From: Isoetes taiwanensis
Lineage: Eukaryota; Streptophyta; Lycopodiopsida; Isoetales; Isoetaceae
Direction: 5' to 3'
NCBI GenBank assembly: GCA_021234155.1
Contig: JAJEKV010000319.1
Span: forward strand, 188,001 to 252,000
DNA length: 64,000 nt
The stretch's first letter is position 1. Each line of letters opens with the position of its first letter. The notes below the pieces were generated by a model that saw only the letters and a list, made by a program, of their open reading frames with translations, made no database searches and was not told the origin of the DNA. The position numbers were made by a program, and so were the translations under genes. Below are positions 1 to 64,000 of the stretch, piece after piece.

Positions 1-889
1 CCACTCTGTCTCTTCTGGCTGCCAAAGAAATTAAATGTCTTCAACTGCCACAGAATTTGGGAGATTTCTCAATAATGCAGTATGGAGATGATACATTTGC
101 CTTTCTCCAGAATGATGGAACCAGTCTTCCAAACTTCCTGCAGATGTTAAATCTTTTTGGGGGTGCCTCTGGAGTTCATCTGAACAAAAATAAAAGCACA
201 ATTGTCCTGCAATCAGAGGAAGATGAGATTCATGGTATAAAGGTCACAGGTCACAGTACTGCCACTAAATTGCTTGGCCTCCCTTTGGCAGTTAACATGA
301 ACTTGGCAGGGCTGTGGGACCCCATTGTCAACAGGATGAAGAAAAAGATACAGATGTATCCTAAATCCCTCTCTCTTGCAGGACGAGTTGAGATTGTCAA
401 CAGTGTCATTGCAAGCACACACATTTTTTTCTCTTCAGCCATCATTGCTGATAAATCCTCCTATAGAAAACTAGAGTCAGCTATGAGGGACTACATTTGG
501 CAAGGTGCTAGAATGGTTTCCTGGGATAATTTGACTCTGCCCAAGAAAGAAGGAGGCCTGGGCGACCTTTTTGTCCAAGCACAAGCCTTGGCAGCAAAGC
601 TAGTTTGGAGATCTTTAATGTCTAATGCCCCCTCCAGCCTTTGAAATTAGTAAAGTGCTGGTTGGGGTTACATCTCTAGTGGGATCTCCTTCTCTCCCTC
701 ATCATCTTCCCGACTCGACCCTTTTTCCAGCTCAAAGTCGCCTCCAGCACATCCAAAATCTTGAGAAGAATTTTCTCCAGATGGAATCAAGCATCACCCG
801 CTTTAGAGCTCGGCCTCTAAGTTCTATCGTTGATGATTTTGGCTTCTTTTGGCATCGGGACTTGACCGGAGGAAGAGGAGGGATGTTTA
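1..889 (+). pseudogene. LINE (L1-type) ORF2 fragment: reverse transcriptase palm and thumb
   Basis: Decayed ORF2 of a plant L1-type LINE, entering from beyond the left edge. The frame at 57-644 carries the RT catalytic box as YGDD (usually YADD or FADD), then GVHLN.KS and the LLGLPL and SLAGRVEIVNSVI blocks that follow the palm in plant LINEs, ending near ALAAKLVWR. The reading then shifts frame and continues at 625-889, reaching WHRDLTGGRGG just before an inserted MITE. In an intact element the protein would reverse-transcribe LINE RNA at a nicked target. The upstream endonuclease and RT fingers lie outside the window. It is broken by frameshifts and by the insertion, so it cannot be active. 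Confidence 0.85.
881..889. repeat. Target-site duplication, left copy (ggatgttta)
   Basis: The 9-mer ggatgttta occurs here and again at 1376-1384, on both sides of the inserted MITE. A duplication of 9 bp fits Mutator-like elements. Confidence 0.75.
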
Positions 890-1375
890 CAGGGAAAAAA
901 TTAGTGGCTAATCTTAGCTAAATGGCGATTTTTTTGGTCTTGTTGGAAAAAAAGTGGCTAAACTATGGCCCTTTTTGGGCCAGAAAAAACAAAATATTAG
1001 CCAAGTCTATTTCACGCCCCAACTCTATTTCGTCCAACTTTAGCTAATTGCAAGAAAGTATAAGTGCCAAAAATTGGAGAGTTTAGCCAAAACTTGAAGG
1101 TTTTTACGTCAAATTTTGGCATACTTTAGCCAAATTATTTTATAACCTTTATATCTATTATGGTCAGTAAATATTTAGGTATTGAATTAGTGCAAAATAG
1201 CTAAATGATAGAAGACATTTTTACTTTTAAATATAAGTTTAGCCAAACATAAGAAAGTACAGGTGGCAAAATTTCGAAAGTTTAGCTAAACGTTAGTTTT
1301 CATCTCAATTTTTGGCATACTTTAGCCAAGTCTATTTCACCACTTTGGATTTAGAAGTTCCTTAATTTTTTCTCT
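890..1375. mobile_element. MITE with 9-bp target duplication, inserted in the LINE
   Basis: About 486 bp of non-coding DNA that interrupts the LINE reading frame. It is flanked by ggatgttta on both sides. The left end begins AGGGAAAAAATTAG and the reverse complement of the right end begins AGAGAAAAAATTAA, giving a short imperfect terminal inverted repeat. Inside are repeated TTTAGCCAA motifs, and two 19-bp copies of a direct repeat at 997-1015 and 1322-1340. The 9-bp duplication points to the Mutator superfamily. No ORF of note is present, so it would depend on an enzyme encoded elsewhere. Confidence 0.7.
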
Positions 1376-2572
1376 GGATGTTTAGCCCTCAAACATCCTC
1401 TTAAGTATAAGGAATGGTGCCATGCAGGTCTTCATACAATTGGTTCTATGAAGAATAATGATAAGTGGAAAGATTGGGGTGACCTTACCTCAGTATTGCC
1501 TGACACTGATACAAATAGAAGCATTTATGCTACTCTAACTCGAAACCCGGTGGGGCAAGCAAATTGTGCTCAAAACTGGACGTGTGGTGGGCTAGCATAT
1601 AAGGTTTCCAAAATTTATAGTCTGCTTTTGGATAGGTCTCAATTAAAAGTGAGCAGAGTCAGCTGCCAGCAGGACCTAGCCATCAAAATTATAAGACAGG
1701 GGTGGAAACTTCAATGTGCTAGCAAAATTGGGCTCTTCAGGTGGCTATTGTTGAACAAAAGTTTAAAGACAAATGGTTTCAGAGCCCAATTCAACAATCA
1801 AGTTTCTGATTTATGTCCAATGGGCTGTGGCTTAAGGGAGACAAGTTCACATGTCTTCCTTTGTCCCTGGCTCTCTCTTTTTTGGCAATGGATCCAACCT
1901 TTGGTACAACAAACACCCTCTGATGAGGCATCCTTGCTACAATATTTAAATCAGAACTCCCCTTTCAAAGGGACCATCCGGACCCTTACCTGCTGGGCCA
2001 TATGGAAACATAGGAACGAGATGGCCATCTCTGGATTGGCCCCAAGTTTGAATAAGCTTAAAGCTTCTTTTCAGGTCCTCCTAGCTGAGGCTGCATGGCT
2101 CACAAGGCAAAACAGGGCTTGAATTATGACAGACAATGGGATTCCTTGGGAACCTTCGATGGTTTCTTTCAGTTTTTTACTTTGCTTTTTAATGATGTGG
2201 ACTCTTTGTTTGACAGAGCTCTTGCTGAGGAGGCACCATGAGGGAGGACATGCCCGTGAGGTAGATCCTGCTACTGTTCCTTTGTCGGCTATGGAGACCA
2301 TAGATGCACTTTTCTGGCTCAAAACTGAGGTCATCAGCTGCATTACCTTTACTCGGCTGCTGGGCGATGAAGATCTCTGGAGGTTCAATCCGGAGATAAA
2401 ACCTTATTTCCAAACCAAGCTGAAAATTCATGAAGACGCTCGGGACGCCTGGATTATGTACCTCTTGGATTCAACTGGCTATGGACCGAATGAATTGGAT
2501 GATCTGATGTTCATCCACACAGAGGAGGCCTTTGCTATAATCAATCTCGAGGGGGTTCCTGATATTCTGTGA
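1376..2572 (+). pseudogene. LINE ORF2 C-terminal part with zf-RVT zinc module
   Basis: Continuation of the same LINE after the MITE. The frame resumes at about 1385 (LKHPLKYKEW) and runs through 1448-2122. It shows the plant LINE zf-RVT module: FRWLLLNKSLKTN followed by LCPMGCG, ETSSHVFLCP and W..W, that is C-x3-C...H-x3-C. This zinc module is typical of the C-terminus of plant L1 ORF2. A further open stretch ends at 2572 and is rich in D/E; it looks like the LINE C-terminal tail after another frameshift near 2230. I know no function for that tail. Confidence 0.8.
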
Positions 2573-2797
2573 AATGTTGACCAGAATACTAGACTAAGTC
2601 CTTTCTTCTCTGAACTATTTTAAAAGTGATCTTTTTTTGAGTGGGTATCCTTCCCTTAAAGGATTGTGATGGTTTCTCCAGCCATCACCATTTTTCCATT
2701 GTAAGGTTGATTCCTGCAATGGTTTTTTGTGTATGTATGACTATGTAATTTTCCCATACAGTAATACAATCTCTGCCGTTTCTTCAAAAAAAAAAAA
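2573..2797 (+). other. LINE 3' UTR ending in poly(A)
   Basis: AT-rich non-coding tail of the LINE, closing in a run of 12 A at 2786-2797. This is the usual 3' terminus of an L1-type retrotransposon. The matching target duplication cannot be checked because the 5' end lies outside the window. Confidence 0.65.
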
Positions 2798-5354
2798 GAT
2801 TTGGAGAAGCAGTACCCCCAATTTATGGAGCAATGCAAGGGTCGACTCGTCACCGAAGTAGTCGACACCGAACCAATCTAACATAACGCTATTGGTATAG
2901 GACAATGGCTAAGGTAGTCCACTTCATCAGCCCCCCTTTGCACACTTTGTAGGTAGGCTGAAACATGCTATGGCATGATTATAGCCTTCAGGAGACGCGT
3001 GAAATCACCCTATGAGACTACTCCGGGATATATCTCCCAGGTCCGATGAGGCAGGTTAGGGAGGCGTCCCCTCCCTGGGCATAATGGATCCATGAAGGTG
3101 CTAGAGGATACGTGCTACATCAGCAGCCCCCGCATCCATACCCGACTTACCCCCCTAGATCTAAAGGCCGGCTCACCGAGCCCGTTCGAACCCAGGACAT
3201 CCCTATAGGCACGTACCTTGTGACCCATACCCGGCCCCTTCAGTGACTAATGACTAACTATAAGACTATAGAAATCCTGTAGTTATGCTAGGCGGGATCC
3301 CACCTCCCTTTCATCATCATACGGATTTGTCCGGGTGTGAATCACAACATAGCATCCACAGCCAGGTGGGCTCTTGTGCACAAGCCACATTTATCGGGTC
3401 TTAAGTGTTCTAGCTAGAGACATATATACTACTAGGAAGTGTTGCGACATGATATCCTACAAGAAATCTTAAAAGAAGTGAAGGTATGCTTATATAATCA
3501 TGTACAAAGATATGCATGATTTAGACATGATAATAATAAATTTCTTGCCTGATGCACAGCTTCCTTAAATGCTATAAAAGCAAAATCCCTCTTGGAACCA
3601 GCAAGAGACTTACATATATGGCTTCAACATTTGAAAGTATCAACAATGTCTTTCCACATATTAGGACGCCGATCAGCCGATTTGAACAGGGGCGACGCAT
3701 TTGCGAGGAAAATATCTCTGAAAATCTTTGAACATCTATGAAAATCTCTCTGAACATCTCTGAGGATCTCTAAAAATATGTCTATCATACTCTGGAGTTG
3801 GACATGCAGCGACAGTTTACCATAATCAAGGTTGAATATTACCACACTTTTCCTTATTCAAAATTTTCTGTTTGTATATTGGAATAGGATTAGATGCAAC
3901 ACTTTTAAGTAGGCTAAGAGAGCTTTTCATTATACAAGCACTGAATTCAGCTTTATCTCCTTCAGATCAAGACATTTGCCTCTACATGGGTGATAGATAC
4001 GCATGATCTTTAAGTGGTTGCTGCACTAACATTGATGTGAAAAGCAAATTGCATACTGACTATTGACTTGACGAGACTACAAGCGTAAGTATTTCATGCA
4101 ATAATACTATGCATACCTAGATTGCAAGATATTTCATCTTCAAGTCAATTAGCTTTTGATAAACCAACCCTTTTGTCAGAAAGAAGTGGAGAATCAGACA
4201 CAAAATGACATATTTGAACACTTATCCTTCCCTTTGTGCCATATACAAAACGAAGAATATGATTATGTCAATTCCATTTGGTTCAGATATTGAACTTTGG
4301 ATGTTTCTTCTCTGTACATGTGCAATCTATAAAGAAAAGAAAAGAGAACAGCAGAAAACATTTCCCCTGATCAGACCACTAATAAGGCTCGACACATGAA
4401 ACGACCAATCAAGAAACATGAAAACACACTCTCATGAAGATACACTCCCATGGTGATTGTGATACATGAATGCCAAAGCACTATTCATGAACAATCAATA
4501 TAGTCAAGCCTAATTAGCATGAAGGTATCAGCAGTTTCCCTTTACTTCCTCAGTTGTATGAAATAACCTCCATAATTCGTGAAATAAAATAGAGAACGGA
4601 CTAAGAAAATGAAATCCTATATTCATACATCCCATGTACAATTTTCATTACTAATACGTTTCAATACATTCTAAAAGAAATTGATATTAAAAAACCAAGA
4701 AATATGAAAACATGCTCTTGGCCCCGGGATGGAAACCCTCTGTGCAGAGCACCTTGTTAATATGGGTTGTTTCATAAGGTGCTTTCGCAGTTGCAATATT
4801 TAAGAGAACTTGTGCCTATGGAAGAGCAACGATCATCGGCCGATGAAATTGTGGTGCCAATTACAGGAGCCCAGATCAGAAACTCCGGAAAGGTTGGCAT
4901 TGAATTCATAAGGCAATGAAGAATATTCCCATTCCTTGCGCTTCCTGAGACGGAGTTTGCCAGATTAAGTTTTGTGATTGAAGAATAAACAATACGAATT
5001 ATTGGTGTGATGGAAAATATTGTATATTGGGATTGGAAGCTCAAACATGTGCTTGTTGGGGGCTCTTATCAAAGTTCCAAAAGAGAGTATGAGTTATGCC
5101 AAACTGGGCAAGTATATTTTAAAGGGAAGACCTTTGTCTACATATATAAAATGTTCTGTTGAGCCCGAATTAGTTCCTGCATATTTTCTTCGGCAACTTG
5201 ATCAGGAACAAGTGATTTTAGTGTGCTATCTTGAAAATTCATAGCAAAGCAAAGACTACTGAAGTTGATATCTGGTGCGCATTAGCCTTGGTAACATTTG
5301 TCATGCTATGTATAATCCTTTCTTTGCAGTACCGTCATGTTGTAATGGACACAT
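2798..5354. other. Intergenic, no gene recognised
   Basis: No convincing coding sequence. On the minus strand, 3160-3250 reads like a pol III box B (GGGTTCGAAC) with loose box-A-like sequence about 35 bp upstream. This could be the head of a decayed tRNA-derived SINE, but no A-rich tail was found. At 3711-3776 there are degenerate 11-12 bp repeats of the form GAAAATCTCTCT. The short ORFs at 4205-4399 and 5020-5244 match nothing I know. Confidence 0.4.
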
Positions 5355-6211
5355 ATGAGTTGTGAAAACTGGGCAAACAGAAATGTAATAGTATGGGATA
5401 GGTTTTGGAGTCTATTTTGGTATGGTTCAGCAAATATGGCAGGTGGCCACATTGTTAATGGTGTTAGTGCCACTGAAATCAATGACATGCTGTTGATCCT
5501 TAAATTGTGTTCTATTGTAATAATCAGTTCTATATGGTTTAAAAATGTCACTACAATGGAACCAAATTACCCTTTCAGTCCAAACAATGGAATATGGATA
5601 CGAAAATCACAGCCAAAATTTTCCTACTACAAAAAACAGCTAAAAGGCTATGATAATTCGCAAAAGATAGAGATAGGGGATTTGGATGGTTGGCCGTTTA
5701 TCATGCAAAATATAAGGGTTTGGGCCATTGGAAATAAGGAATTCACATGCCGAGCTATGATACTACTAATAACTTGGTTAGCTAGACGATTTGGTGAGTT
5801 TTGTGGGGGTGGAGCCTCCCTACAGCATTGGCAAGGAGGCGGGCTAGTTAAACTTCAACAAAATAGATGGGATATTACCCTGCTCGCCCTGGAAAGAGAT
5901 AAGGGCACCTTAATTGGTTGGGGTGCAATATGGCTGACACAATGGCCTGGGTTGATAAAAGGGTCATTCCCAATAAAATATCCTCTATGGTGTAAACTTA
6001 CCCACCATTGTGGCACCGTGCCCTCACAAAGACACTTGAGAGGAAAACAATCTGACACATACCAGAAATGCCTAGGCCTAGTGGACAACAAATCTTTGAC
6101 TCCTCTAGCTACAATCTCTGAAACTCGAAGTAACCTACTCTACCATCCTGACAAGGGGGGAAGCGATGAGGGATGCGTGATAAGGGGTAATGTCACTCGA
6201 ATAGATAGATT
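5355..6211 (+). pseudogene. Unrecognised open frame upstream of LINE ORF2, possible ORF1
   Basis: A continuous 286-codon frame at 5355-6215 whose stop overlaps the first codons of the LINE ORF2 starting at 6212. Position and overlap suggest a LINE ORF1, the RNA-binding gag-like protein. I could not identify a DUF4283 block or a CCHC knuckle. The protein is rich in Trp and Gly, including GEFCGGG and WGAIWLTQWPG. It could equally be chance-open sequence. Function is unknown. Confidence 0.3.
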
Positions 6212-6525
6212 ATGAAGATTGTTTCGTGGAACCTTCAGGGAATCAAGGGACCTCTAAAGAGGGCTAGAGTGCTAGCAGCAATGAGATCGATGAATGCAGA
6301 TATCCTACTTATACAAGAACATAGGCTTCCAGACTTTGAGGCTAGTTCCTTAGGTGCTTGGGTAGGTAACCAATAATCCTCTTTTACCTGTGCTGCCAGA
6401 GGCACCAAAGGGGCTACGGAACTTTATGGAAGGGTTTAACTAGTAAGCTGCAATATGTGCGGACAGACGGTAGGTGGCAGGCTGTGCAATTTGATACAGA
6501 AGGGACCAAATGGGGAGTGAATATG
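6212..6525 (+). pseudogene. LINE ORF2 start: AP-like endonuclease, N-terminal part
   Basis: The ATG at 6212 opens MKIVSWNLQGI, the standard start of a plant LINE endonuclease (EEP fold). ADILLIQEHRL follows and contains the catalytic Glu of the LxxQE motif. A stop appears after about 54 codons. The sequence continues in shifted frames to YVRTDGRWQAV and WGVN, conserved endonuclease strands. The domain is cut at 6525 by inserted DNA and resumes at about 10162. In life this enzyme nicks the target to prime reverse transcription. This copy is dead. Confidence 0.8.
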
Positions 6526-8995
6526 TAGCATTATAACAGGGGGTTTTTTTTGTGATTTTATACGCTTTTTAGCATGGTTTTCATATGATTTCATGGGCGT
6601 ATTCACGTGGACGTACTAAATGGTATTTCTAGAGTGCACCCATTTGTTAGCCATTGATTTTAAAGAAGAGGGAAAATCGTGTGGTTGTGGGGCTTTTATT
6701 GTTTGCATGTTTTTTTAAGTTTAGGTTTTAAATATTAAGATAGAATAATATTAGGTTTGTGGTTTTCGCAAGAAACGTTTTGAAGCGATTAGGGTTCTGG
6801 ATTTGGTCCGATCTGAGGTTAATCGGTTTGATCTGAGGGTTGTCGGATTTGGTCCGATATTGCATCTCCAATCTACGGCCGAGTATGGGGGCAAGCGGGC
6901 ATCTTGGCGGGAACATTTATCCAATGCATCATCCAATGCATATATCTCTTCCGCCTTTCCCATTGTTCCTTCCGTTGCATTAAGTTGAGTGATTTTGCGA
7001 GGATACTAGGGATTTTATAAAAACTCTATGCCGCCCTTATCTAGTTGGTCCGCTTTTTGTGTTGTTGGCTGTAGTACGTTGAGCACAATTGAGAATCGAG
7101 AGAAGAAAATTTGCAAAACAATTTCCATCGAAGAACTTTAGCAAGGTCCACGAAGTTCACTAAAAGATCTTACTGAGATGTTTTCTACTCTTAATTGGAG
7201 GCGGTATTGCGCAGACACCGGTCGTGGTCATCTCCTAAGCTTATTTTTCGGTATGTCCCTCTTATCGTGGTAACTAAAAGTTTTTGTTAATTTCTAAGAA
7301 AAGAGAAATCAATTTCCGAGGACGTGCAAACCAATAATACACATTGATTTTTCCAGGTTTGGGAGTTTCAGACTTGAAATGCATCCACATGAACGAAGTT
7401 TGGTTTATTGTGGTTGGAATTTCAAAGCAAGAAACCGGGGGCTCGGTATTCCGCCATCTTTGCCCTGTTACGGCTAGTGCTAATCATGGTGGAGATCCCG
7501 CAAAAAATGAGATAGTTCAAGCCGGGAAGAAGTCTTTGGGGCTCACCTTTGCCTTGAGGCATTGTGTATGGACTCAAACTGATGTTCTTCTCATGATCCC
7601 GCAAAAGCCCTTGCCCCGCCTTCTAAGTTGAGGAATTGCGTTCCTTGGCATGTTTCTTCTTGGTACAATCATTGCAATGGGAAGCTATATAGTATTTCTT
7701 GGGTCTTGTAGTGAAGCACTGCAAAGAACGACTTCCATGGATTACTCGAAGTTGACATTTGGATCCTCCTTTGTAGCTATTGGTTTCGGTGTGGCCAGTC
7801 GCTTAACGAGTTTTTTGGCATAAATATTTTCTAACCACTCTCTCATCTTTGCAGCCTTCTCCCTTGGTCTCACAATTTTGAGGTAGAATCCGGTTTAGTT
7901 CTTGCAACCATTAATTCAAAAAGTGTCCTTGACTTGAGGCGTATGGTGGTGCTTTGCTTTATTGTTTTAAAGTCAAGCCTGACAGATCCATTTTTTCGGC
8001 TAATATTAAGCTACTTAAAATGGGAAACTAAGTGTCTCCCGGTGATAATATGCCTGTAAAAATCAATTCTTTGCGGGGGAGCTTGGGAGTCGATGTTATC
8101 GGCAATCGAACTTTAACTCCCGAGCAAGGTTGTTGGTTCTTTGCTCCAAGAACTGGCGAATTGTCTACATTCATGACTCATTCAAGGTTGTCAACCTAAT
8201 GCGGAATTTATGTATGGTGGGTTTTTTTCTTTTCATTAAATGGAAACAATGTAGACATGTTAAGATCTAAGCTTGAGAAGCAAGTGGCGGATGATGAAGA
8301 ATCGAAAGTGGCCCTCAATTATGGGCGCTTTCTTTGTTCCACTTTGTGAAATATTATTGATCTTACGGGTTTACAAGCTCTTATAGGTATACAAGCTCGC
8401 CCCTATTTGTTTGTTTTCGATTTTTTACATTTGTGTGTAGCCAAAGATCCAGCCTATTTTGGAATGTTCTTTTGAAAAGTAACAGATGACCGGATAACCG
8501 TGATAACAGATGACAATATGGTCAGAGAGAGCTTTAAAACTAGGTTTATCCAAGAAGTCTCATGCCTTGGCTACCTTGCATAGCGAATTACATGTAATAT
8601 TATTTGCTATAGAGCACAACTCGGTGAGGATCTAGGGGCTCGGTATTTTGCCATTTTGCGCGTTTCCTATCTTACAAGTTTACAAGCTCCGACTTCCTAT
8701 TTGTTTTGTTTCTTTTTTACATCATGTGCAACGAAAAGATCTATTGTTTTGGAATTGTGGAGCTTCAAAACTAGGTTCATCCAAGAAGTCTCATCCTTGG
8801 CTGCACTGCATATTACTTGCTAGATATTTACTACTCCGCTCAGGTTTGTGTTGTGAACGGATAGGTATGGGTTCAAATCCCGTATAAAACAAACTCCTTG
8901 TTGTAAGGCTGAATTATGTTATGGTTTTTAGAAGATGCAGTTTAGTCAGTCTACAAATTCTACAACGTAATCCAAAGCTCCCTGTTATTATGCTA
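6526..8995. mobile_element. DNA-transposon-like element with TIR TAGCATTATAACAGGG
   Basis: Left end TAGCATTATAACAGGGGG (6526-6543) pairs with CTCCCTGTTATTATGCTA (8978-8995) as an inverted terminal repeat with two or three mismatches. It starts exactly where the LINE endonuclease frame breaks. A second copy of the left terminus and about 150 bp of sub-terminal sequence lie at 46640-46799 in the opposite orientation, so this is a dispersed family. Only short ORFs remain (for example 7344-7631) and none resembles a transposase I know. Superfamily is undetermined. Confidence 0.55.
8350..8830. repeat. Degenerate segmental duplication inside the element
   Basis: The block at 8531-8581 (AAACTAGGTTTATCCAAGAA and following) is repeated at 8761-8811 with few changes, offset about 230 bp. 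A neighbouring TTTACAAGCTC block recurs at about 8365 and 8672. A phrase like CTCGGTATTTTGCCAT also recurs near 7440 and 8637. Confidence 0.55.
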
Positions 8996-9637
8996 GGTAT
9001 TATTACCATCTTTCCATGGATTGTCATCGTCTCAATTCTATTTTGCATTTTCGATAATTTCTCTTATTTGTATTTGAATCCAGCTCCAATCTTGAGGCAT
9101 TGGGCCTCCAATGTCGCTACTTCGTTCACGCAAATCTAGTCATTCTCAAAATTTGAGGTGAGTCTACTTCTGAATATTATAATTTAAAAGCAAAGCATCC
9201 TTTCATTGTCATTGTGAATTAAGTTCATTTTTATTGGTGCAATACACAGAATTACGATTGAGTTCATCTTCATATTGGCAATTCACATAGCCAGGCTGCT
9301 TATTGGGCTTATAAAAGGATTCCAAATGGAGGGTGTTTTGTTTTGACAATTGACAGAGCTACAGAGTTCAATGGAGGGTTATATATAAGGACTTCTTATT
9401 GGGCATATATAAGGATCCCAATGGAGGGTTATTCGTAGACGCTATCAAATATTCTTCCAATTCAATGTCCACTAAATAGAGCAAGTGCTACATGTGTGGA
9501 ATTAAATTTGTTTTACATATGCCATATGCTTATGAATGCTTGCCATGGCAAAACAGGCTTGCATTGACACCAACACATATTACCATATGAACTAGCATAT
9601 GCATGAATATCTAATATTGCAATATTGAGATTACAGA

Positions 9638-10126
9638 TAATGAATATAATGACTACATAAAATGTACTTCATAGTTGTTTGCAATGGAAATAATTTGTTT
9701 GTTTTGATGCTATTGTGTTTTTTAGTAATTAATATTTAGGCCCATAAAGTTTACCTATGTTTGCTTTAGTTAGGGCCCGAAGGGCCCAAAAATTTTTTTA
9801 ATATAACAATCAACACACAACTACCATTAACATTATTAACACAAACCATTGCATTTAACACATTTAAATTAAAATCCCCCTTAAACCCCCTTTGGTTTGG
9901 GTGCATATTCACACGGGGGGTTACGAAGGGCAGCGAGAGCTCCAAAAATATATTTACAATACATGTACAAAATTAACACCATTAAGTACATTCTCTCAAA
10001 CCTTATAGTATTTTGCAAACCTTAATATACAGTATACAAAAACTTATACATGCATACCCCACAAACGAGGATTGCTATGTACGGTCCAGATCTTGGAATA
10101 AAGGGCAAATATGCCCATCCGACAGC
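9638..10126. repeat. Dispersed repeat, copy A (partner at 13320-13807)
   Basis: About 490 bp that recurs in the same orientation at 13320-13807 with only scattered differences. It begins ATAATGAATATAATGACTAC in both places and ends at CCGACAGC. Non-coding. It contains the left arm of the inverted-repeat element at 9900-10165. Confidence 0.8.
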
Positions 10127-10165
10127 TCTCGTTGCCCGGAGTAAACCCCCGTGTGAATATGCACC
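9900..10165. mobile_element. MITE-like element with 42-bp inverted terminal repeats
   Basis: The left arm 9900-9941 starts GGTGCATATTCACACGGGGG. The right arm 10124-10165 is its reverse complement with about six mismatches. Total length is 266 bp, non-coding. The right arm abuts the resumed LINE endonuclease frame, so this unit or a larger composite (6526 to about 10163) sits in the LINE. The 9-mer gtgaatatg flanks the composite at 6517-6525 and 10153-10161. The right copy overlaps the inverted arm, so it may be coincidence. Confidence 0.6.
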
Positions 10166-12816
10166 AAATAAGCCTGTAGAAAGAGCCATTCTATGGAAGT
10201 AAATTAAGGACTGGGTGATCAGTCAGCCAGTGGGCAATTGGGTACTGGGTGGTGACCTTAATATGGCAGATATTTGGGATAAAAAAATTGGCCTGTACAG
10301 GAACCTTCTAGGTGAAGAGCAACTGGCATGGGACTCCTGTTGTGGCTTTGTTCTTATCATACCGTCGAATACTCCCTACTCGTGGTCTAACAAACAAAAA
10401 GGAATCGACAGAGTTTATTGCCTATTAGACAGATTTTATGTGGCTAAAAGATCAGCCCCCTTCATGGATAGGTGTCATGTGGAAGGGGACCTTGCCTTTT
10501 CCCAGTCAGATCATGTCCCATAGAATCTAATATTTGAAGATCTTCCTTCTGCCAGACGAAGAGGAAATGCCCCCTTTAAATTTAATACAGGGCTCCTAGG
10601 GAAGGATCTCTTTTGTACACCATTTAAGGAATATCTTTTAACCCAGTCGAGGGATGAGGGACTCCCTAGTATGAAGGCCTGGATCAGGAAGAATGCCGAT
10701 ATGAAAGGTTGGATAAAAAATTGGGGTAAGCTGCGGGCTACCAAATCTAGGGCAACCAAGGTTGACCTATGTAACCAAATTCGGCAAGTTAAACAAGCTT
10801 TGATTCTAAACCCCTTCAATATTGTCAACCAGACACTTGAGGAAGGGTTAGAGGTCAGAATAAAAACGATAGAAGAGGAAGAGGCCCGTGGAGCTGCTGT
10901 TAGATCAAAGGCCAAATGGCGTGCAGAGGTTGACCATGAAAGCTCTAGGTGTTTTTTTAGACTGGCAGGAGCAAGGCTAGCTGAGAACAGTATCACTTCA
11001 GTTACAAATGATCAGAACGAAGTTCTTAGAGAGGAGGCAGAAATTAAATCCTTCTTCAGAGACAGTTACGAGGGGTTGTTCAAAGAAGATCCTCTCCCAA
11101 ATGACTATTATAGTACATGCTCCGAGTGGCTCCCCCTCCCGAGACAAGGTCAGCTTGTGACAGAAAGAGAAAATGTGCTTCTACTTCAAGAGTCTCAAGA
11201 GGTAGAAATCTACAAGACTCTGTGTTCCTTAGCCTCTGGCAAGTCTCCAGGACCTGACGGGTTCCCTCCAGAGTTCTATATAGAATTTTGGGATATGCTT
11301 GGGCCATTTTTTACTGCAGCAGTCAAGGGTGCATGGGCAGCTAAATAGCTTCACCCGGCCCTAGCAACTGGCTTTATCTCGTTGGTTCCAAAAGTTAGTA
11401 AGCCCCAAGTGCTAAGTGAATGGAGACCAATAGCGCTAACTAATGTGTTGTACAAAGTAATCATGAAGGTCATTGCCAATCGTATGAAACCAATCTTAAC
11501 CCGTCTGATTGGATGTGAACAATCAGCTTTTCTCCCAGGTAGGTACATTCTGGATAACTATCTGGCAGCCAGAGAGGGGCTCCATTGGTGCAAGTTATCT
11601 CTTCAGAACTGTGTGATGTTGAAACTAGACTTTCGTAGAGCCTATGACTCTCTCAGGTGGAATGGGCTGAGGCAGGTGATGGCTCATATGGGCTTTGAGG
11701 TAAACTTTATAGAGCTAGTCATGGGGTTGAACAAGATGGCATCAGCAATTGTCCTGGTAAATGGACAATCATAGGGTCCCTTCGAGCTCGAAAAAAATTA
11801 GGCGGGGTGTCCCCTTGCTCCTTAACTTTTTCTAATCATGGCAAATCTCTTAACTTGTATGGTGAAGAGCTTGATGAAGCAGGGATTGCTAAAAGGATTA
11901 CTTCCTCCAGGCATCGATCAAGAATTGTCTATTATGCAATATGCTGATGGTACCTTCCTTTTTCTAAGGTATGATGATGGGAGTTTTCATGCCTTCCAAC
12001 ATGTGTTAAAGTCCTTCTACTTTATCTCTGGGGTTGGGCTGAATCACTAAATGTGAGATCATATGGCCATTTGAAGAAGACATTGATACAAGGGTTAGGG
12101 CTTGGAACTACCATATAGTGACAGCTATGGAGACTACTAAGCTTTTGGGTATGCCACTCAACATTGGAGAAAATTTGAAAGGTCTCTGGTCACCAATTAT
12201 ATAAAGAATTCGAAAAAAGGTTAACCTCTGATCTTGTAAGTCCCTGTCCACTATGGGGAGAGTGACAGTTGCTAATGCAATCCTCAATGCTACCCATGTT
12301 TATTATTCTTGATTGTGGCACAAAAATATATATCTGACCAGTTATTGGTAGTTATTATAAATTTATATTGGGGAGGGGGGGATATTTGGGGTTGCATGGT
12401 GAAGAAATGTGCCGAGATAGGAAAGATGGGGGATTGGGATGTAAAGACCCAATGGTCCAAAGGAAGGTTCTAGCAGCAAAATTTGTATGGAGGGCTATTC
12501 AAGAGGAGGCATCTCCGGCTATTGCCTTTGTGAGTCACCGGCTGAAATATGGAAAGATTAAGGGGAAACCTTCAACCCCAGAGATGAGGTGGGTTCCTAC
12601 TTCTATAAATTTTCAATGGGCGAGGTACCTCCCCCTATAATGAGGAAAATATTAGAAGCTGGGGCAGGATGTGCGAGTCTCTTTAGCTTAGCGCATGCTC
12701 GGTGGGGAGGGGGGGGGGGGGGAGGGGAGGGGGGCGGTATATTTTGGAATACTAGGATTTGGATGAGGAATACGCTCCCCCTTGCACTTATACACCCTCG
12801 TGTATTCATTAAATAG
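10162..12816 (+). pseudogene. LINE ORF2 continuation: endonuclease end and reverse transcriptase
   Basis: Resumes the LINE broken at 6525. 10215-10523 shows GGDLNM and the catalytic SDHVP that close the endonuclease. 10671-11348 is the linker and RT fingers with GKSPGPDGFPPEFY. 11382-11774 carries PKVSKPQVLSEWRPIALTNV, QSAFLPGR and LKLDFRRAYDSL (first catalytic Asp). 11838-12050 has the palm box as YADG, losing the second Asp. Later frames show TTKLLGMPLNI and MGRVTVANAIL. Many stops and frameshifts make it a pseudogene. The same family occurs on the minus strand at 44595-46075. Confidence 0.88.
12701..12736 (+). repeat. G-rich tract with a 14-G run, G-quadruplex prone
   Basis: A nearly pure G stretch inside the decayed LINE, with several G-runs. 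It could fold as a quadruplex and is also a likely site of sequencing-length error. Confidence 0.7.
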
Positions 12817-13320
12817 CGGGCCGCTGGAATTTGCAAGGTAGGACAACCTATTAAATGGCCAGAGTTTGTCATTTCAGGTTACCACCAGTGATGGCAAAAC
12901 TGTGACATCATATGATGCAGCTTCGTTAAAACAGATTATGGCAAAACTGTGGCATCATATGATGCAGCTCCTTCAAAACTTATTTTCATTGAATGTGAAT
13001 GAGGTTTACAGTAAACGGGCATTCATACTTCAATCTAGTACTTATAACAAATGTTGGAGGGGCAGGGGATGTGCATGCAGTATCAGTAAAGGGATCAAAC
13101 ACTAGGTGGCAAGCAATGTCCAGAAATTGAACTGTGACATCATATGATGCAGCTTCGTTAAATCAGATTATGGCAAAAACTGTGGCATCATATGATGCAG
13201 CTCCTTCAAAACAGATTTTGATTGAATGTATTTACTTTGAGTGTATCTATTTTGATCTGTCTCTAAAGAATTTGCTATTGCACATCTTGATGTGCCGCCC
13301 CAGCCAAAGGCATTTGCTAT
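12817..13320 (+). repeat. LINE tail with four copies of a CATATGATGCAGC unit
   Basis: LINE-derived sequence homologous to the minus-strand LINE at 45690-45900 (shared blocks include CTTCAATCTAGTACTTATAA and GGGATCAAACACTAG). A unit of about 45 bp built on CATCATATGATGCAGC occurs as two adjacent pairs, near 12907 and 12952 and again near 13137 and 13183. The pairs are about 230 bp apart. This looks like a local duplication of LINE sequence. Confidence 0.6.
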
Positions 13321-13807
13321 AATGAATATAATGACTACATGAAATGTACTCAATAGTTGCTTGCAATGTAAATAATTTGTTTGTCTCGATGTTATTATGC
13401 TTTTTAGTAATTAATATTTAGGCCCATAAAGTTTACTTATGTTTGCTTTAGTTAGGGCCCGAAAGGCCCAATTTTTTTTTAATATAACAATCAATACACA
13501 ACTACCATTAACATTATTAACACAAACTATTGCATTTAACACATTTAAATTAAAATCCCCCTTAAACCCCCTTTGGTTTGGGTGCATATTCACACGGGGG
13601 GTTACGTAGGGCAGCGAGAGCTCCAAAAATATATTTACAATACATGTACAAAATTAACACCATTAAGTACATTCTCTCAAATCTTATAGTATTTTGCAAA
13701 CCTTAATATACAGTATACAAAAACTTGTATATGCATACCCCACAAACGAGGATTGCTATGTACGGTCCAGATCTTGGAATAAAGGGCAAATATGCCCATC
13801 CGACAGC
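13320..13807. repeat. Dispersed repeat, copy B (partner at 9638-10126)
   Basis: Same orientation and nearly the same sequence as copy A. It holds the left arm of the inverted-repeat element (13581-13622) but ends at CCGACAGC, so the right arm is absent. Confidence 0.8.
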
Positions 13808-16012
13808 ATTTCAACATTTCAGCATTTGGTTAAATACTTTCCTTCCTCGATGCACTCCGACAATAACATTGAGAATATATCTAAAGAGTAGACCTTAACT
13901 AATAAACCTTAGTTTACATTGCACTATGGATGTGGAAATAAACCATGATAGTCCTGTCATGTCTTAAAATTTTTAGAGCCTGCCGGTTAAAGGGTTTAAC
14001 AATACCAGTGAGGCCATTCTAGCTAGTAAACAGGTAAGCCTGTTTACTTGCTGGTATGGCCAAGCAAGGATAATCTTCAATCCAACAGCAGGCATGTTTA
14101 TCTTGATAAACAGTCCAGATGGAGATGATGATGGCTAAGAACTGCACCTTGATCGACGATTCATAGTGCATCGGTGGAAAAACCTGCCGGTTAAGGATAT
14201 GAAAATGGAACTATAATATACCATCTAGCTGAATGATACAGTCATAGAACCTTTTTATTTGACATCTACGCAATCTTTTTCTCCGCTATTTAATATGGTA
14301 CACCAAAGTTTTGAGTAATTGGAGCTTGAAACACCTCTATAAAGCTCCCAAGTTGAGGAATCCTATTTTTATATGCTAAGATGTTCAATTGTTAGAGATT
14401 GTATGGGTATGGGTCCAGCATATGTTGTTGATGTTGGACCCTCATAATATGATTGAGAAGGCATATTTTGGTATTTTTGTTAGGGTTCAGTTGTTTGTTG
14501 CTGCAGAAATTTTAAGGAGATGTTGCCACATGGCGAGGAGGCACATAAAATGCCGGATCAGGCATAGAGCAGATTGGCAGGATCACGCTTGCCAGATCTC
14601 TGTTATACAAAGCCATCTTGCTAGGTCTTTGTTTTGGAGCAGATTCACATTGCTTTCTTGCTGCCGTTAATCTGTGGAAGCCTTTTCCTAAGGCTTTTTC
14701 ACTCTCTAAACTTGTGGCTTCAGAGTTTCACAGCTTGGTTGGAAAAAAAATTTGAAAGGTCTCAGACTAGATTTTGGAGGTGGGGTTTTGTTTTCGCCCT
14801 TGTTGATATCTCTTTTTGCATTTTCTCAAGTCTGATGTAAATTCTAGTCATAGTCAGCTTGTGCTTAAAAGAGTGTGTGAATTTTGCTAAGATTCAACTC
14901 CCTAGGCTCTATCCAATTTTTTGGTCTGTTGAATCTAGTTTGTGGTGTTCATATATCATCATTTGAATGCAAGGGGAGTTCATATGTTCAAGTCAATTCC
15001 TCATGGAAAGTAATGCTTCCTTTCTAATATGTATATATTGCAGTCCACATACCGGAGTTCTGGAATCGATTACATTGTTTTTTTTGGGAGTTGATTTATG
15101 GAGCAATTTAAAACATGGTTGTTTGATCCCATCTTCTTTTGTAGGGAACGACCAAGAGTGCCCCATATGGGATAATTGCCACAAGATGCTACAATCTAAT
15201 GGTATAATTTTTTTTTGGAATTGTTTGGTAGGCTTTTGAATTGTTTGTTGTCGTAGAAATGTCAGAGAGATGTTGCTGCATGGTGAGGTGGCACATGAAA
15301 TGCTCGATTAGGCATAGAGCAGATTGGCGGGGTCGCACTTGTCAGGCGACCAAAATTAGAAGCCCCTTGCTTCATCGCCATCTATGGCATCAGCATGCGC
15401 TGCCCTATCCGCTCCACCTTTGCCAAAACAGAAAATAAACCTCCTTCCCAAAAGCCAGATGCCACCGTCATCTTTATACGTATTTCCATACCAATACCCC
15501 TTTAAACTTCACAACTCTTCTTATGTTATAAAACTATGGTTCTTGATTGGGCAAACATTATATATGTGGATTGGAAGCAAAGCTTTAGTTAGATTTCTTG
15601 CATTATACTTTACACGTTTGTACGTATTCCAGAAAATGAAAATTCAGGAAATCACGCTTGCTAAAAAAAGATGTGTGCTAAATATTTTTTTCCTTTCCCG
15701 GCAAATATGTAACGGCAGGTCGGCTTCCAGCACAGGAGTTTTTCGACGGACCAGATTGCCTGATCCTTTCAGTTCCCAGATCTTTATTTTTAGTAGTCTC
15801 GTTTTCAGTCCCTTATTATTGGAAACGGCCGGCCCTCTTCATCTCTTCCCTCCAATTGCCTCTGATACATTTAGTGACTGGTTTTTGTTTTCCGTCTGGT
15901 GGGCTTTCGGATTGAGGTACTTTAAAAATTTTCTTTCTTTTCTCCTCAATCTTGTTTTGCTTCCTAATCTGAGAGCAGTTGTGGCTTAGATTTGCTCTGT
16001 CTTGGAGATTCT
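13808..16012. other. Upstream region of the YSL gene with a 117-bp direct repeat
   Basis: No recognised gene. A block at 14491-14607 (TTGTTTGTTGCTGCAGAAAT onward) recurs at 15241-15356 with moderate divergence, offset 750 bp, in the same orientation. The 201-codon frame at 15384-15989 ends just before the YSL start and looks like chance-open 5' sequence. The region probably includes the YSL promoter and 5' UTR, but I cannot place the transcription start. Confidence 0.5.
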
Positions 16013-18618
16013 ATGGCAATTTCGGAGTTGGACATTGAACCAGAAGCAGGAACAGAGGATGACTACCTAATCTTGAAATCAGAAAAAGAGCAGGAAGAAT
16101 CCCAAGAAGCGGTAGAAGCAGCTTTCCGTGAGGGAACACCACCATGGTCGGAACAGATAACTATTAGGGGATTGGTAGTTGGTGCCCTTTTGGGTACAGT
16201 ATTTTGCGTGATTACACACAAGTTGAACCTCACTGTTGGAGTGATTCCATCCCTTAATGTAGCAGCTGGTTTGTTGGGATTCTTTTTTGTTAAGATCTGG
16301 ACTTTGTTTGTTTCCAAGTTGAGCTGTTGCAATGTTCAACCTTTTACTCGCCAGGAGAATACTGTTATTCAGATTTGTGTGGTGGCTTGCTATGGCATTG
16401 CTTTTAGTGGTATGGGAGTATCCGTCAAATTATTGGTTCGTTAAACTTGTTTTTTTACATATGTTTTACTCATGTGTTCTGCTTATGGCTGTACATAGGG
16501 GGATTTTGATCTTATTTGCTTGCAATGGATAAGAGGACATACAGTCTTATTGGTCCTCAGTATCTAGGAAATTATTTGAAAGATGTAATAAATCCTTCTC
16601 TGGGGTGGATGACTGCGTTTGTATTTGCAGTCAGCTTTGTTGGCATTATGGCACTTGTGCCTCTGCGCAAGGTATGGGTCTTTGCTGTCTTTATAGCCCT
16701 TGTAATGTGCATATATAAGTGAAGCGTTGCTTCTTTATGTTGTTTTATGTGGCTGATCTGTTTTTTTTCTCTTTTGTAGGTGATGATTATTGATTATAAG
16801 CTTACATATCCGAGTGGTACTGCAACAGCGGTGTTAATCAACAGCTTCCATACACCAAAAGGAGCAGAAACTGCGGCGTAAGATAATTATTATCTAGTAA
16901 TGAATTTAGAGATAGAACACCATCTTTTCTATGTGCTCTAAAATTTAAGGTCCAAATACTTCAAAATGACTTTTTTAATTTCATCCAGCAAACAAATAGC
17001 TTGTCTTGGCAAGTATTTTGGAGTTAGTTTTTTCTGGAGCTTCTTCAAATGGTTCTTTAGTGGTGCGGGGGATAGTTGTGGATTTGATCAGTTCCCTTCC
17101 TTGGGCATGAAAGCTTATGCCAATACGTATGTATTTGGTGCTCTCAAACTTCATTTGTTATCTTGTTTTCGTCTTGCTGAGTTGTTGATTGTGCGTTATG
17201 GCAGATTCTACTTTGACTTTAGCACAACATATGTTGGGGTGGGCATGATATGCCCTCATATTGTCAACTGCTCAGTCCTTCTTGGGGCTATCGTCTCTTG
17301 GGGTATTATGTGGCCTCTCATTAGCAAACGTGCTGGGGACTGGTTTCCAGATGGTCTAGCAAAGAATGATTTTAAAGGGCTTTACGGATATAAGGTTGTG
17401 CAAATTTTCATGACATAATTTATTGCACCTGCATAAGCTAATGCATGGGCAAACTTATATGTGCAGGTATTCATAGCCATTGCTGTAATTTTAGGTGATG
17501 GTATTTATAACCTGGTGAAAATACTGTTCCTTTCGTTGAAAGCAATGTATATTGAATATGAGAATAAGAAGAAGCTTCCATTGACTACTAATTGCCCAAC
17601 TGGTAAGAACTAAGAACTGTCAACTTTTTTTCTTTCAGAAAGTCATATGCGCCGTTTATGGAGTTTCGTGTTTTTTTATTTTGCAGAGCTACTTGATTCA
17701 GTTGATGAGTCAAGGCGGTCTGAAGTATTTATGAAAGAAGGAATTCCCTTCTGGATTGCTGCAACTGGATATGTTACCCTATCCATCATATCAATGATAT
17801 CCATCCCACAGATATTTCCCCCTGTTAGATGGTATTTTGTACTGATTTGTTACCTATTGGCGCCTGCACTTGGGTTCTGTAATGCGTATGGTGCAGGTCT
17901 TACGGATTGGAGCTTGGCAAGTACCTATGGAAAAGTAGGTTTATTTGTCTTTGCAGCATGGGCTGGAAAAGATGGTGGTGTGATTGCTGGTTTAGCCGCA
18001 TGTGGAGTAATGATGAGCATTGTATCTACAAGCTCTGATTTGATGCAAGATTTTAAAACAGGCTTCCTTACTCATTCATCACCAAGGTCGATGTTTGTCA
18101 GCCAGTTGATTGGGACCATTCTTGGATGTATAGTAGCACCTTTAACATTTTGGATGTTGTGGACTGCTTTTGAGATTGGTTCACCTGATGGAGTATACAA
18201 AGCTCCTTATGCTATTATCTTCAGGGAGATGGCTATCCTTGGTGTGGAGGGTCTTTCAGCATTGCCGAAGCATTGCTTGGAATTGTGTCTTGCAGGATTT
18301 ATATGTGCTTTAGTTTTGAATGTTGCAAGGGACAAGCTTCCTTCAAGAATTGCCAAGTTTATTCCAATACCCATGGCCATGGCGATTCCCTTTTATATAG
18401 GAGCATATTTTACAATCGATATGTTTCTGGGAACTGTTATACTATTTGTTTGGGAACGTCTTAATAAGAGAGAAGCAGCTATATATGCCCCTGCAATGGC
18501 ATCAGGCTTAATATGTGGAGATGGCGTCTGGACGATTCCGTCAGCATTACTTTCCTTATTAAAGGTTACCCCCCCTATATGCATGTCTTTTGCTCCAACC
18601 ATCACAAACGGTCATTGA
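16013..18618 (+). CDS. YSL: Yellow-stripe-like (YSL) metal-nicotianamine transporter, seven exons, one premature stop
   Basis: Oligopeptide-transporter family protein that moves metal-nicotianamine or phytosiderophore complexes across membranes by proton symport. Exons by frame and GT-AG sites: 16013-16409, 16499-16671, 16780-16877, 16989-17126, 17205-17394, 17467-17602, 17687-18618. The total is 687 codons, normal for YSLs, with introns of 72-111 bp. Family landmarks in order: [143 protein letters not shown]. The N-terminus is acidic and cytosolic-looking. In exon 2 the expected Gly of the conserved GGFGSYLLAMD stretch is TGA (16507-16509, codon 136). All else is intact, so this is either a recent null allele or a base error. 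The ATG follows no better in-frame start. Confidence 0.92.
16507..16509 (+). other. In-frame TGA in YSL exon 2
   Basis: A codon that should be Gly in the GGFGSYLL block reads TGA, a one-base change from GGA. The acceptor ACATAG just upstream is the only AG that keeps the conserved block, so splicing does not remove the stop. Confidence 0.75.
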
Positions 18619-18770
18619 GTTTGAGATGGACGAGCTTGTACATAATTTGGTCAGAAGAAGCAGCAGCAGCAATTTGCTCAGAGAATTTTGTACATATACT
18701 GTATATATTAGTATAAGCATTCTTCACTCTTTTGTAAGAGTTAATTTCACAGGGAAAGCTTTTTTGGAAG

Positions 18771-18910
18771 GAGAAATTTCACTCAGCTTGAAATTTCAGA
18801 AGGAAATTTCGAGCTGACCTGGCGGGCTAATGACCGGCGGAGCCGCCGAAAGTGGCGCCGCCAGTCTGCTCGAATTTCCTTCTGAAATTTCAATGCTGAG
18901 TGAAATTCTC
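18771..18910. repeat. Fold-back repeat with 44-bp arms and GC-rich loop
   Basis: Arms 18771-18814 and 18868-18910 are inverted copies (about 41 of 44 bases pair) built on GAAATTTCACTCAGCTTGAA. The 53-bp loop is strongly GC-rich (GGCGGAGCCGCCG), unlike the arms. It lies about 150 bp past the YSL stop and so could be in the 3' UTR, where it would form a stable RNA hairpin. Confidence 0.75.
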
Positions 18911-19420
18911 CGACGAAATTTTACTCAGCTTAAAATTTAGGCCGTTCTTGAACTGGATGCAGCCGGAACTCTGTGTTTCTTGAACTTGTGAGGAACGTTT
19001 TTCAATTTTGATGCAACCGAAACCTTATTTAGGTCATTTTGGAACTTGTCCGTGATGTTTTAAGAAGCCTTTGAGAAGAAAAATGGTTGCTCATGCCATC
19101 AAGGCCCGGTTAGGGATGCAAACGCCATAGCCAAGGATAGAAGCCATAGCCGGAACAGAAACTAGGGATGCAAACGCCATAGCCAGGAACATCAAGGCCC
19201 GGTTAGGGATGCAAATGCCATAGCCGGAACAGGAAAGATAGTCCGGAAGAAGCGTAAAAAAGGGTAGAAGCGCGTAAAAATGGGGTCGCGGCAAAAAACA
19301 GTGGTGGAGGCGGCGCCGCCAAAAAAAAAAAAAAACGCTTCAAGAGTTCAACTCTGTTTTTCGTTATGTAAAAACGTGTCAAAAAAGGCCGAAATTTTAA
19401 GGTGAGTAAAATTTCGTCAT
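18911..19420. mobile_element. MITE-like element with about 32-bp inverted termini
   Basis: The left end CGACGAAATTTTACTCAGCT at 18911 is inverted at 19387-19419 (ending GAGTAAAATTTCGTCA). The termini share the GAAATTTNACTCAGCTT consensus with the adjacent fold-back, so the two are related. The interior holds near-tandem copies of GGGATGCAAACGCCATAGCC at about 19113, 19167 and 19206. Non-coding. Confidence 0.6.
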
Positions 19421-21746
19421 CAGAAAGAAATACAACTGGTTATATTTTAAGAGGATGAAAAAGTTGACCCTTCTACTTGATGAAAAATGTAAGCTGTGTT
19501 AATCTACAATAAGTTCTATCTGTGAGCCATCATTGTGCACCGACAGCTAAAAATTGAGCTTGTCCACCGACATCTCGACTACTTGCATCTTGCCAGAAGA
19601 GAAATACTTGGACGTGTGGCATAAAGAAATAGGCATGTAAAACACTACCTTTGCTGATTATGATTTTGTTGCTACCTGGTACAAACAATAGCCTCTTGAC
19701 ACCATCACAACCAAATAGGCAATTTCAAGATTCTGCATTCTCTTGTTTTCTTTCTTAATGGGATGTTTTCATCTTATTTTATGGGCCATTGATTGAGAGA
19801 ATATTCGCTCTCATGTGCCGCATCAATGGCCTCAATTTTTTTTCCGCCTTCAACCCATGAAAGTTTCAATGGTGCAAATCAATACACATTGCATTAAAAA
19901 AATAAAGCCGAAGGTTTGAAGCGTGCTATGAGGGCTTGAAGCATCTGAGGCGACAAACAGAGGCCGATTCCTGCTGCGGCCAAACGGATTCATCCTGCGG
20001 ACAAACAGATCCTGCGGACAAACAGAGGCCCATCCAATTCTAACGCAATGCAATTTCATACTATGTATCGAGATGCAGATTCAGAGCCAGAAAGAGGCAG
20101 CTTGCAGAAACATAGCGGAGATATGAAAGGAATGAAAACAGAGGCATCTTCCAAAGACATAGCTACAATACCAGCCGATTTCATCTCTTGGGCCTTCTTA
20201 TTGAATCACAAGAATGCTAAAATTTATGATAAAAATGCTGAAACTTAACGAGCCCTAGCCTCTCTGCCAGTTTACAGTCGCTACATCACACATCACAATA
20301 TTTCCTTCCAGCCAAAGCCTGCCACACAAATGTTTCCTTCGCAACTACAAACCCTTGGCCATATTTACGGTGGAATGCTCGAATTTCCGAAGCGAAAAGC
20401 CGCAGTGAAGCGTGCATAGCCATAATAATCCGGCGATCGGGCCCTAACTTTGTTTATGCGCCGACAGAGCTTCGGTGCCGCCCAGACAAAAAAACCAGGG
20501 CTCCAAATAGAAACCACCGTGAGTTCTTATCCACGCCCATGGAATTCAGCTTCTTCCTCTTTCCAACCATGCCAAGAAAAACCAGCCACAATATACAGCA
20601 ATAGAAATTTTACATCTAAATAAAAACAAGCTGCTCAAACATGCCAAAACATACGGTTTTGCATACAATACGTGTCAGGAATCATAGTTCCCACCATTGT
20701 GAGAATACCCTCCCCCAATACCAAACGAATTGGGCAAACTTAATCGTTATAAAATTCCATTAGGGGCTCGAAAATAGTCTAACCAGCAATTATACCTTAA
20801 TTTTCATTTGTTAGATTTTTTTTTTTTTCATGTAATGAGAAAATCCTTTTCCTCTGAAAATTTACTGGAATATTGCCTTCCAATACAAACTACAAAAGGC
20901 AAGAGTTAAATTCTTCACTATATAGTAAATTTGTAGAATACAAGGTAATAGTTATTGTAAATATAAACCAGATCTTTATATTGTTCATGTTGCCTCCAAA
21001 CAAAAATCTTACAACTGCCCGAAACAAATATAGTAATTTCCTTCAAAAATACATGCAAATTAGCGTGGTAAGTTTGCTCTAAAAACCAGCATGTAAAATA
21101 CTAACCTAGATCTACAAATTGGCATTATAAATCTGTTGTAAATATCAATATGCTAAATGTTGATTTGGATCACCTAAGTAAATGTGTCGACCACGATTAT
21201 CAGCTTTCTTCTTCCATACTTCAATGCTTTCTGTAAAATCAAACTCCCTTGCTTGAGCAGGACCATTTACAACAATAGACAGGCATGCATTCGAGCTCTC
21301 TACGTTCAACTTCGAATGCCATATGCCTTTTATATTAGTTCTATGGCTAAACAAACTCTAGGAAATTGCATGGCTAGCACATTGTACTAAAGCAATTTGT
21401 AACAATGTCATAATATTGTTGAAGCGTGCTTCATTTGCTGGACTTGAAGAGATCATCAAATAAACTTCTTCCATTACGCTGGCAAATAGTTTTTACGAGT
21501 TTTTTGTTGGGGAAAAAATGTTTATTAAAAATAAGAGGCTTTTGTGCATGTTGAACCATTGAGAATTCATATAATTTTAGAGGAAAAGATGTAGCTAAAA
21601 ATGAAGGGAAATAAAGAAGCTTATATTATTTTAAGGGCTTATACTATTTTATTAGTTTATCTTTTTAGGGGCTTGTTATTTTTAAACCTAATAAACTTCT
21701 TAAGAACTTTTTTGGTTTATTTTTTTAAGGCCTTATTATTTTGAAA
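19421..21746. other. Intergenic, nothing recognised
   Basis: AT-rich sequence with only short unconvincing ORFs. A short tandem of ATCCTGCGGACAAACAG lies at about 19993-20027. Confidence 0.4.
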
Positions 21747-21826
21747 CCACAAATGTGAAGGAAACTAGAAGTTTTTGTTGGACAGTCCACAAATGTGAAG
21801 GAAACTAGAAGTTTTTGTTGGACAGT
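21747..21826. repeat. Exact 40-bp tandem duplication
   Basis: The unit starting CCACAAATGTGAAGGAAACT is present twice head to tail (21747-21786 and 21787-21826) without mismatch, implying a very recent slippage event. Confidence 0.9.
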
Positions 21827-22270
21827 CGCTTGATGTCGAAGGATGCCCAGATGAGCGGCCTGCCTGACCTGGAAAGACTGTTGCACAGGTTATGTAATTC
21901 CTGGACTCAGGGGTTTGCTTGATCTTAATAAGCTTTAGCTTCCCTGTGCTTGAGCTTGTGCTTGATTTTGGAACATAAATTTTGATGGTTCACCAGCAGA
22001 TTGTGTTGAATTGGTTATAAATTAATTTTATTTGGCTTTCTAGGTATATGCATGGCAGAATTTAGGGTTGCTTTTGGATTCATGCAGCAGAACAAGAAAG
22101 AGGAGATGAACGAGAGAGGCTTAGTTACTTCCAGAGTTGAGCTACGCCTGAACAAGCCAAAAGGCTTGCAAAAGGCAGCATTGCAAATTATATGCGAAAG
22201 ATCATTGTAGTACAGTAAGCTTCGGAGATGATATTATGGTGGCGAGGCCTTATTGGCCGTGTTTTTTAGT

Positions 22271-22545
22271 ATCGAGAAAAAATAAAATAAATTTTAAATT
22301 TTTTGTTTTGGTGCGTTATGGAATTTGTGCTATATTTAATGTTTTGTATATTATTCATGAATTTGCCAATGTTTTTTGAATTTTTATTTTATTTTAAAAA
22401 TACACACACGCATCGAGAAAAAATAAAATAAATTTTTTGTTTTGGTGCAGGATTTGTGCTATATTTAATGTTTTGTATATTATTCATGAATTTGCCAATA
22501 TTTTTTGAATTTTTATTTTATTTTAAAAACACACACACGCGCGCA
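22271..22545. repeat. About 140-bp tandem duplication ending in a CA-rich tract
   Basis: Two copies beginning ATCGAGAAAAAATAAAATAA (22271 and 22412), each ending in a run of ACACACAC. The second lacks two short stretches. Non-coding. Confidence 0.85.
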
Positions 22546-24180
22546 CATACAAAACAATAATACAAAAAGCATATTCTTTCGTGGCACGTTAATAACATAG
22601 AGCCACTTGCTAAAAGCTGTAAGGAATTATAAAAAAACTTTAGCTAATTCGTGTTGCTGCTAGACTTTAATGCATGAGTCAAACTTTGATAGTGCACATA
22701 GATACTAGCTTGTATTATGCACCAAATCTATTTCTGAAAAGTCAGAGACCATTTGTAAGTTTTTACCCCTTATTGATTGCCTGCTTTTACAATTTGTAGC
22801 ATTTCATGATAGAAAGCTTCTCTAAGGCAAAAATTAGCAAATATGTGTAATCTAATTACATGCTTTTGATAATATTTAAGCTACTATTTAATATCAGGGC
22901 TGGCTTTAGTGGAAAGATTGATTCTAGTGAACGAAATGGTGCACCAGTATAGTTGGTGTATTGCAGAATTTAAATTATGGATAGAGTCTACACCACAAGC
23001 TTCAACTAATTTTGATTTGGCTGAGGTACATTTCTTATAGAGGTAGAAACATGTTAATTAAAAAGATATTTATGTTCTAATATTGTCACTTATAAAAAAA
23101 TTATGGATGCGCATTAGCAGAAATCATAATCTGAGCAGTTAATTTGTCATCTATTGTTTTCTTTTTTCATTATCATCCGGGAGAATATTTTCTCAAGGTA
23201 TGCTTTTCTCGTATGTTGCATGACCTTGCAATCTCTTATTGCTAATCCGAGAAAACTTCGTAGAATTGCTGCCAACATGGTCTTGTTATTGCTAGATAAA
23301 AGTTCTAATTACCATATATGCTAGATAAGATTCCGATTGCCTTTTACCATGCCACAAAACTATATAAAAAATTGTTATTCTTCTACCAGCAAGGCAACCA
23401 ATATCTGATCTTAACAGAGTTCTCCTATTCTGTTAGCATTCTAAATCTATTGATGATTCGTAACCAAAACGAATTTCTACTTCATAAAAGTGTTATATAT
23501 ACCAAAATAAAACTGTAATCTCTCTAATCCTATACAATCTGAGCAAAGCAGATGCTCTAAAATGCAAATAAAAGTAAATAAGAGAATGAATTATAAAGAT
23601 GATTCGTACAGACAAATTGAACTCACAACCTTCTAGTTGCAAATCATTCATCTTCGCCAAATGTGCTACCGATATTTGTTGAAAATATTTTCTCATATTT
23701 TCTTCATATGGAGAGCTGATTTCAGGAGGGTCTAGAATATTCTAGAACCTACATGCATGCGTGACACTTGGCATGATCTTGTCCAATTGGAGTGGCGTGA
23801 TCCTGACCGTTGGCCTAAATATATATAGAGGCACTTTTTTCTTGTCGAACCATTCTAGTTCAATGCCAGTCTTGAGCCTTCTGGGCATCTGTCTCATGTT
23901 CATGCTTACCTTTGAGCTATTATATTCTTGTTTCTTCATCATATATCAGATTCTTTGCCGATCTTGGTGTATGACTTTGTATTTTTTACGTACTCATCGT
24001 GCATTTCCCTTGTTTTCGCGTAGGTTCATGACAGTTGGGAAGCTCTTGAGTCCATTAGAAGATATTTCAAACTAGGTGATAGATGATGATCTAAAGTCAC
24101 ATTAAGGTATTCGTCACTGAATACAATGGATAAAGCAACTCCTGAGATGCCTAAGCATGGCAGTTCACTACTGCTAGAAG
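22546..24180. other. AT-rich intergenic DNA, possibly part of a copia LTR near 23.75 kb
   Basis: No gene recognised. Around 23740-24060 a stretch with a TATATATAGAGGC box and few stops resembles promoter or LTR sequence, but I found no partner repeat that would prove an LTR. Confidence 0.3.
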
Positions 24181-25335
24181 TTGCAGGCTTATCTTTCAAC
24201 TTTTTGTAGGATTTGCATTGGAATCTATAGTGCGCTTGTAATCCACAATGCCAGCAAACAGCTTGCGCACTTTTCTCAACAAATGATAAGTTGGATTTGG
24301 TATCTGTTACAGTTTTTCCTTTATCTTGATGGCTTTAGTATAATTAATCTATATTTGCTTAAGATTTCTGGATTATTGAAGTTCAAATCCAACGAGCATA
24401 GTTTGGAGATCATGGAAGGTCCAGGCCACTCCTTTTTGGGTTTGAATACTAAACACTTGTTGAGGATAGGAAGCTTCTATGGCAGATAACAGGATGAGAA
24501 TAATATCTTCTTCCTCCATTTTGCCTTTTACTGCAACAACTTACTGTCTAAGTGCTTTTAATCTGAAGATAATTTGTTGCTCCACCACAGTATTCAATAG
24601 TCAGTTGGTCCATTTGTTTCTTGAAGTGCTTGACTCTACCAAGTCCTTTCAAGGCATATGTATCTTGAAGGTATTTTCAAGCTTCACCAAATGTTGCGAA
24701 TATAGTTAGTTGGCATTTTATATCTGGGATATAGAGAATTAACGGATGATTCAAAGCAAATTTGTCAATACTTGCAGACTTAGTATTTGTAGTGGGAGAC
24801 TAGCCATGCTCAAGAACAACCTATAATTTCATTAATCCAAGAAAGAGTTTAAAAAACTTATGCCATTCTTGAAATTTGACCGATCCAACTGTGTATTAGG
24901 GTCTAGTTTTCATGGATCGGATATTCTGTTGTAATATGATAGATGTAGAAATGTAAAAGATCTTGCAGACCTATCTAATTTATCTCTTCTTAGGGTAAAA
25001 TACTAATTTAGCCAAATCCACCATAAATTTATAGATCCATTATAAATTTATGATGATTCTTGACAAATCTATAGCTGAGATTTATTAAATTTGACCTCCT
25101 TACTCTTGACATTGGTGCCTATTAGATGAATTCAACACCATGCAATCAATAATTTACTATGAGGCAAAGCTGATTTCTCCAAAATTTCTTCAAGAAGTAG
25201 AGTAATAATCTTTTGATGACATTGAAATTTTTTGTGATAGCAGCTCCCATGAATCCGACTTTGATGTTGGAATCCTGGCAAAAAATATCACCCTTGGAAA
25301 AAAAATGTCCATTCTCTCTCCTCTCTCTCAGGCTT
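24180..25335 (-). pseudogene. Decayed copia-type leader and gag remnant
   Basis: Minus-strand sequence downstream of a copia primer binding site. Just after it a short frame opens MDIFFP. Further on, fragments such as KQMDQLTIEYCGG and KMEEEDIILILLSAIEASYP (in separate frames) resemble the gag helices of Ty1/copia elements, where the last block is usually close to DEDKVVLLLCSLP. Many stops and frame changes are present. The family assignment rests on order and weak similarity. Confidence 0.4.
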
Positions 25336-25347
25336 GCTCTGATACCA
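25336..25347 (-). promoter_or_regulatory. Copia primer binding site (tRNA-iMet complement)
   Basis: Reads GCTCTGATACCA on the plus strand, that is TGGTATCAGAGC on the minus strand, the classic plant copia primer site complementary to initiator tRNA-Met. The plus-strand bases immediately to its right begin TGTG, so an LTR ending in CA abuts it in the element's orientation. Confidence 0.75.
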
Positions 25348-25605
25348 TGTGAATTGAAATGTATAGAAATGAGAACAAGCCTAACTATATCGTAGTAGGG
25401 TGACATGGCATAGATGGGCCATGTCATATGTAGGCGGCATGCATATGCCACATCATAGGTTAGGGTTAGGTCAGTTTCTAATTGTAATTTCTAAAGATGT
25501 AGGGAACCTTTTTGCTGATCATAATCGACTTGGAGTCCAAGAAAGCGATGAATATGGCCCAGATGATTCATATGAAAGACTTGTTGCAGCTGGTTTTTAA
25601 AGGCA
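25348..25605 (-). repeat. Probable copia LTR, nested in another copia
   Basis: Sequence between the primer binding site and the point where the reverse-transcriptase frame of a different copia element breaks off. It is about 258 bp. I did not find the second LTR, so the outer limit is inferred from the end of the RT homology. Confidence 0.45.
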
Positions 25606-26528
25606 AGAATTTAAAATTCATCAGAACTACTTTGGGTAGAATCAAACTCAAGAAGAGTGAGTAGAGACGTTTCATACCGAGTCTGGAAAGCCTGTTTGAG
25701 ACTATATATGGTTTTGTGAAGAAGATAAACTGTGTCAGCAGCTGAATCTTGAACAAAAACTTCAGGCTGTTCTATGAAGACTTCTTCTTTAAGAATATAA
25801 TTGAGGAAGGCATTATTTACATCCATTTGATGAATGAAACAATGGTGTAGAGTGGTAAATACCAGCACAATGTGAATTGAGGTCATTTTGGCAACTGGAG
25901 CATAGGTCTCATCATAATCAACACCGGCAATATGAGTAAAACCTCATGCAAATAATCTTGCCTTGAAATGGTGAAGAGAACCATCAGGTTTGAATTTCAA
26001 TTTGTAAACCCACCTAGAACCAAACGGCATGGCGATCTGCACGGTGGGGAACGAGGCTCCAAGTGTGAACTTGATGAATGTATTGAATTTCAATAGTCAT
26101 GGCAACAACAAATATTGGGCGTGATGAGGACTGTTGATAGCAGTAGAATAGGAAGATGGTTCAAAAGGAAGTTCAGAGATAACAAGGTTATAGTCTTTGT
26201 GCTAAATAGGAGGATGGCGAATTCATTGAGGATGATCAGAGGGAGGCATGAAAGGGAGAGGTGGAGGTGGCAGATTAGAAGACTCAGAAGTAGTATCTAG
26301 TGATGGAGCAGAAGATGTGGAAGGAGGCAAGGATGGAGGCAAAGCAGGAGTAGACTTGGAGAAAGAAGGCAATGGGTCTTCAATCAGTGTGAAAGTACAT
26401 GGAACAGTAGGTGAAATATGTTCAAACTCATTAAAACAAACATAAGTATTGATAACTAGAGTTTTTGTAGCAAGGTCCAATAAACGATAAGCTTTTTGAT
26501 TGGTGCAATAACAACAAAGTTTAAAATG
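25606..26528 (-). pseudogene. Ty1/copia pol: integrase-RT linker and reverse transcriptase N-terminus
   Basis: Left half of a copia element whose other half lies at 34458-36430. Reading the minus strand from 26549: QKAYRLLDLATK and VCFNE, the block that follows integrase in copia; a proline/serine-rich linker; then in fresh frames KARLFA.GFTHIAGVDYDETYAPVAKM and HQMDVNNAFLN, with the first catalytic Asp of the RT. EEVFIEQPE.FV and YSLKQA come next, ending at 25611. The rest of RT and RNase H are missing, cut by a nested LTR. Several stops and one or more frameshifts show decay. Confidence 0.85.
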
Positions 26529-26541
26529 AAACGCACTTATT
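26529..26541. repeat. 13-bp target-site duplication, left copy (AAACGCACTTATT)
   Basis: Identical to 34445-34457. On the copia coding strand it reads AATAAGTGCGTTT, encoding the NKCVF-like motif expected between integrase and KAYRLLD. Both flanks therefore belong to one interrupted copia element. Confidence 0.85.
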
Positions 26542-26909
26542 TGCTCCAAAAATCTTTGAAAGATTCCCTAAAATTCCCCTAAAAAGTCCATTTTTAAGGT
26601 TTTTTTGTGACAGGTGTGACAATTTAGGTAATTTAGGTACCCTTTTTGAGGGGTTGATTGAACATAACTGCCATGCAAAAATTTTAAATAGCAATTTTCA
26701 TCCTCCTAATTTAGAACAAGAAATAGTTACTTATATAAAGTGTAGCAAAAAAGGGGCAATAAAAAAAATAGCAAGGGTAGTTGATTGACAAAGAAGTGAT
26801 ATATTCAAGGTTGTGAAAATTGTACAAAATTATGAACAAAATTGTCAAAAATATAGGACATTTTGACAAACACTCGTCACCTGCACTTTCTGTTCTTTAC
26901 ATGTTCGAG

Positions 26910-29900
26910 TCATCGGACAAACTTACATTTTGCTGCAATATCAGGATGCATCTCATCCTCAGACTCATTGAATCCCTGATCACTTGAGCCTTCATCCTCA
27001 GCTTCACTCTCAAAACTGGATGTACTCGAACGATCTTCTTCCTCACTGTCTACAAGTGAGTCTTCATCATCATCTTTTTTGGCCACCTTTCTAGGTTGTT
27101 TGTCTAATCCACATGTCGACCTTATCAAAGTACGTAACTTATTAGCAGCAGTCAGAACAAAGTCATATGCAAGAACCTTTACTTCAGCTAGATCTATGAC
27201 AGCAGTGTTTGCTTTGGACTTTGCTCTCTTTCCCACTCCTGTTTTTACCATCTCCAAAGTATAACTCCCACTGAAAGCATTGGCAGCATTTGTTCTCATC
27301 CAGTGCACTTTTATTTGAGTGGGAATTCCATTCTCTCTTGTTACCTCCAGTACTTTAGCTAGCCAGAATGGCTTCCCATATTCATCATTATCAGCTGGGA
27401 CAGCTATGAGCATTTCTTTCTGAATCTCTGAGACTGAACCAGAGACTCGAGCAACTTGTTGTGCCGCGGCGTCTGGGGCGGTGTACATGACTCGTCATCT
27501 TCATCCGAAGCTAACCAATATCTCTACATGTTCCTCTTGATTCTCGACTTGTGCAGGGAGAGTTTGCCTAGATGGCCGGTTGAATGTGGCGGTCTTCGAC
27601 CTTTGTAATGAAGCTTGCAACATGTCACGCTGTTCTTGAAAAACCGAGGCCACCATAAAGCATTTGCCTCCCCAAAGTGGTTAGAGCACGACTGAATACT
27701 TGTCTCAATGTAATCCAATGATTTGTTTGAGTCAAATGCTCTTCCCTCCTTTTTACTCTTTGTGATTTCTTTCAAGCTTTTTAGAGGCATTTGCTCTGCA
27801 GAGAGCATGGAACTAGTATTGGGGATGGTGCGAATGAATTGAATACACTGGCCTGGCTGCCACTGCAAGGATATGGCATATTTCTTTCCTTGTAAGATGG
27901 CCTTGCCATCTACAAGTGAAATTTTGATCTGATGCTGAAATGTAATGTTTCTCAAGGGCTCAATAGCGCAGTGACCCAGTTGATCTCTCCGAAAAATCCA
28001 TTCCTTGAAATCATAAGTTTCTTCTAATAACTCGATGTCTGGATGAGGATTGTAGGAATCTTGGATAACCTCAATCATTGCTGGTAGGTGAGAGCTTTTT
28101 TTTTGAGCAAGACGTTTAGAGAACCATTGAACATCTGATCAATTTGATCGTGTGTATGACCAACAAGCAGGAAACCAATCTTCACCTTCTTGAAGATTTG
28201 TTTCTCAACTAGCATAGCACAGTAAGCAAACAAGGCCTGATTCTTATTTTCTCTTGTCGTGTTGTCTAGCTGAAGATATAGAACCGGTGGTATATGTTCT
28301 AGATTGGAAAGAAGCTTATTCAATATTGTGATAGTGAGATTTGGATCAGCGTGAATGTTTGGATAGTTCAAAAATGCCTTGCAAGATAGTTTTCCATTAA
28401 ATACCATAGCACCAACAACATGCTGGTGTATGAAATCTTCTTCAGCAGCATCCTTAGGCACATTGACAAAATGTGGTAGGGTGGTCTTCTTCTGGTCCAT
28501 TCCATCAATAACAACCAATATGTAGTTGAGTGGTTGTTCCAGTGCTTTCTTCCTATGTTTTGTCAATTTTCTCCTTTCCAAAGATTGTTGTTCTCTGTGC
28601 TTGTTCAGTTTCTCTTTCAATGCATCTGAAATGAAAACATGTTTAGGAAAGAACCTACCTTTAAGTAGAACTAGGCAAGAACACGTCCTGGAAGCGTACT
28701 TTTAGTGTGAAGTGTCCTTGTATTTTGTCTCTGAGCTTTTAATTCAGAGCATGTAGCACAAACAGACAACGCGAGAAAACTCTTTTTTCTAGAGCACAGT
28801 GAAGTAAGAGTAGCATGGCGTTCTCCAGCCTCAACACACATGTCCTTATAATTATCGTAGACTTCACGTTTCGTGAAGTTGTCACTCAAGTGGTACATAG
28901 GGCTGTTAGGGAGTTTCTCGCAAGACTCCTTAAAGAAACCTTCCATCCAGGAAACACATTGAAGGGCATGAATTCTGGATATACCTCCTGAGTGGCAGTA
29001 GTCATTAATGCCTGGATTCTTGTCAAGCCTTTTCTTAAGGCGGTCAAGTCGTCTGCTGCCTAAAGCATGAATGAATTTGAAGGCTGTTTGACAGACGGTG
29101 TGGCCACCAGCTGTGTAAGTAAACCTTTCACCATAATCTGGCCTAATATTGAAGGCTAAGTAGCCCCTTTGGTCTAACAAAGTCATTGAACTGTAACTAT
29201 CACGAATCAACCTCAATTCCTTTAGTCCAATCTTAAGCAAACAACGTTGAGAGCAACAGTGTTTTGTATGTGTTGCCCTCAAGTGAGCCTCGTCTATAAG
29301 TTTTTTTCTTCTTTGGGATATACATGCTTTCTTGTGCAAATCTCGCTTAAGATTTTTACTTGGAGGAGCTTTGAATTCGAACATAGAGTCTTGTGGCTTC
29401 GATAAATCAACATGAGGTGTTTCTTCGTCTGACACGGGACCAACAGATGGTGTACTAGCAGATGCTGAGAGGTTTGCTGTGGGCAAGTCTTGAGGGGAGC
29501 TGCTAGCCCTCTCTCTAGGAAAAAGTAGTCGAGGTTGGTGACGTAGTTGACCAGTTCCTGAAGTGTCGTAGAATACTGGAGTTGCATGGCGCTGACTGCC
29601 CCCACTTATTGTAGTGTCAACTAACGAAATGGATAGAGTTGGGGTGATATGGCTCCGGGGAGGCGGTCTACGCTGGACTATGGGAGACGTCTAAAACGAA
29701 CTGGAGGAGGGAGTCTGAGCTCTGTAGCCTGTGGTGGAGTAAAACGCATCGGTGGGGGCAAACGACGTTCAGGAGCAGGGTGTGGTGGAGTAAATTGAAC
29801 CGGTGGTGGAAGCCGAGGTGGTCGTGGTGGAGTATACTGAACTGGGCTGGGGCTTTGAATATCGGAAATAGAAGTTTCGTGGCTACTTCCTGGGGACATT

Positions 29901-29920
29901 TGAGGAGGTGTGAAAGCCAT
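26910..29920 (-). pseudogene. DUF7869-type putative transposase, degenerate
   Basis: One gene read across several frames, N to C. 29920-29678: proline-rich repeats of PPPVRFTPP type. Then a Ser/Thr-rich linker. 29486-28671: a basic segment followed by GGHTVCQTAFKFIHALGSRRLDRL and a CATCSEL zinc-binding-like pair. 28620-28075: VVIDGMDQKKTTLPHF, LQLDNTTRENKN and FLLVGHTHDQIDQMF, the signature acidic/His blocks of DUF7869 proteins, which I believe form an RNase-H-like core. 28078-27524: C-terminal extension. 27488-26910: FWLAKVLEV...IKVHWM, a chromo/Tudor-like fold, then a long D/E/S tail. There is a likely intron at 28631-28661. Frameshifts fall near 28690, in an A9 run at 28093-28101, near 27640 and near 29670. 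Assignment as transposase is inference from family and context. Confidence 0.65.
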
Positions 29921-29984
29921 TCGGAGGAGGAAGCCTGCGAGCAGGAGTGGGGGGCTCTGCAGCTCTTTTCTCTCTAGTCATACG

Positions 29985-30172
29985 GTATAAATTTATACGA
30001 CAGAAGCAGACGGTATAAATTTATACAGAGAAGGTATAAATTTATACAGAGAAAGGCAACTTCTCGCAGTAGACGGTATAAATTTATACAGAGATGGTAT
30101 AAATTTATACAGAGATAGTTTAAATTTGTACAGAGAAGAGTAACTCAGAACAAAAACTGTATAAATTTATAC
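29985..30172. repeat. Palindrome cluster 1: GTATAAATTTATAC at 21-bp spacing
   Basis: Exact cores start at 29985, 30013, 30034, 30076, 30097 and 30159, with a variant at 30118. Steps are 28, 21, 42, 21, 21 and 41 bp, mostly multiples of 21, or two helical turns. The cluster lies between the minus-strand ATG (29920) and its TATA box, in the probable 5' UTR. Confidence 0.9.
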
Positions 30173-30311
30173 GAAAATTCACAGATACTTGTATGGGAGA
30201 GTTTATGGAGAACCGCTATACGAAAAGGCTCTGAGCAGGGGTACTTAAGCCGGGTGCCGACCGATCTATTTTCTCCATACGCCGGTCGGAGTCGAAGCCG
30301 CTCGCGCTGCG

Positions 30312-30321
30312 CCTTATATAC
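30312..30321 (-). promoter_or_regulatory. TATA box of the minus-strand transposase-like gene
   Basis: GTATATAAGG on the minus strand followed by a GC-rich leader is a good plant TATA box. It lies about 390 bp upstream of the ATG at 29920, with palindrome cluster 1 between them and cluster 2 further upstream. Confidence 0.5.
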
Positions 30322-30443
30322 CCCCCCTAATTTGCTCTCACCATCGGCTATAAGCGAATCCATACGGTCATGGCCACGTAAGTCTCTAATCCGTACTATT
30401 CTAGTTTCTCCCGCTTTTTAAGTTGTTTCTAGCTTCTAAGCTC

Positions 30444-30867
30444 GTATAAATAAATTTATACCGAAATGGTTTTGAAATGGTATAAATTTATACGCTTCGA
30501 GCACGAGCAGTATAAATTTATACCATTCCAGAACATATTCGGTATAAATTTATACGCCCTCGAGCAAGAGGGGTATAAATTTATACCGTTCCAGAACACA
30601 TTCGGTATAAATTTATACCGCAAGTGTTACGGTTCGGTTTAAATTTATACCGCGCGTGCTCGGGGCGTATAGATTTTAACCGACTGTGTTCTGAAACGGT
30701 ATAAATTTATACCGCTCGTGCTCGGGGCGTATAAATTTATACCGATTGTGTTCTGGAACGGTATAAATTTATACCGCTCGTGCTCGGGGCGTATAAATTT
30801 ATACCGTTTCAAAACACAGTAGGCGTTTCAACAACAACTAGGTAGACACATGGGTATAAATTTATAC
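30444..30867. repeat. Palindrome cluster 2: iteron-like array with a 31-bp period
   Basis: Exact GTATAAATTTATAC cores start at 30480, 30510, 30542, 30573, 30605, 30699, 30729, 30761, 30791 and 30854. Variants are at 30444 (4-bp insertion), 30637 and 30667. From 30480 to 30791 the step is 30-32 bp throughout, or three helical turns. Spacers alternate between a type with GCTCGTGCTCGGGGC and a type with TGTGTTCTGGAAC, so the higher-order unit is about 62 bp. The array lies in the divergent promoter region of the two element genes. Confidence 0.92.
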
Positions 30868-31464
30868 GAAAAGACAATATTGGTGTCGAGTGTTTAAAGA
30901 ATGGTCCTGAACCTTAATGTTTGAGTAATATTGTTTGTTTTAAGCTTAAATGACACAAAAAAGGTGTTAAATTAGCGTGGATTTTATGCCCTTTTAGCCA
31001 CTTTTTTTACAGTTAATGTGTTTCAAAAAGTGGACAAAGGTTCTGTTTCTTATGTAAAAATGGGTTTTTTTACGCAGAAATGGATCAAGTTTACACAGAA
31101 AGGCCAACCATCAAAGGCTGCCCCAGTAGAGCCACAGACTTATGAACTGAAAGACCAGACGTGGTACGTCCACAGGGGCGCAAGGGAGAGCAAACCCACT
31201 GAGGCGTACCTTTATTTGTGTAATCAGTCAGGGAGGGGCAAGTATAAGACTGATGATTATTACCCTGCCGGCGAAGTGGTAAACCTTACTGCTACAGAGA
31301 ATGAAGATGAACTTTTGACGAAGTGCATGAATGACGACGGGGAAGTCTACTATATTCTGAATAGTAGAATGCTTAGAATAAGCATGTGCAAACCCAAAGA
31401 CGTGTATGACTACATAGCGGAAAATTACAGGAACGGCTATGTAAGTTGTTCTTAGTGGCTTTAC

Positions 31465-31478
31465 GTATAAATTTATAC
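31465..31478. repeat. Palindrome copy in intron 31441-31510
   Basis: Exact GTATAAATTTATAC within a 70-bp intron of the plus-strand gene, between a GTAAGT donor and an ATTACAG acceptor. Confidence 0.85.
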
Positions 31479-32520
31479 CGTCATCCTCCTAACTTAACCC
31501 TGCATTACAGGACCTAGTGGACATTTTGATGCCAGTAGTACTTTGTGAGCAATAGGTCATGGTCAAAGGTGTTTGGTACCCCATTCCTAACGAAGATTTA
31601 GAGAAGGACGAGGAAATAGAAGAAGAAGAGGAAGAGGAGGAACCAGTGGTAACAAAAGGGAGGAGCAAGAGAGCTGCATTGGTAACAGATACACAGCCTC
31701 CCACCAAAAAAAGGTCAAGAACCACAAAGACCTTGACTATAGAGGAGTCAGCAGAAGCTCTCCAGAAGGCTCCTGGAGCAGATCTTGTTGTGAAGCCCGC
31801 AGATAAGTCAAGTGCTATTTTAAAATGGGTTAATGACACTAAACTGCTCAAGCAAACCATTTCTTTGACATTGAGCACTATTAAGAGGCCACCTAAAAAT
31901 GAAGATGGGGTCAGAGTGCTTCAGGCCCGGAAGCTGTACGCATGTGGCTATACTGAAGCAAAGAATGAGAAGGAATCCTCATGCCCATGTGTCGCCACTA
32001 GTTGTAATGGTTGACAGGAGTCAGTGCAACCAATTAAAAGATTACAAAAAGGCTGACTTCGAAGATTACACCTATTATGTTCTTGGAGGCACACATAGTT
32101 ACAAGGCAAGGAAAGAACTATCAAAGGAAGAAAGCCGTAACTAAGTGGATGAAGAGGCAAAAGTCATTGCCTTGAGTCATAATCTCGACAATAACTTCAG
32201 ATTGAAAATGAGCCTAATAGACAAGATCCGCTTTATGCACCGAGAGTACGTGGAGTTCAAACAAGTGCATCGAGAGGACTTTAAAAAACAAAAAAGCAAG
32301 CTCCAAGAACTTCGAGAAGCTTGTGTCACAGAGTGCTGCCTTAGCTATGATTCAGATAAGAAGCCCATAATGGCTGTGAAGCAGTATGACAATTACTTCC
32401 AGCTTGCTTTCAGAGATGGTCAAGTAAGTAAAAGTTTTAATTTAGTCCTCCGTAGTATGCTTAGCATAGCTTAATTTGTGTATTAACATCAAACATTGTA
32501 AATTCGTACCAACCATGGCA

Positions 32521-32585
32521 GCCTGGTCACGGTATAAATTTATACCGTGGCTGGTCACGGTATAAATTTATACCGTGACCAGGCC
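32521..32585. repeat. Paired palindromes forming a large cruciform-prone block in intron 32424-32669
   Basis: Cores at 32532-32545 and 32560-32573 sit in extended arms. CCTGGTCAC on the left is answered by GTGACCAGG on the right, and each core is itself flanked by complementary CAC/GTG. The whole block folds either as two hairpins or as one long hairpin. Confidence 0.85.
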
Positions 32586-33191
32586 ACCGTGTGCATTTAG
32601 ACAGTACACTGCGCAACAAACACTTCTACGCCATTCAACACTAAACTACTTGTGTTCGATTATTAACAGGTGTGGGATCTTCAAGAAAGAATATTTTGTA
32701 TGTTCGAGGATGGTGAGCTGAAAGAACAAGCTAGCTCTGCAGGAAAAAAACCAAAAAAAAGGTGGTGAAGCAAAACAAAAAAACATGAGCATTGTACCTT
32801 GGACGCAGCTACAGGGTTTAAAAAGCAAAGAAATTTTTGTGCGACTCTTAGAAAAAGTAGTGGCCAAGGATTTCACTCTAGACGAAATGGCCAAGGAAGC
32901 TAAGACGTAAGCCACGTTTGCTATGCCGTGTTCTTTTTTCCCTCATTTTGTCTTACAACATTTTTCCCTCTGCAGTCAGAAAGACATTGTCACCTGCCAG
33001 GCCGAGTTAATGAAGCAACTAAACCTGGAGGACTGGGAGGAGTGCAAGCTTTTATATCCAACTTGTACTACAGATAGTATAATCAGAGAGCACGCTGTTA
33101 ACTTCAGTGGCTGGGTAAGTTTTGCAGAAAATACTTTTTGTTTTCGTGCCTTTGTCTCACAGTTTTCTTACAGAACAAGAAGAAAGGGCTC

Positions 33192-33262
33192 GTATAAATT
33201 TATACGGCACAGCACCGTGGTATAAGTTTATACAGCAAGGCAATTGTGGTATAAATTTATAC
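33192..33262. repeat. Three palindrome copies in the intron after 33114
   Basis: Exact cores at 33192 and 33249 with a one-base variant (GTATAAGTTTATAC) at 33220, spaced 28-29 bp. Confidence 0.85.
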
Positions 33263-34004
33263 CGCCACACCACTGAACTAACTTATTTTCTTTGTTTTCT
33301 TTCTACTAATTTTTAATTGTTGTATTGTTTGGAAGGCTAAAAACAAATGTCAAGGGACATGGTGGTGGCCCGCGCTTAGTAAGCTGTTTTGATAGGTTTT
33401 TACAGCGCAGATGCCAAAAAGACCATGGTTCATTTCAATACGCAGAATGAGAAGACTCCTCCCTGCAACGCTTTTCAGTTTCCGGCTGTTCTGCAAAAAT
33501 TGAGAGACCCACAGCGACTAGGCACTGTGGTATCCCATTATCAGAAGCCACAGAGGCTAATTAATAATTTAATACAGTGGTTTTCTCGCCCGGGAGATTG
33601 GATTTTGGATGCATTTTCTGGCTCAGGCACCACAGCAGTTTGCGCCCTTAGCAGGGGGCAATGTTGTCTCTGTCGACATAGACCCGGATAAAATAAGTTT
33701 CATCAGGACCAGGATAAGCTCTTGTGAATCCTTTCCTGATGAAAACGAGGAACTGGGAGCAAAGATTGGTGCTGGCGATGTTAAAGGCACATATACAGAA
33801 ATCCAGCCTCCTCTTACGGGAAAAAGAGATGAGGAGGTGGAGTTTGTCGACCTGGAGCCTGTGGTGCCTGAGTCCGAGAAACCGCCTGTACCTGTAGCAT
33901 TGGAATCAGAAGCAGGCGTCTCTGCTATTGTACCCTCGCAAGAGACAGATCCTAAGGGGTACGAGAGTCCTGTGGACTGGGAAGACCCACCTCCTCCACC
34001 TCCT

Positions 34005-34018
34005 GTATAAATTTATAC
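34005..34018. repeat. Palindrome copy overlapping the stop codon of the plus-strand gene
   Basis: The core GTATAAATTTATAC starts inside the last sense codon, and its TAA serves as the stop (34007-34009). Confidence 0.85.
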
Positions 34019-34444
34019 AGTCAGGATTATAAACTAACTTTCATTGTAAACTATGTGCTAAGAATTATAATATATTTTGATGAAGATTTTTAAACTGAAA
34101 GCTTTGTCTCTTCAACAATGCTTAATTAGAACAACTCTTTCTTGCTCCATGATTTCACACTCTTTGTCTTTCCTATGTTTGATTTTCTTAGTACTTATAT
34201 TAAGCTTGCAAAAAGACAAACTATATTTCCTTCTATTTTCAACAATAAATCCTTATTGAGTTTTCAAATTTAATGTCTCTCTCCTCAAAACAAGCATTTT
34301 TTTTTTGCCCTCTTTTAAAAATGAAAAGGCTTCAAAAATGTTGCTTTTTTTGGGGTATTTCGAATGCTAATTGCTCAACAATCTATTTTGCTCCCTATTT
34401 TGTCTGTTTTTTTCAAGTTTTCAATTTTTATAAAGGAATCTTTC
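34019..34444. other. Right sub-terminal region of the 7.9-kb element
   Basis: AT-rich, non-coding. Ends GGAATCTTTC at the 13-bp duplication, matching the inverted 10-mer near the left end. Confidence 0.5.
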
Positions 34445-34457
34445 AAACGCACTTATT
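34445..34457. repeat. 13-bp target-site duplication, right copy
   Basis: AAACGCACTTATT, identical to 26529-26541, followed directly by copia sequence in the same reading context. Confidence 0.85.
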
Positions 34458-35654
34458 AAATCTTGTTTAACCTATAAGAATATATATTCTTTGATAGTGG
34501 TAGCAAATGGCTTGATCAGAGTTTTTCGGGCAGACGACCAACAAGACTATTATGAGATGTGCGATTACTGAGATAAACAGCAGTAGCCATATCTTCTGCC
34601 CAATGAGTGGCCGGAACATGCATAGCAAGAAGCAAGGTGCGGGCCATTTCAATGATGGTGCGGTTTGCACGCTGAACATGGCCAATTCCGTTCTGGAGTG
34701 TAAGGAGTAGATAACTGATGTTGTATACCATAAGAGGCACAAAAATAATTGAACGAATTGGAGCAAAATTCACCTCCACAACCATCAATTCGAATGGTAA
34801 TAATACGTTCTTGAGTGGCACGTTCAATTTCTCGATAAAAAAGAAGAAAGAATTCATATGTTTGACTTCTTGCCTGAAGAAAATGAACAGAGATCTTTCT
34901 GCTAAAATCATCCAATATGAGGAAGAAGTAACGGGCATTGCTAACAAAAGGAGGACTGATTGGGCCACAGAGACCAAGGAAGAAGCTCAAGACGGTGATG
35001 AAAGGACGAAGAGGATGATGGAAAATGAGATCGGGTAGTCTTGCTGTGCATGCAAGCATTACATGGAACAAAGATAGTGGCTGGCTGACGAAGATGGTAA
35101 TGAGTGATAAGATGGTGACAATAACGTGGAGAAATATGGCCAAGGCGAAAATGCCAAAGGGTATGTGCAGTGTGTGGAGAAACAACAAGATGGGCATATT
35201 CAGCAAGGAGAGTACTATCTGCAATACGATAAAATTTTTTAAAATGAACTCCAATAAGAATATCATAGAAATTGAGAACTTTACAGATGTTGGTGTTGAA
35301 AGCAATATGAAGGCATGCATTAGTCAACTTACTTATAGAGATGAGGTTCTTTTGCAAATCTGGAACATGTAATGCATCTCGAACCATTTTGATGTTTCCA
35401 TTTAAAAGTGGAACAGAAACAGTTACCTTGAGCAATTGCATAGCATTTGCTATGATCTCCCATGTGCACTGGATGAGGAGAGGAAATGGATTATAAGTCA
35501 CACAGAATGCACGATATGGAGAGACATTGCTTGTTGCACCAGAGTCAAGATACCAAGAAGGGTTAGGAAGAACATGATCAGCATTGACACAATAGAAAAA
35601 ATCTTGAACCATATTGCTTAGTTCTTCATGTACACCCCGATCAGGATTGGGCAT
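34458..35654 (-). pseudogene. Ty1/copia pol: protease and integrase
   Basis: Minus strand, N to C. WYLDSGATSN (about 35560) is the aspartic-protease active site. LWHFRLGHIS...CNACMHSK is the HHCC zinc domain before integrase. FLILDDFSRK and IRIDGCGGEF hold the first two Asp of the DDE core. The third acidic position reads Gln (HVQRANRTI instead of the usual VERxNRTI). ARTLLLAMHVPATHWAEDMATAVYLSNR is the integrase C-terminal block. The frame then passes through a short degenerate stretch to the NKCVF-like site interrupted by the 7.9-kb element. Frameshifts near 35040 and 34680 make it inactive. Confidence 0.88.
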
Positions 35655-35699
35655 GGTGGAGGTTGAAGAGACTAAGGCTGAAGCACGGTAGTCCCTAGC

Positions 35700-36430
35700 T
35701 AGATGACCTATCTTATGGCATCGATAACATGTAGGTCATCCCTTGTTAGAACGAAACCTAGGGGTTTTCTTGGCAGGACTATTGTTGTCTGCAACTATGA
35801 CGACCTCTGATGTCAAACCCCCATTTTGTTGTTGATGAAGGGTCTCAGCACTGAATTCGATCCATGACATAACCAAAGGTATAGTTTGAAAGATGCCCTT
35901 TAAGATTGATGATCAGACTCTCGAAGGATTTGGGCGGACTATTGAGTAACAAGAGCACTTTCTCATCTTCTGTGATATCTACACTAGTGGCACAGAGATC
36001 ATCCAACAGTTCTTTGATCTTTACAGAGTATTTGTCGTCGTCTCCACCCTTATGCAAATGGAGATCATACAGTTTCTTTTGCAGCATCAGCTGATGTGCA
36101 GCGTTTGGACATTCATAATGATTCAGCAGTCACTTCCACATCTCTCGAGCAATTGATGCCTCTTTCACAGCTCGTGTGGGGGCATATTCAAGGAGAGTGC
36201 AGATTAGAATATGAGCCCTCCGATCTTTTTCATAAAAAACGGAGATGGGACTATTCCCAATGACCTCAATTGTTGAAACAGTTTCAGAGCTCGCCATGGG
36301 CGAGGATACAGTAGGATTCACAACGTCCCATAAATTTTTATTCTCCCGAATCATCTAGAGGTGCCACTTAAACATTTGGAAATTCTGCCTTCAAAACGAG
36401 GAAGAAGGCGTCAGTAGTATTCAAGACTCC
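35700..36430 (-). pseudogene. Ty1/copia gag with altered zinc knuckle
   Basis: Capsid part of the same element. From about 36430: MDSANTG, then FKWHL and ENKNLWDVV, DRRAHILICTLL and IAREMWK, the usual copia gag helices. 36087-35845 has LHLHKGGDDDKYSVKIKELLDDL and EDEKVLLLLNSPPKSFESLI. Near 35720 the knuckle reads CYRCHKIGHLARDY, with Tyr where the last Cys of CX2CX4HX4C belongs. Stops and frame changes are present. Confidence 0.8.
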
Positions 36431-36850
36431 AGTATTTGCAGAATCCATGATTAAAGAATAAAAGGCGAAATTGATGGAAGAACAAAATTGACGGAGAAAA
36501 GAAATGGAGCAGATGAGATGAGTGACGGCTTAGGCGGATGGTCAGATTTAGGCAAGTGGGTCCATAACCTATTGAAGCAAGTGAGCGACAACCTAGCAGA
36601 TGGCCATTCATCGCTTGAAATGGAAGGGCTTGAATTGGAACTGGGTTTGTCAAAATTAGGCAAAAAAAGAAGGGGTATTTTGAGGAAGTAAAGCACACAG
36701 AGTGGTAAGGAATGCATCTGCGGATAAGCTATGGTGCAAAAAATTCCCTGCAAGAGCGTTTCTGCCTTGAGCACCCTAATTCTAGAATGCCTGCCATAAC
36801 CAAAATTTAAAACCTTGATGACATTCTTTCTTGGTGACATTCTCAGTCTA
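36431..36850 (-). other. Copia leader or 5' LTR region, not delimited
   Basis: Upstream of gag on the minus strand. It has an open stretch with Ser/Pro-rich reading but no primer binding site, and no LTR pair could be recognised. It may be host sequence captured by truncation of the element. Confidence 0.3.
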
Positions 36851-36984
36851 ATGAATGAGTTAAGCTGTCTCTGAGGGCTTCAGTGAAAGGCAATATGTAC
36901 AGAGGCCTGGAATTGATAAGGATACTTGATGGTTCCGATTTAACGAAAGGTCTTCTAAGAAGCCTTCACAACAAGCGTTCTTGA

Positions 36985-37395
36985 AGGGATTAAGGGAGCT
37001 AATGGAGGAGTCTAGAGTGATAGATATACTTTCAAATATGCAAGTTTAAGCTCCTAGTAACTTGCCATCATCTTTTAAGCAATTGAAGCAGTATGGATTG
37101 TCTAAAGCAAAAGAGTTGGCAGAGTTCGATGGAATGCACAAAAGTGGATGGAATTATGGTGAAAGGAATTGTGGACAGTTCTACCTTCATAAAGGAGTTC
37201 CATAGATGGAAGGTTCCAGCTTTCAAACCTGTTACGAGTTGATTTTATTTGCATGATGCAAGTAGCACTGCAAGTTGTGAGCGTGGTTTTAGCAGAATCA
37301 ACTTACTACAAAATAAGCTCAGCGACTAGCTCAACACGGACACTCTTGATGCACTTGCTTGCATCTCATTGTATGGACCTAATATGGAAGGCTTT
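36985..37395 (+). pseudogene. hAT transposase remnant, C-terminal dimerisation domain
   Basis: At 37255-37395 the frame DASSTASCERGFSRINLLQNKLSD followed by LNTDTLDALACIS matches the hAT dimerisation block (S.SCERGFS..N.IK..LR..L...TLD.L..I). One stop falls between the two parts. The 270 bp upstream hold fragments such as LRELMEESRVIDIL that could belong to the same transposase. No terminal repeats were found. Confidence 0.6.
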
Positions 37396-40224
37396 TAACT
37401 TTGCGGCAGGAGCTACTCATTGGCGTAATGATGTTCATTACAGGAACATGACTTGTTTATGTTATTTTTGCTGGAAAATATAATGTTGATGAAAACCAAC
37501 TTTTCTTTGCAAATTTGTCTTAGTATCCTTCTATTTCTGAGATTTAAAGGAATTTTAAGGAATTACCGAACTAAAATTTTACTACTAGGATAAGTCCCGT
37601 CCAAATCTGCAGGTGCCTGTTTATCCTAAGGCTAGAAGGAAAATTTTCGATTCATTTCAAATACTTTGCCATACACTGCCCTAACCTCAACATACACAAA
37701 GGTTTGCATCAGAAATTTTTGAAAACTGGCAAGTTTTGTGTCAATACAATTTCAAACTTATAAAATTTGTTCAAACCCTTGCGACTATAGTTGGCTCCGT
37801 CTAAGATGAGGCCATTACATTAGAACCTAAATTTTTGAGAATTGAAATTCCTTTAACATGATTTGCTAATGCTGGATCTTCATAGCCTCGAAAAAATATG
37901 GCATTGCTCATGTCATCTATATGGGTGCAGCTAATGTAAGACACAGGGATGTGCGTGCATAGAGAAATTACCTCTTATATGCATTTTTTCTCAAAAACAT
38001 CCCTCATAATTCATATACCCCTACCATATTTTATATGGAATTCAAACAAAAAAAAAAAACCCTCCCATACTTATACGATACGGTTTGGGCCAAAAAAAGC
38101 CCCCTCCCTTACACTCACATGGTCGCTTTGGAACTTTACGCATTCCATGGTTATTGATCACATATCTTGTAACATTGTTTTCCCACTGGAACACATTGGT
38201 TCAAGCTATTCATTTGATACGGTCCTCGCGTCCTCCAATCTTTGGTATTAAGTAAACTTTATTGAGGTTTGGCATTATCTTTAGTATTAAGTAAAGGTTA
38301 TTGAGGTTTGACCTGGGCTCCCAACAATGTAGGATTCTTGCTTGACGTCATGTTTCTTAGCTTTGGAAATAAAGAACTCCCTTGGTTTCCCATGAGGACC
38401 ATGATTCTTATTAGGTAAGACTTGCTTCATAATCTTAGTGGTCTCACGTAAATAACATTGGGTCATCACCACATAAATAGCACTAGGGTAGTGCCATTTT
38501 GGTTATCTGATTGCCAATAAAAGGTACCAAATGAAAGAGGGCATTGCAATGGCAGATAAATGTTTTGAAGACGAGCATATTGCAATGCCAAAAATGAACT
38601 AAAACAAAGGGGAGTGCCAAAGCAACTAAAACACGCAGGAGGCCGCCATAATAATTTCTTGTGGGTGTAGCATAAATTCTTTGCACAATGCATTCTTTTT
38701 TAACTTCTAGCCATAGCTAGCTATATCAGTATTTGGACCCGAATAGTGGTGGCATTTCTATTTTCTGCTGTTTGTAGGGTTTCTTCGAGAGAGCTCTTCA
38801 ATCTTCAGATGATCCTCCTCCAGATACCCTTCTAGACCAGACCAGACCAGAATTGGGCCGGATCCAGGCAGTTCATGTTCATTTTTTTCCATCCATTGAT
38901 ATAAGTATTCTTCACGTCTCCGAAGCAAAACATCGATAGTGACAAACGACGAAACTGTGCTGATGGCTTGGTTGAAGCCAAATATCCCACATGCCAAACG
39001 CTAGAAACGGGGACTAACCTACCCTTCTATAAGGCTGTGCAGCAAACCGAAAACTCAGCAAGCCGTGTGATGAGCATAGAGCGAACTATTCTTTCGCCTT
39101 TTACTAAAGAATACCGTGCGCTCGTCACAATCAGCGGCATATGCTATTTTTTGGAATGCCTTCTCTTTGGAGAAGGCCCAACAAAAGAGTTTCAAGTAGC
39201 ATGTTGAATCCATACTATACTAACCGCTTATATGTGCTTGCAGGCTTTGTCTCTGTTATTTCATCTGTGCAGAAAGATACGGTATGATCTTCTACCTTTA
39301 GCTTGTTTGTTAGCTGAAATTGCTGCAACATGATTAATATTTTCTTACCTGCTGCTGCGTACTGGAATATGAAGAGAACTTCTGAAGCAGCTTATAGCAA
39401 GGGAATATCAAGGAAAGAATAAACAGAGCTCACCTTCAGAGTTGAGAGGTTTAAGACGTTTTGTATCAGACCTGCCAGATGAAAACATCATTACTAGGTG
39501 CATACGATACAAGACTTACCTAAATGTCAAATAAATGTGAATTAACTACACAAGATGAATGAAAGCTCATGAGAACCAGCCAAACCGAGGAGCTATTGCT
39601 TGATGCAGCCCAACCTATGGTTTCGCTGGGATTTACTAATGTCTAGCAACAAATTATGTCAGTTGCAATGATAACTGCATAGTATGGCCTTTAGTTTCTC
39701 TAATTGCTGTGATGGGCACAAATTGCTAGGAGTAAATACCTAGACTTGAGTACAAAATGCAGCTGCTTTTAGCTTAGTTGGGGTTGCCATCCATCTTCCC
39801 ATCTTGTGCTTATTTCAATATCCAGAACAAACACTGTTGACATCCACTTGAGCTGCTTCAAATCGAAACTAGAATCATGTTTGAACGATTCAAATGTTCC
39901 ATATAGTAAAGTGAGGAGATGCTACGCTGACATTTTCTAAATGACATAATAAAGGCCGTATATAGACAAGCTATATTCCTGATAAATCAGGCTAAACATT
40001 TGCTTCACATATAGTTGCCTGTGCATTATTGGTCTCTTAAATTTAAAACGCGATGGCTTCCTTCGCCTATTTCTTACCTTCTCTGAATTCAAGGTAAGGT
40101 GATGGTCTACACCATCTAAAGCATCTCAGTAACTTGGAAGTCATAAATTGTGATCTGTGGTGTCTTTGTCTATTTTTCTTCTCTTTAGCAGGCTTGCCTA
40201 ACCCCCCTTACAACAATTTTTGCA
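37396..40224. other. Intergenic, nothing recognised
   Basis: Several short ORFs on both strands without family resemblance. A near-tandem repeat of TATTAAGTAAAnnTTATTGA occurs at about 38247 and 38283. Confidence 0.35.
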
Positions 40225-40528
40225 ATGGACTCGAGTTCTGTTGCAGATATAGATGTGGTGCAAACACCTCTCCAAGAGACGGAAGTGGACATTTCATCTC
40301 TCTTGTGTGTTAAAAAAGACTATTAGGTCATTAAACTGCTCGATGTATCACTAAATGCAGCCAGCAGAAGCAACATTAGAGACTGGGCAGAAAAGCTTTA
40401 TGCACAGTTCTTTATTGAAGTGACAGAAAAACTTGCTATCAGGAGCAAGGAAGCTTGCGGTAATTTGTGTTATAGAAGTATTGGTGGAAGCTTAATCAAT
40501 CCCAGAAGTAGAGTTTTACCTTACTTTT
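40225..40528 (+). pseudogene. Unrecognised coding-like stretch with one in-frame stop
   Basis: Starting at ATG 40225 the frame runs 33 codons (MDSSSVADIDVVQTPLQE...) to TAG at 40324, then continues open for about 67 codons (IRDWAEKLYAQFF, ITEKLAIRSKEA-like) to TGA at 40526. Composition looks protein-like, but I do not recognise it. It could be an exon remnant of a host gene or of a transposon. Confidence 0.25.
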
Positions 40529-41763
40529 GATCCTAGGGCATCAAAGGGCTCATTTAGGAGTCGGAATCATAACAAAGGCCTGTTTAAGGAAGCTATATTG
40601 TTCGTGATTTGTGGTGGAAACTATCATGAATAAGGAATTCTCCAAAGAATTAGCTCAACGGCAACCAACAAAGTCTGTAATATATGGCTCGGGAATTTGT
40701 TCTATTATCTCTTGCGAATTTATTCTCTATGGTTTTGGAAGATGATACTGTCCTCCATGCCATCTACACTACACATGGTGAACATCCTGTATGATGCTTG
40801 ATTCTCAAGTGCAGTCAGTGTTGACTTTATGATGGTGAAACTCTCTGACAACTTTATATGGACAACGTAGGCCATGATAGAATTTGATTGGGGAACTTGA
40901 TGAAATTGAGGTATCATCTCTTGGCTTTTGAAAGCAGTTGTGATAAGTTCTGCATAGAAGGCAATAGCGACTGTTAGTTATGTATCTGCACATGAAGGAA
41001 TATACCAAGACGATGGATTGTTGCCTTTGGAGGAAAGACGAAAATTTGAGGTTTGTTTCATTTGCTTAAGCATTGAATTTCTAAATGGTCTCATGACTCT
41101 AAATGATCTTGTTGGATTGGCTGGTATTTGTAAAGGATAATGTGAAACTAGAGAAGAGGAGGCAAAGGAGGAATTACCTTTTCTTTATCATTGTCCAGCA
41201 AGCTTCATTTCTTGTTAGGAAGATTTCTATTTAGGCCAAGGCAGCCAGAAATGGATGAGAATAGCACCGCTGCATATGAGAACATCAGTTTTCTATAAGT
41301 TCTATCCTGTTTCTATCCCTGATGCTCTGGATATTAGAATTCAAGGTAATAGTCAGATCAATATTCTCTTTGACACCTTTGTCTCCACTGACTGGCTTAG
41401 CCCTTTAACATAGATTGCCTTCATAAACCGCTATTATAAGAAAGCCAACGAAGCATCCTAATGTCTATAGGAGAATTTTAATGTCTATAAGAAAGATGGC
41501 CTTTGTTGTTAGGGGTCATAATTGCAACTGTATCATAAATTTTCACTGTTGGTCACGATGCTCAGTGATATATTTACGTGACCCATTCCAATGATGAGTT
41601 TGAGCTGTATGCCCCTTCATCTCAATTTCCATCATGTTCTAAGCAATATATCTGTTTCAATGCGGTGGACATGTCTTGAATTGTGTGCTGCTTTTTAAAT
41701 GGAGTCCTTATATGGTGAACATGCCTTGTTTTACATTAGATTGGAACTATAAAACGTAAACCC
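40529..41763. other. Intergenic, nothing recognised
   Basis: No supported feature. Confidence 0.3.
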
Positions 41764-41938
41764 TGGCTGATCATGTTTTCAGCTGCCCTAGGAGGGAAGA
41801 GTTTCTAGAGATTACATGCGATAAGATTCAGACTCTGTCTCCTTCTTTTGTGGCCATGTCATCCCGTCTTGCAGATGACAGATGGCATTTAGAAGCTTCT
41901 GCTCTCAGACTCGAATCATTAACACTGGCTTTTAATTA
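41764..41938 (+). pseudogene. Possible LINE C-terminal fragment
   Basis: Open stretch reading LADHVFSCPRREEFLEITCD, which resembles the H-x3-C half of a LINE zinc module (ADH.F.CP). Too short for a firm call. Confidence 0.3.
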
Positions 41939-44594
41939 GTTGCTTCCCCTTGGTTGTCCGTTCTACTCTTGCATTGGAACTGTATGAGAGAATGTGGTGC
42001 ATTGCAATAAGTGTCCCCTTTTTTTTTCCTTTTTTTTGTCACCCCTGTTGAGCTGGATCCTGGCACCACTGTTCACCCTATGAACTGGCCAATACCTCCA
42101 AACTGTTAGACACAGTTAAACCTTATATAACCTTGAGATGTTATAATACAGAGGATCAAACTCCAAAGCAAAGTATTATCTTGAATTTACAATAGTTAGC
42201 TGCGAGATAAGATATATAGCTATCTAGACATGTTTTGGCTTGATGCCTCTGCAAGGACATGGTATGAAAGAAAGGAGATATTACAACTGCAAAATAACCA
42301 ACTATAACTAAAAGTCATGGTAGATGTTGGCAACTCAATCAATCTCAGAGATAAACAGTAAGCTGATAGAAAACAGAGAATCTAAATTCAGTTATGCACT
42401 GCCACACATTCTATTGAGTAACCATCATGCATTTGGAATATTTACAACAATAGCTGCAAACAACTTTTTGTTTGACCAACAATCATTTGCCATAATTTAG
42501 CATTATCTCCTTGTCCAAAGATGCAAAAGTTAATGAAGCTGGAATACATGTTCAATGGATTTTGATGTGTAGACGTCCTTCATTTTAAAGTTCCCTTCAT
42601 TTTAAGGTTCAGAAAATGGTAAGATAACATTGTTCAACTACAGGCATGCGCTTTGACCACTAACTATGGAAGCATGGGCATATGTTGAAGGCAAATTACT
42701 TGTTGACATGGACAAAATGGTAAGGATGAACATTGCTCAACTTCTTTAGTGTGAGTAAATGACTAGAGTAACTTTATGGGGTGCCCATAAACTCTAGAAA
42801 CGTAAATGCTATTTGGAGAGTTTGCTTTTGAAAGAACTTAGGTGGGAAAAATTATATTTTATGCAAAGGGCCTTTTCAAGATTATCATATTGACCTTTAT
42901 GTACTTTGTTTATAAAGTTGAAGGCATGTTTGCCACTTGTCCACCTAGCAAGTTTGGCTTGCATGCACAATTTTATGATGTTTGTGCTTTTTAAGGGATG
43001 AATAATTATCCTCCTTCTAATTCTATTATTTGCCCTAACATCTGTGGCATTAAATTTTCGTGGCCTAGTTTGCCCTAACATGTTTTGCTTTGCAATTTTT
43101 GCTACGAAGCATAGCAGTGGTCGATCTGTAATTTGATATGATGCTACACTATCCAATTTGATTCTAGCAGGAGTTACCGTTGCCTAAGGCTTAAGAGCAC
43201 ATCTGAACTGCCAAAGGCATGCAAGCAGACTATCTATGAGCCAAGCAGACTATATAGCCGATTATGTGAAGATACTTTTGATGTTGCATTCGGTACATGG
43301 CTTCAACTTTCTTCTGGATCTGTAGGCAAGGGCTAGTATTCGCCAGGATTTTGGCTATGGCAGAAAGAAGACCTTAAGCCTGCAAACATCTCTTAAACAA
43401 TTTTTGGTAATTCTATGGCACTGGAACAATCCAGTATGATGGCTACGAAAATTATGTGGATCAATCTAATGTCAAAAATGTGGCGCATTAAGCTGGAATC
43501 TTCCCCAAATTCGAGCATTAAGCTGGAGTTTTCCCTCAAATTCGAGCACAGCAAGTTACATTTCCTGTTTATAATAATTTTGGATTCTATGCATTGAAAT
43601 TGTATTTGAATCATTTTATTTTTACATGGAACAAATGACCGTCTTAATAGCTAATGTAGCAGATCCATTTGGCATGAAGTCTAGCTCTTATAAGCATAAT
43701 TTGGATGTCTTCTATGTAATAAATAACCAGTGGTATAGTTGTACATCTAAAGCATAGGCTGAGATAGGCAGCTCTGTAAGATAGCATTATGCACATTCAA
43801 GATGCGTGTCTTATGATTATGCTTCATGCATTACTGCTGTTCAAGCTAGATGTATAAATGCTCTAAAATGACTTAAACAGTCTTGTATCTTTGATGTAGA
43901 CAGTATTGTTTATCTCTGTGTGCCTCAATAAGCAGGCAATAGGTTCGCTCCTATATTTGCTTAGTGATACTACCAGATTGAACTGCATATTAATTTAAGG
44001 CTGCTTTCTAACTGTGATATATGGTTGGCAGCATAATATGGGAATTAGACATGTATGCTGATAATTTAATAATCCTATGTCTGCATGTCTCCACAATTGT
44101 TTTGCCCATTTCAGGGGACTTTTTACAAAGTGAAGGGTGGTAAACCCAAGAAGTTCACAGCTTACCTGTTAGTAGCTTAGGCTTTTACCCATTCTTTGGC
44201 TAACTGTCCTCTGGTTCTACTGCAGGTAACCAAACTTCTTGCTCTTTGTTTTGAAGTTGTGAGAAATACAATATTTTATTTGTCTACATGACATGGAAGC
44301 TAAGGACTATTCAAGATCAACTTTGAACATGACTTCAACATCAGATATCACTTTGAACGTATACTTTTTTATTCTCAAATGGCAATACAGTTGTGCCTTG
44401 GGTATAAAGACCAAGAAATGATTAGTGTACTTCTTTTCAACGTATTTAATGGAATTAAATTTTTGATTTTGTAACCAGATTAAGGCTTAGGTTAGTTGAC
44501 ATCTGGTCTAACCTAAGGCTGCCAATTGTATCTGAAAATGGTCTTTGCATGAAGTCCATTGAATGATAAAAGTCTGTGTAAACGGATTTAAAGG
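41939..44594. other. Intergenic, with one small tandem repeat
   Basis: No gene recognised. The 115-codon minus-strand frame at 42809-43156 has no known relatives that I can name. At 43485-43545 a 30-bp unit (GCATTAAGCTGGA...AAATTCGA) is duplicated in tandem. Confidence 0.35.
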
Positions 44595-46075
44595 TTTTTT
44601 TTTTTTTTGAGGGTAAGAGTATGTATTAATATATATGATAATTTACAAAGGATATCCCCACATGGGATTGATAGAAAGAATTGTCACGAAGCAGGCATTA
44701 CTCATAAGAGTCAAGGCTTGTACTAACGAAGCTGCCACTCCAGTCTTCCCTAGCCACGGATTACGAGAGGATTGATTTGTCTTCATCCGAGGCTTAGATA
44801 CTATATGGGGCTTAGTAGCCGGTTCAAGCAACAAGACCTTAGGAGCAGGCCTCTCTAGAGGTGAAGAACCACCTTCAAACACACAGATGATAGGCAGGCC
44901 ATCTGCCTCTACTGCACACTGTTTAAGTCCAACTCCCAATGGCATTTAAAGAAAGAATCCCCTAAGACTGCCAATTCTATCTAAGTTCTTGTTGTAATTA
45001 CGACCAAACTTCTGATGGTGGGCCAGGGCCATGAGGGCTATGTCCCCTTGAAAGTACTCTTAATCCTTGTTACCGAAGGAGACAACCCTCCAAGAGCTAC
45101 ACCGCATTGATGTTTCCAGATGCACCACAGTGATATATTGGTTAATGTGAGTCGAATAATGTCTGCACCTATATTGGCTAGAATGGCCGGCCATGACAGC
45201 TGACACACTTGTAGCCCAATAATAGGACAGACCCATCTCCAGAAGTCCTATGGTCGGACAAAAGAAGAGGTGATCCATTGTCTCTGAGGCTCCACATCCG
45301 AGAGGGCAAAGATCATGTTGAACCACTCCCTGATTCATCAACCATGTCATAGTGTAAACTCCTTTTTGTAAACTGATCCAGCGGAAGAATCGTATCTTTT
45401 TAGAGCACAAGGAGGACCAAGACTTAGCCAATAGGTCCTTGGTTTCTGTTTGGTCTAATCCCAACCTGGCTGCAGCCTTTAATGGGGACTGTGGCATTAG
45501 CAATCCATACAACTTCCTGACTTTATACTCTGCTCCATCTTCACATAGCCATTTGTCCTCTCCCCCTACAATACCAGAGTGCGTATTGATATTCACCATA
45601 ATCTTCCTAAAGATCTTCCTATCTCCTTCATCAGCACCTGGGACTAAAACTTTAAATCTTGTCCATGAGACCAATTCTGGCTCCAATTTCTGGACATTGC
45701 TTGCCATCTAGTGTTTGATCCCTTTACTGATACTGCATGCACATCCCCTGCCCCTCCAACATTTGTTATAAGTACTAGATTGAAGTACGGATGCCCGTTT
45801 ACGCTGAACCTCATTCACATTCAATTAAAATAAGTTTTGAAGGAGCTGCATCATAATGATGCCACAGGTTTGCCATCAGTGGTGCTTATCTGAAATGACA
45901 AACTCTAGCCATCTAACAGGGTGTTACTCTACCAATTCTGACTCCAATTTCTGGACATCGCTTGCCATCTAGTGTTTGATCCCTTTACTGACACTGCATG
46001 TACATCCGCTGCCCCTCCAACATTTGTTATGAGTACTAGATTGAAGTATGAATGCCCGTTTACAACCTCATTCTC
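44595..46075 (-). pseudogene. 5'-truncated LINE with zf-RVT and poly(A) tail
   Basis: Minus-strand LINE of the same family as 5355-13130. A poly(T) run of 14 at 44595-44608 is the poly(A) tail. 45707-45060 reads [50 protein letters not shown] and LCPLGCGASETMDHLFFCP, the zf-RVT module. 44945-44643 is an open tail of unknown role. The 5' end is truncated near 46075 within a tandemly duplicated stretch. The likely mode is incomplete reverse transcription on insertion. Confidence 0.85.
45671..46070 (-). repeat. Tandem duplication in the LINE, 261-bp offset
   Basis: The block CCAATTCTG(G/A)CTCCAATTTC...CATTTGTTAT at 45671-45810 recurs at 45932-46070 with a few substitutions. The related LINE at 12817-13320 also shows pairwise duplication nearby, so the family may be prone to this. 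Confidence 0.75.
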
Positions 46076-46639
46076 CCTTTTTTTTATACACATAATATTG
46101 CAAAAAACAATTTTATAAGAACATCCTTTCTTTGATAAACACAATTAAGAAAATCATATAAACACAACAACTTATGGGTACATATTGTTTGACAAGTAAA
46201 TGGTATCGTAACATAAATAGAGTTGTTCATATTACCTCCGGTATTCATAGGCACGATTCCTCCAACATACTTGGCGATTTTGGGCTGTTATTATCACACT
46301 TGAAGCTCCAGGCAAATACCACTAAGGATGTAATGCCAGAAGACAGACCGCCATCATACAAGGCATTGCTTAATGCCCTAACTCAGAGCAATCGATCAAG
46401 CTAAACACGGATTGTGGTAGGATCTGGGCCTGGAGGGCGGATTCGTATGCTCAGGCCGCCTCTGTCACGTTAGGTTTAAAAGAAAATAAAAATAAACAGT
46501 TAGTTCGAAATAGTTAAATGGAGTTAATACATGGGATTTAAAAAAAGTCAAATTAATATGGTCATGTTAGTGGATGAAGATTACCTAAAAAAACCCTAAA
46601 CAACCCTAAAACAAACCCTAAATTAATGGAAGAATATTC

Positions 46640-46799
46640 ACCACAAGATTTGCCCCCTTTTCTAAAATCAACGGCTTACAAAAGGGTGCACTCTAGAAAT
46701 ACTATTTAGTACACCTGGATGAATACGGCCACCAAATCATATGAAAACCTTAGAGAAAACAGTACAAAAACACAAAAAAAACTCCCTGTTATAATGCTA
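46640..46799 (-). mobile_element. Terminal fragment of the TAGCATTATAACAGGG element
   Basis: Reverse complement matches 6526-6690: the TIR, the T-rich run, TTTTCATATGATTT, and TATTTCTAGAGTGCACCC. The other terminus was not found within a few kb, so this is a fragment or a rearranged copy. Confidence 0.7.
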
Positions 46800-47925
46800 G
46801 ATATGGGTTACTTGGTCATGATCGAAATGCAGTACAAATTTTATATTACAAACATTAACTAACTCCTAATGAGCCCATTGCTTCTAGCTGATGACACCAT
46901 GCTTGTTTACTCCAGATACACATAGACTAACTTGATTAATATCATCCTACATCATGCACGTAAAGATAGATATGGGACAATACAATGAGAAGGGGCAATA
47001 TGCCCACAATCAGATATAAGGACAAGGTCCCATTATTGCACAGTAATGTAGCGATCACATGGAGAATAATTCCAACTGTGGCTGATTTTTAGCTGATCCA
47101 GTGCTGAACAGAGCTTTTTTCAATCCATTTTAGATTTTCAGTTGACACGACATTCATGGCACGATGCGGGGCCTTTGTGAATAAGCTGGGGGTTTGCTGT
47201 TAAGCTGTATTGTTAGCAGTGACAAAAAAAAAAAAACTCCATATGAATCGCCCATAAAACAAAATAAACAAGGGAAAGACAAGGCTATACATAAGCAGTT
47301 CAAAGATCAGAATACGAATGATCCTAAATTATAGCCATGCCTCCTTGATAAACTGCCCATTTGCTTCTCCCATCTTGCCTAAGGGTAAATCTGCATTGGC
47401 CGGAACGAGATGTTTCATGTGCCTGGGGCAAACCCAACTACGAAACCTAGCACTTCCCTTACATTCAAACATCGAAGTTTTGTTGATGAATCTGGGTTGT
47501 CCATAAGAATTTTGAATTTTGTAGAAGACCATCTGAAAAACTCAAAATGAACTAGATTTGTCTTGTAATTAAGGAAGCTTTGTCTTTTAGCAGATCTATC
47601 TTTGTCCTTTAGCAAAGCCTTGGAGGTAGGAAAATTAAACCCAATGAAAATGCCCTCTTTTTATTCTCCTTGGATTTGCAGATATGGAAGTAGCAGAACC
47701 TAGACTTCGTCCTAATGGGAATCCGCCTTAACTACCTCTTCTCTTCTTTTATTTTACAGAGTCGAAGTGAAGTGAGGTCTTCCTGGACTGAAAAATCAGT
47801 GCCCTTCAAGCAATTACCATGTCGCAGAACATGTAGCTAAAGTGTGTCTCTAAAGTGTGTCGCATAAGATGTCAAGAACGATCTAGGCAGGTACCAAAAA
47901 TAAGGCCCTTGGCTTGTAACCTCTT
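46800..47925. other. Intergenic, nothing recognised
   Basis: Short unconvincing ORFs only. A 13-A run lies at about 47224. Confidence 0.35.
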
Positions 47926-47990
47926 TAAGAATAGAATATAATAGAATATAATTTTATCGTCCACGGAGACCAACTGGCCTATGGGACCCA
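47926..47990 (-). repeat. LINE 3' terminus with short pentanucleotide-like tail
   Basis: AGAATAGAATATAATAGAATATAATTTTATCGTCCACGGAGA on the plus strand, given here in pieces: a degenerate (TAGAA) tail followed by ATCGTCCACGGAGA. The same order, tail then ATCATCCATGGAGA, is seen at 58641-58790. Confidence 0.6.
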
Positions 47991-50660
47991 AGTACAAAGA
48001 GAGAGCAGCAGGCGTATTACTACCAGGATTAAAAAACCCCCGCCCCGAAGGGTTTTCGGGGGAAAAACCTTAGTAGCAATAAGGATCTTCGACATACCGC
48101 ATGCTTATATACATAATGTCGGACGGGGGGCATAACCGAGTCCGCGTATCCATTACCTCCCGGAGGTACGATCCCAACAAGCCTACGAGAGGCCGTGCTC
48201 ATTAGCTCATGCAAGGCGATGGGGCACAACTAACCGAGCATACCGAGCCCGGATATGCTCAGACGCCGGACAGGCACGGAGGGCGTGACTTTCATCCTCA
48301 ATGGCCTCGTTGACAAAGCCCGACGGACTCTTGCCCTCACGCTGCTCCCGAATCCATCTCCCCTGTCTCAATCGCGGAGGTGGTGTGCACTGAATGAATG
48401 GAAGCAATCACCTGTGCTTTTTCATGGGTAGATGGGTGCGCTGGGGTAGTGGTGTGGGCCCCTCGTGAGCATGGGATTAAGCTGGCTGTCGATAATTTGC
48501 CACCTTGACATGTGATGGGGCCTCTGCATCCCAAAGCTTGGCCATGAAGCAAGCATCCAAATCGCTTCAAGGGCAGCGTTCCTTTGGGTGTATGCAGCGG
48601 TCCACATCGTGCTCGCACATTCCATAGCGAGAACCACCGGGCTTGCTTGTCTTTCGGCTGAGGCTTTGAGAGTGCCGGGCCCATCGCCACCGCCAAAGCA
48701 AGGTTGGGCAACCGGCTTCATCCATAGCCACCACCTTCTCGGAAGTAAATAATGTGACGTTCCAGCGTAGCCCTCTCAGAATGGAAGGAAGCCTGTCTCA
48801 CGGAGCAAGATCGATATGGGACCGTGGATTTCACTCCCGGTGCCGGGCCAAGAAGGCCTTACGTGACCGCTCTAGATCGTTCCAAGTGGTGAGGGATATC
48901 ACCGGCCCCACACTTACGCCCCCATAGAGGAGGACCGGTTCAACCAAGGCCACGAACAAGTGTGCTGGTGACCCCATGCATACTGCCTCCTTTGTGGTGT
49001 TGTTTTGCATTGCATACTGGGGGCTTTCCGGCCTGCAGTGACCCGTAACGATGGATGCATCCCGGTGTGTGGTAGTAGAAAACTCAATGCCCAAATACTT
49101 ATAAGATCTGAGCCACCTCCACTACCTGCCCACGGTAAGTGAATGAGGGAAGGCGTGGGTGCCGGATGATGGGACCAGCAGCACCCTTGTCTTGGCCAAG
49201 TTAACTCTCATGTCGGTGGAATTGTAAAGTGTCCAAAGCATCCGTGTGGCGTTGCATGTCCTCCGGGGGTATATGCGAGCGTGTCAACATCATCAAGATA
49301 TATGAGTTGGCGGATTATGTGGTGCATCAACTGAAGCCTGCTCGGGTGCTTTCGGCTAGCCATTCTTCTAGCTGGTCAATGTACAAGCCGAAGAGCGTGA
49401 GGGGGATAGAGGGCTCCGGGGCGCACCCCAATGCTACTAACAACGGGCTCCCGACAAGCAGTGTGAGACGACCGGAGCAAGCCCTCGTGATAGTGCGTAT
49501 ATAGCATTCGCAAGTCGACGGGGTCCCTAGTCGTCTCAATCTGTCCTTAACAACTTATCCCGAGGCATCGTGTGTCAAAAGCCTTTGCGAAATCCACAAA
49601 GCGAAGTGATGCATTCTCAAGGCCGATTAAGGCTATCCTCTATGAGTGCTCGCAGAGTGAAGATATGGTCAATAGTAGAATGCCAGGGGCGGAAGCACCT
49701 GCCTGCATGAGAGCCCGCGACTTCTCCATCCTCTCGCCCAAAGTGTCAATCGCCGCCAAGAATCGGCAAGCAACTTGGCAAAGCAGAACCTGACCATAAT
49801 GGTGCGATAGTTGGTACGGGTCACGGGGGTCCCCCGCTTTGTATATGGGCACAACTCTACTTTGGTAGTCCAAAGTCGGGGAAGCCTTCTTGCAATGCCC
49901 CCGTTGAAGAGTCCGTGGAGAACCGGCACCATTGGGGGGCCCGCCCACTTGAGAAGCTCTGCGCGATACCATCCAAATCTGGCGCCTTCCCCGATTGGCG
50001 GCGTTGGTGCCCATTATGACATCCCCTTCCGGTAATGACTAGTGCTAGGCTTTGCTCATGAGGTGCTTGGTGCCCGACTTCCCATTGGGTCATACAACTG
50101 CCGCAAGTATCTCACCCATTGTTTAGGGTAATATTTCCCGGGTGGGCGGCAGGCTTACTCAAGACCTTTCTCCGTAAGGCCCTAGGGTGGCGGTCTAGAA
50201 GACCAAACATCTGGCCGAAAAGTGCAAGGTACCCGGCTTTCTTGGTCTTGAGGAAGGAGCGGTATTGACGGGACGGCGCATGGCTTAATGGTGGGGTCCA
50301 AAGACTTGGCGGAGCCATCGTTTCAGACTCGGACATTAGGCCATCGAACCCGGTGATTGCGGGGGGAAGGTGGTTGCAGCCCCTGTGGATCGTCGAGAGC
50401 GGCCTCTCCCAAAGCATCTGTCCCCTACCCTCAGAAGGAGCTGGTTCAGCTGGGTCGTCTGCTGTTGAAGTGTGGGGAGTTGCAGCACTCCCGGCAGCTC
50501 ATGCTCAAGCATCCTCGCATAGACCGCCGCATGATCATAGTCCAGACGCAACCGTGGTACATGGGGAAATGTTCCATCTCATTTGTATTTTAACAATCTT
50601 CTCTTTCGTCAAGTCTAACAATGAGGCTCGTGACGATGAGTAAGAAGTGTCATGTTCCCA
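47991..50660 (-). pseudogene. LINE of a second, GC-richer family (RT with YLDD box)
   Basis: Minus strand, N to C, in many frames. 50551-50112: linker with KTKKAGYLALFGQMFGLL. About 49970: KAPDLDGI, the usual K.PG.DGI. 49900-49800: PIYKAGDPRDPYQLSHHYG. About 49600: FVDFAKAFDT. 49440-49380: LTLFGLYIDQLEEWL. 49297-49283: the palm box as YLDDV. 49094-48831: YKYLGIEFSTTTHRD, then ALVEPVLLYGG. 48400-48260: HALRACP with a zinc-like His/Cys pair. The order is that of a non-LTR reverse transcriptase outside the L1/zf-RVT type seen elsewhere here. The GC content stands out from the neighbours. Inactive. Confidence 0.78.
48029..48085 (-). repeat. Conserved LINE 3' hairpin (relative at 61722-61800)
   Basis: GGATTAAAAAACCCCCGCCC followed by a GAAGGGTTTTCGGGGG loop sequence and AAAAACC. 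The reverse complement matches 61738-61785 closely, suggesting a conserved RNA structure at the 3' end of this LINE family. Confidence 0.6.
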
Positions 50661-53340
50661 ACAAGTCTTTATGCGAGGTTTGGGTAGACATACATACCAT
50701 CTCCACCTTATTTGTGTATCAGGCATTGCCTCAAGTGCAAGAGGTTGAACAAAGATGATGGTATAGCTGATGATTTTATAAAGCAAAAGCATTGTTAAAT
50801 AGATATATAGCAAATTAAAGAAGTAGGTTCTAACAATACTTCATTATATCGTTCCAGCATAATATACGCTATGAATACGTATATTATATTGCCATGTCAC
50901 AGTACATGTCACCAAGATGACGTGCAAGGTTAGCTGTCGCATACCCGAGGAGTCGTGGCAACCACTAAGCGAATTGGCATATTATACTGACAATATAGTA
51001 CCCAATCGTGCTAGATATATTATGTATGTTACATAATATATTCCCCTAGGGATGACCCCCAATATGTTATTTTAACATGTTATACATGTGTGACATTAAA
51101 ATTATACATGTGGGCCATTAGAGCTCTACATGTGTGGCACATGTCTAAAGTGCATGTGTAATCCCAACCACAAATACCTATATATAGGTATTTGACATAA
51201 AGGTATTAATTGGTCCCACTTACCATGTGGTAGGGTGCCATTGGACCACGTGGCACAATCGCAGGGAAGAACCAATTTTCGAGACCTATATAAGCGGAAG
51301 CCCATAAACCCTAAAACCTTTTCAGGGTTTGGGCTGGTAGGTGGTTAGGGCCTTCCCAGAGTCAGTTCGGGCATTGGAGGTTAGAAGAGCCGACCTCGAG
51401 TAGGACTCACATATATACGGCACTGCTCCAATGCCTTAGTCTTTGTGGAAGATCGCCATGTCTCCAACGCCTTAGTCTTTGTGGAAGATCGTCATGTTCG
51501 GAAGTCACAGTCGTGACTTTGGAGAAGGATCAGGTTAGTCATAGTTTAGCTTGTCAATCCTAGCTTAATGTAAGATCTAAGCTAGACAACATCTCTGTTT
51601 TAGTGTTAGGTGCTCTTAGACCACTAATCCTAAAACCTGATTGACTAAGGAACACTAACCTAGGATTAGTTATGATGTATTAGAACTGTTGTTTGATTCA
51701 AATGTTGGATGGTATGATCCTCTGTTTTGCACCTCTTGTGCATGGGAATAAGGGGGTAGAGACCTAGAAGCCATATATAGTATGCTCCTAGCAGTTAGAC
51801 CTCTAAAATTTCCATTAAAGTTGTTAACCACCTAGTGGTTAACGTTGTGCATGCTAGGTGTCAGTGGTGGCAGACTACAATTGGCATGTTTAGGTTAGCA
51901 TAAATGTAGGGCTTAGATTTAGCTAGATGTAGGGCTCAAGTTTGCGGTCTACACTATATTAGACCAGAGCCCCTTCAGATGTATTCAGGTTTTATCTCAA
52001 ATTTGGAGAGCCTCATTTGGCGCACGTTTCCTTCACTCTTTGTAAATATTTGTTTCTCTTGTTCTTAAGTGGCACCGTTATGCCAGGTTCGCTCATGATC
52101 ACTTTCTTGAGCCTTGTTGTTTTGCTGTTATCCTTGCTGCTTTTACCATCATCAGTTCTTGAATACTCCTTGTATGTTACTCTCAACCCTTCAAACTCCC
52201 TTATTTCGCCCAAATGGTAAGGTTTGAGGCCCCTTTGTCAATTAATTCGTTTGCCCAACCAGATGTTGACCTTTGCAATTAGTCTTGTTATGACAAAAGT
52301 TTTCAAGATTCTATTTTTCATGATGCAACAAGCGCAATTTTACAGTCAAGGATTTAATTTTCTCTAGAGGCAGTCCATCACTATCTGCATCAACAACTAT
52401 TCAGAAGCTTTCTCTTTCTTGTGAAGATTTCTTCTTCAAATTACGAGAGGGCCAGCATTCAGCTAGCCCTCTTTAAGCCCCTGTGATGATCCTTTGTAGC
52501 ACCTGTTTAGCAAGCTCCAAACAGTGCAGAGCTATTCTAAAATCTTCCCGCGGGCCAGCACTTTGATTAGCCCCCAAAGATTTTATAGCAAGGATTCTCA
52601 AGGTTTCCATCTGCACAATGATACATAGAGAAGGAAAGTCTAGAATTTTTTCGTCAGAAATCTTTTATGGCCAAGTCTCTCAAGCATTTGCATATCTTTA
52701 GTCGGCAACATCCAATTAGACTTCCTTATTGCATTTTTTCAAGAGGGCCAGCACTTTGGCTAGCCCCCATTCATTTGCCCAAGCACATACAGGCTGCAGA
52801 GGTGTCATCTTCAAGCAATCACATCTATAAATAACGCTTTAAAGCCTCAGGTCCGATTTATTCAGATTCTCTGCTCTATATCATCTGCAAGCAACCACAA
52901 GCAAACACAGTTAACAAGCCGCCAAGGACAAAGACAAGATCCACACATTTACATCAGTCAAGGCTGGGAGATTATTTAAAAAAATCTTGTGGGGCACAGT
53001 CTGGGCATCATCACTATTTCTGCCCCACCGATACCAAGCTCCCGATCTATGCATCTATCTTTCTTCCAGTTCATGGCACCGCCGTTCAAATCCTTGTTTC
53101 TTGAAGCACGTTTCAAACAGTTTCAGCTTAGGCAGCGGAAATCCCTCAAGCACCTGGATAATACACACAGAGTAGCACGGATGCTATTATCTATTCCAGT
53201 TGTATCAGATTCAATGCTATTATCCATTCAAGCTATATATCCAACAACCAGACGAAGTTGAGGCAGATTTCGCAGCTTAGATTCCGCAGTTCAGAGCTTC
53301 AGGCAAACCGATTTGTCAAAACCTTATGTTATGTGGAACG
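50661..53340. other. Non-coding region with promoter-like and repeat features
   Basis: No gene recognised. A good plant TATA box (CTATATAAG, 51286-51294) is followed by a 36-bp tandem duplication (51426-51461 and 51462-51497, CTCCAA(T/C)GCCTTAGTCTTTG). A perfect palindrome GTTAACCAC-cta-GTGGTTAAC lies at 51823-51843. Three copies of GGGCCAGCAnnTTnnnTAGCCC occur at about 52449, 52552 and 52746. This could be the LTR and leader of an unidentified retrotransposon. Confidence 0.4.
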
Positions 53341-53448
53341 GGAAGGGGGAGGGCATTCTTGCGGCCCACGACCGCGAGGAATTCGGGGCGCCGTTGAGGC
53401 GCCGACCGATTCTCGCAGTCGGGGGGGCAAGAATGCGGGACCCCTTCC
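53341..53448. repeat. 108-bp GC-rich fold-back element
   Basis: Arms GGAAGGGGGAGGGCATTCTT at 53341 and its inverted counterpart ending at 53448 (GCAAGAATGCGGGACCCCTT) pair with a few mismatches. The interior has nested GGCGCC and CGACCG inversions. Confidence 0.65.
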
Positions 53449-53557
53449 TGCTCCACAACGTCAAGGCAAGCCGACTGGATTCTCCCAGTTTTTTGCATGC
53501 CAATTTTCATTCTGGATAAGAATGATTCTTGAATCCGTAGGAATCAATACCCACTTA

Positions 53558-55166
53558 TGGGTCGTTCACATGAGACGTTTTTGGGTCAGCAATTGTAAGC
53601 CACTGATTCAGTGCTTATAAATTTACCAGCAGCTTATTCAGCCACGCGTGGGCTATCCCGCGTGAGCTGATGCCCAAAATTTCTCCGGGCTGATCCAATT
53701 TTGGATCAGCACTGATTCAGCCAAAACGTATTCACATTCAAAAAATTTACTAATCTTTTCAACAACCCAATTTACCCATGAAAAAGCTCACGATTATTCT
53801 TCCGTCCGATCCATCCTTCACTTGCCGGATTGATCCTCCCCTTACCATCCTTCATCCTTCCAATTTTTTTTTAATCCTTTGGTTTTCTTCCTACTTTGCC
53901 GTTCGAATTCATTCTCATTTGCTCTCATAGATCTTAACTCCTTACTAGAAGATGAAGGATCTGAACTCATTCATGCCACAAAGAAGAGCTCGCCTCTTCC
54001 CGAAGGCGATACGCCACATGATGACCCTCGACCATATGATTCGGGCCGCGGAAAATGAGGGGCGGATAAATTTGGATGGATTTTGCCGAGTAGCTTACTA
54101 CCGGATTTTATATGGCTGATCAATTTCAGCAATAGGGTACCTGGCGTGGGGGCATCCCATGTGAACGCGATTGCTGATGCATTGGGTCGATCCGACCCAC
54201 CAAAAAAAAAATCCCGTTTGAAAATTGGTCATGTGACCCTAACATTACCTTGACGTTTCCATCAAAGCAGAATATACTTAGCAAGCACCTGTGGCAGCGG
54301 CAGCTCGCCATCCAAAATCCAAATTATAGGCCATTTTGTCGTCCAGCTCGCCAACACATCATGCCATCTGAAAATAGAAGGATGGAGCACCGCCATAGCC
54401 ATCAACAGAGGTTTTTTTTATGTGCCGATCACATGGGCGTGAAGATTTGCGGGGGCTGAAGTCCAGCTGCCCCGCCGGAAGAAATTCCCCCGTAGGGCGT
54501 TCACATAGGGCTGACCCGATTATTCCCAAAGATTTGAAGTCGAAAAGAATGGGAGGCAAGCCGCCAGCCACAATAAAATGGGCCGTGGAATGGACCCTAT
54601 TTGTTGAATCAAGTAATCAAATAATTCCATTTTGGAAATCGGATACGTGAATCGACCGGAAGTATCACAAAGAATTCCGGGCCGATTCCTTCATTCCTTT
54701 CTTGGATTCGGCGATTCTGTGTGATTCCAGCCTATCCTTCATTCTTCTCATTGCAGATTTCATAAGTCGGGATCTTTGATTAGAGGCCGATTCTTGATTC
54801 GGGAGAAGGAATGGAATAGGAATGGAATAGATTGGGGCTCAAAGTGATTGGGGCTCGAAATCGATATGTGAAATGGAATGGAATCGGTGATCGAAGGAAT
54901 GGAATCGCAGTTAACGAGAGAAGGATTGGGGCTCGAATCACCATCGAAAAGGAAAAGGAATCAGCTTGATGGGTTCATGTGAATGTGCCGATCCGGCCTT
55001 TCTTTGAATCCTCCCACCGAGTAAGCCCCCCGACTCACCGAGCCCAATTCAGCTGTTTCGGCCAAGGCCATGAACGGGCGATGCCGAAAGTGCAAAATTT
55101 TCGCTGAAGTCTGCGGCAGGTAGCGTTAGTATCGTTGGGTAAATTTAGCCCCATGTGAACGGCCCA
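53558..55166. mobile_element. PIF/Harbinger-like element with TTA target duplication
   Basis: TGGGTCGTTCACATG at 53558-53572 is inverted as CATGTGAACGGCCCA at 55152-55166 (one mismatch), and TTA flanks both sides (53555-53557 and 55167-55169). A 3-bp TTA duplication with such termini fits PIF/Harbinger. The 1.6 kb interior has only short open stretches (about 53952-54117 reads MKDLNSFMPQRRARLF...) and no DDE core that I can see, so it is probably non-autonomous. It is rich in repeated GATTGGGGCTCG and GGAATGGAAT motifs. Confidence 0.7.
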
Positions 55167-55257
55167 TTAGTGTTACGCCTCTTTTCGGGCTTACGCTATG
55201 TTACAGGCTGACCAGGGGTCACGAACCAGGCTAATACCAGACATTGTTGCAATTTTT

Positions 55258-55312
55258 ATGGCCACGCCCACGCCCACGCCCAGCCCATGCCCATGCCCAT
55301 GCCCACGCCGCA
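55258..55312 (+). repeat. GCCCAC/GCCCAT hexanucleotide microsatellite
   Basis: About eight hexamer units, alternating GCCCAC and GCCCAT. Confidence 0.85.
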
Positions 55313-55699
55313 CAGGCCATAAGGCATATAGCAAGATTAGGGGAATATGAGGCAATGATTATGAAGTTATTTGAGGAAAATAATTATACATTTATGGTAC
55401 ATTTGGTATAGTCTGCTAATCAAAGGTGGGGAATGTATCTCAAGTAGTGACATAAATTTAAGATATGCAAGAGTGACATGCTTTTCTGATCTGATTGGGC
55501 TCTGATTTTGTTCCATGCCAATGACTCTTGCCACTCATGCTAGTAGGATTCACTAATAGATTTAGGTTATTTGTTCTCATACAGTAGGATATTAGCTTAT
55601 TCATTAGTATTTTCTAAGCATATTCTAACATCAACCAGGGCGTTTGGAGAGCAAACTAATCAAGTAGCAGCAGCTGATTCGGCTATTGCGGAGTCATTA

Positions 55700-56190
55700 T
55701 AGCCTGGATCATTGCCAGTCATTTCACTGGGGTGGATCACTTTGGCCAATGGGTTGTCTTACTTATGGCAGGAATATGGAGCCCTGTATGGTCTTGTGAA
55801 TGTATATGCTCATAACAAGTCTCATCAAAGAACTTCATTATGGCATCTTTACGATCCAAGATGCTTAGTATGGGCTAGGAGACTCCGTGGATTCTTGTAG
55901 AGGACTTCAACATGGTCAAAGTGGAAGAGGATCGGCTGGAGGCCACCTCTAATGTTGTGTCTGGATTTGAACGTCAGCAATTGCACCATGTTCTTTGTAA
56001 CTACAATCTTTTGAAGATAGATGGTGGATGTGCTTTTACTTGGTGCGATGGTCAAATTGATGGAGTTGTGGAAGCTTGCTGTTGGATAGGGCTTACTGGA
56101 ATGCGCCTGTAGTTTCAAATCACCATCCACAATTTCTTTGAAATGAGCCTTTGTTGCAATGACGTCCATGACAGACATGCTTTCGCCTGA
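55700..56190 (+). pseudogene. LINE endonuclease fragment
   Basis: Reads YGLVNVYAHNKSHQRTSLW, then WILVEDFNMVK (GDFN region), FTWCDGQIDG in the expected FTW position, and in another frame LDRAYWNAPVVSNHHPQFL. These are successive blocks of a plant LINE EEP domain. The SDH motif is altered to SNH. Several frameshifts. Confidence 0.7.
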
Positions 56191-56699
56191 ATGTAAATTT
56201 TTGAAGGAAACAGATATTCGAAAAACTTGTATGGGTATTTGGACAATTGCCTTTAACTAACATCAAAGGAAAACTGCCATACTTAATGCACTTGCACCAT
56301 TAGACATTTTTCCAAACAATGGGGCTATGATTCTGCAATAGTAGATCGTGCTTTACTAGATATTTTGTATCATAATCTTCTCTTCTCTCAAAAGGGACTC
56401 CTCTAGGGGGTTCATGACCGAGATATACTGACATAATTCAAGAGTTGGTAATTCTCGAAGGTTAGAGGCCCATAATTGAGGAAGAAATTGGAGATTTAGA
56501 ATTATCAAATTCGATCATAATTTAGAGAGAATTTAGCTAGTAAACAGCATTAATAAGTATTTCCTTATGAAGGTTAAGGCAAAAAAACCAGAGCTTGTCA
56601 AGCTTAATTCCACTCTTTTTAACCTTAATAATCATAGTAGAGCCAGTTAAGGACTTGATTTAGCATGAACAATAGAAAGATTAAGAAAAATACCATGAT
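56191..56699. other. Intergenic, nothing recognised
   Basis: No supported feature. Confidence 0.3.
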
Positions 56700-56910
56700 G
56701 AAGCGAAGATTTAGTGCACTATAGAGGACAAAGTTTAGTAAGAGCTGCATCCATGGTGTCATCAGGATGTATTTCTTCCATAGGTTTTGATACACTATAA
56801 GGAAAAGGGACTTGAGTAACTGGATCAAGAAGAGGAAGATTTCCCCAAGCATCCAGATCCTTTGACAAATTGTCCCAAACCGGCACCTTGTAGATAACCA
56901 GTTTCATTTT
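56700..56910 (-). pseudogene. LINE ORF1 fragment
   Basis: The minus-strand frame reads DAWGNLPLLDPVTQVPFPYS and PMEEIHPDDTMDAALTKL. This aligns with DMWGRFPLIDPATQIPLRYG and PTTEIQLDDTYDAALKEL in the ORF1 at 62992-63120. It is therefore a truncated ORF1 of a related LINE in opposite orientation. Confidence 0.75.
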
Positions 56911-58640
56911 CTACTTGTCTTGAAAGATATTCCTTCTCCTTGTTATCTGAAGAACAAAAAATGATGTGTCTAAGACGAAAACAAATATAGTTTAGAGATA
57001 TACATGGTTTTAGAGATATGCATACACTTAAAGAAAAGCAAAATAATAGCTTCAAACTACCTAGAGTACACTAATTGTAGTGTAGACAAGTTGGAACCAT
57101 AATGGCCGTAATTGGAGTATGTAGGACCTAAAGAAAAATGAAATAATTTTTACGTTGTGCCGCATTGGCACCATAGACATACGATGCACACGCCACACCA
57201 ACATTGCTTTATTGGGTCCTGCCCCCAACCACCTTATATTACATGCGACTTTGAGCGGCCTTGAACTAGAGATATATTTATTCTGGGACTACTGTATTAC
57301 TACTAAGACCAAATGCCCAGTTGCAATACAATTGTGCATGTCCAATCCCAAAGCACTCCTCTTATGGCATCTAACTAATTTATAATGAAGTTTGCATCTA
57401 ACTAATGCATTATGTCCAGGTCATCAGGATAGAAATATGGTTTGCATGTGTTGCGAAGTTATGTTTGTAGCAGATTCCGGTCATTCCTGTGCTATTATCT
57501 TCTTGTTTATTGATTAAAGATTATGAACAAGGATTATGAACAAGTATATTAGTGATTATCCACTTGGTTCAAAACAAGGTAAAACCCTTATATGAATATG
57601 TTGACCAACAAAGAGGGTTTGGGATATTTGATATGGATGTATAAGTGACAATCTCTAAAACCATAGGCCATACCTCTAAAGTAATTGAATGATTCATTAA
57701 TGGAAAAAATAATTATAATAATTCGTCGGTTGTATTGGTCAAGTCATTTTTTGTAGACAATTGATATATGTTGGTAGAGGTTCGATCCCACGTATTTTAT
57801 TCTAAAACCTTAGGCAAAGTTGTATAGAGGTTTGAGAACCCGTATTTCATATTTCAAAGCTTTAGTCGAACCCATATTTCACATTTCAACACCATAGGCG
57901 CCTCAATTGATCAATCGAAATGAGAGGCGTGCAGAGGGCCCAACGTATGATCTGGGTTGTAGGATCGACGGATCTGACAATAGAGGTAGTCCAGGGCACA
58001 CCTCATTTAGAATATGTCGACAAATTATACAGATTATCTAAAAGTATAGTAATTGTATTTAAACTATTGCCATATCTAACAATATGGCTTGTTGCGAACC
58101 CTAAAATCTCCAAGACACGCTTTAACATCTATCCCATGTCCCCCCCCAACTCCCTTCCCCCTTTTTTTTCGTTGAAGGGAGATGTATATTACTCAAATGA
58201 AAACTACATATAGAGGACCAGAGCCTGGTAGCTTGATAGAGGATCATAGGCATATTCTAAAGATGAAATTCCAAATGTAAGTCAAACAATCCCAAATTAT
58301 GGGATTCTTAAAAGTTCTGCCAAAAAGGCATAAGCTATAGTTAATTAGATACGTGTTACATTCTTGAAGAGAAGGAACATCCAATCATGGGTGATAATGC
58401 TACCATCAACAAAGGGCAAATATAGAGTTAAGTGATAACGACGAGGCGATATGTGAATTGGATCCGGAGAAATACAGGAGTTCAAATTGAATCCTAGCGA
58501 TCAAAAAGTTGAATGAATATAAATATGACATGTATATATTCCTTCGGATATGGAAAAAGAGCTAATTCCAACAAAAATGACATTCCCAAAACTGCCCTCA
58601 AATGGTGGATCACACAATGTGAAATTGAGTGTTATTTATA
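56911..58640. other. Intergenic, nothing recognised
   Basis: Short ORFs only; none supported. Confidence 0.35.
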
Positions 58641-58790
58641 GAGTAGAATAGAATAGAATAGAATAGAATAGAATAGAATAGAATAGAATAGAATAGAATA
58701 GAATAGAATAGAATAGAATAGAATAGAATAGAATAGAATAGAATAGAATAGATAGGTTTTTATCATCCATGGAGATCTATCGACCTATCA
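58641..58790 (-). repeat. (TAGAA)n microsatellite, about 22 units, at a LINE-like 3' terminus
   Basis: A nearly perfect pentanucleotide array from about 58641 to 58752, then TATCATCCATGGAGATCTA. The junction resembles 47926-47990, so the array probably grew from the repeated tail of a minus-strand LINE or SINE. Confidence 0.85.
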
Positions 58791-59562
58791 TCCTATAGAA
58801 ATGGAAGGGCCAATTTTGCATTGTATGATCTATTCCTTTTTGTTTACTTCATTGTTTGGTTTGAACAAATATATGTTTTGTGCAGATTTACGTTTGTCAG
58901 ATGTTGAGGATGTCATTTGGGCATAAAGCATTACTAGTGTCCTTGTTGTCTATCGTATCGGTCTTGTGTTTTTTCAAGGTATAGATGTTGTCACCTTGCA
59001 GAATATGGACATCTAGTTTTACGACCACGATTACTATGTAACAATTAGGGGAGCGAGCGTGATACCGTTGAATTGCCTCCTCTAAGTGTTTTATATAAGC
59101 CTCAAACTAATGAGAACAATATAATTGCAATCAAGCAACGCCTAATGAGGTACAGGTCTGAAATTGGAGTGTGAAAATGAGCTTCAAAATCTTCACATGG
59201 TTTGAGGTATTTGCTAATGTATTTCAATTGTCTTCGGGCAAAGCTCCGAAGACATACACGTGCTTTTTGCCCTCTGCTGATTTTGTGGATTGCCTATTTT
59301 TCTGCACGTAACATGAATGCTAACCAAAATTTCAAGTACCTTGGCAGCCTATCCATGAGCAAGCAACTTCAATAGCGGCCTTCTCTTGATTCCAGCATGA
59401 ACATATGTTGGAATCAAAGTGTCCAACATCCACAGGACCGTATACTTTTGCCACTCTACCAACACATAAGAAGCCAATGAGAATATATCTAAGAGCAGTT
59501 CCACAGCTTTAAGATTCAATGTTCGCGATCAGAAAAAGGAAAATGTCATTTGCATATTAGTT
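58791..59562. other. Intergenic, nothing recognised
   Basis: No supported feature. Confidence 0.3.
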
Positions 59563-60260
59563 TCAAACTTCTTGTGTACCATCCTCCATGGTAAGACGCT
59601 GAAGGATCCCCTCTGGTGTCACAACAACAAATAACTGCGACAAAGCCTTCTGAGTGGTGCTAAAGGGTATCCCTGAGGAATACCATGGGAAAAACTTTCG
59701 ATGGCTCACTATAAAAGAGAACAATAGCCTGAGCAGAGATATATAGCTTCTTGACATCTGATATGAACTGCTTCCCAAATCCCAATCTAAGGATATGCAA
59801 GCGCATAAACTTCCAGCTAACACTGGCATATACCTTCACAAATCAAGTTTAAATTACATAACATGAAGATTCTGCCGACATGCCCAATAGATTCTCTCAT
59901 ATACAGTAGCTATATTATTGAGAATGCATTTTTTTGGAAGATACTTTGATTGAGTTGTAGAAATAGACTCAGTCAAAATATTTTTTACCCTCTCTACAAA
60001 GGCATTGACAAAGATTTTATATAAAGATGGCAATAAAGTGCTTGGTCAACAATTTGAAATAGTTTAGGGATCTTCGTTCTTGAGGATCAGCAAGATGGCA
60101 CATGTATTCAAAGTTCTGTCAAAGGTAGTAGACCTATGAAGTTGCAAAAAGCATCAAATACGTCTAGCTGCAACCACTCCCACTATTCCCTAAAAAACTC
60201 AATTGGTATACCATCCAACCCTAAGCACTTGTCCTTCTTAAATGCAAAAACTGCCAAACT
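59563..60260 (-). pseudogene. LINE reverse-transcriptase fragment
   Basis: Reading the minus strand from 60240: CLGLDGIPIEFF (from K.PG.DGIP.EF), KNEDP..ISN, then LLPSLYKIFVNAFVERVKNIL and STTQSKYLPKKCILNNI, the standard RT fingers blocks. Towards 59829-59563 the frame degrades. This is a separate LINE from the zinc-module fragment at 60582-60810. Confidence 0.65.
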
Positions 60261-60581
60261 CAGATGAACAACAATAATAACAGCCTCTATTTATAGGCGT
60301 TGCTCTTCAAACTAGACAAAACCGCATTTTGCATTTCTGAATGAAATGATAGATGTCTCAAAACAAAAATACCTGAAAATGATCGTACAGATGTTGCTTG
60401 AGATCTGTAAGCCATGAAAGCATTGTGCCATCTGACAGATGCGCATAAACAACGATGCTTGTACAATGGTCTCTATCATGAAATCACTGCAGACCTATCT
60501 GATCTATAGTGACAGCATTAGGCTCACTCCCCTCTATTTCATAAGTATTCAACAAAGACTTATAGCTTTTTACATGATTTT

Positions 60582-60810
60582 CTAGATGCGCCTTTCTGAT
60601 AATCTAAAAAAGGCCCCCAATGTGATATCTTGGGATACAGAAAATCTCCGTCGTAAGTTTTGATATATTGGGCACTCTATTACTAAATGCTCTCCATCCT
60701 CTATTTCATCCATCCCACATACTTTGCACGTTCTTCTCTCTCTAGGCACCTCAACTCCCAAATAGTGTGAACTCAATCGCATCTTAAATGTCAGGTGTCT
60801 TTTATAATGC
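60582..60810 (-). pseudogene. LINE C-terminal zinc module fragment
   Basis: RHLTFKMRLSSHYLGVEV, then CKVCGMDEIEDGEHLVIECP and YQNLRRRF, a C-x2-C...H-x4-C module seen at the end of many non-L1 LINE proteins. Its upstream part continues at 62000-62258 after an insertion. Confidence 0.65.
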
Positions 60811-61999
60811 AGATCGATCCGACGGATCGCGATTCTCGAGCCAGACGAGCATGCAAGAGTTGCATGCGTTGCCTGCATGCATTGCATGCATTTCGGGCCT
60901 CTCATCCGGTTAGGGGATCGCTATTTCTTCTGCATTAAGCCTTGGCTTCTCATCGGGCTTTCTCTTGGCCGGTGTTTCAGGTTATGTTCTATGCTCTCAT
61001 GCAGAGGAGGGGCTTCCTCTTGCATGGGTTGACCTTTCGTGGCATTTCCTATCATTCTTGTTTCTCTTGACTGACCTTTCTGGCGTATCCCTTCTGGCGT
61101 TTCTTATCGTTCTCGGTTCTCTTCTACCTTGGCTGCGTTGACCTTTCTGGCGCATCCCTTCTGGCGTTTCCTATCTTTCGTATCTCTTCCTATCCTTCTC
61201 GTCTAGCTTCTACCCGGCATTCCTCCACTATGGGGCAATTCTTGAGCCTTCATCTCGGATCGGCGGGAAGTTCTCTTCTTTCGGCGTTGTTGTGTCATAA
61301 AGTCGCGGCTTCGAGAATGCAGATCGATCCGGACGGATCGCGATTCTCGAGCAGACGAGCATGCAAGAGTTGCATCACGTTCTGCATGCATTGCATGCAT
61401 TTCGGGCCCTCATCCGGTTGGGGATCGCTATTTCTTCTCGTGATTAAGCCTTTGGCTTCTCATCGGCTTTTTCTCTTAGCAAAAAGGTGTTTCGGGTTAT
61501 GTTCTATGCTCTCCCTCCCTCCCTCCCTTAAGTATTTTGTTTATATATGTTGTTCATGCGGGCACGCGGCTTTAATCAACCCTCGCTTTTGAGGTTTTTG
61601 TTCTTCTCTATTGTGTTTTGTGGTCTTATGCAGTGCAGTATGCGTTACGGCGTTGGTTTCTTTTTGAGCGTGGGTTTTGGGAAGTTTAGCATGGGCGTTG
61701 TCTAGCCTTTTCCACGCCTAGGGCTTATCGCTAGGGTTTTTCCTCGAAAACCCGAAAGGGCGGGGTTTTTTAATCCCGGCGATAAGCCCTAGGCAGGTAC
61801 ACTAGCCAAACATCTATGATATATTTTTGTATTTTGGGGTCCAGGTGTTATGGCTGGATATTCCCTGTATTTTTTGTTTTTTGGGTAGCTTGCGATATGC
61901 AGCTACCCACTCTCTACCATTGTAATTACACTGCTGGGATGAATAGAAAAGCCCCATCCATCGGGCGTTGTTGTGTCATGCGAGTCGCAGCTCGAGAAT
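60811..61999. mobile_element. Composite insertion with about 200-bp direct repeats
   Basis: Splits a minus-strand LINE. A block starting GCAGATCGATCC(G)GACGGATC occurs at 60811-61005 and at 61319-61515, with a 508-bp offset and about 90% identity by eye. Between them, 61029-61190 holds about three degenerate units of GTTGACCTTTCTGGCG. GGCGTTGTTGTGTCAT occurs near 61281 and at 61964. The direct-repeat layout resembles a miniature LTR (TRIM) element, but TG...CA ends and a primer site are not apparent. Confidence 0.45.
61722..61800 (+). repeat. Hairpin related to the LINE 3' end at 48029
   Basis: CCTAGGGCTTATCGC and GCGATAAGCCCTAGG form outer arms around TTTTTCCTCGAAAACCCG and a GGGCGGGGTTTTTTAATCCC segment. 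The inner part matches the reverse complement of 48029-48075. Confidence 0.65.
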
Positions 62000-62258
62000 A
62001 GGACCCCTTCCCATTGAGATGTGGAGCCTCTACAAGTTCCGACTTCACCTTCTGCCTATAATATTGCATCTTCACTCCTGGGTTTGCCCATAATTTCCTG
62101 TGCATATTTTGTTTTATCCAGTTATACAATTCCCCTTTATCGTCAGGTGCATCTTCCAAGCTCATACCCCATTTTTGGAACCATTTGATAATATCCGCAG
62201 ACCGACCTTTTATGCTGCTCTGCACCATTGCCAATACTGGTAGTCTACTTCGTTCCAT
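62000..62258 (-). pseudogene. LINE ORF2 fragment (between RT and zinc module)
   Basis: SRLPVLAMVQSSIKGRSADI, then IKWFQKWGMSLED and NMHRKLWANPGVKMQYY. It has the feel of the helical segment between RT thumb and C-terminal zinc module in non-L1 LINEs and is in the correct order with 60582-60810. Confidence 0.5.
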
Positions 62259-62760
62259 TTCCTAGACCTTCCGCAGATATTTTAGAGGTTGGTACATGGC
62301 TTCCCTTTCTATGCTTAGTAGTCATGTATCTGCAAGCATCATTGGATAAGGAAGGGGTCTGCATTTTAACACCTAACTCAGTCAGATCTTTTCCACATAA
62401 TAATTTTCACTCAGAGTATTCCTTTGTCCGGGGTTGTGAAGAATTTGAAATTCAATCATTGATTCTTGGTTGGAAGAGTTCATTGGATCAAAGAATTTGG
62501 AAGCTACTGCTGTTCTTCGAGTGTTTTGTGATTGGGATGATCCTAAAATTATTGTTAAACTTTATTCTGAAATGGAATTAGGAGAATCTCCAAGCAAGTA
62601 AGATATGGCAATTGAGATTTTGGCTTTTGAGTTGGTCTTTCAGATCTCTCATTCATAGATAGATTCTTGTTCCTCCTCAATTTCTTCCTCCCTTCTTTCT
62701 TCAATTTCCTCTTCTTTGTCTTTATTTAGCCCTTTGTTGTTTTCTCTTGAATCTTTCTTT

Positions 62761-63776
62761 ATGGAAAATAAAAATTACATTAGCCCTAAGTTTTTACCTT
62801 TGCTTCACGCTTTCTCTTCCCTGTTGCCAGAAGATCGTTCTGTCCTTCTTCATAAGTTAAGCTCTTTTCATCAAAACCCTGAAGATTTTATTTTATTTGG
62901 CAATTTTGCTAATCTTACAAACCAAAAACAGGCTATGGATCCTAAAACTTTCAAGACTCATGTTTAGGACAATTTCACAAAAGATCCAGATATGTGGGGG
63001 CGGTTTCCTCTGATTGATCCTGCTACTCAGATTCCTCTCCGATATGGAGTCCCGAAACCTACTACTGAGATCCAACTTGATGATACTTATGATGCTGCTT
63101 TAAAAGAACTCCGACCAATTGAAGGGAGCAAGCAAAAACTTTATCATGGTATTTCTTTAAATCTCCCTTCAGTTCATGCTAAAATGTCTTCTCTTTTAGA
63201 TACTATTATTCTCATTAAAGTTACAAAAAGTGGTATTCAACTGATAAATTATGGTCTTTCTGCCTCAGTTTACATAAGGGTATCCTTATTAATGCCATGT
63301 ATTGGCTAAACTTCCCTTACATTATGGTTGAGTGTGGTAGCAAAGGAACTGCCAGCTTCTTCCTCAAGCACGGACCATTATCATTTGAATCTTATCAATT
63401 GAGCTTCCTCAAATGGGAACCAAAAATGGATTCTGGTAGCCTGGACTCCTTATGTGTTGCTTCCACGACCCTTTATGGCCTGAATCCTATTTATTGGAAT
63501 GAAGAATGTTTCAAACTTCTTTTCAACTCAATTGGCAATTATGTTTCCACAGAATATTCTCCTTCCAGATCTCCAAGAGCCTTTGTCCAACTTGACCTTT
63601 CCAAAGACATTCCTACTTCCATACCGTTCACTGATGTTTTTGGCCAAAGAACTTATCTATCCTTGAGATGGTCTGGTCTGCCCCCTCATTGCCAAAATTG
63701 TATGCGCATGCATTTCTGGTACAACAAATGTCTGACTTCTGAGGAGAATGCTCTTAAGAACACTAATGCTTCATAA
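62761..63776 (+). pseudogene. LINE ORF1 (DUF4283-like, CCHC knuckle)
   Basis: RNA-binding ORF1 of a plant L1 LINE. From the ATG at 62761: MENKNYISPKF, then after one stop DMWGRFPLIDPATQ. 63297-63776 has FFLKHGPLSFESYQLSFLKW, GLNPIYWNEECFKLL, FVQLDLSKDIP and LRWSGLPPHC, the DUF4283 pattern, then CQNCMRMHFWYNKC, a CX2CX4HX4C zinc knuckle. An in-frame stop at 62965 and a frameshift near 63295 show decay. ORF2 would follow beyond the window. Confidence 0.8.
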
Positions 63777-64000
63777 AGGATCTCTCACTTCATTCCTTCT
63801 TCCAAGAATCTAGCTCAAAATGATAAAGTCAATGATATCATATATTCTTCTGGCAACACCATTGACAACTCTATTGCTAAGGATTATGATAAATCCTTAG
63901 GCTCTACATCGACTGTTTTAGATGATAAAGACATTAACTTCAACAAGAATTTCAAATGGACAAGGGTGAATGAAACTAGAAGGAGAATTAGAAACAATCA
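63777..64000 (+). other. LINE ORF1 tail, running off the window
   Basis: Reads Ser/Asn/Lys-rich in the shifted frame (SHFIPSSKNLAQNDKVND), typical of the low-complexity tail after the knuckle in plant LINE ORF1. Confidence 0.45.

Follow-up and report, generated by a model that had tools for sequence, protein, structure and literature searches.

The window, a stretch of 64,000 nucleotides from Isoetes taiwanensis, contains a whole but internally damaged copy of a transposon (positions 26513 to 34467; 7,955 bp), whose limits were set by comparison with 20 genomic copies. As the preliminary description had proposed, the element lies in copia coding sequence and carries two divergent, intron-containing genes: gene 1, a DUF7869 transposase gene on the minus strand (26910 to 29981), and gene 2, a ParB-like/methyltransferase gene on the plus strand (30370 to 34010). 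Frameshifts and stops are present in both genes of this copy. The region between them (30175 to 30369) is presumably a bidirectional promoter; it is free of the palindromes described below, and has a TATA-like sequence for gene 2, TTATATA, at about 30314.

The element is flanked by the target site duplication TAAC (26509 to 26512 on the left, 34468 to 34471 on the right). Its left terminal inverted repeat, AACAAAGTTTAAAATGAAACGCACTTATTT (26513 to 26542, plus strand), holds a 13-bp repeat, AAACGCACTTATT, which is present at 26529-26541 and 34445-34457; the right end (34445 to 34467, minus strand) is damaged. This 13-bp repeat had been taken for the target duplication of an element ending at 26542 and 34444, a proposal ruled out by the ends of other copies, their 4-bp duplications and the way in which the flanks rejoin. 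In the other copies, the 13-bp repeat sits within terminal inverted repeats of about 30 bp with AACAA...TTGTT ends, and, on this comparison, it is an internal motif of the element ends and not a target duplication. The inverted repeat AACAA[A/G]GTTTAAAATGAAACGCACTTATTT is found at both ends, with few mismatches, in copies L010, L014, L017, L021 and L025; at the right end, the inverted repeat of these five and of L028 is about 20 bases longer than that of the window copy, which shares a damaged right repeat with L009. All seven copies in which both ends were seen (the window copy and six of the 20 loci) have an exact 4-bp target duplication. Inverted repeats and a duplication of constant length, both characteristic of DDE cut-and-paste elements, are therefore present. 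That other copies end elsewhere disposes of the ends first proposed, but not of the element. The claim that the flanks rejoin held in part: joined with a single TAAC, they give an open frame across the junction that is copia-like on the far side (...IYILIGYCTNQKAYRLLDLATKT...), whereas joining at the 13-bp repeat leaves a stop just ahead of the far-side copia stretch. The copia host is decayed: just upstream, its integrase side is read in another frame.

Gene 1, which is frameshifted here and has one intron at about 28626-28699, matches DUF7869 (PF25273) with an E value of 4.2e-39 for the best exon frame, in agreement with the initial assignment. Structure prediction, on which the assignment of both domains depends, indicates that its product is a DDE/RNase H-fold transposase, with the fold in the DUF7869 core (27878 to 28455, minus strand) and a C-terminal BAH-like chromatin-reader domain (approximately 27110 to 27494, minus strand). 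In the alignment of gene 1 proteins, D64 and D67 are invariant and D144 and D186 are at least 90% conserved (L009 numbering), and the predicted fold and the conserved D residues together indicate an RNase H-fold core with DDE/D residues. Homologues of gene 1 number 309, and the 120 listed include proteins from Riccia, Adiantum, molluscs, echinoderms, amphioxus, cnidarians and a sponge; no mention of DUF7869 was found in the literature searched.

Gene 2, delineated by splice signals and by comparison with L010, L014 and L028, has approximate exons at 30370-30377, 31078-31440, 31511-32423, 32670-32906, 32976-33114 and 33336-34010, with a further exon lost before the last one. Its product is predicted to combine a ParB-like region with a beta-class amino-methyltransferase of putative 6mA or 4mC activity. 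The methyltransferase part of the original description stands: the N6_N4_Mtase domain (PF01555) is matched at 8.6e-12 by the window copy and at 1e-15 by the L014 exons, CcrM matches at 1e-9, and the motif order is that of the beta class, DIPYGF followed by FSGSGTT, in L014, L017 and L028. Motif IV is altered in L010 (DIPCGF), L037 (NLSYGF) and P0123 (DALYGF). The window copy retains the C-terminal half with the AdoMet motif FSGSGTT (33383 to 33760, plus strand), but it lacks catalytic motif IV because a segment of about 0.55 kb is missing at 33191-33192 (plus strand), and with it the D-I-P-Y exon that other copies keep; judged from its sequence, it cannot make an active enzyme. The ParB/Srx-like part of that description comes down to a weak profile match: the region, with its GGTHS motif (approximately 31880 to 32270, plus strand, frameshifted here), matches phrog_1033 in six of six members with a best E of 6.5e-4, no Pfam or NCBIfam match to ParB was obtained for gene 2, sulfiredoxin appeared in the PDB search at E 0.5-2 and ranked under better unrelated matches, and structure prediction from a six-row alignment gave a pLDDT of 34. 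Binding to parS is the task, in ParB, of a separate domain from the one matched here. A profile search with gene 2 found 10 proteins, from Adiantum and ENA sources, the named relatives being those of Adiantum ferns. Two possible outside connections were pursued and rejected. A viral link found no backing in viral_contigs, where the palindrome-pair pattern had 0 matches and the L010 ParB exon had no relative; as to a phage origin, the best 12 of 366 tblastn matches listed were distant methylase matches (best E 2e-5, about 27% identity). These phage matches map to the methyltransferase part of gene 2.

A 2-kb stretch of gene 1 has matches in no fewer than 39 further places of the same genome, with 88-94% identity except for small pieces; there were 43 match rows, the window itself among them, and 40 of the 1,416 candidates from the first look were scored. 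Among 20 fetched copies, which were picked by gene 1 and therefore contain it by construction, 10 have the two genes in divergent orientation with a tblastn coverage of at least 99% (gene 2) and at least 98% (gene 1); six retain part of gene 2 (7-70%), and four have no gene 2 within the 9.8-kb clip. A second family has the same head-to-head gene pair, with 31-50% identity by segment, and both genes are present at two of its three fetched loci. An inverted repeat (AACA...ATTAAACGGGAG) is visible at the ends of its copy L035, at which no 4-bp duplication was seen. The two genes are hence not found only separately, as they would be in a chance assembly, and the suggestion of a mobile family with both genes is upheld: on sequence comparison, a real mobile DNA transposon family carrying this pair almost certainly exists, and the window holds one damaged copy of this large plant family.

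The non-coding parts of the element contain arrays, overlooked in the preliminary description, of a perfect palindrome, GTATAAATTTATAC, with 22 copies in the window element and 12,556 genome-wide, versus 17 for the reversed control. Six exact copies lie in the 5' leader of gene 1 (29985 to 30172), ten exact copies in intron 1 of gene 2 (30480 to 30867), one in intron 2 (31465 to 31478), two in intron 3 (32532 to 32573), two in the remnant of the intron before the last exon (33192 to 33262), and the last (34005 to 34018) spans gene 2's in-frame stop codon, TAA. The stop-codon palindrome is exact in seven of the nine copies in which the end of gene 2 could be located, with one mismatch in L010 and two in L024. 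The second family has GTATTCCGGAATAC instead (3,720 versus 0 for the reversed control). Both palindromes are 14 bp long, reading GTAT-AAATTT-ATAC in one family and GTAT-TCCGGA-ATAC in the other, and no mixing between families was observed. Aligners draw identical motifs together, so that identity in the motif columns is biased, and the safer evidence is where the palindromes stand in diverged copies, namely in corresponding introns and at the stop codon. The numbers per intron agree between L014 and L028 (1, 3, 4) but differ in other copies (1-7 and 1-5), and this agreement was therefore dropped as evidence. Spacings cluster at 21, 28, 30-32, 41-42 and 62-63 in the first family and at 42 and 82-85 in the second. 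Phasing with the helical period of 10.5 (R 0.62 for the 34 spacings from L014 and L028; R 0.71 for 37 spacings of the second family, 23 of them from among the matches listed) is suggestive only, since in L014 other periods score almost equally and the same signal would arise if one unit had been duplicated in tandem.

Comparison of the copies establishes the ends, the duplication, the gene pair, the two families with different palindromes and the retention of palindromes in diverged copies. To account for these features, we propose that the gene 1 transposase would cut at the inverted ends of about 30 bp, leaving the 4-bp duplications, and that an element protein, most likely the gene 2 product as a dimer, would bind the family-specific palindromes in the leader and introns. 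Methylation or occupancy of the palindromes might then keep the promoter region of the element from host silencing, or mark the copies as self. We infer the identity of the binder, the occurrence of methylation and its effect, and to the explanation as a whole we assign about an even chance. Self-marking fits the palindrome arrays, which look like an address label for recognition of the element by itself. A stronger version, in which the ParB-like methyltransferase and its 14-bp palindrome co-diverge as lock and key to give a self/non-self label, that is, a bacterial-type mark restricted to the family in a plant nucleus that escapes or tunes silencing, is put forward tentatively, as something that may well not hold. 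Bacterial methyltransferases mostly read 4-8 bp and not 14.

The alternative that competes best, although we consider it unlikely, is that the palindromes are sites for the transposase, or for a gene 1 auto-repressor setting the rate of expression or transposition, with a separate role for the methyltransferase. Transposases often bind internal repeats, as in Ac/Ds and En/Spm, and the arrays flank the putative promoters. The families with different palindromes differ in gene 1 as well as in gene 2, a pattern compatible with either product as the binder. However, 16 of the 22 palindromes in the window are inside gene 2 (introns and stop codon) and six are in the gene 1 leader, whereas none is in gene 1 exons. 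Moreover, L028 is 94-97% identical to L014 over element positions 501-3000 (most of gene 1) and only 63-76% identical from there to position 6000, and over the same two stretches L026 falls from 90-98% to 67-78%, breaking off at position 6000; the array thus follows gene 2 together with the N-terminal portion of gene 1, and not the transposase core.

We hold it to be improbable that no protein binds the palindromes and that they multiplied as selfish or mutational repeats, through tandem duplication and gene conversion. The clustered spacings, the tandem repeats that make up parts of the arrays and the copy numbers, which vary among copies both overall and per intron, would all be expected of such repeats, but two lineages of gene 2, whose synonymous sites are heavily altered by raw counts, share the positions of isolated palindromes with unrelated flanks, in introns as well as at the stop codon, and the second family has a different palindrome that does not mix with the first. 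A similarly small probability attaches to other roles of the methyltransferase in place of preventing silencing, either the shielding of transposition intermediates or excised DNA, or the silencing of its own family as a check on copy number. The bdelloid rotifer amino-methyltransferase N4CMT acts on the silencing side, as far as its published account available to us goes (PMC8885841), whereas 6mA accompanies permissive chromatin in the eukaryotes surveyed in the consulted part of another source (PMC12695648); the base produced and the effect here are not told by sequence. A chance pile-up of unrelated genes in copia, for which the damage to the window copy is the sole point in favour, is refuted by the recurrence of the same pair in the same orientation, complete in half of the fetched copies and present in the second family, and is given practically no weight.

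It is disputed whether amino-methylation (6mA, 4mC) has any meaning in plant genomes. A writer that is carried by a transposon and has a defined 14-bp sequence as its candidate target would permit a sharp test at about 12,600 and about 3,700 sites, the two families in one genome offering a built-in specificity swap. In addition, the widespread DUF7869 is now linked to a transposon with defined ends, and a candidate second case, after VANC, is added of self-labelling by motif arrays in transposable elements.

The pairing of the genes, which had been thought to lack precedent, is not categorically new. In the published description of the brown-algal Sola1 element, as far as available to us, a transposase gene is accompanied by an opposite-strand gene for a ParB-like, N4mC/N6mA-type methyltransferase, and its authors suggested that proteins of this type attach to the transposon encoding them and modify it epigenetically. 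Gene 2, with its amino-methyltransferase domain, likewise lies opposite the transposase gene, a likeness drawn by description. The algal element, however, is 21.5 kb long, whereas those described here are 8-9 kb, reside in a land-plant-like genome and form two families with their own palindromes; the main text of the Sola1 paper mentions palindromes and binding sites nowhere. A 4-bp target duplication, reported for Sola2 in the relevant part of its description (PMC3627910), is shared with the Sola superfamily, the likeness being one of duplication length alone. Gene 1 is a member of the DUF7869 (PF25273) proteins of animals and plants and differs from the others in being assigned to an element whose ends, 4-bp duplication and partner gene are defined. 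Like N4CMT of bdelloid rotifers, gene 2 encodes a permuted (beta-type), bacterial-type N6_N4_MTase (PF01555) in a eukaryote; in the account at hand, N4CMT belongs to the host, has a chromodomain, silences transposons and is described as having no eukaryotic homologs, whereas gene 2 is transposon-borne and has a ParB-like region (PMC8885841). Retrotransposons that carry DNMTs, described as being under purifying selection, are also mobile elements with a DNA methyltransferase, but theirs are cytosine-C5 enzymes in LINE, DIRS and Gypsy elements, as opposed to an amino-methyltransferase in a DNA transposon, and the same source, in the part available, calls adenine and cytosine enzymes structurally unrelated (PMC5890265). 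Another parallel is VANC, the anti-silencing system of Arabidopsis VANDAL elements, in which, according to the available accounts, a second element protein, as gene 2 encodes here, goes with arrays of a short, family-specific motif that lie in introns and upstream regions (PMC5735166; PMC10398659). No methyltransferase function is described there for VANC, the copies of its motif YAGTATTAY are arrayed in a single orientation whereas a perfect palindrome is found here, and its binding has been demonstrated whereas we infer that of the palindromes. Both systems have in common the family-specific motif arrays in the non-coding parts of the element.

The element in the window is one copy of a multi-copy transposon and not a chance arrangement of sequences. 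At least 39 further places in the 1.66-Gb source genome match 2 kb of gene 1 (40 of 1,416 candidates scored), which lies on the minus strand and encodes a predicted transposase of the DUF7869 (PF25273) family, and 20 copies of this family 1 were fetched as 9.8-kb clips. The preliminary description had proposed a 7.9-kb element inserted in copia coding sequence and delimited by a 13-bp target duplication; the element and the copia insertion are real, but the proposed ends and the duplication are wrong. Comparison of the 20 fetched copies showed that their shared sequence extends beyond those ends on both sides, and the 13-bp repeat, present at 26529-26541 and 34445-34457, is an internal motif of both ends, produced by the occurrence of AAACGCACTT within each of them. 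Well-kept copies start with AACAAAGTTTAAAATGAAACGCACTTATTT and end with AAATAAGTGCGTTTCATTTTAAACCTTGTT, forming inverted repeats of ~30 bp, and an exact 4-bp duplication (TAGT, CTAT, GGAT, ATTT, AAAT, GCAA or TAAC) flanks all seven copies with both ends visible (the window copy and 6 of the 20 loci). When the window flanks are rejoined with a single TAAC, an open frame runs over the junction, with copia reading on the far side. Together with the copy ends and the 4-bp duplications, this places the window element at 26513-34467 (7,955 bp). The insertion lies in a minus-strand copia-type host element (34472-35735 and 26223-26508) that has itself decayed: across the empty site its frame reads ...IYILIGYCTNQKAYRLLDL..., and the integrase-side frame immediately upstream differs.

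The pairing of gene 1 with gene 2, a plus-strand gene for a ParB-like amino-methyltransferase, recurs among the copies. According to tblastn, the two genes stand in divergent orientation in 10 of the 20, with coverage of at least 99% for gene 2 and at least 98% for gene 1, whereas six have 7-70% of gene 2 and four have none inside the clip; because the copies were selected by gene 1, these counts are silent on whether gene 2 also occurs alone. A homologue of gene 2, the ENA protein P0126, has at least 92 matches in the source genome (73 of 2,963 candidates scored), and the six fetched loci matching it (L029-L034) constitute a second family. Three of these (L029, L031 and L032) overlap loci refetched with wider context (L035-L037). 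L035 and L036 contain a head-to-head gene pair as in family 1, with identities by segment of 31-45% for gene 1 and 34-49% for gene 2, and L037 has gene 2 alone within 10 kb.

Gene 2 starts at 30370 with a short first exon, ATGGCCAC, followed by GT. Its methyltransferase part matches PF01555 (1e-15, copy L014), CcrM among solved structures (1e-9), and the phage families phrog_67 (4e-21) and phrog_498 (1e-20), both named DNA methyltransferase. In the nine family-1 copies examined, catalytic motif IV reads DIPYGF in six (L014, L017, L018, L021, L024 and L028) and DIPCGF in L010, and the frame is broken in L011 and L020; the window copy lacks the motif-IV exon. The motif is DLPYGF in the family-2 loci L030 and L035, NLSYGF in L037, DAPYGF in two Adiantum proteins and DALYGF in a third. 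Profile matches of the ParB-like region (motif GGTHS/GGSHS) are weak, and structure prediction of this region yielded no confident fold. Among 5.8 billion proteins, a search that reaches only proteins with short exact words in common returned 2 homologues for a single-sequence query and 10 (9 new) for a small profile, originating from Adiantum nelumboides, A. capillus-veneris and six ENA entries. Four of these six were examined (P0126, P0127, P0128 and P0131); they contain the N-terminal and ParB-like parts and end before the methyltransferase. Gene 1 carries proline-rich repeats of the RLPPPVRFTPP type in its N-terminal region (29600-29977), close to where the transposase gene begins.

The window copy contains 22 exact GTATAAATTTATAC palindromes: 6 in the gene 1 leader, 10 in gene 2 intron 1, 5 in other introns, and 1, at 34005-34018, that includes the gene 2 stop codon (counterparts at 8448 in L014 and 8438 in L028). 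The arrays lie directly downstream of both inferred promoters. Over 21 family-1 sequences there are 301 exact and 61 one-mismatch palindromes, with CGGTATAAATTTATACCG as the consensus with commonest flanks, and none occurs in L013, L019 or L022, which lack almost the whole of gene 2. Genome-wide, GTATAAATTTATAC occurs 12,556 times versus 17 for the same letters reversed. Family 2 has a palindrome of its own, GTATTCCGGAATAC, with 5-8 exact copies in five of the six short loci; the sixth, L030, has only two copies of its inner 12 bp. Its genome-wide count is 3,720 versus 0 for the reversed control. The two palindromes share a GTAT....ATAC frame and differ by family in their centre, and they do not mix: the first is found in none of nine family-2 loci (including the three overlapping ones), and the second in none of the 21 family-1 sequences. 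The sole TATAAATTTATA of the window outside the element, at 12356, lacks the GTAT/ATAC edges. The commonest single change among the 61 one-mismatch sites is G1 to A (12), and C14 to T occurs 5 times, the pattern expected from cytosine deamination. Spacings in both families gather near multiples of ~10.5 bp (21, 31-32, 42, 62-63 and 82-85), with others such as 28, and may reflect helical phasing or tandem duplication.

The places of the palindromes are constant among copies, and their numbers per intron are variable. In a census of ten full copies and the window, where each site could be located, a single palindrome lies between exons 2 and 3 in 9 of 10 copies (L025 has none there), the next intron holds 1-7 in all 10 copies, and the one preceding the last exon holds 1-5 in 8 of 8. 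An exact palindrome with an in-frame TAA closes gene 2 in 7 of 9 copies, with one mismatch in L010 and two in L024. L028 and L014 are hardly alignable outside the motif (identity of 43-44% for three introns, 46% for the leader of gene 1 and 56% for the intergenic block), and despite this divergence their palindromes occupy the same introns and the stop codon. Identity in motif columns is 88% for the intergenic block and 100% for four other blocks, although aligners favour motif-column matches and position was therefore weighted above column identity. These two copies differ in the final methyltransferase exon at 57 of the 122 codons that specify the same residue, but in the residue itself at 7 of 129 positions; gene 2 has therefore been under strong purifying selection over a long divergence. 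In gene 1, L014 and L028 are 94-97% identical at element position 501-3000 and 63-76% identical beyond. L026 shows the same step against L014 at ~3000, identity for L026 and L028 falling from 90-98% to below 80%. The elements are therefore recombinant: a transposase half that spread recently has been combined with old halves that have diverged and that carry gene 2 and the palindromes.

Perfect dyad symmetry, high copy number, non-coding placement and a family-specific centre are the traces that would be expected of a dimeric DNA-binding protein encoded by the element. The products of gene 1 and gene 2 are both candidate binders, since both differ between the families; the recombinant copies make gene 2, or the N-terminal part of gene 1, a likelier binder than the transposase core. 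We propose that, by a logic like that of VANC, the anti-silencing protein of Arabidopsis VANDAL elements, the ParB-like amino-methyltransferase could be a reader or writer of the palindromes.

The gene pair is of a kind that algal transposons were already known to carry, here in a new plant variant. A full-text literature search, with most subscription papers outside its reach, returned no mention of DUF7869, and the titles and abstract openings listed by such searches reported no palindrome arrays tied to elements of this kind, so that within the literature searched the family-specific arrays appear to be new. They make the earlier idea that the element marks itself testable. Among systems whose mechanism has been worked out, VANC is the closest: it binds arrays of short motifs that lie within introns and upstream of genes in elements of its own family, and it removes host silencing (PMC5735166, PMC10398659). 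The two systems share motif arrays that are each family's own, with binding shown for VANC and predicted here.
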